Positions 1 to 64,000 of a stretch of DNA of 64,000 bases are shown piece by piece; position 1 is the first letter of the stretch; every line of letters begins with the position of its first letter. The position numbers were made by a program, and so were the translations under genes. The DNA is from Paenibacillus sp. V4I7 (lineage in GTDB: Bacteria > Bacillota > Bacilli > Paenibacillales > NBRC-103111): the NCBI RefSeq assembly GCF_030817275.1, contig NZ_JAUSZD010000002.1:4340001-4404000 (forward strand). The letters are read 5' to 3'. Below the pieces are notes generated by a model, which saw only the letters and a list, made by a program, of their open reading frames with translations, searched no databases and was not told the origin of the DNA.

Positions 1-371
1 CTGTAAGATTTGCCGGCAGTTACTGTCGTGACACTTTGATTCACAGATACTCGGCTTGTTGCGAAGGCATCAAACAAAATCGACTTGCTCCCTTCATGAT
101 ACGTGGTTGAATCCAGCATGACGTTCACCGTTTTATTCGGAGCTTTTCCGCTCCCGGTTGGAATCCATAGCCCCCAGCCAACAGGGACAGGACTTGTGAC
201 ACCGCTCCAGGCGGCATCCGTTGTTGTGGTTGTCTGCTCGAAGCTTCCATTCGTCATCAGGTTCACCGCAGCAGCTTCTACCTTAAGGATAGCGTTTTCA
301 TAAAAGGGAATGTACGATCCAACCATGCTAAAAATTAAACTGACAGCTAACAGCATACTTACTTTCCTCAT
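1..371 (-). CDS. Secreted protein with CBM-like N-terminus (partial, runs off left edge)
   Basis: An open minus-strand frame starts at ATG 371 behind a GAGGTG ribosome binding site six bases upstream and is still open at base 1, giving about 123 codons. The first 33 or so residues are a signal peptide (MRKVSMLLAVSLIFSMVG, ending near VEAAA). The mature protein begins NLMTNGSFEQ, the usual opening of CBM4/9-like carbohydrate-binding modules, followed by a W-rich segment (VGWGLWIPTG) typical of these beta-sandwich domains. It lies downstream of a sugar importer and behind a terminator, so it is probably a separately transcribed extracellular glycan-active protein. The catalytic part, if any, lies outside the window. 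Confidence 0.75.
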   Translation of the reverse strand, partial: MRKVSMLLAVSLIFSMVGSYIPFYENAILKVEAAAVNLMTNGSFEQTTTTTDAAWSGVTSPVPVGWGLWIPTGSGKAPNKTVNVMLDSTTYHEGSKSILFDAFATSRVSVNQSVTTVTAGKSY

Positions 372-488
372 TAACTTCACCTCGCTAGAAATTAATATAA
401 AAGCAATTAAAATGTAAGACATATAACGGGATTTGTATATCGACGATATTTGAACCATATCGTTTTTTTATGAAAAGTAGAGAACAAA

Positions 489-522
489 ACCCGACGAAGC
501 CAATAAAAGGTCATAGTCGGGT
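489..522 (-). terminator. Intrinsic terminator after the first importer operon
   Basis: Minus-strand arms ACCCGAC and GTCGGGT (7 bp, 20-base loop) are followed by TTTTGTTC. It sits just past the stop of the frameshifted binding protein and closes that operon. Confidence 0.7.
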
Positions 523-536
523 CTGAGATGCTGCAA

Positions 537-2073
537 TTATTTCTTGTTCTTTTCTTTAAAGAAGTCACTCGTTTCTTTTACGTGCTGCTGGAAGCTTGGG
601 TCGTCTTTGTACGTTTTCACAAATTTATCCCAATCTTCTATGGAATTCTTGCCGATAATTACGTTAACCAGCATATCGTTAAGCTTCTTGTTCCAGTCCG
701 CGCCCTTTTCTTTAAATGGGGTCGAATTCATCAAGCCATAAGTCGGATCCGGGATGGAGCTGATCGAGTCAACCAATTTTTTATTTGCCTCAAATACATC
801 GTTCGGGATACCCGATACTTTCGCTCTAAGGTATTTATCAAAAGTACCCGTCACCCATTGGCCGGTCGTATCGCCCGAATATCCTTTTTTCTTGCCTTCT
901 TCCGTTTGTTCGACAAAGCCGTCAGGCTTTATATTTGTAATCAACATCCTGAATACCGTACACAGCCAGGTTATAACCTTCTAAAGAAGCTGTGTAATCG
1001 TAAACTTCAAGAATTTTCTTCAGCTTATCCTCGTCTACAGATTTCTTATTGATCAGGAATTGACCGTAAAAACCGCTCGCTTGCTCGTAATAGGCTTTGC
1101 CGTCCGCTGCTTTTGGAAGCTCAAAAGCAACCAGATTTGCCTTAGGATTCGTTTTTTGCAGCTCAACATTGTATTTGTAGGCATCAACAACGTTAGCGAT
1201 GGCAAGTCCTGCCTTCCCTTGCACGAGCATGTCTTTGATTTGTGCTGTTTTGAGTACAGGGAAGTCAGGCAAGATACCGCCTGTTTTGTAAACTTTGTTC
1301 CAATTGATTAGCGCTTCTTTCGCTTGCGGCGTCCACCAATATGGAGTCAAGCCTCCATTCTCTTCCTTCCACTTTGTTCCTGTTCCGAAAAGCGACAATA
1401 AATAACTAGATGGTCCAGGAGATCCAGGAAATACAGCGCCGTACGTGTCCGCAGTGCCATTGCCATCTGGATCTTTCTTCGCAAATGCTTCAAGCACGTT
1501 GTAAAGCTCATCCATTGTTTTCGGCGGCTGCAAGCCGAGCTTATCTAGCCAATCTTTGCGGATTAGCAGCGATTCATGACCGTCCAACGGTCTGACGCGA
1601 GGCAGCGAGTAGAGCTTTCCTTTGAGCGATGCGTTCTTGTACACATTCTCCGGATATTTGGCCAAGTTCGGGTAATTTTTAACATAGTCTGTTAATTCCC
1701 AGAAAGCGCCTTGATCGATCGCATTCAAGAAGGCAGGCGTTGAATTGAAGTCCTCGATGAATAGCACATCCGGCAAATCTCTGGACGCGAGCAGTGCATT
1801 TAATTTTTCCGATATTTGAGCGGATGGAATCCAACTCAGCTTCAGGTTGACATTTAATTTCTCATTCAGCTTTTTAACCGCTTCCAGTTCGCCCGTTGGA
1901 GCTGCGGCGAAGGCCAGCGTCGTAATCGAAATATCTGTCGGTTTCGCAGGCTTGCTGCTTGCTGTGCTGCCTGCCTTTTGACCTTCATTTGATGCGTTGC
2001 CGCAAGCCGCCAAGGATGCAGTAAGTGCAGCCGCTGTCATAACAACAGCCATTTTTTTTACCATTGGTTTCAT
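537..2073 (-). pseudogene. Sugar ABC transporter substrate-binding lipoprotein (LipO-like), frameshifted
   Basis: This would be the extracytoplasmic sugar or oligosaccharide receptor for the two permeases upstream. It starts MKPMVKKMAVVMTAAALTA and has a lipobox LAAC, so it is a lipoprotein anchored on the outer face of the membrane. The first frame gives 383 residues and stops at 922. The rest of the protein (FVEQTEEGKKKGYSG to the lysine-rich C-terminus at 537) continues in another frame. Removing one A from the A run at about 928-930 joins the two as ...DVDYKYKPDGFVEQ..., about 513 residues, the normal family length. Both halves keep good coding character, so this is a very recent mutation or a sequencing error. 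It is the last gene of the operon, 85 bases after the YtcP-like permease. Confidence 0.85.
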
Positions 2074-2158
2074 GTGAGGACCTCCCAGGAATAATATCTT
2101 TATATTTACCTCTTCTGCTGTGCGTTTAAGCCAGCATCACCCCTTTCAGAGCTAACCT

Positions 2159-3037
2159 TTATCCTTTCACAGAGCCAACCATCATGCCTTTGACAAAATA
2201 TTTTTGCAGAAACGGATACACGATGACGATCGGAAGTGATGAAATAACGACTGCGGCCATTTTGATCACCTGCGGAGGCACCGTCTGCTCACTCTCCAGC
2301 ATTGCGGCAATAGACGGGTCCGCCATTTGCGAAGCAGAAACCAGCATCATTTGCAGCAGAACCTGCAGCGGTCTTAGCGTGTCAGTATTAATGTAGAGAA
2401 CTCCACTGAAGTACGTATTCCAGTAGGCTACAGCATAAAACAAACCGAATGCCGCAAGCGCTGAAACGGACACAGGCAGCATAATACGAATAAAGACGCC
2501 GATATCGGAGCATCCGTCGATTTTGGCCGCTTCCTCCAATTCATCCGGAATTTCCTGATAAAAGTTTTTCATTAAAAAGACATACCAAGCGCTAGTCAAT
2601 GCGGGCAATATGAGCGCCCATACCGTATCCATCAAGCCAAGACTGTCCACAAGTAAATAGTTTGGAATCATACCTGGGTTAAAAAGCATGGTCAGCAAAA
2701 TCGCAACCAAGAAAAATTTCTTTCCCTTCAGCCTTTTACGCGATAGGACATAAGCGAGTGCACTCGTAACGATTAGGCTCAAAAGAGTACCGAAGATCGC
2801 TAAAAATCCGCTGACTCCCATCGCTTTCACGAACGAATTGGTTGAAAAAATAAACTCGTAAGCTGAGAGACTCCATGTTTGTGGAATTAATACGATGGAC
2901 TTGCTCATGTACTCTGTCGGATCGGTAAAGGATACAAGTATGACATACAGAAATGGCAGCAAGGTCACAAGCGCAAAAATGGTTAACACTGTGTAGTTGA
3001 TCGCCGTAAAGAATTTCACACCGAAACTGCTATTCAT
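2159..3037 (-). CDS. Carbohydrate ABC transporter permease, YtcP/LplC type
   Basis: A 292-residue integral membrane protein, one of the two channel subunits of a CUT1-type sugar importer. It has about six hydrophobic segments and the inner-membrane-component loop EEAAKIDGCSD near residue 190, which docks on the ATPase. The C-terminus KYFVKGMMVGSVKG is characteristic of YtcP relatives. Its start lies two bases from the stop of the LplB-like partner, so the two are translationally linked. No ATPase gene is present in this operon; these systems usually share an MsmX-type ATPase encoded elsewhere. The substrate is unknown, probably an oligosaccharide. Confidence 0.9.
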   Translation of the reverse strand: MNSSFGVKFFTAINYTVLTIFALVTLLPFLYVILVSFTDPTEYMSKSIVLIPQTWSLSAYEFIFSTNSFVKAMGVSGFLAIFGTLLSLIVTSALAYVLSRKRLKGKKFFLVAILLTMLFNPGMIPNYLLVDSLGLMDTVWALILPALTSAWYVFLMKNFYQEIPDELEEAAKIDGCSDIGVFIRIMLPVSVSALAAFGLFYAVAYWNTYFSGVLYINTDTLRPLQVLLQMMLVSASQMADPSIAAMLESEQTVPPQVIKMAAVVISSLPIVIVYPFLQKYFVKGMMVGSVKG

Positions 3038-3038
3038 G

Positions 3039-4034
3039 TCAGTAGAGTCCCTCCTCTCCGAATTTTTTGGCCAAACGGTTGGACATCACAACAAGGATTA
3101 GTCCCACCACCGATTTGAAAAGTCCGGCAACCGTCGCATAACCGAACCTACCTTGCTGGATACCGACACGATACGCATAGGTATCGAAAACATCGGCCAG
3201 ATGCGCGACTGGTCCACTCATCATCAAGTAAATTTGTTCAAAGCCTACGTCCATCACTTGTCCCAAGCGCAGGATGAGCAGGACGATGATCGTGCTTTTA
3301 ATACCGGGAAGCGTCACATTCATCGCTTGCTGCCAACGACTTGCACCGTCGATTTGCGCAGCTTCATATAGCTCTGAGTTAATGCCAGCAAGTGCAGCAA
3401 GGAAAATGATGGTCCCCCAACCGGCTTCTTTCCAGATGCTTTGTGCTGTCAGCATACCCCAGAATAAGTTCGGTTCCGTCATGAACTCGATCTTTTGTCC
3501 ACCGAACTCTACGATCAGTTGGTTGATGACACCGCTGCCTTGACCGAAGATCAGAAAGCAAATCCCAACAATGATGACCCAGGAAAGAAAGTGCGGCAAG
3601 TAAATGACCGTTTGTACGATTTTTTTGAAAGCGAGCTTACGCACCTCATTCAGCAGCAGCGCCACTACGATCGGAATCGGGAAGAAGAAAAAGATGTTCA
3701 ACAGGCTGATCGCCATCGTATTTCGGAACAATTTCATAAAATCGGGGTTGTTGAAAAACTCGTTGAAGTATTTCAGTCCCACCCACTCACTGTCCCAAAA
3801 GCCTAAATAAGGGGAATAGTTTTGAAAGGCTAGCAGAAGTCCCCACAATGGGAAATATTTAAATAGCAGGAAAAATAATAATCCAGGCGCTGCCATGGCA
3901 TATAGATATTTGTCACGTTTTATCGCGACGGTCCAATCTTGTACCCATGAGCCTTTTACTCGAATTGCCTTTTCCACTCCAGCTGGTGCCGCTGCCTGGA
4001 GCGGTTCCAATCGACTTTGTGACAACTTCCTCAC
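3039..4034 (-). CDS. Carbohydrate ABC transporter permease, LplB type
   Basis: First gene of the importer operon: 331 residues with about six membrane segments after a roughly 45-residue cytoplasmic N-terminus. The EAA loop reads YEAAQIDGASRWQQ and the C-terminus RLAKKFGEEGLY is typical of LplB-family permeases. It pairs with the following YtcP-type subunit. The start is uncertain: GTG at 4034, or TTG at 4025, which is better spaced (6 bases) from GAGAGGTG. It follows the membrane AraC regulator but is separated from it by a terminator, so it has its own promoter in 4035-4138. Confidence 0.88.
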   Translation of the reverse strand: MRKLSQSRLEPLQAAAPAGVEKAIRVKGSWVQDWTVAIKRDKYLYAMAAPGLLFFLLFKYFPLWGLLLAFQNYSPYLGFWDSEWVGLKYFNEFFNNPDFMKLFRNTMAISLLNIFFFFPIPIVVALLLNEVRKLAFKKIVQTVIYLPHFLSWVIIVGICFLIFGQGSGVINQLIVEFGGQKIEFMTEPNLFWGMLTAQSIWKEAGWGTIIFLAALAGINSELYEAAQIDGASRWQQAMNVTLPGIKSTIIVLLILRLGQVMDVGFEQIYLMMSGPVAHLADVFDTYAYRVGIQQGRFGYATVAGLFKSVVGLILVVMSNRLAKKFGEEGLY

Positions 4035-4138
4035 CTCTCGTTCATGTCATTAGCATCTCGTTGCTTTGCATGAACAGATCGTACACTGATCACAGCTGTC
4101 CGGACAATGACCAATTCTTGTAGTCTATAACGTCTGAG

Positions 4139-4175
4139 GCAAAAAAAGAGAAACCCCGCAGCAAAGGGGTTCCTC
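4139..4175 (-). terminator. Terminator between AraC-type regulator and importer operon
   Basis: Minus-strand arms GAGGAACCCC and GGGGTTTCTC (one G-U pair) enclose an 8-base loop and run into TTTTTTT. It ends the regulator transcript 60 bases past the stop codon and isolates it from the permease operon. Confidence 0.8.
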
Positions 4176-4234
4176 CGAAGATTTATACGCTTTTCTTGCT
4201 TAAGAACAAGCCTGCGGAACAAAATATGTGCATG

Positions 4235-6547
4235 CTAATTATCGTTGTCGGCTCCCCGGTACTGACCCGGCGTTACGCCGATGTGCTTTTTGAATACGCG
4301 AATAAAGTTTTTCGTCTGGTAGCCAACTCTTTCGGCAATATCCGAAACCGACAAATCTGTCGTTCGCAGCAGCTCAATGGATTGCTCGATCCTGATCTTC
4401 GTCAAATATTCGATAAAGGAAACATCCATCGTCTTTTTAAACAGCTTGCTTAAATAATGGGAACTCAAACCGCAAATTTGCGCACATTGATCAAGCGATA
4501 AATCAAAGTGGTAATTATCCTCGATATAGCGGACGACCTTTTGGATTAATTGTTCGTGCTCCTGGTGCTGTTTGCCATGCACATAAGCAACAATCGGATC
4601 GACCATTTGCAGCTTGAACCATTCGTTCAATTCACGAATCGTACTGATCTTGCGGATTTGTCCGTAAGGATCGGCTTCCGCTTCTCCGGACAACTGCGCC
4701 GAATCGATACCCAGCAAGTACGCAGTACGAATAGCAGCCGTTAACAGCCGATAATACGACATTTGTATCAGTTCAGGCTTTTGGACGTTATCACTCATCG
4801 ACTTGGCGAATTCGGCCAGCATCCGCTCCGCTTCTTCCTGATCGCCTAGCTGCAGGGAATGTTCGAAATGGGTTTCGATTTCGAGCGGATAGCGGTAATG
4901 AAGTTCGGATGCGCCGCCACCGCCCGAATGCGTAATCACCTGATTACCGCCAACGATGATGCGAGAGCGGACGGACAGAACCGCCTCTTCATAAAGTTCG
5001 GGCAGATCCGTGATACTTTCGCTCTGTCCACTCAAACCGATTGTCACTGGAAGACGCAGATAATCGGACACCTGCATTCGCAGGCGTTCCGCAAACAATT
5101 TAACCTCTGTCTGCCCCTCATCTGTCTGCTCAGGATCGCGGAACAGCCATACAGCAACCTGGTCATTCAGAAGGTTAATGGCTATTCCCTCTATGTCCTC
5201 TGATTGCAGCAGTTCACCGACAATGTTTTTCAAGGCAAAGACGATCAAATCACGGTCATTTTCCTGGAAGCGCGAGCCACTATCCTGCGGCAGGTCGCAA
5301 GAGATGACGAAGATGCTGTTTTCCCGACCGGCAGGTACGTCGTATCTGCGTAACATGCCCTCTAACTGATCCCCAGAATAGTGGAGAAACCGTCCCTGCA
5401 AAAGCTGCAGCGCAAAAATTTCACGAACTAAGGGTAATTGATCGCTCAACTGCTGCTGCAGTTGATTGGCCGTGCTGCTCAGCTCCCCCCATCGTTTGCG
5501 TACGAAGCCAACTTCATCCGTTTCCGAGTCGAGTGCTTGTCCGCCTTTCAAATGAGCCACGAGGTTCTCGATCGGCCGATAGACACGCCGTGTGCCCCAT
5601 AATGTGATTAAGATGCCCAATACAAGACAAACTGCGATGATCGTCAGCGTAATCATGGCAATGCCTTTCGATTTGGCGTTCAATTCATTGACCGGCACCA
5701 TGTTAATATACTGCCATTTGTTATAAGAGGAAGTAATTGGCGTCACCATGTAATCCGTACCTTGAAAAGTGAAAGTAAACCGCTGCTCAGATTGCTTTTG
5801 AGCAATAAGCTCGAATAAGCCTTCTGGAACGCTATTTCCGCTGCTTGAAGTCACGAGGTTACCCGTTGCGTTCAAGATGAACATGAGCTCGCCGCTATAA
5901 CTGATGAATCGGTTCATAATGTTTTGAAAGAGTGCCTCATCGATGCGAATAAACAAAAGTCCAGTCGGATTTTTGGCTAAAAGCGGCACCTTAGATATCA
6001 GTGTTACGCCGTTTAGATGATAGCCGGGCAAATACGGGTAGGGTCCGGTGACCCATTTGATATGGTCTTCGGAGGCAAGTTCCTTCAGCAGCGCCTCGCG
6101 TTCTTTGTCTTCAGTGATTCTGCGGCCACCGTAGATAGGCGAAATTAAATAACCTTCGTCCGGTACGTAAATCGCAACATCGCTTACTTCTTTATTGCCA
6201 TTTTGCAGCGCAGATAACTCTCGAGCAATGCCGGAATAAAAGCCGGTGTAGTTCGTACTTTTCAGCTCGGTCAAATTCGAGCTAAAAAAACTGCCCAGCA
6301 GCATTTGAATGGCATTGTTTTGTATACGATCCAAAGTCGAATCGATACTGGAGGACACGTTATTCAAGATACGGACATTCGATTGGTTAACTTCTTTTTG
6401 CACGATCGAAGCAGAAAACAAATAGCTTCCGAATCCAACGGCTACTACCGGAATGACAGCTGCGAATAAAGACAAGGTAACCATATTGCGAAAAATCGTT
6501 TTACGCTGAAATAAGCGCTTCCAACTATCCTCAAACCATCTACGCAT
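4235..6547 (-). CDS. Membrane-bound AraC-family regulator with extracytoplasmic sensor
   Basis: About 770 residues. An N-terminal membrane helix (around residues 20-45) is followed by an extracytoplasmic Cache-like sensor of about 250 residues, a second helix near residue 300 (LTIIAVCLVLGILITLW), a cytoplasmic linker, and a C-terminal AraC/XylS double helix-turn-helix domain (CAQICGLSSHYLSKLF ... DIAERVGYQTKNFIRVFKK). Such one-protein sensors control the adjacent sugar importer in Paenibacillus-like genomes, so it probably activates the operon starting at 4034. ATG 6547 is chosen because GAGGTG lies six bases upstream; an in-frame GTG at 6556 is part of that binding site. Confidence 0.88.
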   Translation of the reverse strand: MRRWFEDSWKRLFQRKTIFRNMVTLSLFAAVIPVVAVGFGSYLFSASIVQKEVNQSNVRILNNVSSSIDSTLDRIQNNAIQMLLGSFFSSNLTELKSTNYTGFYSGIARELSALQNGNKEVSDVAIYVPDEGYLISPIYGGRRITEDKEREALLKELASEDHIKWVTGPYPYLPGYHLNGVTLISKVPLLAKNPTGLLFIRIDEALFQNIMNRFISYSGELMFILNATGNLVTSSSGNSVPEGLFELIAQKQSEQRFTFTFQGTDYMVTPITSSYNKWQYINMVPVNELNAKSKGIAMITLTIIAVCLVLGILITLWGTRRVYRPIENLVAHLKGGQALDSETDEVGFVRKRWGELSSTANQLQQQLSDQLPLVREIFALQLLQGRFLHYSGDQLEGMLRRYDVPAGRENSIFVISCDLPQDSGSRFQENDRDLIVFALKNIVGELLQSEDIEGIAINLLNDQVAVWLFRDPEQTDEGQTEVKLFAERLRMQVSDYLRLPVTIGLSGQSESITDLPELYEEAVLSVRSRIIVGGNQVITHSGGGGASELHYRYPLEIETHFEHSLQLGDQEEAERMLAEFAKSMSDNVQKPELIQMSYYRLLTAAIRTAYLLGIDSAQLSGEAEADPYGQIRKISTIRELNEWFKLQMVDPIVAYVHGKQHQEHEQLIQKVVRYIEDNYHFDLSLDQCAQICGLSSHYLSKLFKKTMDVSFIEYLTKIRIEQSIELLRTTDLSVSDIAERVGYQTKNFIRVFKKHIGVTPGQYRGADNDN

Positions 6548-6660
6548 AGCGAACACCTCATCAACAGATTCATGAGCATTGTAATCGGTTGCTGGAATAA
6601 AATCAACCGGAAAAGCCTATTTTGATGGGAAGTAAACACCTACCTCTTCGATCTTGCGTG

Positions 6661-6706
6661 AAAAAAGGCGAACACGAAATCTTTACGATTTCATGTTCAC
6701 CTTTTG
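6661..6706 (-). terminator. Long terminator hairpin after EamA gene
   Basis: Near-perfect arms of about 18 bases (GGCGAACACGAAATC against GATTTCATGTTCACC, mismatches being G-U pairs on the minus strand) with loop TTTAC, followed on the minus strand by a T run. It separates the EamA gene from the AraC-type regulator. Confidence 0.75.
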
Positions 6707-6723
6707 AGAAAAGACCAATGTGA

Positions 6724-7653
6724 TTACGCACTTACATTCGCGCCGACAATAACGGCTGGACTCTTCTTACGCTTCATGAGCTCAGGAAGGGCTATGCCGA
6801 ACATCGTGATTCCCACGCCAAGCCACTGCAGCCAGTTAACGGACTCATTCAGCACGACGTATGACATTACGACGGCAGTCGGCAGTTCAGCTGCGCTCAA
6901 GATTGTCGCTAGTCCGCCTCCAATACGCGGTACGCCAATGGCATAGAACAACGGCGGAATAACGACACCGAAGAGAGCTAACAGCAGCGCCCAAGGTAAC
7001 AGCGCCTCGTGCAAAGATCCATTGATAAGAAAATGCGGTGGAAACACCAACATGACGAGAATAAATGAACCTGACAGCATAATCGCGCTTCGTGTGATCG
7101 GAGCGACTTGTTTGGCTGTTTTACCGCTAAACCAGATGAAGAGCGCATAGGTAACAGCAGCCAACAAGCCAAGTGTAACACCAATCCAGGAAACAGCTTC
7201 CTGACCCCCGCCCAAATAGCCGCTTGCCATAATGATCCCAACAAACAAGACAACAAGCGATAAAATCTTATCTTTACCAGGACGTTTGCGTTCAACGATT
7301 GCCTCCAGCAAGATGCCCATCCACGTAAATTGAAACAACAAGATAATCGCGAACGAAGCCGAAATATACTGCAGAGCCGCATAATAGAGCATTCCCGTTA
7401 AGCCGGTCGTCGTTCCTACGGCCATAAGCGAGAGTGCTTGACGCCTTGTTACTTTAAATGCACTCGAGGCTTTGGGCTGTTTAGCGGACTTCGCGGTCAC
7501 GAATACCAAGCTCCATAGCATAATCACACCGAATAGGTTTTGGCTGCCGACGACATCGCCGACATTGAAGCCAGACTCATAAGCTTTCTTAACAAAAGTA
7601 GATAATAAACCGAAGCTGCATGCCCCAGCTAAAACAAATAAAATGTATTTCAT
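6724..7653 (-). CDS. EamA (DMT) family transporter
   Basis: A very hydrophobic protein of 309 residues with about ten predicted membrane helices arranged as two five-helix EamA repeats, the standard size for drug/metabolite transporter superfamily carriers. ATG 7653 (MKYILFVLAGACSFG) is preceded by GGGGAGGC at good spacing. A frame extending upstream to 7704 runs through a hairpin and is unlikely to be translated. It lies about 235 bases downstream of a ribokinase gene in the same direction. EamA substrates range from amino acids to nucleosides and sugars; a role in ribose or nucleoside movement is only suggested by position. Confidence 0.85.
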   Translation of the reverse strand: MKYILFVLAGACSFGLLSTFVKKAYESGFNVGDVVGSQNLFGVIMLWSLVFVTAKSAKQPKASSAFKVTRRQALSLMAVGTTTGLTGMLYYAALQYISASFAIILLFQFTWMGILLEAIVERKRPGKDKILSLVVLFVGIIMASGYLGGGQEAVSWIGVTLGLLAAVTYALFIWFSGKTAKQVAPITRSAIMLSGSFILVMLVFPPHFLINGSLHEALLPWALLLALFGVVIPPLFYAIGVPRIGGGLATILSAAELPTAVVMSYVVLNESVNWLQWLGVGITMFGIALPELMKRKKSPAVIVGANVSA

Positions 7654-7670
7654 GATGCCTCCCCTGTGAA

Positions 7671-7701
7671 AAGAAAAAAGCGGACTGTGTGCCCAGTCCG
7701 C
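7671..7701 (-). terminator. Hairpin with U tract directly before the EamA gene
   Basis: Minus strand GCGGACTG and CAGTCCGC form a perfect 8-bp stem with a 6-base loop, followed by CTTTTTTC. The U tract ends about 20 bases before the EamA start codon. It can be the terminator of the LacI-ribokinase operon or an attenuator in the EamA leader. A TATAAT at about 7715-7720 on the minus strand could be a promoter just upstream of the hairpin. Confidence 0.7.
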
Positions 7702-7889
7702 CACGTTTCGTTATTATGCCATTATATATAAATCTTATGACGAAATCGAGTCACTTCCATTTAAACTACTATACTGAGAAAGTGTTCCAAGAAGCGCTCA
7801 GCGTCTACTTCCAAACAAACATCCATGTTAGGCTCGTGTGCAGGCTTGCTTCGCAGATCACCTATTGTACAACCTAATTATCTTATTGA

Positions 7890-8804
7890 TTAGTTAAGTG
7901 TTTTTAAATCTTCTTGGGTGGGCATGCCAGCTTGTGCGCCGAGCTTTGTTACAGACATCGCAGACACCTTACTGGCGAAAGCTACAGCCTCTTTCAACGC
8001 ATTGCCCGCGGCCAGCGCATAAGCTAGTCCTCCGTTATAGGCGTCACCAGCTCCAGTCGTATCAACAACAGGAACACGGTAAGCTGGAACTTTCACAAGT
8101 GTTTCTCCTTTACGAAGAAAGGCAGAGCCTTCCTCGCCGAGCGTTGTTATGACACAGCTCGGTCCCATTTCAAGCAGCGCTTCCATAGCTGTCTGAAGTT
8201 GATCGCCAGAAGCATCGATACCCGTAATCGTCGACAGTTCTATGCGGTTCGGCGTTATATAGTCCACGCAGTTCAGCATATCCTCCGGCAGCTTGCGTGC
8301 AGGTGCTGGATTCAGAATAACTGTCTTGCCTAACTTCTTCGCTAACTGGCAAACGGCTAAAGCCGTTTCAAGCGGAATTTCCAATTGCACGAGCACGATA
8401 TCATGCTCCGCGATGACTTGCTCCACTGCTAGAATATGTTCTGGCAAACAACTTGCATTTGCCCCCGGAACGACTACAATCTGGTTGTCTGATTCGGCCA
8501 GCATGATGGAGGCGATACCTGTCGGGGTTCCCGCGATCCGAATGACGTGATCTGTGGAAATCGCATCCTGCTGAAGCGATTTAATGAGCGATTGTCCGAA
8601 CATATCGTCTCCTACGGAGCCGATCATCGTCGTCTGACCGCCTAACCTCGCAGCAGCTACGGCCTGATTCGCGCCTTTACCGCCTGGTATAAAGTGGACA
8701 TGCTCGCCTGTCAGTGTTTCCCCAACACGCGGAAATCGAGACGTTTCCACTACAATGTCCATATTCAAGCTCCCGATGACCACAATACGGGGTTTATTCA
8801 TCAT
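7890..8804 (-). CDS. rbsK: Ribokinase (PfkB family)
   Basis: Cytoplasmic ATP-dependent phosphorylation of ribose to ribose-5-phosphate. At 304 residues it has the normal length. Family marks are the N-terminal GSLNMDIV strand, the GGKGANQAVAAARLG substrate-binding segment near residue 42, and the C-terminal catalytic/ATP site DTTGAGDAYNGGLA near residue 250 with the catalytic Asp. It overlaps the upstream LacI gene by 11 bases and so forms a regulator-kinase operon. No rbsD or ABC ribose transporter is adjacent, unlike the classical rbs operon. Ribose released by the nucleoside hydrolase encoded near 28 kb is a possible source of substrate. Confidence 0.93.
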   Translation of the reverse strand: MMNKPRIVVIGSLNMDIVVETSRFPRVGETLTGEHVHFIPGGKGANQAVAAARLGGQTTMIGSVGDDMFGQSLIKSLQQDAISTDHVIRIAGTPTGIASIMLAESDNQIVVVPGANASCLPEHILAVEQVIAEHDIVLVQLEIPLETALAVCQLAKKLGKTVILNPAPARKLPEDMLNCVDYITPNRIELSTITGIDASGDQLQTAMEALLEMGPSCVITTLGEEGSAFLRKGETLVKVPAYRVPVVDTTGAGDAYNGGLAYALAAGNALKEAVAFASKVSAMSVTKLGAQAGMPTQEDLKTLN

Positions 8805-9801
8805 TTCTTTTCCTTTCTGTCGAACCTCTTGGTATGAGAGTCACATCGAATAGATGTGTCTGCTCATCTTGGATATCGCCTTCAATCTTTTTGATCAGTA
8901 ATCTCGTTGATAGCATGCCTATATCGTAAATAGGTTGGGCAATCGTTGTAATTTCCGGTTCGACGATGAGTGTTAAATCGATGCCGTCAAATCCGACCAA
9001 CGCTACTTGATCCGGCACGCGCAGCCCCGTACGCTGAAGCTTTTTTAGCGCTCCGACAGCCATCGTGTCGTTGCCGGCGAAAATACCGTCGATATCCGGA
9101 TGACGCTGCATCAAATTCTCTACAGCAGCCATCCCGCCATCAACACGGAAGTAGCCGGGCTCTACTAGACTTGGTGAGTACCAAGGAAGATGCTTCACGG
9201 ATTGTTCGTATCCCATGAAACGCTCTCTTCCCGTCACCGTCTCTTGCGGGCCATATATGTGGGCGATCTTCTTGCACCCCACATCCATCAGATGCTGCAC
9301 AGCCATCTGGGCTCCCTCAAAATGCTTCGAGCTCACGAGTGAGCAAGAAGCATCTCGCGGCGCTCTGTCAAGCATGACAAGCGGAATTTTTTCACTTTTT
9401 AGCGCTTCGACATCATCGGAGCGAAGGTTGTAAGAGGCGAACAAAATGCCATCTACATAACGCTGCTTCAGCACCTTAATGTACGTTTGCTCCTTTTCTG
9501 CCTTATTGTCCGAGTTACACAAGATAACCGTGTACCCGTACATCCTTGCTTCATCTTCAACAGCTCTGGCCAGTTCAGCAAAGAATGGATTCGTAATATC
9601 GGGAAAGATAAGAGCGATCGTCCCTGTTTTCCTTCCCGCTAGCCCTCTCGCTATCGCGTTAGGCTCATACTGCAGCGTCTTAATCGCTTGCTCCACTCTT
9701 AGCTTGGTATCTTCGTTAACATATCCGTTTTTGTTGATATAACGGGAAATCGTCGCCACCGAAACCCCAGCCAATTTCGCGACATCTCTAATCGTTGCCA
9801 C
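8794..9801 (-). CDS. LacI-family transcriptional regulator (probable ribose repressor)
   Basis: 335 residues: an N-terminal LacI helix-turn-helix (TIRDVAKLAGVSVATISRYI) with hinge (YEPNAIARGLAGRKTGTIA), then a periplasmic-binding-protein-like effector domain. It is co-transcribed with ribokinase, so ribose or a phosphorylated pentose is the likely effector. Two palindromes with the central CG pair expected of LacI operators lie upstream, one of them at the predicted transcription start, suggesting autoregulation. Confidence 0.9.
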   Translation of the reverse strand: MATIRDVAKLAGVSVATISRYINKNGYVNEDTKLRVEQAIKTLQYEPNAIARGLAGRKTGTIALIFPDITNPFFAELARAVEDEARMYGYTVILCNSDNKAEKEQTYIKVLKQRYVDGILFASYNLRSDDVEALKSEKIPLVMLDRAPRDASCSLVSSKHFEGAQMAVQHLMDVGCKKIAHIYGPQETVTGRERFMGYEQSVKHLPWYSPSLVEPGYFRVDGGMAAVENLMQRHPDIDGIFAGNDTMAVGALKKLQRTGLRVPDQVALVGFDGIDLTLIVEPEITTIAQPIYDIGMLSTRLLIKKIEGDIQDEQTHLFDVTLIPRGSTERKRNDE

Positions 9802-9863
9802 TTGTTACTACCCACTCCTAATGATGCGAGCAACCGAATTCACAAACCAATTTATGGCATGTA

Positions 9864-9877
9864 GGTAAACGGTTACA
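9864..9877. promoter_or_regulatory. LacI-type operator, proximal copy
   Basis: GGTAAACGGTTACA differs in two positions from the perfect palindrome at 9961. It lies just downstream of the predicted -10 box of the regulator gene, a repressing position. Confidence 0.65.
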
Positions 9878-9884
9878 CATATCC

Positions 9885-9913
9885 GATATATTCTATATCT
9901 CTATTATTATCAA
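9885..9913 (-). promoter_or_regulatory. Predicted promoter of the LacI-ribokinase operon
   Basis: On the minus strand TTGATA, a 17-base spacer and TATATC suggest a SigA promoter whose start would fall at the proximal operator. The -10 is weak. Confidence 0.45.
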
Positions 9914-9960
9914 TCATTACGGAAAAATTCGTACCGGAACTGTTGCTATAACAAGAAATG

Positions 9961-9974
9961 TGTAACCGGTTACA
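9961..9974. promoter_or_regulatory. LacI-type operator, perfect palindrome
   Basis: TGTAACCGGTTACA is a perfect 14-bp palindrome with central CCGG, 97 bp from the proximal copy. Two such sites could allow repression by looping. Confidence 0.7.
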
Positions 9975-10109
9975 TGTTTTTGTTTTTATTATATCCTCAT
10001 TCTAAAAAAAGTGTCAAGAAAAAATTAGCTGAAATGCGAATAGCCCTGGGAGTTATTTATTGGATTTCAGAAGATATTAAGGATGTACAGAGAGCCTCGT
10101 AAGTCATGC

Positions 10110-10179
10110 TTGCAAGGCTTTGTTGCCTTGCAAATTCGACAAAAGCAAAGAACCCTTGCGGTCATTAAACGACCACAAG
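10110..10179. repeat. Two adjacent inverted repeats in the gap upstream of the LacI gene
   Basis: The first is a perfect 9-bp stem, TTGCAAGGC (10110-10118) against GCCTTGCAA (10125-10133). The second pairs CTTGCGGTC (10155-10163) with GACCACAAG (10171-10179), fully paired on the minus strand with one G-U. The second may terminate the small ORF ending at 10184, as TTCTTTGCTTTTG follows on the minus strand. Apart from these and the operators, 9802-10183 shows no gene. Confidence 0.5.
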
Positions 10180-10183
10180 AGCT

Positions 10184-10297
10184 CTATTTGACCAAGCCTG
10201 CAATAATTGATAAAAGGTGTTTCTCTAAAATTTTTCCCAAGCCATCCCCATACACCATTCGATAGTAATCTTGTTTATTCAGAATTCGGACACTCAT
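10184..10297 (-). pseudogene. 37-codon ORF resembling the N-terminus of HutD/Ves proteins (possible remnant)
   Basis: ATG 10297 has a well-placed GGAGG seven bases upstream and opens a 37-codon frame, MSVRILNKQDYYRMVYGDGLGK and on. From memory the pattern ILNKxDYxRMxxxxGLGK resembles the N-terminus of HutD/Ves-family cupins (around 190 residues), after which the frame soon stops. I read it as a decayed gene start with its ribosome binding site preserved, but a genuine small peptide cannot be excluded. It stands between two terminator-like hairpins. Confidence 0.4.
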
Positions 10298-10446
10298 GTA
10301 GAAACCTCCGTCATTTGTTATCGTGTTCATAACTTCAACATAAGATCGGTTTCTTCAAGGAGCCATGTCCATAGTTATGTTTTCAAAAGAATAAATATTA
10401 GAGGATGTCATGCGCTGTGCTTTGAACAATATCTCTTTTCTTCTAA

Positions 10447-10488
10447 GCAAAAAAGGCACCTCGCTATTAGCTATTAGAGCGAAATGCC
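10447..10488 (-). terminator. Intrinsic terminator after the second importer operon
   Basis: Minus-strand arms GGCATTTCGCT and AGCGAGGTGCC (two G-U pairs, 12-base loop) are followed by TTTTTTGC. It ends transcription after the 49-codon ORF. A second short palindrome, ATACCTAG/CTAGGTAT, lies at 10515-10533. Confidence 0.8.
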
Positions 10489-10531
10489 TTCTCTTACATA
10501 AAAAGCTGCCGAAATACCTAGCTGCTAGGTA

Positions 10532-10681
10532 TCAATTGTCTTGCTTTTCAACTTCCATCTCTCCGTTAAGCTGATTGGCATAATCGCGCATCAAATCAAA
10601 ATCCGGATTGCTGATATCCTCCTGCATGTTGGCTTCATCTAGATGCTGCGTATTCAAATGATTCTTGTTCTCGTTGTCCAT
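10532..10681 (-). CDS. Small acidic protein of unknown function, 49 residues
   Basis: ATG 10681 is preceded by AAGGAGAGAG at a good distance and opens a 49-codon frame ending at 10532. The product starts MDNENKNHLNTQHLDEANMQ and is rich in Asn, Asp, Glu and Gln, with no membrane segment, signal or cysteine. It lies 45 bases after the GH42-like gene and before a terminator, so it is probably the last gene of that operon. I do not recognise the family. Confidence 0.55.
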   Translation of the reverse strand: MDNENKNHLNTQHLDEANMQEDISNPDFDLMRDYANQLNGEMEVEKQDN

Positions 10682-10726
10682 CCTGCTCTCTCCTTCCTGA
10701 GAGTAGCTTTTCCATCCTCAACCAAT

Positions 10727-12910
10727 TTATCCCATTTGGAAAATGACTGTAACGAGTGTCCCCTCCGGCACGCCAGGATAGCGGATTAGAAGCGTTTGAG
10801 ATCCATGTTCCCAGCTTCGATCTACAACTTCAAGACCATCCGCTGTAACAAGACGAGGTTCCTCTGTCAGTCGGAGTCTTGTACTAACGGTGACTCCTTC
10901 AGGCGCCTCGGAGACGAATTGAAACTTCCTATTGATGGCGGGTTCCTCGTCACGGATTCGAGATGAACTGATGATGACGGCTGAAGTCAGATCAGGAGCT
11001 GCCTCAAGGTCATAGAGTAGACTGCCCTTGCCTGGTTCGACAACCGGATTGCTCACAATAGCAAGTCTGGCATCGAAAAGGTCGATGTAGCTGCCATGAA
11101 CGGTGACCACCTCATCCGTAAGTGACTCTGTCATGACACGTGTTGCGACATAGGGACCTCGACGGATTTGAAGGTAATGTTTTTCGCGCAAAGGCTCCTC
11201 ATCTCCGCGCATGACTAGTGCACGCTTTACACTTTCGCGTACCCAATTCGCGCCGTCTTCGGTTTCAGCCAGTCGAGCTGGATGAACGCGGTGGACGATA
11301 ACACCGCCTTGACCTACCCGGTACTCCCCATCCTCAGGACGGCGCCCCATCCCAATGGCTTCGAATAAGTGATCATCTGGTCGTTCGTATGCTTTAGCGC
11401 CTTGGTTCCACCATTCCTTGACACTGTGGTACGGGTCACTGCCGTCTCCAACATAGATCAAGCAGCCTCCTTCTCGTATCCACTGCGACAGTACTTGATG
11501 AAGACCGGCGTGCTCCGGTTTCATAAATTCATAACTGAGCAGCAGCACTCGGTAATCGTCCAAATACCCTGGGAAATGAAGCAAATTGTCCAGCTGAACC
11601 GGGCGAAGCGGTATGCCATGCTTAACAAGCGGCAGCGCTAGCCCATAGAATGCCGACCAATTCAGCATCTCTTCGTGATGCTCGGAAGGAAGAATTAATG
11701 AACTGATGGTGCCATCGTAACGAAAGTCACCCTCATCTGCCTGCAGCTCAATGTCACCCCGTTGGAACATCGCTGAGTTGGCAAGGAGGAGACCGATTCC
11801 ATCCGTTTGTTCATCGGACGTGATCTCCTCATGGCGGTGCATATCACGAAGTACGTGCATAACAGTCAACAGCTCGGTCGCGTAATCGGGGGGGATCATT
11901 TCTTTCCCCTTGCCGTCTTCCTTCGGATAGGCAACCTCGAACACTCTTCGCGGCCATGGGCATATCTCGTAATTGTTTACGTAAGGATGAAGCAGAGAAG
12001 CCACAACTGTATCTTCATAATTGACCTTGTAGTCCGACCACGTATAATTCGGATTGTCCTCAATTGGATCATGTAGAAACCACATATCACGCCCTGTGCC
12101 GCGAACAAGCTCTTGCATGACACCGTACTCAAGGAATGCCGTTTCGAACGTTCGTTCCTCGCGAATGCCTTTGTATACATTACGGGTACGCGATGTCCCC
12201 GTCCATACTTGGGCAATAAACCCGTCGCAGGCTGGCATGTTGACGAGCAGCGCTTCCGGACTCACAATCCGCCACTGTGTGTAATTGATCAGACTATGTG
12301 TCGGCACATAAAAACGGATCGCACGCCCATAATGGACTTCCGCATATTCCTTCATCTGCGCACATAAGCGATCTAGCGTACGATAGTACAGATACGCTTT
12401 CAACTTGGACGCCCGGTACTGAGCATCTGGCGACTCATGAGGCGGTATCCACGGCTCCTGATAAAATATGCGCCACTCCCGTTTGAAAGCTTCGGAATAC
12501 CCGCCGGCTACCCAAAACTCCGGCTCCTCCAGATGAATGGCTACGGCCCCACTGTCGATCGCTCGCTTAATGCCGGCAGCCAGGTACTCGCTAAAGGAAA
12601 TCGTCGGGACCATGTAAGGCACGTCTTTGCCGTGCAGCAGGTGGTCTCCAGCGCGATTGGTCTGAGCTTCGTCCCAATGATCACGGCCATCATACTCTCC
12701 GTACAAATAGTCTTGGTATTCTCCCCATGAAACTCCTGTCATCAGGTGGATGATATAGCCCCTTTCTTTCCACCCAGCGATTCGTTCCTCCAAGTCGTCC
12801 GAGATGCCATACACCATGACAAAATCGCTGCGCAAATCGTATTTAGCCCCATACGGACGCGATTCTTGAAAACCAGTCCATTCCTTCCTATCCGATACCG
12901 GTCTCGACAA
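10727..12910 (-). CDS. Putative cytoplasmic glycoside hydrolase-like protein, GH42-like architecture
   Basis: 727 residues without a signal peptide. The first 400 or so look like a TIM barrel with an acidic strand end HLEEPEFW near residue 125, a possible catalytic site. A flavodoxin/GATase-like segment follows (YRVLLLSYEFMKPEHAGLHQ ... GGCLIYVGDG, about residues 455-500), as in the trimerisation domain of GH42 beta-galactosidases, and a beta-rich C-terminus ends near YPGVPEGTLVTVIF. I do not recognise a precise family. It follows the importer binding protein in the same operon, with a hairpin between, so it probably acts on the imported oligosaccharide inside the cell. Confidence 0.6.
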   Translation of the reverse strand: MSRPVSDRKEWTGFQESRPYGAKYDLRSDFVMVYGISDDLEERIAGWKERGYIIHLMTGVSWGEYQDYLYGEYDGRDHWDEAQTNRAGDHLLHGKDVPYMVPTISFSEYLAAGIKRAIDSGAVAIHLEEPEFWVAGGYSEAFKREWRIFYQEPWIPPHESPDAQYRASKLKAYLYYRTLDRLCAQMKEYAEVHYGRAIRFYVPTHSLINYTQWRIVSPEALLVNMPACDGFIAQVWTGTSRTRNVYKGIREERTFETAFLEYGVMQELVRGTGRDMWFLHDPIEDNPNYTWSDYKVNYEDTVVASLLHPYVNNYEICPWPRRVFEVAYPKEDGKGKEMIPPDYATELLTVMHVLRDMHRHEEITSDEQTDGIGLLLANSAMFQRGDIELQADEGDFRYDGTISSLILPSEHHEEMLNWSAFYGLALPLVKHGIPLRPVQLDNLLHFPGYLDDYRVLLLSYEFMKPEHAGLHQVLSQWIREGGCLIYVGDGSDPYHSVKEWWNQGAKAYERPDDHLFEAIGMGRRPEDGEYRVGQGGVIVHRVHPARLAETEDGANWVRESVKRALVMRGDEEPLREKHYLQIRRGPYVATRVMTESLTDEVVTVHGSYIDLFDARLAIVSNPVVEPGKGSLLYDLEAAPDLTSAVIISSSRIRDEEPAINRKFQFVSEAPEGVTVSTRLRLTEEPRLVTADGLEVVDRSWEHGSQTLLIRYPGVPEGTLVTVIFQMG

Positions 12911-12952
12911 AGGTAATCCCTCCTCTAGGAGTTCCCACTCGGCCGAACAAGA

Positions 12953-12979
12953 ACGGGAGAGTCATATTACCTCTCCCGT
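12953..12979 (-). terminator. Intercistronic hairpin between binding protein and hydrolase-like gene
   Basis: ACGGGAGAG and CTCTCCCGT form a perfect 9-bp stem followed on the minus strand by TCTTGTTC. The short U tract suggests partial termination or mRNA protection, giving more binding protein than enzyme. Confidence 0.65.
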
Positions 12980-13011
12980 CGTTCGCCACCAGAGCGGCCT
13001 CTTGTTAAGTT

Positions 13012-14694
13012 TTAGTTTGGCATTTGAAGTTTTACTACTTCTTTGCCTTTTAGATTATCATTCGTGAATTTCATCGCTTCGCGATAGCCTGTTTTTACCA
13101 GCTGCCCACGTAAATCATTGATGATTTTGAGTGCCGCCTCATCGGATTTGGCAAATATCGCTTCCTTCCAAACGTCACCGGTTTTATCCATGGATGGCTT
13201 AAGCGATTCCCATTGAGGGGCCTTCGCAATGACGTCCCAAGGATTATAGGCGGTGATGACTTTAATGCCGTTCGGGCGTAAAATTTTACGTGCTTTCTCA
13301 AGAGCTGCCATGCGATTCTGATCGGCCCAGATGTCCCCATTACCTTTGGAATTCGTACGGTCCAGACCCGTCATATTTTCATAGCCGACGCCGATCCCTT
13401 CGTTCTTTTTCAACTTCCCGGTTTTGTCATTCACAAACTTATCAAACCATTCCTTTTTCGCTGTCGGTTTACCGTTCTGCATATCCCAATGAACACCTTG
13501 AACGCCGTAACGAGTAAGCATGAAACCTTCATCAGAAGCTAAGAAATCCAACAAGCGCAGTGCCGCATCCACATCCTTTGCTTGCTTGGTAATGACGGTC
13601 ACATTGTTGCCTTGGACGCCAAGATCGGCCGGACGATTGGCCTCGGCGCCAGCTCTTTCAAGTGGACCTACAGGTACATAATCGCTGCCCGGGTGCGACT
13701 GGACGTAGTCCTTAGAGGCATCAAGAATAGCAGGATAGTGAGCTGCGAGGACGGCTACGCGGCCTTGCTTCACTTTCTCATTAGCGATAGGATCCGTCTG
13801 CGTAAACGCTTCGGAATCGAGCAGCCCTTGGGAAATCAGCTTTCGATAATATAACGTGTAGTCTTCATATTCTTTCGTAAAGAAATTATTCTCTAGAGCG
13901 CCGTCCCCTTTATCCAGGAAGCCAGACCCCATGAACATCTTATCTCCGATATTAACAGCCCAACCGTTATGAAAGCCGCCGAGCGGAATGACAGGTTGAC
14001 CGCTTTCTTTGAGCCCTGCATCTTTGATCTTCTTCAAGAAATTGTAAAAATCATCCTTTGTTTTGACGGACTGCGGATCGACACCTATTTTCTCAGCAAT
14101 GTCCTTGCGTACATAGAAGCCGTACAACCAGTCCATGGCATCCTTATCCGTTGCGGGGTGATTTTGATATAGCAAATATTTTTTGCCTCCGTAGGCATCA
14201 ATAGCTTTTTCATAGAGAGCAGGCGGTACATTTTCCTTGGCAATTTCTTTGGCTAAGTTAGGATAATTGGCCAGCTTGCCTGAGAGATCAACCAGTTGGC
14301 CCTCTTTTGCAGCCTTGACGATGCCATCCAACTCACCGCCCCACGCCGGTCCCGTATATATATCTGGCAGGTCTTGCGTTGCGAAGATCGTGTTGACTTT
14401 CTCCACTTCGCTTCCTTTGGTATATTCCATTTGAACCGTTACCCCGGTTTTCTCCTTGATCACTTTGGCAACGGCGTTCATGTCGCTTTCAGAACCGTTA
14501 GAACCATTCCAGTTGTTCAAAATTTTAAGTGTGACTTCTTTTTTAGTGTCCGTTTTCGCGGTTGCACTTGGACTTGTGCTTGAATTTCCACTTGGGCTTG
14601 CAGACGTTTCTTCCTTCTGGGTACAACCAATTAAACCACCTGCAAGCGTTAATGCTAATACGACGGAAGTACTTCTAGACCATTTCTTTTTCAT
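13012..14694 (-). CDS. Sugar ABC transporter substrate-binding lipoprotein (LipO-like)
   Basis: 560 residues. The signal peptide MKKKWSRSTSVVLALTLAGG ends in lipobox LIGC, followed by a Ser/Thr-rich linker, so the protein is membrane-anchored and extracytoplasmic. The mature part (LKILNNWNGSNGSESDMN onward) has the two-lobe type 1 extracellular solute-binding fold. It follows the two permeases on the same transcript and is the receptor of this importer. Sensing is probably by the YesM/YesN pair encoded just upstream. Its length is usual for LipO relatives in Paenibacillaceae; the ligand is unknown. Confidence 0.9.
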   Translation of the reverse strand: MKKKWSRSTSVVLALTLAGGLIGCTQKEETSASPSGNSSTSPSATAKTDTKKEVTLKILNNWNGSNGSESDMNAVAKVIKEKTGVTVQMEYTKGSEVEKVNTIFATQDLPDIYTGPAWGGELDGIVKAAKEGQLVDLSGKLANYPNLAKEIAKENVPPALYEKAIDAYGGKKYLLYQNHPATDKDAMDWLYGFYVRKDIAEKIGVDPQSVKTKDDFYNFLKKIKDAGLKESGQPVIPLGGFHNGWAVNIGDKMFMGSGFLDKGDGALENNFFTKEYEDYTLYYRKLISQGLLDSEAFTQTDPIANEKVKQGRVAVLAAHYPAILDASKDYVQSHPGSDYVPVGPLERAGAEANRPADLGVQGNNVTVITKQAKDVDAALRLLDFLASDEGFMLTRYGVQGVHWDMQNGKPTAKKEWFDKFVNDKTGKLKKNEGIGVGYENMTGLDRTNSKGNGDIWADQNRMAALEKARKILRPNGIKVITAYNPWDVIAKAPQWESLKPSMDKTGDVWKEAIFAKSDEAALKIINDLRGQLVKTGYREAMKFTNDNLKGKEVVKLQMPN

Positions 14695-14744
14695 AAGAAC
14701 CCTCCTTCATTTTTATATGATAAGCCCCCCAAAATCGAGGACAG

Positions 14745-15638
14745 CTAACCCTTAACGGATCCTAGCAAGACACCCTTGACAAAATACTTCTGCAGGAATG
14801 GGTAGATACACAAAATCGGGAAGACGGTGATAACCAGGAGCGCCATCCGTAACGATTCGGGCGTTGAACCGGCTGGATTCACGCTAATCGTTTGGCCTCC
14901 TTGCTGAGCTGCCCGCTGCATCGAATTCGAGAGCGCTTCCGCTTCTGTCAGCATTTGCTGCAGCAGTGTTTGAACAGGCACAAGATTTTTGTTGGATACG
15001 TAGTAAGCCCCAGAGAACCAATCGTTCCAATGCGAGACACCGATGAACAAACTAATCGTCGCTAACACTGGACCTGATAAGGGCAGGATTATTTTCAAGA
15101 AAATCGTGAAATCGCCATAGCCGTCAATCCGTGCCGATTCGTCCAGCTCTTCCGGTATTCCCTGCAGGAACGTCCGGATGATGACGATATGCATGAAGTT
15201 GAATAGCATCGGAATGATAAACACCCAGAAAGAGTTGATCAAATGAAGCTTTTGCAGTGTGATGAAGTAAGGAATGAAACCCGCGCTGAAAATCGTAGGC
15301 AAAAAGATATAGAATGTGAAAAATGTTCTTCCCGGCAATGTTTTCTTTGCCAATGCGTAAGCCATAAGGGTACACAAAAGCACGTGTAGAAATGTGCCGA
15401 GAATCGTGCGAAGCAGTGTAATTTTGTAAGCTTGCCAGATACGAGGATTGTCGAACACCTGCACGTAGTTATCTAATGTAAACTGCCGAGGCCAGAAATA
15501 TAGCGCACCCTGCATGGAGTCCTTTCCATCGTTAAGTGAGTATACGAGAATGTAAATGAACGGGTAGATCATCGAGAAACCGATCAGCGCCAAGATGATA
15601 TAATTTAGTGTGCTGAACAAGGAAAAATTGCGCTTCAT
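14745..15638 (-). CDS. Carbohydrate ABC transporter permease, YtcP type
   Basis: 297 residues, about six membrane helices, EAA loop ELDESARIDGYGDFTIF and the family C-terminus KYFVKGVLLGSVKG. It forms the importer channel with the LplB-type subunit at 15692-16654; the gap to that gene is 53 bases. The stop lies 50 bases before the binding-protein start. Confidence 0.9.
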   Translation of the reverse strand: MKRNFSLFSTLNYIILALIGFSMIYPFIYILVYSLNDGKDSMQGALYFWPRQFTLDNYVQVFDNPRIWQAYKITLLRTILGTFLHVLLCTLMAYALAKKTLPGRTFFTFYIFLPTIFSAGFIPYFITLQKLHLINSFWVFIIPMLFNFMHIVIIRTFLQGIPEELDESARIDGYGDFTIFLKIILPLSGPVLATISLFIGVSHWNDWFSGAYYVSNKNLVPVQTLLQQMLTEAEALSNSMQRAAQQGGQTISVNPAGSTPESLRMALLVITVFPILCIYPFLQKYFVKGVLLGSVKG

Positions 15639-15691
15639 CTCATCACTTCCTTAGCGTCTTCGTGAGTAAACTTTCTTCGTAAGCGTTTGCT

Positions 15692-16654
15692 TTAAAAAAG
15701 GGACACATCGCTGTATTTCTTGGCGATTCGGTTGACAACTAGAATCATCACCAGGCCTATAATGCTTTGGAACAAACCAACAGCAGCCGCATAGCTTAGT
15801 CGGCCTCCACTAATACCGGAAGTGATGACATGCACGTCGAGGACACTCCCTATTCGAGCTGTTGCAGGCCCATTCAAAAGAAGCAGCTGTTCGTACCCGG
15901 CGCTCATCAAGCCGCCGACGGAGAGAATAAAGAGGATCACAGCAATGTTGCGAATGCCGGGGAGCGTGACATGCCACATTTGCCGAAACCGATTCGCGCC
16001 GTCAATCTTCGCCGCTTCGTACAATTGCTGATCAATCCCGGCTATTGCCGCCATGTAGATGATGGAGTTCCAGCCAATATTTTTCCAAACATCAGACCCC
16101 AATATCATGGGATAAAACCATGTGGTGTTGTAAAGGAATTGAATGCGCTCCATGCCAAGTAAGGCAATCAGGTCATTCATAGGTCCTCCATATGGAGTTA
16201 GGAGGCGCTGCATCAGCGTCACGACTACGACCCAAGATACGAAGTAAGGTAAGTAGGAAAGGGTTTGAACAACTTTCTTGAATTTCACTCTGCGAACTTC
16301 ATTCAAAAGAATCGCGAGAATAATCGGCATAGGGAAACCAATGAGAAGCTTTGACAAACTGATCACAATGGTGTTACGTATGAGCTCTGTTGATTGATAA
16401 TAATCGAAGAATTGGCGAAAGTATTTCAAGCCGGCCCAAGGACTTCCTGAGAAGCCGCCGGTGAATGTAAAATTACGAAACGCCACTTGAATTCCGTATA
16501 GGGGAACGTAAGAAAAAATGAAGAACCAAATGATGCCTGGCAGCATGAATAAGTAAAATACTTTATGCTGCCAGATGCGTTTCCATAGCAAACGCTTGAA
16601 TGACATCGGTTTTCGGGGCTGAATTTGAGTCATAGAATTTGTCAGTGATTCCAT
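15692..16654 (-). CDS. Carbohydrate ABC transporter permease, LplB type
   Basis: 320 residues, first gene of the second importer operon. It has about six membrane helices after a basic N-terminus, EAA loop YEAAKIDGANRFRQM and C-terminus NRIAKKYSDVSLF. ATG 16654 has AGGAGG 13 bases upstream, an unusually long spacing, and the bases between them form a cre-like palindrome, so a bound protein or structure there could influence both transcription and translation. Confidence 0.9.
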   Translation of the reverse strand: MESLTNSMTQIQPRKPMSFKRLLWKRIWQHKVFYLFMLPGIIWFFIFSYVPLYGIQVAFRNFTFTGGFSGSPWAGLKYFRQFFDYYQSTELIRNTIVISLSKLLIGFPMPIILAILLNEVRRVKFKKVVQTLSYLPYFVSWVVVVTLMQRLLTPYGGPMNDLIALLGMERIQFLYNTTWFYPMILGSDVWKNIGWNSIIYMAAIAGIDQQLYEAAKIDGANRFRQMWHVTLPGIRNIAVILFILSVGGLMSAGYEQLLLLNGPATARIGSVLDVHVITSGISGGRLSYAAAVGLFQSIIGLVMILVVNRIAKKYSDVSLF

Positions 16655-16668
16655 TGTAAGCGTTTTAC
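16655..16668. promoter_or_regulatory. Possible cre (CcpA) site overlapping the start region of the second importer operon
   Basis: TGTAAGCGTTTTAC matches the cre consensus TGWAANCGNTNWCA at 12 of 14 positions and lies between the ribosome binding site and start codon of the LplB-type gene. A site this far downstream could act as a roadblock. Confidence 0.35.
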
Positions 16669-16795
16669 CTCCTTATAGGACTTATTCATAGGTTTCATTT
16701 GATATATTTATCATATCATCCATGTATACCTACTCGTAAGTCCAAATATTTATGATCAGGTATCACTTTCTTTGGAATTATCACTTTTTTTATTG

Positions 16796-18418
16796 TCAAG
16801 TCATCTTGAGTCTTTCCCTGAATTGGGTTGGCGTCATCGCGTAGTAATCTTTGAATACCTTTGTAAAATAACGGTAACTCTGATACCCGACCTCATCCCC
16901 AACTTGAGCTACGGTTAAGGCCGTTCGTTCAAGCAGTTCCAAGCTCTTCTCCATACGAAGGCGAACGAGAAAATCTACGAAGTTATAACCCTTCTCTTGC
17001 TTAAATATGGTGCTGAAATAAGAAGCGCTGATGCCCACATATTCAGCAACCTCCTGAAGAGAAATATCCCTAGACAGCTTGATCTTCATGTACTCAATGC
17101 CTTTGGAGACTGGTGACAGGTATAGAGCTTCGATGGCGATCGATTGCAGCATAAACTGAATCAACTCTTTTGCCTTCTCGGTAAGCTCAACGTACGTTTC
17201 CTGACAACGGATCTCCTCTATAAACATTTCCATAACTTCGCTCGTCACAGGAAGAGATTTAACTTCCCTGAGCTGACGAAACAGATTAACGAGCATCTCA
17301 CCCACAATGAAACGTATGGAATCCTCCGATTCCCCGCTGCTGCACAAATTCCGCAGAAATTCGTTAAAGAGTCCATAACCCCCTTGTTCGTCGCCTTGTT
17401 TAAAGGCAATGATGAGCCTCTTTTCAAGCTCAGTCGGATAGAAGCCCTCGTTTTGTCCTTGCGATGAAGGATGAAATGGATTGACAGACCCTTTACCCGT
17501 GAAAAATTTATGCCTAAGTGCCTTGAAAGCTTGATCATAGGCCTCGGGAACATTGGAAATACCCTCGAACCGTTGACTGCATCCTACTGAAAGTTGAACA
17601 TTAAATAACCGCAAATATTTGTTTAAGCTCTCTTGGAAAGCATGGCCCACTAGAAGTCCTTTGTTATCGACCGCTCTTTCTAAGCCGGCTTCAAGGAGGA
17701 ACACGTAACGGTTCGGCGGCATCAACACAGAATCAACCGCTCCGTAACTGTGAGAGATTTCCTCCAAAATATTATGAACGATAAAGCGGCATAGTTTCTG
17801 ATCTTCATCGTTGTAATTATCGGTGAACTTGGCGTAATCATCGAATTCCGCGACAAGCATAAGAAATGAGCCATTCAGTATGTCTAATTGAGCATCAAAT
17901 TGATTGAACCACCGCTCTGGAGAGATCAGGATGTCTTTACGCGTCAGCCAGCGTTCATAGATTTGCGCTTTTTCAAGCAATGCCTTCTCCTTCTGCATTT
18001 GATTGGCATATAGGATTTTCGTCAACTGCAAATGACGCTCATCCAGTCTACGCGCGATTGTTTCGAATACTTCTGTTAATTGCTCTTTGGTCACAGGCTT
18101 CAGCAAGTAATCGCGCACGCCAAGCTTAATGGCCTGCTGTGCATAATCGAATTCCCCGAAACCGCTAAGAATGACAATTTCCACAGGTTCACCCGGCAGT
18201 GATCGGATACGCTCCGTTAGTTCCAAACCATCCATGTAGGGCATCCGGATATCGGTCATCACCACGTCCACTTCAGGACGTTCCTTCAGGATTTCCCATG
18301 CTTGCTGCCCATCCTCCACAATCGCAATGACTTCAAAACCATTTTGCTCCCAATTAATAACCTTAGTGAACCACTTGCGAGTTGATAATTCGTCTTCCAC
18401 AATAAGCAGCTTATACAT
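16796..18418 (-). CDS. Response regulator with AraC output domain, YesN type
   Basis: 540 residues. N-terminal receiver domain (YKLLIVEDELSTRKWF; phosphoacceptor Asp in VMTDIRMPYMDG near 55; Lys in LLKPV), a central linker of about 280 residues, and a C-terminal AraC double helix-turn-helix (VAEYVGISASYFSTIFK ... VGDEVGYQSYRYFTKVFKD). ATG 18418 is chosen because AGGGGG lies six bases upstream; it overlaps the kinase gene by 8 bases. It is the cytoplasmic partner of the YesM-type kinase and probably activates the importer operon starting at 16654. Confidence 0.93.
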   Translation of the reverse strand: MYKLLIVEDELSTRKWFTKVINWEQNGFEVIAIVEDGQQAWEILKERPEVDVVMTDIRMPYMDGLELTERIRSLPGEPVEIVILSGFGEFDYAQQAIKLGVRDYLLKPVTKEQLTEVFETIARRLDERHLQLTKILYANQMQKEKALLEKAQIYERWLTRKDILISPERWFNQFDAQLDILNGSFLMLVAEFDDYAKFTDNYNDEDQKLCRFIVHNILEEISHSYGAVDSVLMPPNRYVFLLEAGLERAVDNKGLLVGHAFQESLNKYLRLFNVQLSVGCSQRFEGISNVPEAYDQAFKALRHKFFTGKGSVNPFHPSSQGQNEGFYPTELEKRLIIAFKQGDEQGGYGLFNEFLRNLCSSGESEDSIRFIVGEMLVNLFRQLREVKSLPVTSEVMEMFIEEIRCQETYVELTEKAKELIQFMLQSIAIEALYLSPVSKGIEYMKIKLSRDISLQEVAEYVGISASYFSTIFKQEKGYNFVDFLVRLRMEKSLELLERTALTVAQVGDEVGYQSYRYFTKVFKDYYAMTPTQFRERLKMT

Positions 18419-20141
18419 GTTCAACCCCCTCAAGCACTGGCAGCGTTAATACAACTTCCGTTCCTTTCCCGGGTTCGGACTTCATTGACATGCCATACTC
18501 ACTGCCGAAATACATCCGAATTCGACTGTTCACGTTGTATAACCCGATGCCCTTGCTGGGCGAATGATCACTTAGCAAAGTCTCTACTTGAGACTTCGAC
18601 ATCCCCACGCCATTATCACGAACGGTCACGACAACAGCCTGTTCTGAGAGCTCACCTATTACGGTTACAGAGCCTCCCGCCATTCCCTTCAGCCCATGCT
18701 GGATCGCATTTTCTAGGAGAGGCTGAAGAATAATTTTCAAGGTATAGAGACTTGGTATCTGCGGATCTATTTGCCATTCAATCGTATGCCGAGCACCGAA
18801 ACGGATTTCTAGAATCTTCAAATAACATTTGGCGTGATCAATTTCTTGTTCGAAACGGATGGTGTTACTTCCCTTGGATACCGATATTCGAAAAAGGTCC
18901 GCTAGTGCGACGACCATGCCAATGGCGGTCTGCTTCTCGTCCATGTCAATCTCGTTCTTGATTGCATCCAATGTATTGTACAGGAAATGAGGATTAATCT
19001 GTGCTTGTAAAAAATTGAGCTCCATTTCCCTTCTTTCCAGTTTTTCCACATAGTTTTGGTGAATGAGATCTCGTAAATTATCGAGCATGTTATCAAAATT
19101 ACGATCTAATTCATCGATCTCATCGCCTTTAACACGGACTCTGCGGCTCGTAGAGAGCACCCCCCTGCCTACCCGGGATACTTTGGCGTGGAGACGTCGG
19201 ATCCCGCGGGTCAGTTGACGAGTTATAAGCAAGGTCAGAAAAGAGAAAATAATCATACAAATGATACTAACTGTCAATATGGTTTGCCGAATTTCATTCA
19301 CTTTGGATTGAATGGACGCTTTGGGCACAAGAAGGTACATCGTCCAGTCAACATTCTGGAGCTTGCGGTACCACATGACATAGTCGGTTCCCTGAATATG
19401 TAGGTTCAGCTCGGATTCGGAGCTTCGATCCTCACTGGTCCGTTCGACAATTTCCTGTGGAAGCGGTTTGCCAAGTTGATCGGTGTCAGGGTTAAACATG
19501 ATGGTTCCCTTACTGTCTGCAATGATTAAGCTTCCACTTGCGTCAGCTTTGTTGCCCAACGTTTCCTGCACATACGTCACGGATGGGATCTGGATCGTTA
19601 GCTTTATATAACCAATTTTCTTGAACTCCCCGATGCTGTAAATCGGCCGCACCAACGCGTAATAATATTTACCGTCATAATGTTCAAGTATCCAAAACTT
19701 CGAGTCCGGTATCTCCTTCAAGCCGAGAACCCTTCGAAGCCTATCCTCTGGAAAAAGATATACACCATCGGACATGACATCCGGTGATGTGGAGAAAAAT
19801 TCGATGCTCTCGACATCGGTCGCCTGATAGGCTTGGATAAACCGGACCGCACGAGAGATTTCCCGGTTCATGATAATAACGCCTTTTTCCCTGTACACTT
19901 CAGGTTCCGAAAGTACGTTTTGAACGGACTCCGACACCGTTAAATTGTCAAGAATGCTTTCATAGAATCGGATATTGTAGTAAATACCGTTGTTGGATTG
20001 GACTAATATCTTTTGATAAGAATCAGATACGTACCGGATAATGAGGTCTGACATTTGATTAAGGAAGTAATTCGTTAACCCTACAATCGGAAGTAGAATG
20101 GTCAGCAAATATACGATCATTAATTTTTTGTGTAACTTCAT
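18411..20141 (-). CDS. Sensor histidine kinase, YesM type
   Basis: 576 residues. Membrane helix at about 8-28, an extracytoplasmic dCache-like sensor of about 250 residues, a second helix near 290, HAMP, then the His_kinase domain with phosphoacceptor His in QINPHFLYNTLD (near residue 375) and a HATPase_c domain (LLENAIQHGLKG, VRDNGVGM, GIGLYNVNSRI). It signals to the overlapping YesN-type regulator in response to an extracellular sugar or to the binding protein. The start ATG 20141 lies ten bases after AAGGGGG, which can be paired in a hairpin. Confidence 0.93.
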   Translation of the reverse strand: MKLHKKLMIVYLLTILLPIVGLTNYFLNQMSDLIIRYVSDSYQKILVQSNNGIYYNIRFYESILDNLTVSESVQNVLSEPEVYREKGVIIMNREISRAVRFIQAYQATDVESIEFFSTSPDVMSDGVYLFPEDRLRRVLGLKEIPDSKFWILEHYDGKYYYALVRPIYSIGEFKKIGYIKLTIQIPSVTYVQETLGNKADASGSLIIADSKGTIMFNPDTDQLGKPLPQEIVERTSEDRSSESELNLHIQGTDYVMWYRKLQNVDWTMYLLVPKASIQSKVNEIRQTILTVSIICMIIFSFLTLLITRQLTRGIRRLHAKVSRVGRGVLSTSRRVRVKGDEIDELDRNFDNMLDNLRDLIHQNYVEKLERREMELNFLQAQINPHFLYNTLDAIKNEIDMDEKQTAIGMVVALADLFRISVSKGSNTIRFEQEIDHAKCYLKILEIRFGARHTIEWQIDPQIPSLYTLKIILQPLLENAIQHGLKGMAGGSVTVIGELSEQAVVVTVRDNGVGMSKSQVETLLSDHSPSKGIGLYNVNSRIRMYFGSEYGMSMKSEPGKGTEVVLTLPVLEGVEHV

Positions 20142-20143
20142 GC

Positions 20144-20204
20144 ATGTCTGTCCCCCTTCGTTTAAGCAAGCATAATCTCTTCATTTCCCTAAGGGGACAG
20201 ACAT
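20144..20204 (-). promoter_or_regulatory. Hairpin that can mask the ribosome binding site of the YesM-type kinase gene
   Basis: Minus strand ATGTCTGTCCCCTT (from 20204 down to 20191) is complementary to AAGGGGGACAGACAT (20158 down to 20144) over 14 bp with one bulged G and a 32-base loop. The second arm contains the Shine-Dalgarno sequence and ends next to the start codon. It may be a translational control element, or a remnant of a REP-like palindrome. Confidence 0.55.
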
Positions 20205-20232
20205 TTCCTTTATAGTAAAATTAACAAATGGT

Positions 20233-23200
20233 TCATTGTGGGATATGCACTGACACATTATCGATCTGTACAGTCGTATTATCGTCATACCACACACGGA
20301 ACTGATAGGCATGCCCCAGTACGAAATCAGCCTCCATAGTAATGGACTGATACGTATCGGCGGCATTGAAATCACTGCGCAGCACGGGTTTTTCGCCAGT
20401 TACTTTGTTGCCTGTTCCGTCATAGATGTCGAGATTCAGCACCCGTTCGGAACCGCCTGCCGGATTGTCGATCTTTATGCGGAAGTCGACCTTAAGGCTT
20501 CCGGAAGGGAGATCCGCTACCCCAGGACCATGCAGCATATGACCTGCCGCATGGTCCTGCGGATTCGCATACCAACCATCGGAGGCTGCAGCTCCCGTAT
20601 TATGGCCGAAGTCACGCTCCGCTTCGAAAATACGGCTCGTATAGTTCGCCGATACATGAATCGGAATCTGCGCTTCAAGGCCATTGTACGACGCCTTCAC
20701 GATGGCATCTCCGCTTTGAAGCACCTGCAGAGCGCCACCGTCACCGATTGTGACCGTAGTTTCACCTTGCGTGACAGTCCAAGTCCCATCCACCGTCAAA
20801 TTAACGTCCGGCTTGCCTTGCTCGCTCGCTTTTCCCCATAATTGAAGCTGCTTCTGCCCTGCATCTGTTCCGAACACCAACGAGGTTACATTCGATCCTC
20901 CGAATTTAAAATAAAGCGATTGTGTATTCGGCAGCGTTATTTCTGGCATATCCAGCCGCACGTGGTCGACTTTAACGTTCGCCTTATCTTCGAAGTGCAC
21001 ACGGAATTCATAGGTACTCCCGAGTGAATAGTCTACGTCCTCCAAGCTTATATCCATGTACTGGTCTTGTACGGCAAAATCCCGTAACTTCAGCTCTTTT
21101 GAAGCAATAATTTGATCAGCACTCGCATTATTAATATCAATGATAGCAATAGTATCATCAGGTAAGGTCGCGCCCGAAGCCTTCATACGGAAAGTGACGT
21201 CATGCACGCCTGATGGTAAATCGGCCACATAAGGTCCATATAACATATGACCGGGTCCGTGCTGCTCAATATTTGCCAACCAGCCATCTCCATCAATCGC
21301 CCCTGTGTTATGTCCGAAATCGTTCTCGGCTTCATAGAGTCGCTGAGCCAAATTACGGTTCATCACGACGGTGACTCGATCGATTTTAACCTTGGCGTTG
21401 CCATCATACCAAGCTCTGAACTGATAAGAATGACCCGCAACAAAGTCGGCCTCGAGTGTTGAATTATGATACGTGTCAGCACTCTGGAACTCGGATCGAT
21501 GTACGGCTTTCTCTGCCACCACCACTCCAGCTGTATCGTCATAGATATCCAGATTCAGTACACGATCATTATCTCCACTCACCTGGTCAATCATAGCTTT
21601 GAATTTGACTTGGTTGCGGCCTGCAGGAATGTCTGAGGCACCTGGTCCGAAGAGCATATGTCCAGCTGCATGCTCCTGTGGATTAGCCGACCAGCCATCA
21701 CCGTCCAACTTCCCTGTGTTATGGCCAAAATCGGTTTCCGCTTCATACACCTTATTGGCAACTTCCGTATCCTCTTTAGGTACGTTATTTTGAATCAGTT
21801 TCACCATTTTATCGGGCGTTACGACTTGAACATCGCCTTGCAGTTGATCGATAACAGCCTTTACTTCATCCATGGAGGATGACCAGGCATGAACGAGAAC
21901 AAGCGAATAGCCTGCGGCACTCTTCGGATTTCTTGGCGCTGCATTGATATGCTGGACAACTGACGTAACATCGCTTCCAGCGATACCATGCCACAGCATT
22001 TCCCGCGGAGTGACGATGGGCTTATTGTTAGACCACTTTAAGGCGCCGTTTAACGCTTTATGATTGCTGTATTCCAAATAAATAACGCCATCCACATTCG
22101 GCTGAGCCGTATACTTATCCCACATCGCTTTTTTGTTGAAAGCATTAAAATCTATCACTTCAACGAGCGATAAATCAGCTCTGCCCATATCAGCGTTTAA
22201 CTGTTTGAGATGCGCATCCAGCTCCTGCTCCGGATACATAGATGGATACATATAACCGCCGCCTGAAGGACCAACGACAAAATTATCTTCCTTTGTACCA
22301 TCCTGATAAAATCGTTCCAGCACAGTCGGCGCCAAATCCATCATGCTGGGAGAAACAGCCCACCCCATATCGAAATTCCCACGGTTTGGGTTACCGAACC
22401 AAGGCTTGCCCTTCTCGGCCAAATCGTTCAGCATCCATTGGATATTATCGCCGTCCGACATGACGAATGACACATAATGCACATTATCCTGAACCGGAGG
22501 CTGCGTCTGATCCTTCTGTTTGAATTCTTTGATGTTAAAGCTGCTTAATACGGACAAATTATAGGCATGATCAGCCGGCAGTGTATATACACCCGCTGTC
22601 GAACTCGGACGTATGAAAGCGTCTTCGCCTTTTGACGCATCTCCCCATCCTAAGATGACAGCATCGGGCTCCGCGTCTGCAACGACGGATTGTCGGAACG
22701 CGCTGTTCCCATCATAAAAGGTGAAAGCGTTAGCCATTACAGCGTAATCTCGTAATTTGCCGCCCATACCGGACGCCAATTCTTCGCTCGTCTCCCCTTT
22801 TTGCTCAATCAAGGTGCGATGGTTGAGCTTATTCCAGTAGTTTTGCTTGACCCAAGCTTCATCCTTTGTCGAGAGATCCATTAATTGCTTGTAGCTTTTG
22901 GCTTGATTGACATCACCTTTTTCAATTAAAATGGCTTGCTTCAAATGGGCTAATGAAGTAGCTGCATTGATGGAGCTGTTCCCCTTTTCCCATAGTAAAT
23001 AGCCATCAAACTGCTTCTTGAATTCCTTTACGAGCTTCCAAGGATCATGGATAAATTCCGTTTTCACCCCGTATTTTTGGACCAAATCGTCCAGCCATAT
23101 CTTGTAATTCCCGGAATCGGGCAGTATGTAAATTTGATTAGATGACTTATTAGCGAGCAGCCCTTGCAGCGAAGCGATCATGGCACTTTCCGTTTCCGAC

Positions 23201-23412
23201 ATATCGCTCAAACGGATCACAAAAAGCTTTTTGGCTTTAACAGCAGCCTTTACGTAGTTAGCGTCCAATTGCGGTGATCCGCTTTGAGAAAGAGTTGTTG
23301 CATCATCTGACTCTGTTTCATTAGCTGCAGCGGCTGGAGACACAGATGTCCCTAAGAGTGACATGACAATAGAAAAGCATACAAACAAGACGAATAAACT
23401 GGTTTTTCTCAT
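20233..23412 (-). CDS. Secreted GxGYxYP protein with three carbohydrate-binding-like repeats
   Basis: 1059 residues from ATG 23412, chosen for GAGGAGG six bases upstream. Signal peptide MRKTSLFVLFVCFSIVMS, ending near SPAAAA. Residues of about 60-550 form a GxGYxYP domain; its motif GPSGGGYMYPSMYP is intact, and WSSSMDEVKAVID lies near its end. Then come three copies of a 130-residue module beginning YEAETDFGHNTG, YEAENDFGHNTG and FEAERDFGHNTG, each with GHMLxGP and DLPSG-like segments and probably a carbohydrate-binding beta-sandwich. An Ig/BIG2-like domain of about 95 residues separates the second and third. It ends 92 bases before the YesM-type gene in the same direction. GxGYxYP proteins are thought to act on glycans, but the reaction is unknown. 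Confidence 0.85.
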   Translation of the reverse strand: MRKTSLFVLFVCFSIVMSLLGTSVSPAAAANETESDDATTLSQSGSPQLDANYVKAAVKAKKLFVIRLSDMSETESAMIASLQGLLANKSSNQIYILPDSGNYKIWLDDLVQKYGVKTEFIHDPWKLVKEFKKQFDGYLLWEKGNSSINAATSLAHLKQAILIEKGDVNQAKSYKQLMDLSTKDEAWVKQNYWNKLNHRTLIEQKGETSEELASGMGGKLRDYAVMANAFTFYDGNSAFRQSVVADAEPDAVILGWGDASKGEDAFIRPSSTAGVYTLPADHAYNLSVLSSFNIKEFKQKDQTQPPVQDNVHYVSFVMSDGDNIQWMLNDLAEKGKPWFGNPNRGNFDMGWAVSPSMMDLAPTVLERFYQDGTKEDNFVVGPSGGGYMYPSMYPEQELDAHLKQLNADMGRADLSLVEVIDFNAFNKKAMWDKYTAQPNVDGVIYLEYSNHKALNGALKWSNNKPIVTPREMLWHGIAGSDVTSVVQHINAAPRNPKSAAGYSLVLVHAWSSSMDEVKAVIDQLQGDVQVVTPDKMVKLIQNNVPKEDTEVANKVYEAETDFGHNTGKLDGDGWSANPQEHAAGHMLFGPGASDIPAGRNQVKFKAMIDQVSGDNDRVLNLDIYDDTAGVVVAEKAVHRSEFQSADTYHNSTLEADFVAGHSYQFRAWYDGNAKVKIDRVTVVMNRNLAQRLYEAENDFGHNTGAIDGDGWLANIEQHGPGHMLYGPYVADLPSGVHDVTFRMKASGATLPDDTIAIIDINNASADQIIASKELKLRDFAVQDQYMDISLEDVDYSLGSTYEFRVHFEDKANVKVDHVRLDMPEITLPNTQSLYFKFGGSNVTSLVFGTDAGQKQLQLWGKASEQGKPDVNLTVDGTWTVTQGETTVTIGDGGALQVLQSGDAIVKASYNGLEAQIPIHVSANYTSRIFEAERDFGHNTGAAASDGWYANPQDHAAGHMLHGPGVADLPSGSLKVDFRIKIDNPAGGSERVLNLDIYDGTGNKVTGEKPVLRSDFNAADTYQSITMEADFVLGHAYQFRVWYDDNTTVQIDNVSVHIPQ

Positions 23413-23618
23413 TATAAACCTCCTCATGATTCGAATGTATGACGGGAATAATTCACATTTGAATTATACAATATATCATTAACATATTCTACATGTCATT
23501 TAGATCATTTAAATCTACTATATTCACATCATTTTTGTCATGGTTCGACATACTAAACGCCTAGATAAACTTGAAGGCTGGGCCTCCGCTCCTATGGGAT
23601 CGATGGTTATCCATTAAC

Positions 23619-23668
23619 GAAAAAAAAGCCAAGCCACAATGGTGATAACCATCCATGACTTAGCTTTT
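23619..23668 (-). terminator. Terminator after the nucleoside operon
   Basis: On the minus strand a long imperfect stem (AAGCTAAGTC...GATGGT against ACCATTGTGGCTTGGCTT) with loop TATC runs into eight T residues. It closes the operon that ends with adenine deaminase. Confidence 0.8.
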
Positions 23669-23672
23669 CCAA

Positions 23673-25385
23673 TTAACTGTGTATGATTAGAGGCACAACT
23701 TTTCCCTCATTCACATCAATTAAACCAAAATCCGTTATTTTCAGTGCAGGACTAACAGGTAAAGAATGCGTGCTAATGGACATGATCGGATTATAATGGC
23801 TGTAGCCTAACGATTCCATGGCCTTGCGCAGCTGCTCAACTTCCTTCGCGACTTGCTCCAAAGGGACTTCTGTTAAAATACCGCCGACAGGCAGCTCAAG
23901 ACTAGCGATCACCTTGCCGTTCTCAACAACACTAAAGCCCCCTTGATTCTTGATGACCTCATTAGCCGCGATCATCATATCGACAGGATTGTGCCCGACA
24001 ACGAGCATGTTATGGTTATCGTGGGAATAAGTCGTTGCTATGGCGCCACGCTTGATTGTATCGCCACCGATTAAACCATAAGCACGATTCCCGTTTTTCC
24101 CGTAGCGTTCAAACGTAGCAATCAGTCCATAGCCGCTTTCCTGCCAGTTAAGCATCCCTTGACGAGCTTCCACCTGGGCGTGATGCTCCTCTGTAAACGT
24201 GGAGCCATCCTTCACCATCATCGTTCGGCAGGCATACCGACCATCAGCGACTTCTGTTTCCATATAGAAATCCGATTCTGTTAACGGCGCCATATGAACA
24301 CTTTGATAATAGTGCGCTGGAAAGGCGGGTGAATGGACGGTCGGCTCATACGGTTCACGCACATCGTAGACCTTGCGGCCATGCTTGTACACTTGATCGA
24401 TTGTCAGCTGCTCCAAATTGGATATCAGTTGAAAATCGCCAATTTTACCTGGCGCAATAACGCCGCGATCATACATTCGCATTCTTTTGGCTGGAGAAAG
24501 CGTACTGGCATAAATCGCCTGCTCAGGTTTCATGCCCATCCCAATCGCTTTACGCACAAGGTGATTCAAGTGTCCCCGACCTTCGAAGGAATCTGCCATC
24601 ACATCATCAGTTACAAAACAAAAATGCTCAGATACCTCATGCTCCATCAAATACGCTATCACTTCAGGCGTCATCGATTTTTCTTGAATTTCAATAAACA
24701 TACCCGCAGCGATTCGTGCTTCCATGCCTTCGATCGATTGATGTGTATGATCGGAATCTACCCCGCTATAGATCATTCGGTGCAAATCCAAATCCAGCAG
24801 TTTGGGAACATGCCCTTCAATAATAAGATGAGGATAATGACTGCGGATATGATTTAAAATGTGATTCGTCTTGCAATCGGGATCCGTTATGACGTCTACG
24901 TAGTTCATGATTTCGCCTAAACAAATGATTCGTTCCGTACGAAGCAGTTCGTCCAAATCTTCGATTTCAATCGCTCCTCCGGTCGTTTCCATCGAAGTAG
25001 CAGGAACCGAACTCGGGATGGCGTAGAACATGTCCGCCACACAATGCTGGCTAGCTTTAATGAATTCCTTCACCCCGTCAAGTCCGAAGACATTGGCAAT
25101 CTCATGAGGCTCTGGAACGATGGTTGTAACGCCGTTGCGAATGAGTCCGTAGGAGAATGTCTCCGGCGTGACCATCGTGCTTTCGATATGCAGATGAATA
25201 TCAATGAGGCCGGGAATCATATAACGTCCTTGTCCGTCCAAGTGCTCGGCCGCTTCGAAGCTATCGGCAGCCCGTTCCCCGATATATAGAAACCTTCCAT
25301 CCAAGATCGCTGCATTACCTTGGATGAATGTTTTAAAATAACTATTATAAATTCGTACATTTTCAATCAGTAAATCTACATGCAT
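23673..25385 (-). CDS. ade: Adenine deaminase
   Basis: Converts adenine to hypoxanthine and ammonia in the cytoplasm. 570 residues, the normal size for bacterial adenine deaminases of the amidohydrolase superfamily. Seen are the metal-binding IPGLIDIHLHIEST near residue 55, VPEPHEIANVFG, GHVPKL, the SDHTH stretch near 205, CFVTDD, and the C-terminal domain motif SHDNHNMLVVG. ATG 25385 follows GGAGGC. It is the last gene of an operon with nucleoside hydrolase and an ABC importer, which fits deamination of adenine released from imported adenosine. Confidence 0.95.
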   Translation of the reverse strand: MHVDLLIENVRIYNSYFKTFIQGNAAILDGRFLYIGERAADSFEAAEHLDGQGRYMIPGLIDIHLHIESTMVTPETFSYGLIRNGVTTIVPEPHEIANVFGLDGVKEFIKASQHCVADMFYAIPSSVPATSMETTGGAIEIEDLDELLRTERIICLGEIMNYVDVITDPDCKTNHILNHIRSHYPHLIIEGHVPKLLDLDLHRMIYSGVDSDHTHQSIEGMEARIAAGMFIEIQEKSMTPEVIAYLMEHEVSEHFCFVTDDVMADSFEGRGHLNHLVRKAIGMGMKPEQAIYASTLSPAKRMRMYDRGVIAPGKIGDFQLISNLEQLTIDQVYKHGRKVYDVREPYEPTVHSPAFPAHYYQSVHMAPLTESDFYMETEVADGRYACRTMMVKDGSTFTEEHHAQVEARQGMLNWQESGYGLIATFERYGKNGNRAYGLIGGDTIKRGAIATTYSHDNHNMLVVGHNPVDMMIAANEVIKNQGGFSVVENGKVIASLELPVGGILTEVPLEQVAKEVEQLRKAMESLGYSHYNPIMSISTHSLPVSPALKITDFGLIDVNEGKVVPLIIHS

Positions 25386-25406
25386 CTGCCTTCGCCTCCA
25401 AGTACA

Positions 25407-26468
25407 TTACTCAACTAGAACTAATTTCTCGCTAGGAAAAAGAAGCCGGACCTCTTGACCATTCAGGTAAGGAAGTTCCATTTCTTTATTCACTGTGAAA
25501 TTCCCCAGCTCCGTCTCAACAACGTATTGATAGCTTCTTCCAAGGAAGGTGCTGACTTTGACTTGACCTGTCAATCGATTCGCTCCTACCGCGATTTCAT
25601 CAGGCATTCCAATCACAACATCATCCGGACGAATAGCCCCTTGCTTGCCAAGCTGTTCTCCTTTGCTTGGATGCTTCGTAACGGCGAACATATAGTCTTT
25701 CACCTTCAACGCAATCTCTTCATTTCCATCGAACCTGGAATCGAAGGTAATAAAATTCGTAAAGCCAATAAACCGAGCCACAAACTCCGTTTTTGGATAT
25801 TTAAATATCGCCGCTGGAGCGCCAAGCTGTTCAATGATGCCTTTATTCATAATGGCAACTTGATCGGAGATGGAGAAGCACTCTTCCTGATCATGCGATA
25901 CATAGACAGTAGTAATACCGAGCTCCTGCTGAATGCGTCGGATCTCCACCCGCATATTAATGCGCAGATTAGCGTCCAAATTGCTTAGCGGTTCGTCGAA
26001 GAGCAGCAATTCCGGCTCGATCACAAGTGCCCTGGCAATTGCGACCCGCTGTCTTTGGCCGCCTGAGAGTTCCTTCGGAAACCGCTTTTCGAAGCCGGAC
26101 AGACTTACGATATCGAGGATGTTTCTGACTCGCCGATCGATCTCTGCCCCACTCACTTTCCGAAGACGCAGACCGAAAGCTACATTGTCATAAATGGATA
26201 AGTGCGGAAACAAAGCATAGCTCTGAAACACGAATCCAAAGTTCCGTTTGTTGACGGGAACGTGCGTATAATCTTTTCCGTTTAGTGAAAATTTACCTGC
26301 CCTCGCCTCTATAAATCCCGCGATTAGCCGTAGAGTCGTCGTTTTCCCGCATCCACTTGGACCGAGCAGCGAGATCAGACTTCCTTTTTCAACACTTAGG
26401 TTGAAGTCCTGCAGAATATATTGCTGGTCATAGGCAACCGAAATATTTTCCAGTGATAGCAATGCCAT
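25407..26468 (-). CDS. ABC transporter ATP-binding protein, PotA/FbpC-like
   Basis: 353 residues. Walker A GPSGCGKTTT near residue 35, Q loop FQSYALFPH, signature LSGGQRQRVAIARAL, Walker B LLLFDEPLSNLD and H loop VSHDQEE, followed by a C-terminal TOBE-like regulatory domain of about 110 residues. It energises the two permeases upstream in the operon. The gaps are 15 bases to the upstream permease and 21 to adenine deaminase. Confidence 0.92.
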   Translation of the reverse strand: MALLSLENISVAYDQQYILQDFNLSVEKGSLISLLGPSGCGKTTTLRLIAGFIEARAGKFSLNGKDYTHVPVNKRNFGFVFQSYALFPHLSIYDNVAFGLRLRKVSGAEIDRRVRNILDIVSLSGFEKRFPKELSGGQRQRVAIARALVIEPELLLFDEPLSNLDANLRINMRVEIRRIQQELGITTVYVSHDQEECFSISDQVAIMNKGIIEQLGAPAAIFKYPKTEFVARFIGFTNFITFDSRFDGNEEIALKVKDYMFAVTKHPSKGEQLGKQGAIRPDDVVIGMPDEIAVGANRLTGQVKVSTFLGRSYQYVVETELGNFTVNKEMELPYLNGQEVRLLFPSEKLVLVE

Positions 26469-26483
26469 GGATGAAAGCCTCCG

Positions 26484-27272
26484 TTATCGTTTGGTGAAGT
26501 AGGATAAACCCATCAACCGTTCAATGATGAACATAAGTACGGCAGTGAAGAGCATTAGTAAGACAGAAATAGCGGCAATTGTAGGGTCAAAATGATTCTC
26601 CACATATGTCAGCATCTGTATGGGCAGCGTACTGACTCCGGGACCCGTCATAAAGACCGAGATGTCGACATTATTAAATGATTCTAAAAATGCAATAAGA
26701 ATGGCTGCGATAATACCGGATTTGATGTTCGGTAGGACCACTTTGAAAAAGGTTTTAAGCTGACCGGCACCAAGACTTAACGCAGCTTCCTCAATTGCAA
26801 AATCAAAATTCGATAAGCTTGATGCAATGACGCGGATAATAAAAGGAAGCATAATCACGGTATGCCCAATCAGCAAAGCTGCATAGATCGGCAGGAGATA
26901 GGTGACGATAAGGTACTTGAGCATCGTAAACCCAAGCACGATACCTGGAATAAGCACAGGGGAAATAAAAATCGCATTAAGCGCCCCTTTCCCCTTAAAC
27001 TCAAACCGGCTTAACGCATAAGCCGCTGGGATACCAAGCAGCAGTGCAAACAAATTACCGATCATCGATACAATAACCGAGGTACCCGCGGTCGTCATGA
27101 ACATCTTGACTTCCAAAATGTTGCGATACCATTTCAATGAGAATCCTGTCGGTGGGAATTTCAATACACTCCCTGGCTCAAATGAAGCAAATGCAATAAT
27201 GACGAGCGGCCCGAGCAAGAACATGTAGACAAGAAGCGTAAATAAGGCCAGTCCTCGATTCTTCTCCCGCAT
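26484..27272 (-). CDS. ABC transporter permease, PotC-like
   Basis: 262 residues with about six membrane helices and the EAA loop EEAALSLGAGQLKTFFK near residue 160. Its length and sequence style match the second permease of spermidine/putrescine or thiamine/iron-type importers. The gap to the partner permease is four bases. Confidence 0.9.
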   Translation of the reverse strand: MREKNRGLALFTLLVYMFLLGPLVIIAFASFEPGSVLKFPPTGFSLKWYRNILEVKMFMTTAGTSVIVSMIGNLFALLLGIPAAYALSRFEFKGKGALNAIFISPVLIPGIVLGFTMLKYLIVTYLLPIYAALLIGHTVIMLPFIIRVIASSLSNFDFAIEEAALSLGAGQLKTFFKVVLPNIKSGIIAAILIAFLESFNNVDISVFMTGPGVSTLPIQMLTYVENHFDPTIAAISVLLMLFTAVLMFIIERLMGLSYFTKR

Positions 27273-27276
27273 ACTT

Positions 27277-28098
27277 CTACCCCTTCGGATTTAATTTAGT
27301 AGCCAGTTTGTTCATAAGCGCAATAACCACGAAGGTGATCACGATCATAATCACGGCAATGACGGAGGCGAGATACCAATCGTTCAGAGTAATCGCATTC
27401 TGATAGAGGAATGTTGAAATGACCCGCTGCTTGCCTCCGAGCAAAGCCGGTGTCGTATAAGCTGTTAAACTTCCGACAAATACAAGGATACTGCCTATAA
27501 TTAATCCCGGTACACTAAGCGGAACGATGACCTTGACGAAAGCCGTAAATCGGTTAGCTCCCAAGCTCTCCGCCGCTTTGATCAGATCCGGATCTATATT
27601 CTCAAGAACACCGACCAACGTAATAATGATGAGCGGAAGAAACAAATGGAGAAGACCAATCATCATCGCAGCTGGTGTATACAAAATATTGAGTGGCTCT
27701 TGGATGATACCAATGGCCATCAAGGCATTATTAAGCAGCCCTTTTTTACCTAAAATAATCATCCAGCTGAACGACCTGACAACCGAGCTCGTAAGCAGCG
27801 GGAAAATAGCTAATGCAAGTAAGATCGCCTTTTGTCTCGGACTCTGTTTGGAGATGAAGTAAGCCACAGGAAATCCAAGCAATATGCAAAATAGGGTGGT
27901 TACCAAGCTGACACGCAGCGTCGTCCACACGATCTTGAGAAAATAAGGGTCTTTAAAGAAACTTAAGTACCCTCCCAGCGTAAACGTCCCTTTATCGAAA
28001 AAGGTTGAACCTATCGTGAGAAAGATCGGTATCACCATGAAAATCGTCAGGAACAGTAGTCCCGGTAGCAATAATAAAAATAAGTACGTTTTTTTCAT
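27277..28098 (-). CDS. ABC transporter permease, PotB-like
   Basis: 273 residues, about six membrane helices, EAA loop KAAESLGANRFTAFVKV near residue 185. First permease of the polyamine-type importer; it follows nucleoside hydrolase by 27 bases. In this operon context the substrate is more likely a nucleoside or purine than a polyamine, but the family alone does not show this. Confidence 0.9.
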   Translation of the reverse strand: MKKTYLFLLLLPGLLFLTIFMVIPIFLTIGSTFFDKGTFTLGGYLSFFKDPYFLKIVWTTLRVSLVTTLFCILLGFPVAYFISKQSPRQKAILLALAIFPLLTSSVVRSFSWMIILGKKGLLNNALMAIGIIQEPLNILYTPAAMMIGLLHLFLPLIIITLVGVLENIDPDLIKAAESLGANRFTAFVKVIVPLSVPGLIIGSILVFVGSLTAYTTPALLGGKQRVISTFLYQNAITLNDWYLASVIAVIMIVITFVVIALMNKLATKLNPKG

Positions 28099-28125
28099 GT
28101 AGCTTTACTCCTGTTCCTGGGTTCG

Positions 28126-29058
28126 CTAGGCACGCAAGGCGTTTATAAAAAGCTGGAGGAATTCGTCAGCCAATACATCCGTACACACATGAACATTAGC
28201 CTCTTTGGACAAGCGGTTCTGGAAATCGCATACGGTCTGTCCGTCGCACAGCTCGCTTCGGATTTCGACATCAACGTAATAATGGCGTGTCGTGACCAAC
28301 TGTTTATTCAGAGCCACTCCGACTGCAAGTGGATCATGAAGCGCACAGGCCCGAACTCCGTTACGTTCATAGTAACGCTTCATATAATTCGCGGTGCTTT
28401 CCTGAACATAGCGGGCTATGGGAGAATCTCCGAGCTCACGGATATGTTCATCGGTCAGCAGCGCTTTACGCGTCACATCCAATCCTACAAGGGTTAAGGA
28501 TGGAAAACCTGCCTGGAAAACGATCTTCGCGGCTTCCGGATCGACATACATATTGTATTCCGCCGTGGGCGTTACATTGCCGAAGCCTTGAACGACGCCC
28601 CCCATCACAATGACTTCCTTGACCTGATGAATCAGATCAGGATGCTTCATAACCGCCAATGCCAGATTCGTTAACGGCGCGGTCATAACCAACGTGACTT
28701 CTCCGGCGTGCTTCCGTACTTGTTCCACGATAAAATCGGAGGCATGTCCAGCGGTCGTCTGCATATGAACCGGCATATCGCTTAAAGCGCCGCCAAGCCC
28801 GTCATTGCCATGGACATGATGCTCAAAGTGAGAAGCTCGCATCAAAGGCTTGTCTGCCCCTTTAACGACCGGAATCTTCTCTTCCATCCCAAGCAGTTGG
28901 AGGATCTTACATGTATTCTTGGTCGCTTGATCCAGAGAAACGTTGCCATTCACGGTTGTAATTCCGAGAACATCCATGTCTCCGCTGCGAATGGCCAAAA
29001 GAATACCTAGCGCATCATCCACACCCGTGTCTACATCTAGGATGACCTTCTTTTTCAT
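28126..29058 (-). CDS. Inosine/uridine-preferring nucleoside hydrolase
   Basis: Hydrolyses the N-glycosidic bond of ribonucleosides to base and ribose. 310 residues from ATG 29058, chosen because AAGGGGGC lies seven bases upstream. The calcium-binding motif DVDTGVDDALG at residues 6-16 is intact, as are TTVNGN, the VMTAPLTNLA strand, NMYVDPEAA and the C-terminal HDPLAVG. There is no signal peptide, so it acts in the cytoplasm on imported nucleoside. It sits between the binding-protein and permease genes, a strong sign that the importer carries nucleosides. Confidence 0.93.
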   Translation of the reverse strand: MKKKVILDVDTGVDDALGILLAIRSGDMDVLGITTVNGNVSLDQATKNTCKILQLLGMEEKIPVVKGADKPLMRASHFEHHVHGNDGLGGALSDMPVHMQTTAGHASDFIVEQVRKHAGEVTLVMTAPLTNLALAVMKHPDLIHQVKEVIVMGGVVQGFGNVTPTAEYNMYVDPEAAKIVFQAGFPSLTLVGLDVTRKALLTDEHIRELGDSPIARYVQESTANYMKRYYERNGVRACALHDPLAVGVALNKQLVTTRHYYVDVEIRSELCDGQTVCDFQNRLSKEANVHVCTDVLADEFLQLFINALRA

Positions 29059-29128
29059 GACTAAGCCCCCTTTAAGTCCTATTGAAGAAATCAAGGGTAT
29101 ATAAGCATATACCCTTGATTGATTTTAT

Positions 29129-30232
29129 TTATTGAGCAACTTCCTTGTTGAAGCGGGCAATCCATGCTTTGAGATTCTGATTGACGAATTTCATATCCAA
29201 TTTGCGAAGTTTATTCACCACGTCTGCGCCATAGGTAATCCCTGTAGCTTCTTCAGGCGAAAGCTGAAGTGTTGTGTTTACAGGTGAATCTACTTTCGCT
29301 TTCGCTGATTTCTCCTGTACTTCCTTGCTCAAATGCCAGTTGATGAAATCCTCAGCCAGCTGCTTGTTTTTACTTCCTTTAATCACGTTGACCGTGTTCA
29401 TTACGGCGTAAGCTCCTTCTTGCGGGGAGACGAACTTCGTTTCTGGCACAGCTGCTTTCAAATCCTTCACGTACATTTCCATGATAGGACCAGCAGCAAT
29501 TTCCCCTTGTGCGAACATGTTTACGAATTCGGAGGTTTGGCCGTAGTATTTAACGACTCCTTTGTTCAACTCCTTAATTTTTGCAAAAGCTTGATCCTCA
29601 TTAAACGTTGCATTTCCAGCAACGACAGATGCTGCATCCAAGACCATTGGGCCAGTTGTCCCCGTGATGTTAGGAAGTGTCAGCTTTTTGGAGAGTTCTG
29701 GACTCCATAGGTCGCTCCATGACTTGATTTCTTTGGTTGTTGCTTTCGGATTGTAAGCAATGCCTAGTCGACCTACCGTGTAGGCTGGACCATAATCTTC
29801 ACCCAGCGGCGCCTTGGCCAGATCATAAATGTCTTTCAAATTCGGAATCCTACTGCGGTCGATCTTATCGAACAGTCCCGCTTCAATTCCTTGTTGTGCG
29901 TAATAGTCAGATAAATAAATGAGATCCACACTCGAGCTGCCCTGCTTCACTTTGTTCATACGTTCTGCGTTATTTCCTATCTCCAGAACAATCTTGGCAT
30001 TATGCTCCTTCTCAAACGGCGCGTACACTTCTTTCTTAAAGAAATCATCCGCAAAACCCCAGGTGGAAATGATTAAAGTTGTAGGTTCCCCTTTGGATGC
30101 CGCTGTGGCAGCTGCTGTGGGTGCTGTCGTAGCTCCACTTGTATTACCCTGGTCCTTCGTGCCGCAACCTGTTAAGGCTAGTCCTACTACAGATAAAGAA
30201 ATTAAACCACGAACCATTTTTTGTCTCATCAT
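29129..30232 (-). CDS. ABC transporter substrate-binding lipoprotein, PotD/iron-type fold
   Basis: First gene of the nucleoside operon. 367 residues with signal peptide and lipobox LTGC near residue 22, then an Ala/Thr-rich linker and a type 1/6 solute-binding domain (TTLIISTWGFADDFFKKEVY). It is the extracytoplasmic receptor for the PotB/PotC-like permeases. GGGAGG lies at suitable spacing before the tandem ATGs. A terminator-like hairpin lies 120 bases upstream. Confidence 0.9.
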   Translation of the reverse strand: MMRQKMVRGLISLSVVGLALTGCGTKDQGNTSGATTAPTAAATAASKGEPTTLIISTWGFADDFFKKEVYAPFEKEHNAKIVLEIGNNAERMNKVKQGSSSVDLIYLSDYYAQQGIEAGLFDKIDRSRIPNLKDIYDLAKAPLGEDYGPAYTVGRLGIAYNPKATTKEIKSWSDLWSPELSKKLTLPNITGTTGPMVLDAASVVAGNATFNEDQAFAKIKELNKGVVKYYGQTSEFVNMFAQGEIAAGPIMEMYVKDLKAAVPETKFVSPQEGAYAVMNTVNVIKGSKNKQLAEDFINWHLSKEVQEKSAKAKVDSPVNTTLQLSPEEATGITYGADVVNKLRKLDMKFVNQNLKAWIARFNKEVAQ

Positions 30233-30350
30233 TCATCGTCCTCCCAAGTTTTATCATGTATAATTTTAATGCGTGAATCCCCTGTTAAATTTTTACTAGT
30301 ATTCTTCATGACCCCAGAAATATGCGCGTTTCGCCTTAAATCCAGCTATA

Positions 30351-30402
30351 CAAAAAAAAAGAAAAGTACCCTTGATAGAAAGAAGCTTCTAATCAAGAGC
30401 AC
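30351..30402 (-). terminator. Terminator or attenuator in the leader of the nucleoside operon
   Basis: Minus-strand arms GTGCTCTTGAT and ATCAAGGGTAC (11 bp with two G-U pairs, 15-base loop) are followed by TTTTCTTTTTTTTT. It is either the terminator of the DUF2294 gene, 90 bases downstream of its stop, or an attenuator for the nucleoside operon. I looked for a purine riboswitch core in 30233-30491 and did not find one. Confidence 0.75.
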
Positions 30403-30491
30403 TCTTCATTGTAAACAATGCAAAGTGACATCTATTGGTATACATGTGGTTTCCTCTTAAGATAAATCAAAAGAGAACACCTTCGACTAAA

Positions 30492-30839
30492 CTATTCGGT
30501 TTGTTTAAGAATAATGTTCGTTATTGCCCATTGCGTCGGCGGATCATAATCCCTTAATACCGCATCCATGGATAAGCCCAGTTCTTGCTCCAGCCTGTCC
30601 CGGATTCTCTTCTTGTATATAGAGGACATATAAAAATCGACTTCGTGTTTGAGCGTTGGCGCCTCGCCTTCCAATGCAGTTGAACGCGGTGAGCGGCGGT
30701 GCTTGGCATGAAAAGTAATAATATTCTGATCAATTGAAACCTTCAGCAATGTTGTGCCAAACCCAAACAACTCTTTGGAGATTTCGTTATAGAGGTGACA
30801 CAGCTTCTTCTTGTATTCATTAGAATCTAGTTGTGGCAT
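30492..30839 (-). CDS. DUF2294-like small protein
   Basis: 115 residues from ATG 30839, preceded by GAAGGTG. A soluble, charged protein without signal or membrane segment. The arrangement YNEISKELFGFG, an internal ITFHAKHRRSP, a variable linker, then IRDRLEQELGLSMDAVLRDY fits my recollection of the DUF2294 family of small Bacillota proteins with no settled function. It is alone and is followed by a terminator. Confidence 0.65.
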   Translation of the reverse strand: MPQLDSNEYKKKLCHLYNEISKELFGFGTTLLKVSIDQNIITFHAKHRRSPRSTALEGEAPTLKHEVDFYMSSIYKKRIRDRLEQELGLSMDAVLRDYDPPTQWAITNIILKQTE

Positions 30840-31087
30840 GGAATCACCTTCAAGATCAATTATCAACCCTTATGCGTTAAAATCTATCTTAATAATACAT
30901 AGGATTTCAGAATTAATCAAGAGAATCGTTCGTCTTTCTCACTGAAATCGGGCATTATTTACCTATAACACATCTAAATGATCCAATTTCCCGAATGTCT
31001 TACAAATATTGCTTGATATTCGCGACGGATTCGGGCAGCATAACTCATCTTGGTTAACATAAATCAAGGGCTGCCTCGCAGAAACTT

Positions 31088-31117
31088 TTAATACTAGTAC
31101 TTTATTACTAGTATTAA
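31088..31117. repeat. Perfect 12-bp inverted repeat upstream of the riboswitch promoter
   Basis: TTAATACTAGTA (31088-31099) and TACTAGTATTAA (31106-31117) are perfect inverted copies around CTTTAT. The right arm covers the region where a -35 box would lie for the TATACT at 31124-31129, so it is a candidate operator. Confidence 0.7.
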
Positions 31118-31123
31118 GAGTGC

Positions 31124-31129
31124 TATACT
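31124..31129 (+). promoter_or_regulatory. Predicted -10 box of the riboswitch-cheY transcript
   Basis: TATACT lies about 25 bases before the aptamer. No good -35 is present (TTTATT at 31101 would give a 17-base spacer), consistent with an activated or repressor-controlled promoter. Confidence 0.4.
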
Positions 31130-31149
31130 TTAGAATACATAGTAATTCT

Positions 31150-31250
31150 TCTGCTAAACGATAAGAGCAAAGCTAATGAAAATTAGTGACGCAAAGCTAA
31201 AGGAGCTAAGGCGAAATACTTCGCTATGCTTGCCAGTTACCGAAGGAAGG
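31150..31250 (+). promoter_or_regulatory. Cyclic di-GMP-I (GEMM) riboswitch aptamer
   Basis: The plus strand shows the conserved GEMM-I pieces in order: GAGCAAAGC, an arm with loop GAAAA, the core GACGCAAAGC, AGGAGCTAAGGCGAAA, and the 3' TGCCAGTTACCGA. A terminator hairpin follows directly and then the CheY-like gene. Family knowledge: class I aptamers bind c-di-GMP, and a variant binds 3',3'-cGAMP; sequence reading alone does not settle which. Confidence 0.85.
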
Positions 31251-31261
31251 GATATATCCAC

Positions 31262-31298
31262 AACTCCCCTTATTCTTCTTTTAAGGGGAGTTTTCCTT
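31262..31298 (+). terminator. Expression-platform terminator of the riboswitch
   Basis: AACTCCCCTT and AAGGGGAGTT form a perfect 10-bp stem followed by TTCCTT, 12 bases past the aptamer and about 60 before the cheY start. This indicates control by transcription termination. Confidence 0.85.
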
Positions 31299-31355
31299 AT
31301 GTTCTATAACAGTAAATAGCTAGGTAGAAAGTCCCTCTGAAAGGTGATAATTAAT

Positions 31356-31718
31356 ATGGCGAGACTAATGGTTGTTGATGATTCTATCTTTATGCGATTG
31401 ATGATTAAGAACATCCTCTTAGAATTAGGGCATGAAATTGTAGCCGAAGCATCGAATGGACTTGAGGCCATCTCTCTTTTTTTACAGCATTCACCTGACA
31501 TGATTACGTTGGATATTACAATGCCCGAGATGGATGGTATTACGGCATTAAAGGAAATTAAAAGTTACAAGAGCGATTCAAAGATCATTATGGTATCCGC
31601 AATGGGGCAACAATCCTTTGTTATTGAAGCCATTACCCTTGGCGCTAGAGATTTTATTGTGAAGCCTTTTGATAAAGACAGGGTAGCTGAAGCTGTAAAA
31701 AAGGTACTGAGTTCGTGA
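31356..31718 (+). CDS. Stand-alone CheY-like response regulator under a c-di-GMP riboswitch
   Basis: 120 residues, a single receiver domain with no output domain. Acidic pair D8-D9, phosphoacceptor D53 in TLDITMPEMDG, S81 and K103 in VKPF are all present, so it should be phosphorylatable. ATG 31356 has GAAAGGTG at good spacing; a GTG at 31344 lies inside that ribosome binding site. No chemotaxis or kinase gene is adjacent. Control by the upstream riboswitch suggests it links c-di-GMP level to a phospho-signal, perhaps motility or development. Confidence 0.9.
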   Translation: MARLMVVDDSIFMRLMIKNILLELGHEIVAEASNGLEAISLFLQHSPDMITLDITMPEMDGITALKEIKSYKSDSKIIMVSAMGQQSFVIEAITLGARDFIVKPFDKDRVAEAVKKVLSS

Positions 31719-31939
31719 ATGCCCACAATGCTCTCCACCTGAATGCCTCGCCATTCAACTTTTTGGACCATCACTTATTTAGCCGTGATTATGTATTTCG
31801 ATACGGATTCATTCTTACTCTACTAATGATTACGGTTTTACATGTATCTGTTTTTCCAAAGTTTGATATATATGCTTTCTATCTACTTTCTGTCATATTT
31901 TGGGCATCGGATTTTCGAATAAACCGCTGGTGGTTCTAA
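31715..31939 (+). CDS. Possible small membrane protein overlapping cheY
   Basis: A GTG at 31715 overlaps the cheY stop (GTGA) and opens 74 codons. The last 45 residues are hydrophobic (YGFILTLLMITVLHVSVF ... YAFYLLSVIFWASDF) and could form two membrane helices. The overlap suggests translational coupling. No family is recognised and the region is AT-rich, so it may be a decayed gene fragment. Confidence 0.35.
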   Translation: MNAHNALHLNASPFNFLDHHLFSRDYVFRYGFILTLLMITVLHVSVFPKFDIYAFYLLSVIFWASDFRINRWWF

Positions 31940-32158
31940 TCATTCTTTGTTCATTCGTAGTTTTGTTGAGGTCCTATTATTTTGGCGAAAAGTGACCTTA
32001 TGGATACATATACAGAAAATTGATTTGAAAGAGAAATTCCTGGCGCTATGGTTGCCGAATACACTCTCAACTTGACCGTGCATGACCCCCTTTTAAATAG
32101 ATCTATTGTAGAACTATATACAGGAATAAAGGTTTACAGAAATAAGGAGGAATGGGTT

Positions 32159-32923
32159 ATGGGAGCCATTATTTCAATCGGTAATCAAAAAGGCGGCGTT
32201 GGCAAAACGACAACCACGGCCATCACGGGGTATCTTCTCTCTAAGAAGTACAAGGTTCTCTGTGTCGACTTCGATAGCCAAGGCAATTTGACACAGTTTC
32301 TTACTCAACGAGATATACACGATTACTCCAAAATGACTATTTTTGAGGCATGTAAAAACATGAATCCCACCCCCTACATCCGCAAGTTAACCTACAACCT
32401 TCACTTCATTCCGGCTGATGAAATGCTTGCAACTCTGCCCATGCTTATCCATCAAAATCCTTCAATGAGTTCGACCATTTTGAGAGATACACTACATAAA
32501 GTAAAGGCCAGATACGACTACATACTTATTGATTTACCTCCAAATCTCGGAGAGCACACTATTAATGGTTTAGTGGCTTCCGACTATGCAATCGTCATGC
32601 TACAATGCGAACCAATGTGTTATGACGCGCTGGACAGATACATCGCAACAATGATTCACATCAAAGAGGTTAAAAAGCTGGACCTTGTTTTATGCGGCAT
32701 ATTGCCAACAATGATCGATTCTAGAACAATCATTGATAAAACAATCATTGATAGGGTAAGGAGAGAATACGAGGGAGTTGTGTTTCGATCGGAAATAAAG
32801 CGAAGAAATAGAATCAAGGAGTTTTCTATTACAGGAATACAGGAATACAGTAATATGGATACATCGGCATTAAGCAATTATAGAAATTTTGTCGAGGAGC
32901 TGGAGCAGCGTGTCCAAGCGTGA
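32159..32923 (+). CDS. ParA/Soj-type partition ATPase
   Basis: 254 residues from ATG 32159, chosen for AAGGAGG upstream. Deviant Walker A KGGVGKTT at residues 11-18, Walker A' DFDSQGNLTQ and Walker B ILIDLPPNLG mark the ParA family. It lacks the N-terminal helix-turn-helix of large ParA proteins, as expected of small class Ib plasmid ParA partnered by a ribbon-helix-helix protein. It overlaps the downstream small gene by 14 bases. The neighbours give no replication gene, so this may be a relic of an integrated plasmid or element, or a chromosomal cargo-positioning system. Confidence 0.9.
   Translation: MGAIISIGNQKGGVGKTTTTAITGYLLSKKYKVLCVDFDSQGNLTQFLTQRDIHDYSKMTIFEACKNMNPTPYIRKLTYNLHFIPADEMLATLPMLIHQNPSMSSTILRDTLHKVKARYDYILIDLPPNLGEHTINGLVASDYAIVMLQCEPMCYDALDRYIATMIHIKEVKKLDLVLCGILPTMIDSRTIIDKTIIDRVRREYEGVVFRSEIKRRNRIKEFSITGIQEYSNMDTSALSNYRNFVEELEQRVQA
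32831..32854 (+). repeat. Three tandem 8-bp repeats at the 3' end of parA
   Basis: ACAGGAAT, ACAGGAAT and ACAGTAAT lie head to tail, with another ACAGGAAT-type copy at 32120-32127 upstream of parA. Eight-base steps inside a coding frame are not codon repeats. They resemble direct repeats bound by ribbon-helix-helix partition proteins. Confidence 0.65.
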
Positions 32924-33155
32924 TGCGATTGAACAGTTATTAGGAAAACGGCGGAGTCAAGAAATACAGGAAACTGTAAATACAGGTTTACAGAAACCTG
33001 TAAATAAGAAAAAAGCAACATTTGATTTCGATGAACAATTCCATACTGAGTTAAAGATATTCGCCGCGAAACAGAATAAGAAGATGGTTGATGTTGTGGT
33101 AGAGGCCGTGAAAGAGTATATGCGAAGACATAAAAATAACCCCCCGGTCGAGTAG
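32910..33155 (+). CDS. Small ribbon-helix-helix partition partner of ParA
   Basis: 81 residues from GTG 32910, with GAGGAG ten bases upstream; a TTG at 32889 is an alternative. The N-terminal 35 residues are basic and polar (SKRDAIEQLLGKRRSQ), as in ParG/ParB-type tails that stimulate ParA. The C-terminal part (KKATFDFDEQFHTELKIFAA ... MVDVVVEAVKEYMRRH) has the beta-strand plus two helices of an RHH DNA-binding domain. It overlaps parA, the classic small partition cassette layout. Confidence 0.75.
   Translation: MSKRDAIEQLLGKRRSQEIQETVNTGLQKPVNKKKATFDFDEQFHTELKIFAAKQNKKMVDVVVEAVKEYMRRHKNNPPVE
32965..33007 (+). repeat. Interleaved ACAG-type repeats and palindromes inside the RHH gene
   Basis: ACAGGAAA at 32966, CTGTAAA (32974-32980) inverted to TTTACAG (32987-32993), and CAGGTTT (32983-32989) inverted to AAACCTG (32994-33000) overlap one another, ending with CCTGTAAATA. 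GGTTTACAGAAA also occurs upstream of parA at about 32131-32142. This is a candidate centromere or operator located within the coding sequence that specifies the linker of the RHH protein. Confidence 0.65.
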
Positions 33156-33245
33156 GCCCTTCGGATAATTTAAATAACAGTTTGCTCTAATTGCCATTTT
33201 TTAATAAACATTAGCAACTTAAATGAATTCAGTTCTATCCTGTTA

Positions 33246-33294
33246 CAAAAAGAATAAAGGGGATCGAATAGGAGTTTTCAGCCCATTCGATCCC
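33246..33294 (-). terminator. Terminator after the Rieske gene
   Basis: GGGATCGAAT and ATTCGATCCC form a perfect 10-bp stem. On the minus strand it is followed by CTTTATTCTTTTT, ending the third importer operon. Confidence 0.75.
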
Positions 33295-33318
33295 TCCTAT
33301 TTCGCTTATTCTCGTTGT

Positions 33319-33678
33319 CTACTTTCTTTCCAGATCAACACCAACTTTGCCGTCTTGCACATTCACCTTATACGTTTTTACCCAAATCTTTTCGCTGAAT
33401 AAAGATTTGCCGGTTCGAATATCGAATTCCCAGCCATGCCAGGGGCAGCGGATGATTTCGCCCATTTTACCGTACTCGTATTCATACACGTCCGAAGGGA
33501 GCGTAGTACCAGATACGAGTCCTGCGCACATCGGTGCCCCCTGGTGGGGGCAATAATTGTTTAAAGCGTAATATTCATTGTTTATCCGGAAAATGCCGAT
33601 GCTCTTCCCCTCGATTGTGACGACGGCGTGACCGCCTTCGGAGACAGCGTCCGCATCCAGCACGTAATGTACCGTCAT
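33319..33678 (-). CDS. Rieske [2Fe-2S] ferredoxin-like protein
   Basis: 119 residues, one Rieske domain. Cluster ligands are visible as C43-P-H45 and C78-P-W-H81. It is soluble with no signal, so it probably serves as an electron-transfer component in the cytoplasm. The extra segment between the ligand pairs (TTLPSDVYEYEYGKMGE) is longer than in ring-hydroxylating ferredoxins. It follows the amidohydrolase gene by 15 bases. A Rieske oxygenase partner is not encoded nearby. Confidence 0.9.
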   Translation of the reverse strand: MTVHYVLDADAVSEGGHAVVTIEGKSIGIFRINNEYYALNNYCPHQGAPMCAGLVSGTTLPSDVYEYEYGKMGEIIRCPWHGWEFDIRTGKSLFSEKIWVKTYKVNVQDGKVGVDLERK

Positions 33679-33693
33679 AAGGTCCTCCGTGAG

Positions 33694-34749
33694 TTAAAGG
33701 TTATATAGGCTTTTGGCATTTTCGTAAAAGATTTTACGCTTCGCCTCCGGCTTTAGTCTCCGCAGAATCATACTTGGTGAATCGAAATCCCAATGCGGAT
33801 AATCACTCGAATACAGAATCATATTCTCGGCATCAATCATATTGAACAAATCGATCAAATGCTGCGGATTATCCGGTTCCTCAATGGGCTGTGTAGTTAA
33901 ATAACAATGCTCTCGAATGTACTGACTAGGCAGCTTCTTCAGCCAAGGGACGGTAGAGCGGAGCGCTTTATAGTTCTTATCCAGCCTCCACATCAGATGC
34001 GGCAGCCAAGCAATACCTCCCTCGGTAAGCACTACTTTCAACCGCGGGAACTTCTCAAATACGCCCTCGCATACCATGCTGACAAGATGAGCCATGAACA
34101 TTTGCGACAAGCATGTGTGCCACTCGATGTAACGGGACGGATACCCAGCAGCGGTAGGTGCCGTGGAGCTGCCCCCTCCTTCCGCGCCCGGATGAATCGC
34201 AATAGGTAGACCATTCCGCTCCGCAGCCTCATAGATAGGATGATACTGTCGCTGGCCGAGGGGGGCACGAGCCGCACTAGAAATCATCACTTCGACGATA
34301 TCGGGATGGCCCCCGACGCGGTCGATCTCTTTCGCGGCAAGAGATGGGTCCTGCGTGGCGACGGCCATGGCGCCCTTGAACGCCTTGTGTTTACCAAGCC
34401 ATTCGGCGATCAAAAAGTCGTTGTAGGCTGAGCAAATCACAGCTGCGTAATCAGGGTCGTGCGTCGTTGAAATATTGTACACAACCCCGGTCAACACGCA
34501 GTATTCGACATTGTAGCCCTCAAGCAGCTGCTTGATCATGAGGTCTGGGTCCGAGCCGGCTTTGCCGCCATTGGCCGGAATGGCGTCCTTCTTCATGACG
34601 CCTACTGGCGAATAGTAACCAGAGCCTGCATACCCGATTCCGGTCGTCGCTACGCGTGACCGCCATGGTTCGGCCAGATACGGCAGCAAATCGGCATCAT
34701 TCTGTTCATTATGGACATCTGCATCAATGACCTTGAAATCTTCGGCCAT
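33694..34749 (-). CDS. Amidohydrolase family protein (amidohydrolase 2/ACMSD-like)
   Basis: 351 residues. The N-terminal motif VIDADVHNEQ carries D-x-H in place of the usual H-x-H, as in a recognised subgroup of these TIM-barrel metal enzymes. Other marks are IAIHPGAEGGG near residue 185, LTEGGIAWLPHLMWRLD near 240 and the metal Asp in YSSDYPHWD near 320. Relatives decarboxylate or hydrolyse aromatic or dicarboxylic compounds; the exact reaction is unknown. It lies 58 bases after the importer binding protein and before the Rieske gene, suggesting a joint catabolic role. Confidence 0.85.
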   Translation of the reverse strand: MAEDFKVIDADVHNEQNDADLLPYLAEPWRSRVATTGIGYAGSGYYSPVGVMKKDAIPANGGKAGSDPDLMIKQLLEGYNVEYCVLTGVVYNISTTHDPDYAAVICSAYNDFLIAEWLGKHKAFKGAMAVATQDPSLAAKEIDRVGGHPDIVEVMISSAARAPLGQRQYHPIYEAAERNGLPIAIHPGAEGGGSSTAPTAAGYPSRYIEWHTCLSQMFMAHLVSMVCEGVFEKFPRLKVVLTEGGIAWLPHLMWRLDKNYKALRSTVPWLKKLPSQYIREHCYLTTQPIEEPDNPQHLIDLFNMIDAENMILYSSDYPHWDFDSPSMILRRLKPEAKRKIFYENAKSLYNL

Positions 34750-34806
34750 GCGAACACCTCCGTTCCGGCGTATAGGTTACCTTTGCCTCCTAGCTGCACG
34801 AATTGA

Positions 34807-36375
34807 TTACTTCTTACCGTATGTTCGGGTATAGGCAGCATTGTACATACCTAACAGTTCGTCAGCTCCGAGCTTCTTCGCTTGATCGATAAATTCTTGA
34901 TACGTCTTATCGTTGATCGGCGTCTTGCCCGCTACGAATTCAGTCAGCTTCTGCTCAAGGAATTTGTTCAGGTTGTTCAGCTTCGATTTTTCCAGCTCCA
35001 GCTCTTCCTTCGTCTTGACGATCTGCTTCGGCGCTGGAATAATGAACGATTCGTATCTCTTGTTAATGTCCTTGCTCTTGTCGCTTAAGCCGCGCTCCCA
35101 CACCTCGCGGGATTTGGCATTATCGAGCGTAACCATATCGTACCAAACGCCCCAATCCTTACGCAGTGTCGTGAATGGCGAAGCGCCGAAATCCTTGTTG
35201 TAGACAGATTTGCCGTTTTCCTTCGTATACGTTTTGCCCTCGATACCAAGCGATAAGTAGTTAGATCCTTCTTCTCCCAGTAAGTAGTCAAGAAATTGAA
35301 CTGCCCTGTCCTTGTCTTTCACCTTAGCCGAGATCGCGCGGCCGGCAGCGCCTACAACCGGACGTGAGAATTGGTAGTTCTTAATACCGTCTGCAGCAAA
35401 TTGTGGAATCGCATCGAGTGTATACTCCGCTATACCCGCTTTACGTCCTTTGTCCATAAGCGTCTCCAAGTCAGCCTTCCAGAAAAACGTCACGAGTGAT
35501 TTGCCTTTAAGAATCCGCTCTTCCCACTGTGCTTGCGTAATCATCGAGAATTCAGGATCCAGCAGCTTTTCGTTAAACAATTTATTCAAGTAAACAAGCG
35601 AGTCCTTATATCCTTTATGATAGGGAGCGAACGCGTATTTGTCGGTAGCCGGATCGACGTTATAGAAGCCGTGTATGCCGGTGAACGCTCTGCCGAATGT
35701 CGTAAATAACCCGGTATCGCCAATAATGGCATTATTGATGAGGGGATAAGTATCCGGCTGCTTTTCTTTGAGCGTTTTGAGGAACTGGTAAAACTCATCC
35801 ACTGTAGTCGGCGCCTTCAGTCCATACTTATCCATGACGTCCTTGCGTGTATACCAGACGAAGTTAAAACCTTTCCCTTCCGCGTCGCCCTCGATGACAG
35901 GAACGGTATAAATACCGCCGTCAACGCCAGTTGCGACCGCTCTAGCCTCTGGGTATTTGTCGTAGAACGCCTTTAGGTTCGGTGCTTTATCCAAGTAATC
36001 TTTTAAGTTCAAAAATACTTTATCCGGACCGTGCTGTCTTCCCTCTAACGTATCTACCTGGATGAAGTCCGTGACTGAGTTCGTCGCAATCATAATTTGC
36101 TTCTTTTCCTTCAAACCTTCCTGACTGACCACTTGAAACTCGATCTTTACGCCGGTCTTTGTTTCGATTTCCTTGAAGATGTCCCAGTCCTGGCGCACTT
36201 TTCCTTCTGGACGGTCGTAAGCCAGCCACGTGAATGTGATCGGCTTCTTGGACTCGTCTGGTTTCTTCGTTTCTCCCGCCGCAGGAGTATCATTCGGTTG
36301 GCTCGAACAGGCTGCTGCGACCAAACTAACGAGCATAACCGTAGTCAATCCTGTTGCGACAGTTCTTTTTTTCAT
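34807..36375 (-). CDS. ABC transporter substrate-binding lipoprotein (LipO-like)
   Basis: 522 residues with signal peptide MKKRTVATGLTTVMLVSL and lipobox VAAAC, then a mature type 1 solute-binding domain (ITFTWLAYDRPEGKVRQD). It is the receptor of the third LplB/YtcP-type importer and shares family features with the proteins at 537-2073 and 13012-14694. The ligand is unknown; the downstream Rieske and amidohydrolase genes raise the possibility of a non-carbohydrate or decorated sugar ligand. Confidence 0.9.
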   Translation of the reverse strand: MKKRTVATGLTTVMLVSLVAAACSSQPNDTPAAGETKKPDESKKPITFTWLAYDRPEGKVRQDWDIFKEIETKTGVKIEFQVVSQEGLKEKKQIMIATNSVTDFIQVDTLEGRQHGPDKVFLNLKDYLDKAPNLKAFYDKYPEARAVATGVDGGIYTVPVIEGDAEGKGFNFVWYTRKDVMDKYGLKAPTTVDEFYQFLKTLKEKQPDTYPLINNAIIGDTGLFTTFGRAFTGIHGFYNVDPATDKYAFAPYHKGYKDSLVYLNKLFNEKLLDPEFSMITQAQWEERILKGKSLVTFFWKADLETLMDKGRKAGIAEYTLDAIPQFAADGIKNYQFSRPVVGAAGRAISAKVKDKDRAVQFLDYLLGEEGSNYLSLGIEGKTYTKENGKSVYNKDFGASPFTTLRKDWGVWYDMVTLDNAKSREVWERGLSDKSKDINKRYESFIIPAPKQIVKTKEELELEKSKLNNLNKFLEQKLTEFVAGKTPINDKTYQEFIDQAKKLGADELLGMYNAAYTRTYGKK

Positions 36376-36442
36376 CTGAAAACCTCCCTATCGTGGTAAA
36401 AAAGTATCCCTCTATAGCGTTAGATTCCGGGGGAATCTAGAA

Positions 36443-37303
36443 CTATCCTTTGATGCCGCCGATCATAGTTCCCTGCACGAAGTATTTCTGGATGAACGGA
36501 TAAATACATAGGATCGGGAGCGTAGCGATCATGATGATGGCGTACTTCATCGTTTGGAGCAGGCTCAGATCGCCTTCAGCCTGAATCGTAGTACCGGCCA
36601 CAAGAATGTTCCTGAGCATAATTTGCAGCGGGTACATCGAACGGTCGTTCAAGTAAATGAGTGCATCGAAGAAAGCGTTCCACTGATTCACAGCTGTGAA
36701 TAAGCCGATTGTCGCCAATACCGGCATGGATAGCGGAAGCACAATACGCAGCAGCACTTGTAACGAGGAGCAGCCGTCGATCGTTGCTGCATCTTCAAGC
36801 TCCTCCGGCAATGCCTCAAAGAACGTACGCATGATAAACAAGTACCACGTGCTGATCAGGGAAGGCAGGACGATTGCCCATATCGAGTTCAACATCCCCA
36901 GCTTTTGCACAACGAGAAACGTTGGAATCATACCGCCGCTAAACAGCAGCGTAAAGGCGGCCATCATCAGAATGATTCTGCGGCCGGGCAGCCATTTCTT
37001 CGCCAGCGGATACGCCATAGCCGAAGTTACGAGCAAGGTTAGTATCACATGAACGATCGTATAACGGATCGTATTCCAGTAACTGATCCATAGATCCGGA
37101 TTGCTCACCAACTGCTTATAGGCAATAAGCGTTACCCCCTTAGGAAAGATGAGCACATCCCCGCTCGATACGAGAGCGTTATCACTGATCGAAGCGCTGA
37201 ATACATAAACCAGCGGGTATACCATAACGATCATCAAAAGAATCATGATCACATAGTTGAAGGTATCAAATACCCTTGAAGCCATCGATTGTCTGATTTT
37301 CAA
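36443..37303 (-). CDS. Carbohydrate ABC transporter permease, YtcP type
   Basis: 286 residues, six predicted helices, EAA loop LEDAATIDGCSSLQVLL near residue 180 and C-terminus KYFVQGTMIGGIKG. It pairs with the LplB-type subunit, whose stop is 13 bases upstream. Confidence 0.9.
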   Translation of the reverse strand: MKIRQSMASRVFDTFNYVIMILLMIVMVYPLVYVFSASISDNALVSSGDVLIFPKGVTLIAYKQLVSNPDLWISYWNTIRYTIVHVILTLLVTSAMAYPLAKKWLPGRRIILMMAAFTLLFSGGMIPTFLVVQKLGMLNSIWAIVLPSLISTWYLFIMRTFFEALPEELEDAATIDGCSSLQVLLRIVLPLSMPVLATIGLFTAVNQWNAFFDALIYLNDRSMYPLQIMLRNILVAGTTIQAEGDLSLLQTMKYAIIMIATLPILCIYPFIQKYFVQGTMIGGIKG

Positions 37304-37316
37304 AAGGGTTCCTCCT

Positions 37317-38240
37317 TTACCACAAGCTCGTTTCTGAATATTTTCTAGCGATCCGGTTAGCGGCGATGACGAGGATAAGGCCGATCACTGACTGAAATAA
37401 CCCGACGGCTGTGGCGAAGCTGAAATCCGCATCCAAGATACCGCGCCTATACACGAATGTGTTGATGACATCCGATGTTTCATAGTTCATGGAATTGTAA
37501 AGCAGCAATATTTTTTGGAATCCGGTCTCCATAAAATGGCCAAGCGTAAGAACGAACAGGATGATCATGACGGGCACCATGCCAACGAAGGTAATATGTC
37601 GCATCTGTTGGTAGCGGTTCGCCCCATCCATTTTAGCGGCCTCATAAAGAGTTGGATCGATGCCGGCAATTGCAGCCAGATACAGAATCGTCCCCCAGCC
37701 GATTTTTTGCCAAACTTCGGAGCTGACGTAGATCGTCCGAAACCAATTCGGCAGCCCTAGGAATAGAATCGGCTCCATTCCGAACATTTTGACAAGAATG
37801 AAATTGATGATCCCGGTTTGCGGAGACAGAAACGTGACGAGAATGCCGGCGATGACTACAGTTGATAAGAAGTGCGGCATGTAGCTGATGCTTTGTACAA
37901 TTCGTTTAAACGTTTTGTTCTTAAGCTCGTGAAACAGAATGGCCAAAATGATCGGTGCTGGAAAATGAAACAGCAAATCGTACACGTTGAGCATGACGGT
38001 ATTGCGGATCAGCTTCCAGGAGTCCGGATTTACATAGAAGAATTCGATAAAATGCTTCAAGCCTACAAATTTACTGCCTAAAATGCCTTTACCGATCGAA
38101 TAGTCTTGAAACGCGATGATGACGCCATACATGGGCACATATTTGAAAATGATGTAGTACAAAATTCCCGGCAGCATTAATAGATATAGCGCTCTATGTT
38201 TCTTCAACATGTACCACATAACATTTCGTTGCGGCACCAT
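37317..38240 (-). CDS. Carbohydrate ABC transporter permease, LplB type
   Basis: About 307 residues, first gene of the third importer operon. EAA loop YEAAKMDGANRYQQM near residue 215 and C-terminus NRIARKYSETSLW. ATG 38240 is preferred because GGGGGTGG lies just upstream; an in-frame ATG at 38255 would place that G-rich stretch inside the gene. The membrane AraC regulator upstream is separated by a terminator. Confidence 0.88.
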   Translation of the reverse strand: MVPQRNVMWYMLKKHRALYLLMLPGILYYIIFKYVPMYGVIIAFQDYSIGKGILGSKFVGLKHFIEFFYVNPDSWKLIRNTVMLNVYDLLFHFPAPIILAILFHELKNKTFKRIVQSISYMPHFLSTVVIAGILVTFLSPQTGIINFILVKMFGMEPILFLGLPNWFRTIYVSSEVWQKIGWGTILYLAAIAGIDPTLYEAAKMDGANRYQQMRHITFVGMVPVMIILFVLTLGHFMETGFQKILLLYNSMNYETSDVINTFVYRRGILDADFSFATAVGLFQSVIGLILVIAANRIARKYSETSLW

Positions 38241-38401
38241 ATCACCCACCCCCATTTACTCATAACACTTACAACTCTGAGTTAATGGCCTAACTATACA
38301 AAGCTAGGACTGCCCCGTAAAGATTGCATAATTACGGAAAGTCTCTTTTTTTGCAGACGCTGGTTTCCTAGGGATTCCAGGTCATTTCGGGAGATCGGAT
38401 G

Positions 38402-38435
38402 AAAAAAAAGAGACTTCGGAAAAAATGAAGTCTCT
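38402..38435 (-). terminator. Terminator between AraC-type regulator and third importer operon
   Basis: AGAGACTTC and GAAGTCTCT form a perfect 9-bp stem with a 9-base loop; on the minus strand eight T residues follow. It ends the regulator transcript immediately after its stop. Confidence 0.85.
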
Positions 38436-38441
38436 GTTCGT

Positions 38442-40622
38442 TCAATGGTTAATCGTGCGATACTTCGCAGGCGTAATCCCTTCATATTTACGAAACGTTC
38501 GGATAAACGAGTTGCGTCCCCAGTAACCTACCTTCTCCGCAATGTCATCGATTTTCATGTCCGTTTCCAGCAAAAATTGCTTCGCCTTCATCAGCCGGTA
38601 TTTCGCAATATACTCCACATACTTCTCTCCAACTTCTTCTTTGAAGGTACGGCTGAAGTGGCCGTTCGACATGTTCAAGAGCCCGGCGAAATATTCGATC
38701 GAAAGCTCCTCATTATAATGCTCATGAATATAGTGCAAAATCTCTGAAAACTGCTTTGCACGCTGATCAGGCTCCTCAGTCCGAAATAAGACACTGTGAA
38801 TGTCCTGGAAACAGACTTTCAGTTCATCCCACGTCATACAACGATTGAGCCGCTCGAACAGATCTGAAAAGAACGGTACGTTAAAATCGTTATGCTCGGT
38901 TTCTACTGCGCGGATCCATGTATTGAGAACGTCGGTACATAAATATTTAACCTGGATGGCAGTGGCATTCTTGCGTATTCCCACTTCGAGCATATCGAAC
39001 GCAGATTGCAGCAGCTTATCATACTCCCGCGTCTTGAATTGGTTGAAGATACGGTTGACATCTTGAACGGATAAGAAGCTTTCCCACTGCGTTCGATCCC
39101 CTACATTCGGTCCACGACATATCTCCACGTCGGAATCAAGTCCGCGATTCTGCAGCACGGACAACGCGAGCTTATACGACTCATGCAGCTCCTCGGTAGC
39201 GTTCACCGTCTTCCCGATTCCAATCGTCGCTTTAAAGTATTCGCTGTACGGTTCCAGCAAGAGACCGACAATGTTCGCGGCCTCCTCGGCTCCGAAGTGC
39301 AGAAACGGGTCATGCAGCACCACACACGCCATCACATCCGGCTTCGTTTGGCAGAGCCAGACCAGCGATGGCGACGATTTGACTATGCGTTCTTTGAGTT
39401 CCATGAATAAGAAAGACTTCGACGTCTCAGACAGCCGTTCATAGGCGGGCGAATTGTAGTGAAACGCAATGCAGAGAACCGTGCGCATCGCGTTCTTGTT
39501 ATACGTAAACTCGATTTCCTTCGCATAATATTCAATGGACAGTGCGTCCCGATATTCGCCCAGCAGAATCTTGGTTACGAAAAGCTCCTGCAGGACGGGG
39601 AACATCCCACTCACCCTTTGGGACAGCTCTTTATTTTCTTCCGTAATTTCCTTTATCGGACGATAGACGCGACGGCTTAAATAGTAGGACACGAAGCTGC
39701 CCACCACGAGGAAAAAGACGAGAAACGCCCAACTAATCACCCGTGTGATGTACGCTGGCTTCATCAGGGTACGCAGATCCGCGATGCTCACGTAATACCA
39801 CGAATCGTCGAAGCTAGATTTCACAAATGACATTGCGACTTCGCTCGTAATGAGAAATTGAGACCCCTTGGAATTTGCGCGTGTATGTTCCAGCACCGCC
39901 TTCGCTTCCTTCTCTGTCAAACCAACCTGATTCATGATGAGACCTTGGCTGCTCGCAATTGCCGTTCCTGTCACCCATTTTTCCGGAATACTGATCTGCT
40001 CTTTGACCTTGTCCTCAGCGAAATCGACAACCAAATACACATCGGGCTTAACGCTGTTAAACGGATAGCTCATTAAGGCGGACATGCCGATTGTACTCGG
40101 ATCGGTAAAGTCCATCATTTTTTTGCCTGTAAAATGGGACAGGTACGCCTTTCTTTGCTTCTCGTCAAGCGGATATGTGAAATCAAAGTAATACCCTTTG
40201 TCCGTATAAATATCGACATCGACAACCAGATCGTGATTCACAAAATATAAGAATACCTTTGAAACCAATTTATCGGATTGAAGCTTCATCAACTGCTCTC
40301 TGAGAAAATAAAGCTGCTCCGCACGCTGTTGGTTTTCACGCGAATCGTCCACAGTACGGAGCAGACTCGTTAAATTGGAAGAGCTGAGCATGTTAATCAT
40401 ATTTGTCTTGAGCGAATCTAATGCGGTGTCCGTTTGCTTGGAAAAATGGCTTATGATGACATCGTTGAGCTTCTCTGCATCCTTCTCGATCGTACGGACC
40501 ACCAGAACATGTGCCATCAAACTGGCAACAATAACCGGCATGAGGATAACGATGAAATAGGTGGTAAAAAGCCGCCAAAAAAGGGCGAATCGGAACTTAT
40601 GTACCTTAGAAATGCTCAACAC
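38442..40622 (-). CDS. Membrane-bound AraC-family regulator with extracytoplasmic sensor
   Basis: 726 residues. Helix at about 12-35, extracytoplasmic Cache-like domain to about 290, second helix (VISWAFLVFFLVVGSFVSYY), cytoplasmic middle region with a GGDEF-like YesN-type fold, and C-terminal AraC domain (FAGLLNMSNGHFSRTFKEE ... DIAEKVGYWGRNSFIRTFRK). It probably senses the ligand of the third importer and activates the operon starting at 38240. Its start lies 75 bases after the NamZ-like gene stop, so some readthrough from the amino-sugar operon is possible. Confidence 0.9.
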   Translation of the reverse strand: MLSISKVHKFRFALFWRLFTTYFIVILMPVIVASLMAHVLVVRTIEKDAEKLNDVIISHFSKQTDTALDSLKTNMINMLSSSNLTSLLRTVDDSRENQQRAEQLYFLREQLMKLQSDKLVSKVFLYFVNHDLVVDVDIYTDKGYYFDFTYPLDEKQRKAYLSHFTGKKMMDFTDPSTIGMSALMSYPFNSVKPDVYLVVDFAEDKVKEQISIPEKWVTGTAIASSQGLIMNQVGLTEKEAKAVLEHTRANSKGSQFLITSEVAMSFVKSSFDDSWYYVSIADLRTLMKPAYITRVISWAFLVFFLVVGSFVSYYLSRRVYRPIKEITEENKELSQRVSGMFPVLQELFVTKILLGEYRDALSIEYYAKEIEFTYNKNAMRTVLCIAFHYNSPAYERLSETSKSFLFMELKERIVKSSPSLVWLCQTKPDVMACVVLHDPFLHFGAEEAANIVGLLLEPYSEYFKATIGIGKTVNATEELHESYKLALSVLQNRGLDSDVEICRGPNVGDRTQWESFLSVQDVNRIFNQFKTREYDKLLQSAFDMLEVGIRKNATAIQVKYLCTDVLNTWIRAVETEHNDFNVPFFSDLFERLNRCMTWDELKVCFQDIHSVLFRTEEPDQRAKQFSEILHYIHEHYNEELSIEYFAGLLNMSNGHFSRTFKEEVGEKYVEYIAKYRLMKAKQFLLETDMKIDDIAEKVGYWGRNSFIRTFRKYEGITPAKYRTINH

Positions 40623-40697
40623 GATCGCCTCCCGCCCCCTGTAACGTTCGCAGTGATGGCATTACGAATAACTAGCTTGTCGCGTTCTCAAATTTCC

Positions 40698-41837
40698 TTA
40701 ATAGAGATGATACTGCTGTTTCATCTGTGCGAATTCCCGACTTTCGTCCCGAAATTGCTCCAACAACACCGAAACATCTAATGGATCTTCACGGTACACC
40801 TTATCCCCGCACAATAAATCAATAAAAGGCCTGGATCCCTCTTTAAAAGGTGGCAGGAAAGAAAATTGCTCATAGTTACGCTTAATGGTATACATCAGTG
40901 TGATAGCTGTCTCCAAAGGACGAATCGATCGGGTATCCAGTATATGAAGCTGAACGCCGCTGCATGACTCTCCCTGAAATTTGGAAAAGGTCGGTTTAAA
41001 ATAGACCGGACGAAAAATGACCCCAGGCAAATTCTTTCTGTTCATCTCATCCGCCAGTTGTTGAGCGTCGATGAACGGAGCTCCTACAATTTCAAAAGGA
41101 ACTGTGGTTCCTCTTCCTTCAGACATGTTGGTGCCTTCAAATATACAAGTGCCGGGATACAGTAATGCCGTGTCAAACCGAGGAATCCCCAAAGAGGGCA
41201 TCACCCAGTGTCGACCGGTATCAGTGAACTGCATCTTCCGCTCCCACCCCTGGGCACGTATCACATGCAGATCACAATGCCAGTTCATCTGATCGTTAGC
41301 CATGGTGGCCACCTCACCGACAGTCAGACCGTAACGCACACAAAGTGGATAATTACCAACAAAAGATTGATAATCCTGCTTTAAAATGTTACCTTCTACC
41401 GTCACCCCATCCAGCGGGTTGATCCGGTCCAAAATGACAAATGGCTTGCCTGCTTTCGCACAATCTTCCAGCGCATATAGCATCGTATAAATAAAAGTGT
41501 AGTATCGTGTACCCACGTCCTGAATATCATAGACGACCATATCTACCTCATCCAGCATTTCCTGACTCATGCGCTTGGAATCCTTACGGTACAAGCTATA
41601 TACCGGCACCTGTGTGATCGGGTCCAGATACGTTTCTACCAAGGCACCTGCTGCTTGATCTCCACGCACACCGTGTTCCGGTGAAAACAGAGCTGTCAGA
41701 TTGAAATTCTCATGCAAAATTTGAATCGTGGATACGAAGTCATTGTTTAAGCCGGTAGGTGCTGTAATGAGTCCCAAACGTTTCCCTTTAAATAGATGAG
41801 TGTACTGCCCAATGCAATCGATACCGTTTCTGATCAT
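40698..41837 (-). CDS. namZ: NamZ-like exo-beta-N-acetylmuramidase (DUF1343), apparently cytoplasmic
   Basis: 379 residues from ATG 41837, chosen for GGGAGG six bases upstream. It shows DUF1343/YbbC family marks: GLITAPTGLN, FSPEHGVRG near residue 60 (the segment with the proposed catalytic Glu), YDIQDVGTRYYT, LDRINPL, and EGTNMSEGRGTT. Bacillus subtilis NamZ removes terminal MurNAc from peptidoglycan fragments and is secreted. This protein has no signal peptide from the chosen start, nor in the 21 residues that would extend it to 41900. It is therefore expected in the cytoplasm, acting on imported muropeptides or MurNAc-GlcNAc. It is the last gene of the importer operon below MurQ. Confidence 0.85.
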   Translation of the reverse strand: MIRNGIDCIGQYTHLFKGKRLGLITAPTGLNNDFVSTIQILHENFNLTALFSPEHGVRGDQAAGALVETYLDPITQVPVYSLYRKDSKRMSQEMLDEVDMVVYDIQDVGTRYYTFIYTMLYALEDCAKAGKPFVILDRINPLDGVTVEGNILKQDYQSFVGNYPLCVRYGLTVGEVATMANDQMNWHCDLHVIRAQGWERKMQFTDTGRHWVMPSLGIPRFDTALLYPGTCIFEGTNMSEGRGTTVPFEIVGAPFIDAQQLADEMNRKNLPGVIFRPVYFKPTFSKFQGESCSGVQLHILDTRSIRPLETAITLMYTIKRNYEQFSFLPPFKEGSRPFIDLLCGDKVYREDPLDVSVLLEQFRDESREFAQMKQQYHLY

Positions 41838-42014
41838 AGCTGCCTCCCAAATTTTATTTGCCGAGTGAGTTATGTAAATCTCCCTTGGGCAATGTAGCAA
41901 ACTAGGCCAAAATTGAAGGTTACCTTCGGTTTACCCACCCAAAAGCAAAGTTGAGAAAACCTCTAACGAGGCCATTTATGAATGAGCAGCCGCGTATAGA
42001 GGTTGATTTTATTC

Positions 42015-42722
42015 TTATAATTCAGTTTTGATAACACGCATATTTTCTTCTGGAATCATGAAGGTTTGTGCATATTCTTTTCTGGCTTCAAGGCCTCGGA
42101 CTCTCATCAAATGTTTGTAGTATTCCAAATACTTGAACGACTTGCTGCCGATTACGAACCAATGCGTGGAAACAGCCTTCACCCATAGATCGAATGCTTC
42201 TTGATCGTAGTCGACATACACATACGGACGATAGTCGACGGCGTCCTCCCAGTTCTCGGCATAATACAACCTCTGTGCAAAATGTGCTGGAAGCTCCCGC
42301 TCAAACGTCGGCAAGGCGGCAAAATAGCGGGCATCATTGACGATGCGGTGCGTTGTCATATGATCCTTGTGCATGCTGTTCTTCCAATGCGTAATAATGA
42401 CGTTGGGACGAACTTGACGAATAATATCGCATACGCGAAAACGCATTTCTTGGTTATCCTGCAGCTCGCCGTCAGGAATATCGTCGAATACGAACGCTTC
42501 CCCGCCCAGCATCTCGGCAAAGGTTTTCGCCTCATTCACTTTCTGCACACGATATTCAGCCATATCTTGTCCTGCCGGGACGCCGCGTTCGCCTGCTGTC
42601 AACGCCAGGGTTGCAATGCGGTCCCCCTTCAAAGAGTGACTTGCAAGTACCCCCCCTGCCGTTAATTCGGCGTCACCAACATGGCCACCGATGGCTAGAA
42701 TCGTTAACTTTTGCTCGCTCAT
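42015..42722 (-). CDS. PIG-L family deacetylase-like protein with altered active site
   Basis: 235 residues. PIG-L/LmbE enzymes are zinc N-deacetylases of GlcNAc-type sugars with motif AHPDDxE. Here the segment reads GGHVGDAE: H14, D17 and E19 are kept but the usual catalytic-base Asp is Gly16. The downstream HKDHMTTH with metal His is intact. It abuts the GNAT gene (no gap) in an amino-sugar operon, so an N-acyl amino sugar is the natural candidate substrate. The substitution may mean a different reaction. Confidence 0.85.
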   Translation of the reverse strand: MSEQKLTILAIGGHVGDAELTAGGVLASHSLKGDRIATLALTAGERGVPAGQDMAEYRVQKVNEAKTFAEMLGGEAFVFDDIPDGELQDNQEMRFRVCDIIRQVRPNVIITHWKNSMHKDHMTTHRIVNDARYFAALPTFERELPAHFAQRLYYAENWEDAVDYRPYVYVDYDQEAFDLWVKAVSTHWFVIGSKSFKYLEYYKHLMRVRGLEARKEYAQTFMIPEENMRVIKTEL

Positions 42723-43691
42723 TCACACAAACTCCCTTCTCATGACAGAAAATTGTTTGACGGTTGTAAAGCCTGCCTTCTCATAGATGCGGATAGCCGG
42801 ATTCGAACTGCCCGTATAAAGCGACATGTATTCGGTCCCGATTGAACGAAAAGCTTCACACAGCTTAAAGAAAAGGATGCTGCCCAGACCGTGTCCCTCA
42901 TGCTCGGGAATGACACCGATTCCGGCGAAATAGCCCCGGCCGTTGTCTTGACGAATGACCGGACCTGCAAATCCGATTACCTTGCCTTTATATGCAGCAA
43001 TCACCACTGGCACACCCTCTGCCGTGCTTTGCCCGATTTCCCTCTGCCATAAAAGATTATTAAATCCATTCAGCATTTCATCCACGCCGTCATGCTTTTT
43101 CGGGTCGAACAATTCCACCGTGTAGCCATCGACTGCCGCCTTGCTTTCCTTGGCTCTGATATCCCCTGGTATGGTGAAACTGTCCAGCTTCAAATACATG
43201 GCGCACTCTTTAGCGCGTTCCACATACCCTGCCTGCAGCAAAAACGTATACAATTTACTTTCAATCGGCACGCCAGGCGCATTGTTATGCTCATGCTTCG
43301 GTGTCCCCGGTATATACCACGGCAATAACATCGGATTAAAAAATAAGACATCACCTTGTTTTTTTCCCAACTGCTGAAAGCGGCGCTCCAAAGCATCTAG
43401 CATGCCTTGATAATTCTCATCTGTTTGGAAATCATCGGCTAAAACAATGCAGGTGATGTATCCCGCCACTTCCCCAAGCGGCAGATCATCCCCTGTGCAG
43501 CCGCAGGCAAAGCCTTTGACTTCATTTTGTTCCAGTAACACAAAAGCATTTTGACTATCAAAATAAGTGTTGGCCGTGAAGATAAGCTCAAAGGTTTGTT
43601 CGGTAAGCTCCTTGTAGCCTTCTTTCACGGCTTCTTCATTCCATAAGTCAATAACCGCCTGACGATATTGTTGATCCCATGACACAATCAT
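42723..43691 (-). CDS. Two-domain GNAT acetyltransferase
   Basis: 322 residues made of two GNAT folds: an N-terminal one (about 1-150) with a degenerate site and a C-terminal one with the acetyl-CoA motif IPEHEGHGLGSILF near residue 265. Acetyl-CoA-dependent N-acetylation is the expected activity. Directly upstream of the PIG-L gene, the pair could remove and add acyl groups on an amino sugar or on a peptide amine. The substrate is unknown. Confidence 0.85.
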   Translation of the reverse strand: MIVSWDQQYRQAVIDLWNEEAVKEGYKELTEQTFELIFTANTYFDSQNAFVLLEQNEVKGFACGCTGDDLPLGEVAGYITCIVLADDFQTDENYQGMLDALERRFQQLGKKQGDVLFFNPMLLPWYIPGTPKHEHNNAPGVPIESKLYTFLLQAGYVERAKECAMYLKLDSFTIPGDIRAKESKAAVDGYTVELFDPKKHDGVDEMLNGFNNLLWQREIGQSTAEGVPVVIAAYKGKVIGFAGPVIRQDNGRGYFAGIGVIPEHEGHGLGSILFFKLCEAFRSIGTEYMSLYTGSSNPAIRIYEKAGFTTVKQFSVMRREFV

Positions 43692-43725
43692 GCTGAAGTA
43701 ATACCTCCCCCATGCGCGGTTAGTA

Positions 43726-44586
43726 CTAGCCCTTCACCGCTCCAACCGTTACACCTTCTAAGAAGTACTTTTGCAAGCTGAAGAAAAGAATAAACATCGG
43801 CAGTGCAGAGATCGTAGCACCCGCCATCATCGGCGCGATAAACGTCGTATTGGCGAAGCGGAAGTTTTTCAATCCCACTTGAATCGTCTGCATATCCATC
43901 GTATTGGTGACAAGAAGCGGCCAGAAGAATGTGTTCCAGCTGTCCATAAACGTTAGAATCGCCATGACGGCAAGCACGGTTTTGGACAAAGGCAGAATGA
44001 TTCTCCAATAGATCGTGAACTGACTGCACCCTTCGATCTTGGCGCTTTCCATAATCTCATTCGGGATGCTGCTCATAAACTGTTTAGCCAGAAAAATATT
44101 ATATACAGTAACAATACCCGGCATAATTAACGCGCTGTACGTATTTTGCAGCTCGAACACGTTAACAACCAGAATATACAAAGGTACTTGCGTAACTTGG
44201 TAAGGAATCATCATGGAGACAAGCAGTACGGCAAACAGCACGCCTCTCCCTTTAAAACGAAGTTTAGAAAATGCATAACCAGCCATGCTCGCAAAAATAA
44301 CATTGGACACCATCACGGTGGTCGCGACGATCAGTGAGTTCAAAATCCAACGATACGAATACTCACTGTAATCAAAGAAAAATTTAAAGGAAGCGAATGT
44401 AAATTTGCTAGGTAAAATGGAATAGCTCACCGCTCCGGCCTCAACCGGATCAGCAAAGGATGAAATGACCATGAAATAAATCGGAAATATCGTCGCCAAA
44501 GCAAAAAGTAGAAGGAATATAAAAATGATTGAATTTCGAATGGTTTTTACTCTAGGTTTTCCTGCATGATTGCTGTATAAAGCCAT
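43726..44586 (-). CDS. CUT1 sugar ABC transporter permease, MalG-like
   Basis: 286 residues, six helices, EAA loop MESAKIEGCSQFTIYW near residue 190 and C-terminus KYFLEGVTVGAVKG. Second permease of the amino-sugar importer; 16 bases follow the partner gene. No ATPase is encoded in the operon. Confidence 0.92.
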   Translation of the reverse strand: MALYSNHAGKPRVKTIRNSIIFIFLLLFALATIFPIYFMVISSFADPVEAGAVSYSILPSKFTFASFKFFFDYSEYSYRWILNSLIVATTVMVSNVIFASMAGYAFSKLRFKGRGVLFAVLLVSMMIPYQVTQVPLYILVVNVFELQNTYSALIMPGIVTVYNIFLAKQFMSSIPNEIMESAKIEGCSQFTIYWRIILPLSKTVLAVMAILTFMDSWNTFFWPLLVTNTMDMQTIQVGLKNFRFANTTFIAPMMAGATISALPMFILFFSLQKYFLEGVTVGAVKG

Positions 44587-44602
44587 TTTTTATACCCCTC
44601 TC

Positions 44603-45508
44603 TTAATACTCGACGTCTTTTCCTGCATATTTGAACTGTATAACCGAAATTCCCGCGATAATAACAGCTAGAATCAGCGATTGCGCCGCAGCTTTACCGA
44701 ATTCAAAATAAGTAAATGCATTATTGAAAATCAGTAGACCAACCATCGTAGTGGCATTGTTCGGACCGCCGCCAGTCATCAAGTAAGCGTTCTGGAACAC
44801 TTGGAAAGAACCGATAACACCCGTCACCAAAAGAAATAACGTAGCTGGTTTCAAAGAAGGAACAACGATGTGCCACAGCTTTTGAAAAAAGTTCGCTCCG
44901 TCCATTTCAGCTGCCTCGTAATACGTATCATCAATGCCGAGTAGACCGGCCAGGTAGATGATAATGCTTGTGCCATGACTGGACAACCAGGACATCAGAA
45001 CCAATGAAAACATCGCCGTTTTGCTTGAGCCGAGCCAGTTCTGATTGGTAATGCCAAAGAAATGAATGAACTGATTTAAAATTCCGCCTTCCATTGGATC
45101 GAAGATCCAAAGCCATACGACGGATAAAGCAACACCTGAAGCAACAACAGGTAAGTAATAGACTCCTTTGAAAAAGCCCTGCGTTTTTTTCCTAAGCGGC
45201 AGAATCATAATCGCAATCACCATGGACAATAACAAGTTGACAGGTACTGTCAAAAGCGTATAGACGACGGTATTGCGCATTGCTTGCCAAAATAAAGCAT
45301 CCTTCACCGTAGAGACATAATTGTCGAACCCAACATACGTGGAACCAAGAGGTTTATATTCTTGGAGACTAATGATAAATGCACTTACGACCGGATACGC
45401 CGTGAACATCGCAAAAACAACTAAAGCGACGGCAATGAATGCATATCCTGGGGCACCTTCTCCTTTGATTCCTTTTCTTTTTATCGGTTTAGCGATATTC
45501 GTTGCCAT
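44603..45508 (-). CDS. CUT1 sugar ABC transporter permease, MalF-like
   Basis: 301 residues, six helices, EAA loop YEAAEMDGANFFQKLWH near residue 205. It precedes the MalG-like subunit and follows the binding protein by 100 bases. From its place between MurQ and NamZ, its cargo is probably MurNAc, MurNAc-GlcNAc or a muropeptide. Confidence 0.92.
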   Translation of the reverse strand: MATNIAKPIKRKGIKGEGAPGYAFIAVALVVFAMFTAYPVVSAFIISLQEYKPLGSTYVGFDNYVSTVKDALFWQAMRNTVVYTLLTVPVNLLLSMVIAIMILPLRKKTQGFFKGVYYLPVVASGVALSVVWLWIFDPMEGGILNQFIHFFGITNQNWLGSSKTAMFSLVLMSWLSSHGTSIIIYLAGLLGIDDTYYEAAEMDGANFFQKLWHIVVPSLKPATLFLLVTGVIGSFQVFQNAYLMTGGGPNNATTMVGLLIFNNAFTYFEFGKAAAQSLILAVIIAGISVIQFKYAGKDVEY

Positions 45509-45608
45509 ACTGTCTAACCCCCAAACCCCGTTTCAAAAAACTCGGATTAAAATAGTTCGGATAGCCGTGTAACAAGCATCACGACTATCCGAGGTTTACA
45601 ACTTATGA

Positions 45609-47051
45609 TTAATCTTTCACAACGCCGTCTGCGCCAAATGCGGCAATCGCAGCGGTTTTCACAGCTTCATACATCGCTTCAGGAGTAATTTCACCTGCGA
45701 TCAAACCTTGGAACTTAGGCACGATAACTTCAGTTTCCAATTTAATCGCTTTAGCACCCAGTTCTGTCGGGATATCCGAACGAGCCGGTGTTGCATTTTT
45801 CAGCATGTAGTCAACAGCAGCGATGTTCTCAGGGCTTCTGTCAATTTTCATGCTTTCAGCCGCTTTTTTACCGCTTTGCGTAATGTGAGCAGAGAACAGA
45901 TCACTGTTTGTTGCTGCAGCATTTTTACCGCTAGCTAAGAAGTAAGCAGCTTTTACGACATTCGCTTTGTGCTCAGCCGTAGGTTCCTTTTTACCGCGGA
46001 ACGTCATGTAACCGTCAACGACAGTAGCGAATGATGGTTTTGCTCCTTGGAAAGTAGGGGCCGGCAATACCACATAATCAACCGGGATGGAATCTTTTAC
46101 AGCACTTGCATCAGCTGCTTTAAGCTTTGCGTTATTGGTTTTAGCGGAATTCTCAAATACGGCTAGACCTTTACCTGTGATCATCGTTTGGCCTGTCAGG
46201 AACATGTTCCAACGCTTACCAGCATCTACAGAGCTAAGCTCTTTCGGCATGGAGCCGTCATCGATCAACGCACGAAGATCTTTCAGAAGACCTAGGTAAT
46301 TTTTGCTAGTGTACGCATATTTCAAATCTTTATTAAACGCATGAGGCATGCCCGCATTTTTAGCCATGATACCCAAGTAGTCAACGGCTGCAACGCCTTT
46401 AACAGCGAACACGAAACCATAGCGTGTTTTGCCGTTTTCAGTTACGAGGCCTTTTTTGATTGCTTGACGGAATTCATCATATGTCCAGCCGCTCGTTTGT
46501 ACTTTCTTCCAATCGATGCCGGCCTTTTCCAGGTACGCTTTGTTGCCGCCAAGTGCATGAACTTCCATGTACGCCGGGAAGCCGTAAAGTCCTTTGCCGT
46601 TCTTCATGTATTCAAGCGGAGCTTTCTCATAATCGTTAATCATCTCAGGAGTAGCTGAATCCGTGATGTCCATGAGCAAACCTTGCTGCAGATACTTAGG
46701 GATGCCATCAGAGCCTCCGAAAGCAATATCTGGCGGGCTGCCCGCATTCACTTGCGTATCCAATTTCTGCTTCATATCTTCCCAGCTTGCCGGTTCGATT
46801 TTCAAAGTCAGATTCGGATACAATGCCGTAAAGTCTTTGGACATTTGTTCGAAAGTCTTTTGGTAGTTTGGTGAAACTGGCGGCAGCAAAGCTGTAATGG
46901 TGTCTTTAGCTGTTGAGGCGCCGGCAGTAGCCGCTGGAGCAGGCGTGCCTGCTGGTGTAGTTGTTGCTTTCGTGCCGGAAGTACCACCACAAGCTGTTAA
47001 AGCCATGGTTAAAGCTACAACAGATGCTAATACGGGCATTTTTCTTTTCAT
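45609..47051 (-). CDS. Sugar ABC transporter substrate-binding lipoprotein, MalE/UgpB-like
   Basis: 480 residues. Signal peptide with lipobox LTAC near residue 20, an Ala/Pro/Thr-rich linker of about 25 residues, and a type 1 solute-binding domain. It is the receptor of the importer and is co-directional with MurQ upstream (68 bases). Expected ligand: a MurNAc-containing sugar released during wall turnover. A transporter of this ABC type would replace the MurP PTS permease of the B. subtilis pathway. Confidence 0.92.
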   Translation of the reverse strand: MKRKMPVLASVVALTMALTACGGTSGTKATTTPAGTPAPAATAGASTAKDTITALLPPVSPNYQKTFEQMSKDFTALYPNLTLKIEPASWEDMKQKLDTQVNAGSPPDIAFGGSDGIPKYLQQGLLMDITDSATPEMINDYEKAPLEYMKNGKGLYGFPAYMEVHALGGNKAYLEKAGIDWKKVQTSGWTYDEFRQAIKKGLVTENGKTRYGFVFAVKGVAAVDYLGIMAKNAGMPHAFNKDLKYAYTSKNYLGLLKDLRALIDDGSMPKELSSVDAGKRWNMFLTGQTMITGKGLAVFENSAKTNNAKLKAADASAVKDSIPVDYVVLPAPTFQGAKPSFATVVDGYMTFRGKKEPTAEHKANVVKAAYFLASGKNAAATNSDLFSAHITQSGKKAAESMKIDRSPENIAAVDYMLKNATPARSDIPTELGAKAIKLETEVIVPKFQGLIAGEITPEAMYEAVKTAAIAAFGADGVVKD

Positions 47052-47119
47052 GAAAATAGACCTCCATTATAGGGATCTTTGAGCGTTGCTCAAAGTCTCT
47101 CCTTTTTATATTAAGTATC

Positions 47120-48040
47120 TCAAACAACTTTGCTAAAAGTACGTATGGCTGTTTTCAAACGGCCGTCACATTGATTCAATGCTCGTTCTGCCTCCGCTGC
47201 ATCCAAACCGGTTTTTATCATCATAATCGCTAATTTGCAATTCATGGAAGCGCTTTCCAGATGGGCAATAGCGCTCTTTTCATCTACCCCTGTTGCTGCT
47301 CTAATGATACGAACAGAACGATCATACAATTTGATATTGCTTGCCTTCATGTCTACCATAAGGTTGTTATACGTCTTTCCAAGCTTCACCATCGTACAGG
47401 TCGTCAGCATGTTAAGAACCAGCTTCTGTGCTGTCCCCGCTTTCAATCGGGTAGATCCCATTATCGCTTCCGGCCCAACCACTGGCGCAATACATACATC
47501 ACAGACAGGCTCTAGTTTCGAATTTTTGTTATTCACTACGCCGATCGTTGCTGCACCAATTTCCTTTGCTCTTTTCAAACTGGCAATGACGAATTGTGCG
47601 CTTCCACTGGCCGTAATTCCGATAACGGCATCCTTATCTGTCACACCGCACCGTTCTATGAGTGCGATCCCCTCCTCCGCGTTGTCCTCAAAACCTTCAA
47701 CTGCAATTCTTAGCGCCCCATCGCCGCCGGCGATATGACCTTGCACCAGCATGGGGTCAATACCAAAAGTAGGAGGACATTCAGAAGCGTCGAGCACACC
47801 GAGTCTGCCAGAAGATCCAGCCCCTACGTAGAACATTCTGCCACCGTTTTTAAGAACATGATGTAAAATATCAACCGCTTTCATAATTTGCGGTATTTCT
47901 GCTCCCACTGCAGCGGGAACTTCAGCATCCTGCTCATTCATTAAACGCAGCATTTGTTCCGTTGTACATTCATCCATAATCAGTGTTTTCTCGTTAATCT
48001 CTTCCGTAGTCAACCTCGACAGATACTCATCCATAGCCAT
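47120..48040 (-). CDS. murQ: N-acetylmuramic acid 6-phosphate etherase
   Basis: Cleaves the D-lactyl ether of MurNAc-6-phosphate to give GlcNAc-6-phosphate and D-lactate in the cytoplasm. 306 residues, normal length. The SIS-domain signature GAGSSGRLGVLDASECPPTFG near residues 75-95, with the catalytic Glu of DASE, is intact, as is ITASGSAQFV. It is the first gene of the importer operon. Its substrate needs phosphorylation by a kinase because no PTS permease is present; the BadF-type kinase at 50623 is the obvious candidate. Confidence 0.96.
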   Translation of the reverse strand: MAMDEYLSRLTTEEINEKTLIMDECTTEQMLRLMNEQDAEVPAAVGAEIPQIMKAVDILHHVLKNGGRMFYVGAGSSGRLGVLDASECPPTFGIDPMLVQGHIAGGDGALRIAVEGFEDNAEEGIALIERCGVTDKDAVIGITASGSAQFVIASLKRAKEIGAATIGVVNNKNSKLEPVCDVCIAPVVGPEAIMGSTRLKAGTAQKLVLNMLTTCTMVKLGKTYNNLMVDMKASNIKLYDRSVRIIRAATGVDEKSAIAHLESASMNCKLAIMMIKTGLDAAEAERALNQCDGRLKTAIRTFSKVV

Positions 48041-48083
48041 CCTCCTATCCTGTTTGTTTCAATTTCTAATTTCATACTAGCGA

Positions 48084-48118
48084 AAAATTTCATGATGGTC
48101 AATAGTTTTTGAAATTTT
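48084..48118. promoter_or_regulatory. Inverted repeat upstream of murQ, possible MurR operator
   Basis: AAAATTTCA (48084-48092) and TGAAATTTT (48110-48118) are perfect inverted 9-mers, 17 bases apart, in the short promoter region of murQ. The sequence is AT-rich, so chance is a real alternative. Confidence 0.4.
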
Positions 48119-48162
48119 ATTTCTTTTCACAATAAACTTTTGATTTTTTATTTTATTTTACA

Positions 48163-48212
48163 ACAAAAAAAGACAACGACCTTTTATCTGGCTAAGGCGT
48201 TGTCTTTGACTT
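48163..48212. terminator. Bidirectional-looking terminator after murR
   Basis: AAAGACAACG (48169-48178) and CGTTGTCTTT (48198-48207) form a perfect 10-bp stem with T runs on both sides. On the minus strand it ends murR and insulates murQ. Confidence 0.85.
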
Positions 48213-48213
48213 T

Positions 48214-49080
48214 TTATTTGCGATGTTTACTGCTGGCGATAATATCGTGCGTTTTAGCTAAATATTTCTTCACTTTCTTGTATTCCGCACTGGCTACACC
48301 AGCAAAAAGAATATCAATTACCGTCAGCATGGCAATTCGCGATCCCATGGCACCGCTTCTGATAGTTACCTCTGGTGTAGAGATGCTCAAGACAATATTC
48401 GCCTTATCTGCTAACTCGCTTTTATTATATTTGGTAATGGCAATAATGCATGCGCCATTCTTTTTGGCTATTTCGAGTGAATCGAGAATTTCCGTCGTAC
48501 TGCCGGAATTCGATATAAAGATGGCCACATCACTTTTGTCCAGCAGTGTAGCTGCCGTGAGTTGGCTGTGCCCGTCCGTGTAGGTATGGCACATCTTGTT
48601 AATCCGTGAAAATTTCTGCTCCGCATCGATACCGACCAGACCGGAAGCACCGATTCCGAAAAATGCAATACGGTTGCTTTCACGCAGGACTTTTACAGCA
48701 CGGGCTATTTCATTTTTATCAATAACACTGAGCGTGTCCTCAATAGATTTACTATTATTGCGAGAAATATTAGAGATAATGACGGATAGATCATCCCCTG
48801 GTTGTATATCGGTGTACTGGTTCTTCTCATCATCATCCATAGATCCAATTGAAGCTGAGATGCTTACAATAAAGTTCCGGTAACCTTTATACCCCATCGT
48901 TTTACAGAAACGAAGAACGGATGCGTCACTGGTCTTCGTCAGCCCGGCAAGGTTCTTAATCGAAAGATGCGGGATTTCCTCTAAGTTCTCCAAAATGTAC
49001 TCGGCTACCAACTTCTCAACAGGAGTTAGGCTGTCTTTCATATCACGAATCTTTATTAAAATATTATCATTAATTGACAT
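48214..49080 (-). CDS. murR: MurR/RpiR-family transcriptional regulator
   Basis: 288 residues: N-terminal RpiR helix-turn-helix (LVAEYILENLEEIPHLSIKN ... SDASVLRFCKTMGYKGYRNF) and C-terminal SIS domain (RIAFFGIGASGLVGIDAEQK, ISNSGSTTEI) that binds a phosphosugar, in MurR proteins MurNAc-6-phosphate. It lies between murQ and the divergent GH4-kinase pair and so can control both transcripts. Confidence 0.88.
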   Translation of the reverse strand: MSINDNILIKIRDMKDSLTPVEKLVAEYILENLEEIPHLSIKNLAGLTKTSDASVLRFCKTMGYKGYRNFIVSISASIGSMDDDEKNQYTDIQPGDDLSVIISNISRNNSKSIEDTLSVIDKNEIARAVKVLRESNRIAFFGIGASGLVGIDAEQKFSRINKMCHTYTDGHSQLTAATLLDKSDVAIFISNSGSTTEILDSLEIAKKNGACIIAITKYNKSELADKANIVLSISTPEVTIRSGAMGSRIAMLTVIDILFAGVASAEYKKVKKYLAKTHDIIASSKHRK

Positions 49081-49253
49081 ATATATTCCCTGTTCACCCT
49101 ATTTTCTCTGAGCTAAAATTTTAATCTCATCATACGTATATTTGCTCAAAAAAACAAGATTAATATCTAAAATAATATACAATTTTGAGTAGTAAGGTAA
49201 GAAATTTATTTTCAATATAAATCTCTAAAAGCAAAATTAAATTCCAATTTATA

Positions 49254-49283
49254 TTGCAGCGTTTCTGAAGGCGATGCTATAAT
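49254..49283 (+). promoter_or_regulatory. Predicted promoter of the GH4-kinase operon
   Basis: TTGCAG (49254-49259), an 18-base spacer and TATAAT (49278-49283) with an extended TGC before the -10 make a good SigA promoter, about 40 bases before the GH4 start. The remainder of the divergent gap 49081-49253 is AT-rich with no other clear feature. Confidence 0.65.
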
Positions 49284-49324
49284 AGCAGCGAGATTGAGCT
49301 GAATTAGGAAGGGTGAATACATGG

Positions 49325-50620
49325 ATGACTAAAAAATTGAAAATAGCGATTATTGGATCAGGAAGCACCTACACCCCAGAATTGATTGAAGGAATGATTA
49401 AGCGAAAAGACGTATTACCAATAGATGAACTAGTACTCATGGATATTGATGCAAGAAAGCTCGAAATTGTAGGCAAACTCTGTGAACGCATGATAGAGGC
49501 AGCGAGTATTCCTTGTCGAGTTATCTTAACCGAAAACTTGGATGAAGCGCTGCGGGATGCGGATTTTGTGTTATCACAAATTCGTGTGGGTAAGCTGCCT
49601 GCCCGCGTACTCGACGAGACCATTCCTCTCAAATACGATTTAATCGGGCAAGAAACCTGCGGAATCGGTGGATTTTTCAAAGCCATGCGCACCATTCCCG
49701 TTATGCTTCATATTGCCAACCGTATGCAAGAACTGTGTCCGGATGCTTGGCTCATCAATTTCTCCAATCCAGCTGGCATCATTACAGAAGCTATGCTTAA
49801 TCATTCCAAGGTGAAAATGCTAGGTCTGTGTAATGTCCCTTTCAACATGTTCAAGAGCATTCGTGAAACCTTGCAATTAGACCATGCTAACTTCACCTAT
49901 GTTGGACTTAACCATTTAAGCTGGATTACATCTATTGAACAAGATGGTAAGGATTATGTGAAAACGGCACTTGATATGGGACTTAACAGTGAAGCGATGA
50001 AGAATATTCCTTCAAGCGGATTCAGTAAAGAGGTCGTTCAGATGGTGGGAGCCATACCTTCTTCTTATTTGGAATATTATTACTTCAAAGAGAAGAAGCT
50101 AAAATTGCTGAAAGAAAGCGAATTAACACGAGGCGAGAAATGTATACAGATCGAAGAGGAGCTGCTAAACATCTACTTGGATTCCGAGCTGCATTCAAAG
50201 CCGGAACTGCTTTCTACTCGCGGCGGTGCCAATTATTCGGAAGTGGCCATCAGTTTAGTCGATGCCATCTATAACGACAAACAAGAGGTACACGTTGTCA
50301 ACCTTCTTAACAACGGAGCATTAGATTTCATGGAAGACTCCGATGCGGTTGAAGTTTGTGCTGTTATTGGTAAAAATGGCGCCACACCGATCAAAGTGAA
50401 AGATTTCAATAATCAACATATCATTGATTATATGCGTATGGTCAAAGCCTATGAGCGTGAAACCGTGGCAGCTGCAGTGAACGGCAGCGAAGATGCCGCC
50501 ATGCGTGCCCTTTTAATGAATCCATTGGTCGGTGACTACGATGCCGCACATCACTGCTTCAATGAGTTGAAGGAAGCCCATAGCGACTACCTCCCGCAGT
50601 TTTTCGCTAAAGAGAAGTAG
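49325..50620 (+). CDS. GH4 family NAD-dependent 6-phospho-beta-glucosidase-like enzyme
   Basis: 431 residues from ATG 49325; a GTG at 49313 is also possible but overlaps the AGGAAGG ribosome binding site. The Rossmann NAD site IIGSGSTYTPELI opens the protein. The GQETCGIGGFFKAMRTIP block, the metal Cys in LGLCNVPF and the metal His in LNHLSWI are all kept. GH4 enzymes oxidise C3-OH of a 6-phosphosugar with NAD and Mn, then eliminate the aglycone. It forms an operon with the kinase two bases downstream and is divergent from murR, so the natural substrate may be a phosphorylated GlcNAc-containing disaccharide. Confidence 0.9.
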   Translation: MTKKLKIAIIGSGSTYTPELIEGMIKRKDVLPIDELVLMDIDARKLEIVGKLCERMIEAASIPCRVILTENLDEALRDADFVLSQIRVGKLPARVLDETIPLKYDLIGQETCGIGGFFKAMRTIPVMLHIANRMQELCPDAWLINFSNPAGIITEAMLNHSKVKMLGLCNVPFNMFKSIRETLQLDHANFTYVGLNHLSWITSIEQDGKDYVKTALDMGLNSEAMKNIPSSGFSKEVVQMVGAIPSSYLEYYYFKEKKLKLLKESELTRGEKCIQIEEELLNIYLDSELHSKPELLSTRGGANYSEVAISLVDAIYNDKQEVHVVNLLNNGALDFMEDSDAVEVCAVIGKNGATPIKVKDFNNQHIIDYMRMVKAYERETVAAAVNGSEDAAMRALLMNPLVGDYDAAHHCFNELKEAHSDYLPQFFAKEK

Positions 50621-50622
50621 TC

Positions 50623-51633
50623 ATGATTGATAAAAACTACATTATCGGGGTCGACGGCGGAAATAGTAAAACGGACTACTTTCTATTTGATATCCAAGGG
50701 AACTTTATAGACCATATTCACACAGGTACATGCAGTCACGAGCAGTTCCCCGACGCATACTTGAGCTCATTCAGAATCATGAATGAAAATATTCAGCATT
50801 TGCTGACGCGTAATCAGTTAACCATGGATCATATTGCAGCCGGTGCCTTCGGATTAGCTGGTGCGGACATTCCATCCCAGAAGGAAAATTTATGCCACGT
50901 CATTGAGCGTATCGGCTTTACACACTATGCCATGGACAACGACTCATTCCTGGGTGTTAAAGCTGGCAGTGAAAAGGGCTTCGGCATTTGCTCCATTAAT
51001 GGCTCGGGCTCCTCTACTGGCGGTATTTCTCCAAGTGGAAAGCGCCTTCAAGTAGGCGGTGTTGGCAGCGAGCTATCTGGTGATGAAGCTGGGGGGTTCT
51101 TTCTAGCCAGAAAAGTACTTCGGGCGGTATATGACTTTTACTACCGTATGGGGCCGGAAACCGGGATGACTGAACCCGTCATAAAGCTGCTGCAAATACC
51201 CGGTAAAGAACTGTTCATTGAATACGCCTTGAACGGCATTCAGAAGCGAACAAGTCCCACCACCAAGCTGGTGCAAATCCTGTTCTCCGCGGCAGATAAC
51301 GGGGATTCCGTAGCTATGAATATTCTTGATAATACGGCCAAACAACTGGCCAACTCCACGGTCGGCTGTATGCACAATCTGGATTTTGACCATGAAGTCG
51401 ATATCATTCTGGCAGGCTCCGTTTGGGTCAAAGCTGAAAGTCCTCTGCTGCTCCAAAACTTCAAAAATCATATTGCAAACTTGACCAATCACAGCTGCCA
51501 TTACATCCTTCTAAAAGTCCCACCTGCAACTGGCGCAGTCCTATGGGCACTGGAACTAGCCTATGGTCATCCAGTGAATTTAGATACTCGTCTGAAAGTG
51601 ATTGAGGCGGTAGAACAACTCGAACGTCAATGA
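50623..51633 (+). CDS. BadF/BadG-type N-acetyl-amino-sugar kinase, MurK-like
   Basis: 336 residues of the ASKHA fold. Phosphate loop VDGGNSKTDYFLFD at residues 10-24, second phosphate region NGSGSSTGG near 130, GGVGSELSGDEAGG near 148, and adenosine motif IILAGSVW near 268. Relatives include GlcNAc kinases and the MurNAc/GlcNAc kinase MurK of Clostridium. Placed after GH4 and beside murR/murQ, it probably phosphorylates imported MurNAc or GlcNAc at C6, supplying the phosphate a PTS would otherwise add. Confidence 0.88.
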   Translation: MIDKNYIIGVDGGNSKTDYFLFDIQGNFIDHIHTGTCSHEQFPDAYLSSFRIMNENIQHLLTRNQLTMDHIAAGAFGLAGADIPSQKENLCHVIERIGFTHYAMDNDSFLGVKAGSEKGFGICSINGSGSSTGGISPSGKRLQVGGVGSELSGDEAGGFFLARKVLRAVYDFYYRMGPETGMTEPVIKLLQIPGKELFIEYALNGIQKRTSPTTKLVQILFSAADNGDSVAMNILDNTAKQLANSTVGCMHNLDFDHEVDIILAGSVWVKAESPLLLQNFKNHIANLTNHSCHYILLKVPPATGAVLWALELAYGHPVNLDTRLKVIEAVEQLERQ

Positions 51634-51649
51634 GCTATTTGGAGTAAAC

Positions 51650-51689
51650 AAAAAATGAGAAGGCAAGAATCTTGCCATCTCATTTTTTT
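51650..51689 (+). terminator. Terminator after the GH4-kinase operon
   Basis: AAAATGAGA-A-GGCAAGA pairs with TCTTGCC-A-TCTCATTTT around a short loop, followed by TTTG and TTTTTTC. A stem this long works on both strands. Confidence 0.85.
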
Positions 51690-51700
51690 GTTTTTTCTGA

Positions 51701-51726
51701 GTCCCTAAGTTAATTACTTTAGGGAC
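51701..51726. repeat. Short inverted repeat GTCCCTAAGT/ACTTTAGGGAC
   Basis: Arms at 51701-51710 and 51716-51726 pair with one bulge around TAATT. There is no T run. It may be a scar of a mobile or REP-like element next to the GHKL gene; function not known. Confidence 0.4.
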
Positions 51727-51788
51727 AGATCCTTTTTCAGCTTTAATACCGAACCATGCCTTGCACCTTTGGGACTAGGACATGTACC

Positions 51789-52994
51789 TCATAAAGCATC
51801 CAACAAACGTTGCCGATCATTCGATCCCATCGCTAAATGAATAAGGTGTGCCACCAATTTTTTCTGTTCTGGATTTAATCGTGCAAACACTCTTGGTTCT
51901 AGTAGACACATTTCCCTGATCACAGATTCCAGCTCTTCTTTTCTCGTATTGTCCTCAGGTTCGTCTTTAAAAGTAGGAAATGCCTTGGATTCCGCAAAGT
52001 CTTCAATAACATGATCTGCTAATAATCCCAAGTAGGGCTTCCTTTTTTGCTTAATAAACGTGTTGATTTCTTCAAGTAAAAATTGAAATGCCTCACTTTT
52101 TCTGCTTGCTCCAAAAGATAATTCCAATTGACCACCATTGTCTTCACTATCAAAATCAAAATGATCAAATCCTTTACTTTGAATATAAACACTATGATAG
52201 AAGGAATCACCTTTATTATTAAACGTTGTCGGCTGCTTATGCTTCTCCGTTAAATTCGAATCGATAAAGTAAAGTTTGGAATATTCATGATTGATTCGAT
52301 CATTCCAACGAACATATTTGACTTCAAACTCCGTTTGTGTAGGCTCATGAACGATTTTAAAACATTCTCTTTCGGCTATAACAGATGAGTAATCTAAGGA
52401 TATTCCATCCAATCTAACATCGAAATGTTTTTCAGAATGCAGTTCCAGGAACCACCCAAATTCCTTACATAAAAAAGCCAACAAATCCTCATATACAAAG
52501 TCTTTCATGATGTTATGAAAAGTGACCATCGTCCCTGAATCTTCATCTGTTAGTATGTTTTTCGTAACCTCATAGGTATCCAAATTTTTCGAATGAATAC
52601 GAATGGTATACGTATTTTTAAGAAGGCCGTCTACATATGTCGTTTTCCATGTTGCATCTGAAGCAAAGTGATGGAAGGTTAATCGACCGATTCCATTCTT
52701 ACCATGCATGGCAGAAGTCGTTCTGGCCCGCTTTTCAGGATCAACTTGTTTCTCTGATTCGAAAAATGGCGTAAACTTCCGATCTAATTCTCTCCTATCT
52801 ATGCCATAACCATTATCAGCAATGACAATTTGATCTATGCCGCCTAGAACATTCTTATGAAGCTTAACATCTACAACGGAAGCTCGTGCATCGAATCCAT
52901 TCCAAATATATTCAGAGATTGCTTGCAAATAATCAAACTTACGAAGAGTTTTTTCGATACCTTTTGAGGATATTTCTATTTTGCTTTTGCCCAA
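51789..52994 (-). CDS. GHKL (HSP90-like) ATPase domain protein, function unknown
   Basis: 401 residues from TTG 52994, chosen because GAAGGGG lies eight bases upstream. The ATPase domain is at the N-terminus: N box EYIWNGFDA near residue 30, G1 box DNGYGID near 60 and G2 GKNGIGRLTF near 98, resembling MORC/Hsp90-type GHKL proteins rather than histidine kinases. The rest (residues 190-400) is unrecognised. It is a lone gene between terminators, looks more AT-rich than its neighbours, and similar proteins are, from memory, longer, so it may be C-terminally truncated. Such orphan GHKL ATPases are common among accessory and defence genes, but no partner is seen here. Confidence 0.75.
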   Translation of the reverse strand: MGKSKIEISSKGIEKTLRKFDYLQAISEYIWNGFDARASVVDVKLHKNVLGGIDQIVIADNGYGIDRRELDRKFTPFFESEKQVDPEKRARTTSAMHGKNGIGRLTFHHFASDATWKTTYVDGLLKNTYTIRIHSKNLDTYEVTKNILTDEDSGTMVTFHNIMKDFVYEDLLAFLCKEFGWFLELHSEKHFDVRLDGISLDYSSVIAERECFKIVHEPTQTEFEVKYVRWNDRINHEYSKLYFIDSNLTEKHKQPTTFNNKGDSFYHSVYIQSKGFDHFDFDSEDNGGQLELSFGASRKSEAFQFLLEEINTFIKQKRKPYLGLLADHVIEDFAESKAFPTFKDEPEDNTRKEELESVIREMCLLEPRVFARLNPEQKKLVAHLIHLAMGSNDRQRLLDAL

Positions 52995-53110
52995 AACGAT
53001 CAACCCCTTCAATGATTAATGAATCACTCCAATAACTACAAATCTATCATATTCCAAATCTTTCATTCCGTATGTCGATTCGTGCTTGCCTGATACATAT
53101 CTTTTTCGAC

Positions 53111-53138
53111 AAAAAAACGACACCTCAAAGGTGTCGTT
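53111..53138 (-). terminator. Terminator of the nine-gene Opp-type operon
   Basis: AACGACACCT and AGGTGTCGTT are perfect 10-base arms with a 3-base loop. On the minus strand TTTTT follows, just past the ThuA-like gene. Confidence 0.85.
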
Positions 53139-53143
53139 ATCAA

Positions 53144-53863
53144 TCACTTCTTAATTTCCTCCAGTGGAGAATGATGTCCGTAGAACGTTTTTTCTCTTAT
53201 AACCGGGGCTGTCCATTTTACCGCATTGGCGATCACGCGCTGAACATCCTTGTTGTGATAGGTAGGATAAGTTTCGTGCCCTGGACGGAAATAAAAAATT
53301 CGGCCTTGACCGCGACGGTACGTGCAGCCGCTGCGGAACACCTCGCCCCCCTCAAACCAACTAACGAAGATTAATTCATCAGGTACGGGAATATCAAAAT
53401 GCTCGCCGTACATCTCTTCTTCCGCCAAATCGATATAGGGGCCAATTCCCTCAACGATTGGATGTGAGGGATCAACAACCCAAAGCCTCTCCTTCTCATC
53501 CGCTTCTCTCCAAAGCAGATCGCAGGATGTCCCCATCAGCTTGCGGAACATCTTGGAATGGTGGCCTGAATGCAGGACGACCAGCCCCATCCCCTTATGT
53601 ACTCGGTCACAAATACGATCGACGACATCATCCTGAAAGCCCTTGTGATCGACGTGACCCCAGTAAATTAGAACATCTGTTGCATCCAGCTTTTCTTGGG
53701 TCAGTCCATGCTCAGGCTCATTAAAGGTTGCAAAGCTAATCTCAAATCCATCCTGCCTAATACCATCAGCAATGGCTACATGCATCCCTTTGGGATATAT
53801 CCGGGCTACCTCTTCTTTTCTTTGCTCTTGGAGAAATTCATTCCATATCGTTACTTTAATCAT
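53144..53863 (-). CDS. ThuA-like trehalose utilisation family protein
   Basis: 239 residues from ATG 53863 behind AGGAGCG. A flavodoxin/GATase-like fold with family motifs VLIYWGHVDHKGF, LVVLHSGHHSKMF near residue 95, DPSHPIVEGI near 135 and FYFRPGHETYPTYHN near 195. ThuA proteins occur with Gfo/Idh-type dehydrogenases in 3-keto-disaccharide pathways. Here it is the last gene of the operon, after a Gfo/Idh/MocA gene, which fits that pairing. Confidence 0.88.
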   Translation of the reverse strand: MIKVTIWNEFLQEQRKEEVARIYPKGMHVAIADGIRQDGFEISFATFNEPEHGLTQEKLDATDVLIYWGHVDHKGFQDDVVDRICDRVHKGMGLVVLHSGHHSKMFRKLMGTSCDLLWREADEKERLWVVDPSHPIVEGIGPYIDLAEEEMYGEHFDIPVPDELIFVSWFEGGEVFRSGCTYRRGQGRIFYFRPGHETYPTYHNKDVQRVIANAVKWTAPVIREKTFYGHHSPLEEIKK

Positions 53864-53897
53864 ATACAACTCGCTCCTTTTTTTACAATGAATGCAG

Positions 53898-54956
53898 TTA
53901 TATGGTTCTCGTTACTCCGTCCTTGGCTGAATCTATGATCGCTTGCAGCACTTGTTGATTACGGTATCCGTCTATGATTGTAGGGAGTATTGGAGAGTTA
54001 GCCTGCTCCAAATAATCCACAAAATCCTGCAGCATGGGCTTCATCGTCTTCTCGTCCAAATGAATGACTTTTTCTGTTAGCTCCAGCTTTTCGCCTTCTC
54101 TAACCGTCAAATGAACTTCATTCGGTTGCTCGACTGAAATCCTGACGGTGCCTAGATCGCCAAACAACGTAACATGAAATTGATTTTTCGTTCCAATTGC
54201 ATTTTTATGGGTATAAAACGTGCCCATTACTCCGCCTTCAAGCACACACTGGAACCCGGTAAAGTCATCCACGTCAACTTCAACGGGTTGTAGTGTTCGC
54301 GGATCCGTTCGGTGATCGATAAACGTGCTCATCATACCGGACACTTGCGTAAATTCTCCTACAAAAAAGCGTGCCGCATCCACCATATGAGAGCCTATAT
54401 CCGCTAATATACCTGACCCTGCCATCTCTTTGTTAAATCGCCAGGTGTACTCCTTGTTAAACATAGGCGCGTTTTCCTCTTGTAAGTAATGAGCGGCAAT
54501 ATGCCGAATTCGGCCTAAACTTCCTTGTTCTACAAGCTGTTTAACGTATTGAAAGCAAGGTCTGTAGCGGTAGGAAAATCCAATCATACAAGGGATCGGA
54601 TTATTTTCATACAGGCTTAATAATTCATCTGCCTCTTCCATCGTTCGCGTGAATGGTTTTTCAGAAAATATCGGTTTACCGCATTCAATCGCATATTTTA
54701 AGATGTCATAATGGAATTTATTCGAGACACCCGATATGATAAAGTCAACATCGGCATCAGCAATGATCGCTTTATAGTCGCCATAGCGCTTCTCATCCGA
54801 TAAGTTCAATCGATCACCGACCTCTTGAACGGCCTTCGCATTCACATCACAAATGGCTGTAACTCTCGTATTCGCAATTCTCGAAAGATGGTTCATATGA
54901 TAATCGCCAATTCCTCCAAGACCAATGATGCCTACGTTCCATATGCCTTTGTTCAT
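53898..54956 (-). CDS. Gfo/Idh/MocA family NAD(P)-dependent oxidoreductase
   Basis: 352 residues. N-terminal Rossmann site GIIGLGGIGDYH, the conserved EKPF near residue 97 with the family Lys, and a C-terminal alpha/beta substrate domain including the GSHMVDAARFF segment with the likely catalytic His near 185. Acts on a sugar or sugar derivative, probably the one imported by the Opp-type system. The gap to the ThuA-like gene is 34 bases. Confidence 0.92.
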   Translation of the reverse strand: MNKGIWNVGIIGLGGIGDYHMNHLSRIANTRVTAICDVNAKAVQEVGDRLNLSDEKRYGDYKAIIADADVDFIISGVSNKFHYDILKYAIECGKPIFSEKPFTRTMEEADELLSLYENNPIPCMIGFSYRYRPCFQYVKQLVEQGSLGRIRHIAAHYLQEENAPMFNKEYTWRFNKEMAGSGILADIGSHMVDAARFFVGEFTQVSGMMSTFIDHRTDPRTLQPVEVDVDDFTGFQCVLEGGVMGTFYTHKNAIGTKNQFHVTLFGDLGTVRISVEQPNEVHLTVREGEKLELTEKVIHLDEKTMKPMLQDFVDYLEQANSPILPTIIDGYRNQQVLQAIIDSAKDGVTRTI

Positions 54957-54990
54957 CCCGCTGCCCTCCCAATACTGTCTCTTCTATTAC

Positions 54991-56019
54991 TTATCCAATC
55001 GTCAGACAAGAATTTCTTTCTATAATTTTGCTTTCAATAATCAAATTTTCCGAGTAATCCCCTTGCAGAACACCTAATTGGTGCATTAACAATCGGACAG
55101 ATTGAGCCCCTAATTCCGAAGGCTGCAAATCCATGCTCGTCAATGACGGATTCGATTGAACCATCATAGAGAGATCTCCGCATATGACAAATAGAGAAAC
55201 ATCTTCTGGTACCCTGAGATTCAAATCCTTGAGTGCATTAAGGACACTGAATGCCGTGCGGTCATCATCTGCAATAATCGCGGTTACATTCTTCTTCAGT
55301 GTACCAAGGATATTAATCGTCTCGGCAAAGCCATAGTCCATGTATTCACTTGCATGAAGGGCAGGCTTATGATGTATCATGTGTTCTTCTACTTCAAGCT
55401 GATGATCTTTCATCGCTTTGATAAAGCCTGCTTTTCTATCGATGGACACGGTCATAAGTTCATTTGCATTTAAAAACATAATGTCTTTATGACCCTTGCC
55501 AATCAAATACTTGCATATGCTGTCAATAATCTTGTGGTTGTCGTTATCCACGCTGAAAGATTTATGAATATTGGAATTCATGACTCTACCGACAGTAACA
55601 AAAGGGATTTGTTCACCATGCATCAGGTTGATACGATCATCATCGGTCGTTGGGCTCATCACAACAGCACCATCAATCGGATAACTCGATAGGAATGGTG
55701 TTTTCACCTTTTGCACAGGAATCATATCAAGCAGAACCCTGTATCCATAAAAGGAAGCTTCCAGAATAACGCCATTGATGAACTGCGTATGAAATGCGCT
55801 AAAAAAGAAGCTGCCATGCGGGATGGTCAACCCGATCGCCATGGTTCTCTTCGTTGCCAAGCTTCGCGCAATATGATTAGGCACATAATTTAATTGTCTG
55901 GAGACTTGCATTACTCTCTCTTTGACTTCGTCGCTTGTGGGTCTTTTTTGGCTAAAAACATTCGACACTGTCCCTTTGGAGACTTTCGCTAATTTTGCTA
56001 CTTCATCAATTTTAGCCAT
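54991..56019 (-). CDS. LacI-family transcriptional regulator of the Opp-type operon
   Basis: 342 residues: helix-turn-helix IDEVAKLAKVSKGTVSNVF, hinge YVPNHIARSLATKRTMAIG, and a sugar-binding effector domain. It lies in the middle of the operon it most likely represses. The three perfect TTAAACCGGTTTAA palindromes ahead of the first gene have the central CG of LacI operators and are the obvious targets. Confidence 0.9.
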   Translation of the reverse strand: MAKIDEVAKLAKVSKGTVSNVFSQKRPTSDEVKERVMQVSRQLNYVPNHIARSLATKRTMAIGLTIPHGSFFFSAFHTQFINGVILEASFYGYRVLLDMIPVQKVKTPFLSSYPIDGAVVMSPTTDDDRINLMHGEQIPFVTVGRVMNSNIHKSFSVDNDNHKIIDSICKYLIGKGHKDIMFLNANELMTVSIDRKAGFIKAMKDHQLEVEEHMIHHKPALHASEYMDYGFAETINILGTLKKNVTAIIADDDRTAFSVLNALKDLNLRVPEDVSLFVICGDLSMMVQSNPSLTSMDLQPSELGAQSVRLLMHQLGVLQGDYSENLIIESKIIERNSCLTIG

Positions 56020-56053
56020 ATATGATCAAACATCCCTTCAGAAAACCATCCAT

Positions 56054-56608
56054 TTATCCTAATTCATCATTGAGTTTTTCCACTAAATCGATTAATTCCA
56101 GCGGATGGTTGATCGTATAGTCGGGTATTTCACTTTCGTCTGCGTGCAATTTCGGGTACCTGGGCGTCCAACTCAAGAAGACACTCGTAATCCCCATAGC
56201 ATTGGCTCCTTTAACATCGCGGCTCAAGTTGTTCCCGACCATGACTATACGGGAGCAATCCTGCTCGCTGAGATCCAACGCTCCAATAGCGGCTTTAAAC
56301 ATACGAGAACTTGGCTTAGAAGCTTTAACCGTCTCTGAATAAACCATCGTTGTAAAATAATCATACAATCCATTTTGCGTTAAAATATTTTTGAACGATT
56401 GCGCCCTACCGTCGGCTACGATGGCTAGTATATATCCACGTTCGGCAAGCGTCTTCACCATAATATCGGCCCCTGGAATCACATTAGCTTGAATGACAAT
56501 ATCATGGTCATCTCTAATTTCGGTTCCTTCATCAATGATGGTATCTCCGCAGTCCAGAAAAACAATAAGCTTCTTTGCATTAGGATCAATCGTTGTCGTA
56601 TCACTCAT
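56054..56608 (-). CDS. HAD-superfamily hydrolase with atypical motif I
   Basis: 184 residues. Motif I reads FLDCGDT, with nucleophile D19 but Gly21 where phosphatases have the general acid Asp; motif II/III Lys and motif IV VMVGNNLSRDVKGANAMG are normal. The D+2 change is shared with some dehalogenase-like members, so simple phosphatase activity is not assured. Its start overlaps the end of the OppF-like gene by 8 bases, placing it in the transporter operon. Confidence 0.85.
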   Translation of the reverse strand: MSDTTTIDPNAKKLIVFLDCGDTIIDEGTEIRDDHDIVIQANVIPGADIMVKTLAERGYILAIVADGRAQSFKNILTQNGLYDYFTTMVYSETVKASKPSSRMFKAAIGALDLSEQDCSRIVMVGNNLSRDVKGANAMGITSVFLSWTPRYPKLHADESEIPDYTINHPLELIDLVEKLNDELG

Positions 56609-57617
56609 GTGTTACACCTCTTAAGTTTAATTGACTCGCATAGTGGCAGGCTGCATAATGATTTTCGCCGACGGCCTGCAGGTCTGGTTCTTCCTGTATA
56701 CATTTATCGGTCTTATACGTACACCTTGGATGAAAGTGACATCCGCTTGGAGGATTAGCTGGATTAGGAACTTCTCCTTCGAGAATAATGCGATCCTTCT
56801 TATAATTAGGGTCCGGCTCAGGTACAGCCGACAATAACGCCTCCGTATAGGGATGCTTGGGATGATCAAACAGCGAATCGACCGGCGCCAATTCTACAAT
56901 TTTCCCTAAGTGCATAACTGCTACTCTGTCGGATATGTTTTGAACGATGGATAAATCATGAGAGATGAAAATATAAGTGATCTGCAGCTGCTCTTGCAGG
57001 TCCTTCAGCAGGTTAATAATTTGGGCTTTAATTGAGACGTCCAGCGCCGATACAGCTTCATCACATACGATTAATCTCGGTTGAGAAATAAGTGATCTTG
57101 CAATGGCGATCCGCTGTCTTTGCCCTCCGGAAAAGGCATGAGGGTACCGTTTGAGATAACTGACATTTAATCCGGTCTTCTCTGCGATTTGGGTAACTTT
57201 GTCATCCAATTGTGATTTCGTAAGCTTAAAGTTGGCGAGCAGCGGCTCAGCAATAATGTCGTATACACTCATTCTCGGACTCAGTGATGAATAGGGATCC
57301 TGAAAAATCATTTGAATGTCTTTTCTATATTTCTTGAATTCTTTGCCTCGCAGCCCTAGAAAATCAACTTGCTCTTCACCTTCAGGTTGATACATCACTT
57401 GCCCTGATGTGGCATCCATCCCTCTGACAATACATCGGCCTAATGTCGTTTTTCCACAGCCTGATTCGCCGACAATGCTTAGCGTCTCCCCCTCCAACAG
57501 CTCAAAAGAGACGTTGTTCAAAACACGAATGGATGAAGGTTTGCTAAACAGCTTATTCTTGGATTTTACTTGAAAATCCTTATTTAGATTATTTACTTTC
57601 AGTATAGGTTTAGACAT
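56601..57617 (-). CDS. Oligopeptide/oligosaccharide ABC transporter ATPase, OppF-like
   Basis: 338 residues. Walker A GESGCGKTTLGR, Q loop FQDPYSSLSPRM, signature FSGGQRQRIAIARSL, Walker B LIVCDEAVSALD and the C-terminal oligo_HPY region with Cys cluster (PSGCHFHPRCTYKTDKC) found in OppF/DppF ATPases, which may bind an iron-sulfur cluster. It partners the OppD-like protein. Confidence 0.93.
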   Translation of the reverse strand: MSKPILKVNNLNKDFQVKSKNKLFSKPSSIRVLNNVSFELLEGETLSIVGESGCGKTTLGRCIVRGMDATSGQVMYQPEGEEQVDFLGLRGKEFKKYRKDIQMIFQDPYSSLSPRMSVYDIIAEPLLANFKLTKSQLDDKVTQIAEKTGLNVSYLKRYPHAFSGGQRQRIAIARSLISQPRLIVCDEAVSALDVSIKAQIINLLKDLQEQLQITYIFISHDLSIVQNISDRVAVMHLGKIVELAPVDSLFDHPKHPYTEALLSAVPEPDPNYKKDRIILEGEVPNPANPPSGCHFHPRCTYKTDKCIQEEPDLQAVGENHYAACHYASQLNLRGVTHE

Positions 57618-57619
57618 CC

Positions 57620-58663
57620 TTATTCTCCTTCGCCTTCATCCTTATAAAGAAAACATCTAACCATATGGCTATCGGATATTCGCGTTTTCGGCACGGCGTG
57701 TTTATTGCATACACCTTCAACCCTATCCTTACAACGATCATAAAAGCCGCACATTGGAGGCATATTGAATGCCATCGGAACTGTTCCTTCAATCGATTCT
57801 AGACGTGTATGTCTATTTCCGCCTAATCTTGGCATTGATTTGAGCAGACCCTTCGTATACGGATGTTTAGGATTATTGAAAATTTCTTCTACTGTCGATT
57901 GCTCAACAATTTTCCCCAGATACATGACAGCCACTTCGTCGCACATTTCTGCTATGATTCCAAGATCATGCGTCACCAGCAGAATGGCCATGCCAAATTC
58001 CTGTTGGAGTCCCTTCATAAGCTCTAACACTTGTGCTTGAATGGTTACATCCAGCGCAGTTGTGGGCTCATCGGCAATTAACAATTCCGGATTGCAGGAC
58101 AAGGCCATTGAGATCATCGCACGCTGGCGCATGCCGCCGGAAAATTCATGCGGAAATTGGTCAAACCGCTTCTCTTGATCGGAAATCCCAACTTTACTGA
58201 GCATTTCTAGCGCTATCTTCTTGGCCTCTTTTTTATTTTTGGTACGATGGATCAAAATGGATTCCATGATCTGATTCCCGATCGTATACATTGGTGAAAA
58301 TGCCGTCATGGGTTCTTGAAATATCATAGCAATTTTGCGACCGCGAATCGATCGAATTTGTTTACTGTGTGTATCTAAAGATAACAAATCCAAATGGTTT
58401 AACGCCTTCTCAGAGGTGGAGTGATAAACAATCTTCCCTGAGGTTTCACACTCTTTGGGATTAATACTGATGATAGCTCGACTGGTCAGGCTTTTTCCAC
58501 AGCCGGATTCGCCAACTAGACCTAATGTTTTCCCTTTTTTGATCTCAAAATCAACGCCATCTACCGCTTTCATTTCCCCATTATCCATTTGAATGCGAAT
58601 TTTGAGGTCTTGCACGGAGAGAAGGGGCTGCTCGGATTGTGAAACGGAAGCTTGAGATGTCAT
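57620..58663 (-). CDS. Oligopeptide/oligosaccharide ABC transporter ATPase, OppD-like
   Basis: 347 residues. Walker [14 protein letters not shown] loop [12 protein letters not shown], signature [15 protein letters not shown], Walker [13 protein letters not shown] and a C-terminal Cys segment ([16 protein letters not shown]). The stop is two bases from the OppF-like start, so expression is coupled. Confidence 0.93.
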
Positions 58664-58692
58664 AATATCTCCTCGCCTTACTCTAATATGGG

Positions 58693-59838
58693 TTATTTCT
58701 TGTATGGATCAGCAGCATCGCGCAATCCGTCGCCTAGAAAGTTAAAGGTTAATACGGTAACGATAACAAATCCTAAGGGGATTAGCTTCCATGGGTACAA
58801 AGCGACATTCTCGATCTGTTGAGCTTCCTGAAGCAGAACACCCCAACTGGTAGCAGGAGAGCGTATACCAAGTCCAAGAAAGCTCATGGCCGTCTCGCCG
58901 AGAATCATGCCGGGTATGGCAAGAGTCGTTGCCACAACCAAGTAGCTGATAAAGCCAGGCAAAAGATGTTTAATAATGATTTTAGCATCGCTAACACCGG
59001 CTATTTTGGCTGCTAGCACATATTCCTCATTTTTCAACGAAATAAACTTTCCTCTTGCTACCCTAGCCAACTCCGTCCAACCAATAAAGGCGAAAATAAT
59101 GACAATGTAGATATACATCGTTACTACGGGCACACGCGGTGGAATTGCAGCCGATAATGCCATCCATAGGGGAAGCGTCGGAAATGAACGAATAATTTCA
59201 ATGAAGCGCTGAATGACCGAATCGAGCCATCCTCCGAAATATCCGGATACACCCCCGATAAACAAACCAAGGACAAAGCTAATCGTTACGCCAATGAGAG
59301 GGATACTTAATGAAATCTGACTTCCCATGACAATACGCGATAATAAGTCTCTGCCCATCCCATCTGTACCGAATATAAATATACGACCAGGTTCATCGAC
59401 GCCAAATAGATGTCTATTCGTTGGAATCAAGCCAAGAAATTTATAGCTTTCACCTTTGACAAAAAAGCGGATCGAATGGCGAACCTTCTCATCCGGAACA
59501 AAGACTTTACGAAGTGTAACCGGGTCTCTGGCTGACTTTAGGTCATAGACAAACGGTCTAAATTGAAACTTGCCCTCGGCATCTATGAAGCTTACTTTAG
59601 CTGGAGGCGCATTCACATATTTACTGTCGTAGCTCTCCAAACCATAAGGCGCTATAAACTGAGCAAAGATGGCTGCTATGTAGAACAAGGATAGAATCAC
59701 TAAGCTGATACGGGCTAATTTATGCTTTTTTAACCTGTGATACATAAGACGCCATTGTGAACTGTAATAGACATCGTTGTTTTTTTGAGGCTTGATCACA
59801 TTTAATTTCTGTTTCCCTGTTATCGGAATTGTTTTCAT
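58693..59838 (-). CDS. Opp-type ABC transporter permease, OppC-like
   Basis: 381 residues. A long N-terminal region with one helix (LARISLVILSLFYIAAIF) and a large external loop of about 100 residues (59-165), then five helices and EAA loop VLAAKIAGVSDAKIII near residue 285. The enlarged external loop is common in DppC/OppC relatives that carry sugars, but this is only suggestive. Confidence 0.92.
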   Translation of the reverse strand: MKTIPITGKQKLNVIKPQKNNDVYYSSQWRLMYHRLKKHKLARISLVILSLFYIAAIFAQFIAPYGLESYDSKYVNAPPAKVSFIDAEGKFQFRPFVYDLKSARDPVTLRKVFVPDEKVRHSIRFFVKGESYKFLGLIPTNRHLFGVDEPGRIFIFGTDGMGRDLLSRIVMGSQISLSIPLIGVTISFVLGLFIGGVSGYFGGWLDSVIQRFIEIIRSFPTLPLWMALSAAIPPRVPVVTMYIYIVIIFAFIGWTELARVARGKFISLKNEEYVLAAKIAGVSDAKIIIKHLLPGFISYLVVATTLAIPGMILGETAMSFLGLGIRSPATSWGVLLQEAQQIENVALYPWKLIPLGFVIVTVLTFNFLGDGLRDAADPYKK

Positions 59839-59841
59839 AGG

Positions 59842-60840
59842 TTATGTACCTCTGAACTCTGTGCGAATTTTTGGATCGAGCCATGCCAATAAAATATCCG
59901 AAATCAATGTCCCTATAACGGTTAATACAGCCATAAACAATAACCAAGTGCCTGCCAAATACATATCCTGGGCTAATAATGCGTTATACATAACGGGGCC
60001 TTGAATAGGTAAATTCAAAACAATCGCTGTAATCGTCGAACCTGTGAAAATCGAGGTTAGTGACCATCCAATCGTACTAACGATCGGATTCATAGCAGCG
60101 CGCGTCGGATATTTAAGCAATATTTTCGTTTCCGATAAGCCCTTTGATCTAGCTGTCACCACATTCGGCTTATTTAATTCGTCCAACATTTGACCTCTCA
60201 TGACTCGAATCAGCTCTGCTGTGTTCGCCAAGCCAATTACAAGAACTGGGATAATCATATGCTTCAGCAAATCAAGAACCTTGTCCATCGACCAACCCGC
60301 ATTGACGAATTCACTTGAAAATAGCCCTAGCAAGGGATCACCAAAATATACATAAGAGAGGTACATTAAAATAATAGCCATTAAGAAGTGAGGGGTAGCC
60401 ATGCCAAGAAAGCCTATGGCTGAAAAAATATAATCACCAATTGAATATTGTCTTACCGCACAGTAAATGCCGATTGGGATCGCCACCGCATAGGTAAAGG
60501 CCATCGTTACCAAAGAGACGATGATCGTTAACCCCATGTATTGCGATATGACGTCCATAACAGGCCTGTTATAGCTGAACGAATACCCGAAATCGAAATT
60601 AATAACAATATTTTTCATCCACGCTAGGTATTGCATAAACCATGGTTGATCCAATCTTAAGCTTGCTCTCATTTCATCCATATCTTGTTGCGTCATGACA
60701 TCGCCTGCCACAGACATCTTAGCCGCATAAGTCGATACATAGTCACCTGGCGGCAGTTGAATGATATAGAAGACGATCATTGAAATAAAAATAACGACAG
60801 GGATTACCAAAATGATTCTTCTTAAAATATATTGGAGCAT
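59842..60840 (-). CDS. Opp-type ABC transporter permease, OppB-like
   Basis: 332 residues from ATG 60840 (MLQYILRRIILVIPVVIFIS), the typical OppB start, with GAGAGG ten bases upstream. The family hallmark PPGD near residue 30, six helices and the EAA-like TARSKGLSETKILLKY near 215 are present. A longer frame to 60963 overlaps the upstream gene and an intercistronic hairpin and is unlikely. Confidence 0.92.
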   Translation of the reverse strand: MLQYILRRIILVIPVVIFISMIVFYIIQLPPGDYVSTYAAKMSVAGDVMTQQDMDEMRASLRLDQPWFMQYLAWMKNIVINFDFGYSFSYNRPVMDVISQYMGLTIIVSLVTMAFTYAVAIPIGIYCAVRQYSIGDYIFSAIGFLGMATPHFLMAIILMYLSYVYFGDPLLGLFSSEFVNAGWSMDKVLDLLKHMIIPVLVIGLANTAELIRVMRGQMLDELNKPNVVTARSKGLSETKILLKYPTRAAMNPIVSTIGWSLTSIFTGSTITAIVLNLPIQGPVMYNALLAQDMYLAGTWLLFMAVLTVIGTLISDILLAWLDPKIRTEFRGT

Positions 60841-60884
60841 CTCTATCCAATCCTCTCCGCTTAATTCGAAGATGCTGTTGAAGA

Positions 60885-60910
60885 TAAGGGGGAAGTTAAG
60901 CTCCCCCTTA
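60885..60910 (-). repeat. Intercistronic hairpin between binding protein and permease genes
   Basis: TAAGGGGGA and TCCCCCTTA form a perfect 9-bp stem with an 8-base loop and no long U tract. Such stems often raise binding-protein expression over permeases by mRNA protection or partial termination. Confidence 0.7.
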
Positions 60911-60928
60911 TTGGTTGACAGGTTTAAC

Positions 60929-62893
60929 TTATGGCTTGATATAAAATTGCGAAGGATGACCATGCCCTAAACTGCGGAATTCATCGGCATGAACCAAATC
61001 TTTCGGTACGTTACCCATTTTATTTGAGGCGACAACCAACGTTGGTGTTGGACCGGCATAACCAATCATCCATTGATTTTTTTGATGAAGCTTAATGATC
61101 TCATTGCCCCATTTATTGATATCCTCTTTACTTGTAGATGATTTCACTTTGTTCCAGTAGTCCAGAATTAACGCTACATCCCCTTCTGGTTTGACCCCTT
61201 CTTTGCCATTGGATGATGTAAACAATCCGTAATGTCCGAACCATGGGGTCAGCACTCTCAGAGGAACAAGCGTATCAGGCCGGAAAGCTACATTGACTAA
61301 CGAAATATTTTCAGTGGTCGCTGGGATCTTATTCGAGTACTTGAGTTCCTGCTGAGTTCCTGCATCCACAACTTTAACGTCCATCTTAATCCCGACGGCT
61401 TGATAATACTTTTTAACTAATTCTAGAAAAGTTGCCGTGTTAGTACTTCCTTCAATAACCGTAATCGTTAAATCTGAGCCGTCTGCATTCAAACGGAAAT
61501 TATTTTTATCCCGTTTGGTCAAACCTAACTCATCCAATAATTGATTGGCACGATTCACATCGAATTTGCTCCACTGGTCTGACCAACCTTTTTGGAAACC
61601 AACTAAGCCCTCCGGAACCGATGCTTGCACAGGAGCACCTAAACCATTCGTAACGATCTCGGAAATTTCTTTACGATCAACGGCAACGGACAGCGCTTCT
61701 CTAAATCGAATATCCTGAAACAGCTTGCGCAGGTTAGGGTCTGGAGTGGTCTGATTGAGTTGAATGCCCGCACTTGACCAAGTTGGCGTGGTCCACGGCA
61801 ATACCCGGAACCCTGCTTTCTTCTCATTTTCTTTCAATACGGTGAAATCTTTAAAATCAAAGGTAAGAAGATTATAATCTCCCGCTAGTGTACCAAGAAC
61901 TCTTTGAGCGGGGTCTTGAACTTTAGTAGCGACAATGCGGTCCATATAGGGGAGTTGGTTGCCTTCGCTATCCACTTTCCAAAAGTAGGGATTGCGTTCC
62001 ATAATAAATTGATCACTATTCGGATCATTTTTAGCGACCCAAGCTCTTAAAGTCGGGATTTGTGGGTTTACCCAATAATAATAGCCCGTTGCTACCAAGA
62101 ATGACTTAACATCCTCAAAGCCCCATTTTTTTGCGATCTCTAGAGCTTTCTCTTGGCCTACAAATTCAGGCAGTATCGTTTTTTGGAAATGTGCCGGTGC
62201 AAAGAACCATTTGTTGTCAATGGCAACACGCTCCAGGAACAGCACACTTGGATACTTATGTACAACCTTAAAGCTATAATCGTCAATTTTCGTAACTTTA
62301 GCTAAAGCTTTTTCCCCTGTCACAGGATCGACGGAGTAATAAGCGTCATATATTTTTTTGCCGAAGGTTTCTTTCGTCAGCATGTGCTCCCAGTAGAACA
62401 GGACATCATCAGCTGTGAATGGCATGCCGTCTGACCACTTCATGCCCTTCCTTAAATAAATGGTGAATTCGGTTGAATCTTTATTCACTTCAAAACCTTT
62501 GGCCACATTAGGTTCAACAGCGCTTCCATCCTTGTTAAAACGGAAAAGCGCCTCCTCTGTCGGTTGACCGACTGCCCAACGATCATTAGGCCCGGACCAA
62601 GGCATTTTCCAGTCGCCGCCATATTTGCCGATCTCTTCGGTTACTTTTTCCACCATAATATCTTCCTTAATCGGCATACGTTCAATCACAGGTTTCAACG
62701 TGCCTGCACCGACGAGCTTAGTTAACATCGGGGCCTCTTTGTAGCCGTCAGCCTTCACTGGTGCAGAGGCAACAGGCGCTTTCGTTGCCTGAACATCTGA
62801 ACTTGGCTTTGGATCACCTTCACTCTCACATGCTGCAAATACAACGGCAAAGATCAACATCATCCCTACAAAAAACAACTTGTTCTTGTTCAA
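60929..62893 (-). CDS. Family 5 ABC substrate-binding lipoprotein, probably for oligosaccharides
   Basis: 654 residues from TTG 62893, preceded by GGAGGGG seven bases upstream; an ATG at 62908 lies ahead of that site. Lipoprotein signal with lipobox FAAC, Ser/Ala-rich linker, then the SBP family 5 domain (LRKGMKWSDGMPFTADDVLF near residue 155, DRKEISEIV near 410). Family 5 proteins bind peptides, but many of this size with operon partners of LacI and sugar-enzyme type bind beta-linked oligosaccharides. It is the first gene of the nine-gene operon. Confidence 0.9.
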   Translation of the reverse strand: MNKNKLFFVGMMLIFAVVFAACESEGDPKPSSDVQATKAPVASAPVKADGYKEAPMLTKLVGAGTLKPVIERMPIKEDIMVEKVTEEIGKYGGDWKMPWSGPNDRWAVGQPTEEALFRFNKDGSAVEPNVAKGFEVNKDSTEFTIYLRKGMKWSDGMPFTADDVLFYWEHMLTKETFGKKIYDAYYSVDPVTGEKALAKVTKIDDYSFKVVHKYPSVLFLERVAIDNKWFFAPAHFQKTILPEFVGQEKALEIAKKWGFEDVKSFLVATGYYYWVNPQIPTLRAWVAKNDPNSDQFIMERNPYFWKVDSEGNQLPYMDRIVATKVQDPAQRVLGTLAGDYNLLTFDFKDFTVLKENEKKAGFRVLPWTTPTWSSAGIQLNQTTPDPNLRKLFQDIRFREALSVAVDRKEISEIVTNGLGAPVQASVPEGLVGFQKGWSDQWSKFDVNRANQLLDELGLTKRDKNNFRLNADGSDLTITVIEGSTNTATFLELVKKYYQAVGIKMDVKVVDAGTQQELKYSNKIPATTENISLVNVAFRPDTLVPLRVLTPWFGHYGLFTSSNGKEGVKPEGDVALILDYWNKVKSSTSKEDINKWGNEIIKLHQKNQWMIGYAGPTPTLVVASNKMGNVPKDLVHADEFRSLGHGHPSQFYIKP

Positions 62894-62983
62894 ACCAATC
62901 CCCTCCATGATTATACTGGTACTTCAATCTTCTTCATCAAGCTCTGAAAATTGTTTCCCTTCACCTCCTAGGTTGATCACGCA

Positions 62984-62997
62984 TTAAACCGGTTTAA
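62984..62997. promoter_or_regulatory. LacI operator copy 1 (TTAAACCGGTTTAA)
   Basis: Perfect 14-bp palindrome in the leader of the Opp-type operon, downstream of the predicted -10. It is 63 bp from copy 2, six helical turns, which favours cooperative binding on one face. Confidence 0.85.
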
Positions 62998-63033
62998 TAC
63001 AGATGAGTAGTACGTAGGTCGTAAATCAAGTTA

Positions 63034-63060
63034 AGTATATATGGAGTTAAACCGGTTTAA
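63034..63060 (-). promoter_or_regulatory. LacI operator copy 2 with adjacent predicted -10 box
   Basis: The palindrome TTAAACCGGTTTAA lies at 63047-63060. On the minus strand TATACT at 63034-63039 is a plausible -10 just after it, so the operator occupies the promoter spacer, a classic repressing position. The -35 is weak (AATTAA). Confidence 0.65.
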
Positions 63061-63082
63061 TTGAATTTACAAAAAAAATAAT

Positions 63083-63096
63083 TGTAAGCGCTTAAT
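63083..63096. promoter_or_regulatory. cre-like site 1
   Basis: TGTAAGCGCTTAAT has the cre core AAGCGCTT and matches TGWAANCGNTNWCA at 12 of 14 positions, upstream of the predicted promoter. CcpA control of sugar uptake is expected in Bacillota. Confidence 0.55.
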
Positions 63097-63131
63097 ACTT
63101 TGCGAGTTAAGAGGACTTAGCACTCCCTCAA

Positions 63132-63145
63132 TTAAACCGGTTTAA
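63132..63145. promoter_or_regulatory. LacI operator copy 3 (TTAAACCGGTTTAA)
   Basis: Third perfect copy, 85 bp from copy 2 and upstream of the promoter, suited to loop formation. Confidence 0.8.
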
Positions 63146-63162
63146 TACAGGGGCAGCATAGG

Positions 63163-63176
63163 TGTAAGCGCTTTAT
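63163..63176. promoter_or_regulatory. cre-like site 2
   Basis: TGTAAGCGCTTTAT shares the same core as site 1, 80 bp away, and alternates with the LacI operators. The rest of the 520-base gap 62894-63414 holds the inverted repeat at 63299, the terminator at 63357 and no gene. Confidence 0.5.
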
Positions 63177-63298
63177 CATTTTGTAATATCGTACATCGGA
63201 TTTACGTCTATTGCAACATTTTTTTTGGAAGAAATTAGGGGGAGTACAAAGCAGGAATGCCACTGTCCAAAGCTAAAACAAGTAACCGCGCGTCCGTG

Positions 63299-63326
63299 CT
63301 GAATAAGCTCGAACGCGCTTATTCAG
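63299..63326. repeat. Perfect 10-bp inverted repeat
   Basis: CTGAATAAGC and GCTTATTCAG flank TCGAACGC. No T run follows on either strand, so it is not an obvious terminator. Confidence 0.6.
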
Positions 63327-63356
63327 GAGCAACCCAAACCCAAAACATATAAATTC

Positions 63357-63392
63357 AAAAAAGACCCTGGGGGTTCACCTGCCCACAGAGCC
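63357..63392 (-). terminator. Terminator of the GGDEF gene
   Basis: Minus-strand arms GGCTCTGTGGG and CCCCCAGGGTC (one mismatch, two G-U) are followed by TTTTTT, 22 bases past the stop codon. Confidence 0.7.
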
Positions 63393-63414
63393 TTTCTAAT
63401 GAATCCTTCTTATT

Positions 63415-64000
63415 TCATAGGACTTTGACTTTTCCTTTTTTATGGGTATACATGCGATGATCCGCTTGGATAATTAATTCGCCTAAGGTTACGGGCATAG
63501 CTGGATTGTAATGAAATAATCCGAGACTAATCGAAAGATGATAGATTCGACCAGCGCCTAAATTAAAGCTATGTAACCTTTGCTGGATTTTCAAGATGAT
63601 TTCCTGTTCAAATGTATCTAAGCTGGGTGAAAGTCCATGCGTATCCGGTAAAATAACGGTGAACTCATCTCCACCCATACGGGCAATAATATCAGAATCA
63701 AAGAAAACTTCTTTCAATATATTTGCCGTATCCATTAAGGCCAAGTCCCCCATATGATGACCATGGGAATCGTTAATTTGTTTCATGCCGTCCAGATCGG
63801 CAACAATCAAATAAAAGCCATTGCCTTCCTGACCATTCGCATGTATAAACTGCTGCGCCTGGTTAAAAAAACCTCGACGATTGTAGAGACTCGTCAGCTC
63901 ATCAATAATCGATAAGTTATACAGCTCGTCCTGAAGTCGATGACGTTCAATTGCATAACGCATGGAACGCATAATGACCGAACTGTTGACTTGTCCTTTA
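63415..64000 (-). CDS. GGDEF domain protein, N-terminus outside window
   Basis: The minus frame is open to the right edge, with at least 195 residues. Upstream of an internal Met the residues KGQVNSSVIMRSMRYAIERH look like the linker after a receiver domain, so the whole protein is probably receiver-GGDEF. The diguanylate cyclase domain has LTSLYNRRGF, the DGMKQINDSHGHHMGD block and an intact GGDEF motif (ARMGGDEFTVIL), so c-di-GMP synthesis is expected. The usual RxxD inhibitory site ahead of GGDEF is replaced by FDSD. Confidence 0.9.
   Translation of the reverse strand, partial: KGQVNSSVIMRSMRYAIERHRLQDELYNLSIIDELTSLYNRRGFFNQAQQFIHANGQEGNGFYLIVADLDGMKQINDSHGHHMGDLALMDTANILKEVFFDSDIIARMGGDEFTVILPDTHGLSPSLDTFEQEIILKIQQRLHSFNLGAGRIYHLSISLGLFHYNPAMPVTLGELIIQADHRMYTHKKGKVKVL

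Follow-up and report, generated by a model that had tools for sequence, protein, structure and literature searches.

Most descriptions of MurNAc use in Gram-positive bacteria involve the MurP PTS. A genomic island of Paenibacillus sp. V4I7 in which murQ and namZ stand beside genes for an ABC importer, and opposite a GH4-kinase gene pair, raises the question of how MurNAc-containing sugars could enter and be phosphorylated without MurP, and by which kinase. The window analysed here is the whole stretch of 64,000 nt at positions 4,340,001-4,404,000 (forward strand) of contig NZ_JAUSZD010000002.1 (assembly GCF_030817275.1), of which the island occupies 40698-51633 (Table 1). All ten ORFs were confirmed in position and strand with the ORF list and with Pfam and NCBIfam profiles, so that the genes listed in a preliminary description of this DNA are real and their domains match. 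Promoter and terminator scans gave counts near the shuffled mean (22 versus 21.6 and 14 versus 12.2, respectively) and were not used.

Table 1. Features of the island, in window coordinates.
Feature	Coordinates	Strand	Basis
NamZ-family exo-beta-N-acetylmuramidase, 379 aa	40698..41837	-	PF07075+PF20732; 4k05 1.8e-86
PIG-L/LmbE-fold zinc protein without general-base Asp	42015..42722	-	Pfam; H14-V-G16-D17 vs H-x-D-D
Two-domain GNAT N-acetyltransferase	42723..43691	-	Pfam; fold closest to glucosamine N-acetyltransferases, C. acetobutylicum GlmA first
CUT1 ABC permease, MalG/UgpE type	43726..44586	-	Pfam BPD_transp_1, NCBIfam
CUT1 ABC permease, MalF/UgpA type	44603..45508	-	Pfam BPD_transp_1, NCBIfam
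Sugar-binding lipoprotein	45609..47051	-	SBP_bac_1; lipobox LTAC
MurQ, MurNAc-6-phosphate etherase	47120..48040	-	TIGR00274
Operator-like palindrome TGAAAT-AAA-ATTTCA, 1 mismatch, upstream of murQ	48110..48124	.	murR-murQ gap, 70/70 loci
RpiR/MurR-type regulator	48214..49080	-	HTH_6 + SIS
Weak operator-like copy, murR/gh4 divergent promoter	49109..49123	.	3 mismatches
Weak operator-like copy, murR/gh4 divergent promoter	49200..49214	.	3 mismatches
GH4 NAD-dependent 6-phospho-beta-glycosidase family protein	49313..50620	+	Pfam; 1s6y 9.2e-109
BadF/NagK-type sugar kinase, GH4-associated clade	50623..51633	+	Pfam, kinase tree; probable GH4-partner glycoside 6-kinase

The two permeases and the binding lipoprotein, whose lipobox was read by eye, together make up a CUT1 importer. 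No ABC ATPase gene was present among the ORFs of the island, and the importer probably uses a shared ATPase encoded elsewhere. None of the four PF02378 EIICs of the genome (two NagE/PtsG-like, mannitol and fructose) was of the MurP type. As to the ligand of the binding protein (SBP), solved relatives gave only weak matches, the best at 5.2e-12.

Next to these genes we set the corresponding loci of relatives, namely the best 80 of the 215 that NamZ patterns retrieved, a selection biased to close relatives. Among the 71 of these Paenibacillaceae loci with full flanks, the region of namZ held murQ in 69, the SBP gene in 68 and each permease gene in 68; GNAT was present in 68, PIG-L in 67 and murR in 65, followed by MurK (62), AnmK (58) and NagZ (42). 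MurP was absent from all 80 loci within the stretches covered. The gene-order search that the preliminary description had proposed thus showed that the order recurs across the family, and therefore the island is not a chance grouping. Together with the lack of a MurP-type EIIC in the genome, this conservation supports the ABC-linked, PTS-independent MurNAc catabolism proposed earlier: from its gene set, the island is probably a PTS-independent operon whose substrates would be MurNAc-containing sugars. In other Bacillota, 58 of 75 listed non-own MurQ places were examined, and 6 of the 58 had a CUT1 permease pair near MurQ and no MurP; four of these six, in four other families, also carried NamZ (L130, L134, L142 and L148). 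Their permG grouped with that of the window in a clade of 15 rows (84/89, not starred), in a tree of 43 of 108 permG rows with the Paenibacillaceae copies thinned; only this clade was used, since the 'mur' label of the tree, given to permeases up to 6.5 kb from murQ or namZ, had also taken in unrelated ones. Among the literature matches listed, we found no description of a CUT1 ABC route for MurNAc.

NamZ matched NamZ_N (260 bits) and NamZ_C (172 bits) over its full length (Pfam), and the island copy was the sole NamZ_N match in the genome. Read by eye, its start is most likely the ATG at 41837 behind GGGAGG, so that the listed ORF, opening at 41900, begins too far upstream. No signal peptide was seen by eye at the N-terminus MIRNGIDCIGQYTHLFKGKRLG, and the enzyme is therefore probably cytoplasmic; the secretion stated earlier for B. 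subtilis NamZ probably does not extend to this protein. MurQ scored 349.2 against the TIGR00274 equivalog cut-off of 302 (NCBIfam) and is the best-supported step of the route. The regulator was previously called MurR, of which the RpiR-family HTH_6 and SIS architecture (Pfam) was borne out, while its best score against the NCBIfam MurR models listed lay below the curated cut-off (183 versus 378). The palindrome upstream of murQ was present in 70/70 loci versus 16 matches in the remaining 1.41 Mb of the same loci; the pattern was derived from the counted loci, and only this contrast carries weight. The copies at the gh4 promoter are weak, and the window holds 8 matches versus 6.1 expected. The B. 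subtilis gene ybbC is presumably namZ. In that species, the cluster reads murQ-murR-murP-amiE-nagZ-ybbC (PMC5061867). The island is like it in the clustering of MurQ, a MurR-type regulator and NamZ, with NagZ in many relatives and elsewhere in this genome; it differs in its CUT1 ABC importer and lack of a MurP PTS, in a NamZ without signal peptide, and in the added GNAT, PIG-L and GH4-kinase pair.

The preliminary description had the divergent BadF kinase, as a MurK-like enzyme, make MurNAc-6P, so that ABC import, kinase and MurQ would form a complete route within the island. The protein is a BcrAD_BadFG member (57.5 bits versus a cut-off of 31.5), and DGGNSKT, MDNDSF and GDEAGG align with the catalytic Asp and ATP-binding motifs of BadF/NagK proteins, an Asp whose catalytic role is treated in excerpts of PMC10465942. 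Its closest PDB entry, the C. acetobutylicum MurNAc/GlcNAc kinase 8zo3 (1.1e-19), favours the earlier assignment. However, in a tree of proteins of 250-420 aa, a branch supported at 100/99 separated a GH4 side of 23 rows, which includes the window kinase, from a MurK side of 32 rows (one protein twice). At position 152 (CaMurK numbering), Gly was found in 23/23 GH4-side rows versus Ser in 32/32 MurK-side rows, and the window kinase has Gln for Arg139 and Gly for Ser152, residues kept on the MurK side in 28/32 and 32/32 rows. Its score to CaMurK was 74 bits, versus 190 bits for the operon MurK of the one relative tested.

An operon-type MurK, present in 20/30 genomes of the genus, is missing from this island, and MurK, NagZ and AnmK are encoded elsewhere in the genome, which is at odds with a complete in-island route. 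MurK is probably supplied by a second cluster of this genome (L088) of the order SBP-permeases-MurK-MurQ. MurK of the L088 type, told apart from the operon type by sequence match at E 1e-60, was found in 8/10 genomes without operon MurK versus 1/20 with it (Fisher 6.4e-5; kinship among loci makes this and every other Fisher value given here too small). MurK was absent from 7/28 loci with gh4 versus 2/43 without (p 0.024), and the window-type kinase was present in 6/10 genomes without operon MurK versus 4/20 with it (p 0.045). The gh4-kinase pair is thus commoner where operon MurK is missing, as predicted if its kinase replaced MurK. The same reading could appeal to one of 17 loci with the kinase, L063 of Cohnella pontilimi, in which it lies beside murR and no gh4 was seen in a stretch reaching only 406 bases beyond the kinase; a MurK, at 63% to the L006 protein, occurs in this locus as well. 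Against such a role, kinase and MurK coexist in 21/28 loci with gh4, and all ten genomes with the window-type kinase hold a MurK type, a weak point as 28/30 genomes do. Tree, motif and neighbourhood led us to reject the kinase as MurK, and we regard a MurNAc kinase completing the route within the island as very improbable.

What the kinase does instead is suggested by its neighbour. The GH4 protein carries Glyco_hydro_4 and 4C domains and is closest to 6-phospho-beta-glucosidases (1s6y). GH4 neighbourhoods were taken from the upper part of 131 places listed, some skipped (46 loci, 48 GH4 genes), matches below 33% identity or 70% coverage being left out of the count. A PTS within 6 kb was found for 0/14 GH4 genes that adjoin a BadF kinase gene versus 27/34 that do not (Fisher 2.4e-7); the value was 4.4e-6 without six loci chosen through MurQ and 3.9e-3 by family, with families assigned by hand. 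Judged from these comparisons of sequence and neighbourhood, the divergent kinase most likely phosphorylates the GH4 substrate and is not MurK-like. As an annotation rule, a BadF kinase directly adjoining GH4 is probably its substrate kinase, rather than a MurK or NagK. GH4 chemistry proceeds via a 3-keto sugar, according to excerpts of PMC10628242. By this mechanism, the lactyl ether at C3 of MurNAc should block cleavage on that residue, and the enzyme would therefore probably cut GlcNAc-6P-(anh)MurNAc.

This assignment was weighed against a pair that serves another sugar (cellobiose, chitobiose or aryl glucosides) and simply adjoins the mur operon. The kinship with 6-phospho-beta-glucosidases would fit such a passenger, as would the GH4+BadF pairs that have no mur genes in their vicinity (L202, L206, L215 and, within this genome, L089) and the lack of gh4 in 27/50 informative loci, with a clean absence in P. 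alginolyticus (L003). On the other hand, gh4 adjoins murR on the opposite strand in 29/29 loci with gh4 (Paenibacillus and Cohnella), and an operator-like site lies upstream of murR in 25/29 loci with gh4 versus 19/39 without (p 0.0019). Besides, GH4 and MurQ genes lie within 10 kb of each other in six non-own pairs from four families, versus about 0.66 expected if gene positions are taken as uniform and the pairs as independent. Three of these clusters (L111, L114 and L121) combine a PTS, a YdjC/ChbG-type deacetylase, MurK, AnmK and MurQ, and the others (L108, L109 and L136) have MupG as another glycosidase and no YdjC. A single GH4 clade for all MurQ-linked GH4s was rejected by the GH4 tree (matches below 80% coverage left out), in which the window GH4 falls in a Paenibacillaceae clade of its own, so that these neighbourhoods are only analogies. 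On balance, we consider the passenger role rather unlikely.

We take H-x-x-D and a later His to be the zinc-binding residues of PIG-L/LmbE proteins, and the first Asp of H-x-D-D to be the general base of the deacetylases. The island protein (PIG-L domain, 80 bits) matched 2ixd with Z 26.6 and rmsd 3.0 over 219 aligned residues and kept the zinc ligands, while the general-base Asp was missing: the position is Gly in the island protein and in 74/75 operon copies, with one unread. PIG-Ls beside other GH4s (L201, L223, L226, L227 and L234) retain HPDD. The missing Asp weakens a ChbG-like role for PIG-L in preparing the GH4 substrate, and its motif suggests that it probably catalyses a reaction other than plain deacetylation. 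A literature search on GalB/PIG-L gave nothing of use; the base-less lineage is a concrete enzyme in a well-defined pathway. The GNAT matched a C. acetobutylicum glucosamine N-acetyltransferase (5kf2; Z 23.6, rmsd 4.2, 290 aligned, 20% identity), tied with the fungal 4zm6 (Z 22.7). The C. acetobutylicum structures are presumably GlmA, with a role in recycling. Asp287 of GlmA has no Asp counterpart in the GNAT, and the alignment stops before Tyr297; both residues are mutated in GlmA entries. Of the acyl-editing proposed earlier, the GlmA-like fold of the GNAT was upheld, and the PIG-L part became doubtful. Three full loci lacked both GNAT and PIG-L; two of them (L050 and L059) also lacked murQ and the SBP gene, so this co-loss carries little weight.

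Gene content and its conservation, the absence of MurP, the clade of the kinase, the mutual exclusion of kinase and PTS around GH4, the PIG-L motif and the operator-like site were observed, whereas all substrates are inferred. The explanation that we favour, somewhat better than evenly placed, is a regulated operon that handles peptidoglycan sugars independently of a PTS, with a split MurK supply and a GH4-kinase disaccharide branch. The lipoprotein and the two permeases would import unphosphorylated MurNAc-containing di- or oligosaccharides, and cytoplasmic NamZ, judging by its family, would release MurNAc from MurNAc-GlcNAc ends. On other imported fragments, the kinase may phosphorylate the 6-OH of the non-reducing-end GlcNAc, and GH4 would split the resulting 6-phospho-disaccharide, with GlcN(Ac)-6P and (anhydro)MurNAc as the products. 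MurNAc would become MurNAc-6P through the MurK beside the second murQ, anhydroMurNAc likewise through the distant AnmK; MurQ would then yield GlcNAc-6P, followed by NagA. The GNAT probably N-acetylates non-acetylated cell-wall amino sugars, and the RpiR regulator may act at the conserved palindrome. Alternatively, the importer's ligand could be chitobiose or free GlcNAc, with the role of the mur genes confined to recycling the cell's own MurNAc. An SBP without a close solved relative leaves room for this, and excerpts of PMC12791066 describe ABC import of diacetylchitobiose in Paenibacillus and Streptomyces. The importer, however, accompanies MurQ and NamZ in 68/71 loci and again in four other families, and the NamZ and AnmK families act on MurNAc-type sugars, which makes this alternative quite improbable. 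A fuller version of the favoured operon is more tentative and, taken in all its parts, possible rather than probable: GlcNAc-(anh)MurNAc would be imported by the ABC system, a GH4-partner kinase replacing the PTS would phosphorylate its GlcNAc end, redox cleavage by GH4 would give GlcN(Ac)-6P and (anh)MurNAc, GH4 would have been recruited to MurQ loci several times, and a mur-specific PIG-L lineage without the base would perform a different reaction on muramic sugars; this route was absent from the literature searched. Found across the Paenibacillaceae and matched in other Bacillota, an ABC operon of this kind would mean that soil spore-formers import whole cell-wall disaccharides and cleave them intracellularly.

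The T. forsythia transporter MurT is presumably of the SSS type. In excerpts of PMC10465942, the murT-murK-murQ genes of this species serve MurNAc use by an ATP-dependent kinase and MurQ, a combination that the island shares; within these excerpts, T. forsythia differs by a non-ABC transporter, a different kinase and no GH4 in the named operon. The muropeptide ABC importer YejBEF-YepA of A. tumefaciens (PMC9790009, in part) likewise brings in cell-wall fragments, and is, in that text, a Gram-negative system of the peptide type, not CUT1, with AmpD/NagZ recycling. For E. coli chbBCARFG, parts of PMC9402603 and PMC12791066 describe a GH4 enzyme, ChbF, that acts after deacetylation by ChbG. Compared with these descriptions, ABC importer and kinase would replace the PTS in the island, no YdjC was seen, PIG-L lacks the base and the context is mur; an amino-sugar disaccharide phosphorylated and then cut by GH4 would be common to both. 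C. acetobutylicum MurK is a MurNAc/GlcNAc kinase, according to part of PMC5790795. The island departs from that organism in the tree side of its kinase and in the unkept GlmA Asp287, and would resemble it in pairing a MurNAc/GlcNAc kinase with a glucosamine N-acetyltransferase in salvage, the kinase likeness being that of the relative's operon MurK to CaMurK.

All ten genes of the island were found to be real ORFs where the preliminary description had placed them: murR, murQ and the genes for a binding lipoprotein, two permeases, a GNAT, a PIG-L protein and NamZ on the minus strand (n = 8), and those for a GH4 and a BadF-type kinase on the plus strand, divergent from murR. Pfam and NCBIfam searches bore out the families, with MurQ scoring above its NCBIfam equivalog cut-off. 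For NamZ, the most likely start codon is an ATG behind a clear ribosome-binding site, and no signal peptide was seen by eye at its N-terminus. The binding lipoprotein has a lipobox, and no ABC ATPase gene was found among the island ORFs.

Positions of the features discussed
Feature	Sequence	Position	Strand
Island	window	40698-51633	
NamZ start, ATG (most likely)	window	41837	-
gh4	window	49313..50620	+
Divergent kinase	window	50623..51633	+
Second cluster (L088/L153)	G000:C2 (V4I7)	1594000-1612000	
NagZ-AnmK pair	G000:C2	5938634	
Kinase-GH4 locus (L089)	G000:C2	3771318	
Kinase-PIG-L locus (L087)	G000:C2	2610189	
Window-type kinase	L063 (Cohnella pontilimi)	407-1636	
Stretch between ATPase-like gene and murR	L003 (P. 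alginolyticus)	978-2642	
Plasmid-borne MurQ	NZ_CP045294.1	3298-4215	
MurQ between two kinases	L124	9697	
MurQ between two kinases	L132	9403	

A NamZ search of the genome collection gave 215 relatives, and the island gene order was preserved in nearly all of the best 80 of these, taken as loci. Among loci with full flanks, murQ was present in 69/71, SBP, each permease and GNAT in 68/71, PIG-L in 67/71 and murR in 65/71. Overall, the island is real and conserved and mostly as first proposed, except for the kinase, the completeness of the route and one acyl-editing enzyme. Rather than holding a complete route, it is not self-sufficient: the MurK-like kinase (62/71), AnmK (58/71; 345 bits to PF03702 in one relative) and NagZ-type GH3 (42/71) typical of the relatives' loci are missing from it. 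Nine full-flank loci, including the closest window relatives (L001-L005), lack all three. MurP, MupG and YdjC were not found in the examined stretches of the best 80 of the 215 NamZ loci. The P. alginolyticus locus has no gh4-kinase pair between a conserved ATPase-like gene and murR, and is otherwise collinear. In Paenibacillus guangzhouensis, a 44.7 kb plasmid encodes a MurQ with 84% identity to that of the window, so part of the mur system may be mobile.

The divergent kinase had been read as MurK-like, an assignment that is wrong on the available evidence. The protein lies outside the MurK clade, lacks Ser152 and Arg139, and matches C. acetobutylicum MurK (CaMurK) with 74 bits, versus 190 bits for a relative's operon kinase. 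One branch (support 100/99) of a 55-row kinase tree divided 23 rows from 32. The smaller side held all 15 GH4-adjacent kinases, six window-type kinases and two MurQ-adjacent ones, and the MurK side held CaMurK, seven operon kinases, 21 other MurQ- or AnmK-adjacent kinases (one protein twice) and three others. CaMurK position 152 was Ser in all 32 MurK-side rows and Gly in all 23 GH4-side rows; position 139 was Arg in 28/32 and Gln in 20/23, respectively. The closest V4I7 paralogue of the window kinase adjoins a different GH4. At L089, a LacI-like regulator (by eye), a BadF kinase and a GH4 are consecutive, giving V4I7 a further kinase-GH4 module, with no mur genes in the examined stretch.

The neighbourhoods of 48 GH4 genes in 46 loci were scored for a PTS EIIC within 6 kb, which was found for 0/14 genes directly beside a BadF kinase versus 27/34 others (Fisher 2.4e-7; all Fisher values given here ignore kinship among loci, which makes the p values too small). 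This exclusivity held after removal of six loci picked for MurQ (Fisher 4.4e-6) and when counted by family (p 0.004). The straightforward interpretation is that the BadF kinase stands in for the PTS as supplier of the 6-phosphate required by GH4. The kinase gene followed gh4 in 11/11 loci with sufficient flank; in one of 17 loci with this kinase, L063, it adjoins murR, with no gh4 in the examined stretch. That locus also carries a MurK downstream of namZ. GH4 substrates are described as 6-phospho-hexopyranosides that are oxidised with NAD and, as the 3-keto sugar, undergo elimination, followed by addition of water and reduction (PMC10628242). A non-reducing-end GlcNAc, as in GlcNAc-MurNAc or GlcNAc-anhMurNAc, is compatible with this mechanism. 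C3 of MurNAc bears an ether, and, given the 3-keto mechanism, MurNAc as glycon should not be cleaved by a GH4.

The 8.54 Mb, two-contig V4I7 genome has one NamZ, two MurQ and two NagA above cut-off, and a NagZ-AnmK pair. Of its four PF02378 EIICs, none was a MurP: the two NagE/PtsG-like ones reached 31.7 and 31.2 bits against a cut-off of 516, and the mannitol and fructose ones had no entry among the MurP model matches listed. In a second cluster, the second MurQ and a MurK-like kinase are encoded together with an RpiR-type protein, an SBP and two permeases, by gene content a minimal PTS-independent ABC-MurK-MurQ set. Among 30 genomes from the genus, with MurK types told apart by sequence match (E 1e-60), operon-type MurK occurred in 20 and the second-cluster type in nine, the latter in 8/10 genomes without the operon type (V4I7 included) versus 1/20 with it (Fisher 6.4e-5). 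In V4I7, MurNAc-6P is thus probably made by the second-cluster MurK. The window kinase was found in ten, always with one of the two MurK types, which proves little because 28/30 genomes hold a MurK anyway. Two counts speak against a non-MurK reading: the window kinase was commoner without operon-type MurK (6/10 vs 4/20 genomes, p 0.045), and operon MurK was absent from 7/28 gh4 loci versus 2/43 without gh4 (p 0.024).

The palindrome TGAAAT-AAA-ATTTCA (up to 2 mismatches) was found in the murR-murQ gap of 70/70 loci and upstream of murR in 44/68, compared with 16 matches in the remaining 1.41 Mb of the same loci. The copy upstream of murR was present in 25/29 gh4 loci versus 19/39 without gh4 (p 0.0019). 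In the window, the murQ copy has one mismatch, and the gh4 promoter carries two weak copies with three mismatches each.

Of 299 Bacillota genomes, 69 had MurQ and 79 GH4; outside V4I7, six GH4-MurQ pairs lay within 10 kb, in four families, versus about 0.66 expected. Three of these loci (L111, L114, L121) contain a PTS EIIC, a YdjC/ChbG-type deacetylase, MurK, AnmK and MurQ, and the GH4 was the sole glycosidase found by our queries; the others (L108, L109, L136) have MupG, and YdjC was not found. Neither NamZ nor NagZ turned up in any of the six. In E. coli, deacetylation of a phosphorylated disaccharide by ChbG is described as preceding the action of the GH4 ChbF (PMC9402603, PMC12791066). 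Because window-type GH4s form their own clade (100/100), apart from the MurQ-linked ones, the L089 paralogue and 1s6y, these neighbourhoods provide an analogy, not orthology.

Among 58 MurQ neighbourhoods outside V4I7, 23 had a MurP-like PTS and six a CUT1 permease pair without one (L130, L134, L142, L147, L148, L163); L148 combines murR, murQ, SBP, permeases, PIG-L, GNAT, NamZ and NagZ. The MalG/UgpE-type permeases of L130, L134, L142 and L148 cluster with that of the window (84/89), which indicates that the ABC-type MurNAc locus also occurs outside Paenibacillaceae. ABC import of cell-wall fragments is reported for a Gram-negative (PMC9790009), MurK for C. acetobutylicum (PMC5790795), and MurK with MurQ for T. 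forsythia (PMC10465942).

Of the two proposed acyl-editing enzymes, the GNAT is supported by its fold and the PIG-L lacks its catalytic base. Structurally, the GNAT model (pLDDT 92) comes closest to a glucosamine N-acetyltransferase from C. acetobutylicum (Z 23.6, 290 residues aligned at rmsd 4.2), on a par with a region of a fungal one (Z 22.7); a profile search also points to the former (1.4e-11), whose Asp287 is not conserved. The PIG-L model (pLDDT 87) matched BshB (Z 26.6), GalB (Z 25.9) and, slightly lower, diacetylchitobiose deacetylases (Z 25.2). It retains the zinc-ligand pattern and has Gly at the position of the deacetylase base Asp. The hydratase GalB likewise lacks this Asp (HSAD). 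Operon copies read HVGD in 74/75 cases, the last being unread, and four more copies from mur loci (L134, L148, L037, L115) have HAGD, HAAD or HSLD; on these grounds, deacetylase function should not be assumed. A partial match, L051, does not cover the motif region. Five PIG-Ls adjoining GH4 genes retain HPDD, which suggests two functional classes. At L087, an ArgH-like lyase (by eye), a BadF kinase and an HPDD-type PIG-L are consecutive. At L124 and L132, MurQ lies between a MurK-side and a GH4-side kinase, and elsewhere in these genomes a GH4 adjoins an HPDD PIG-L (L227 and L223, respectively).
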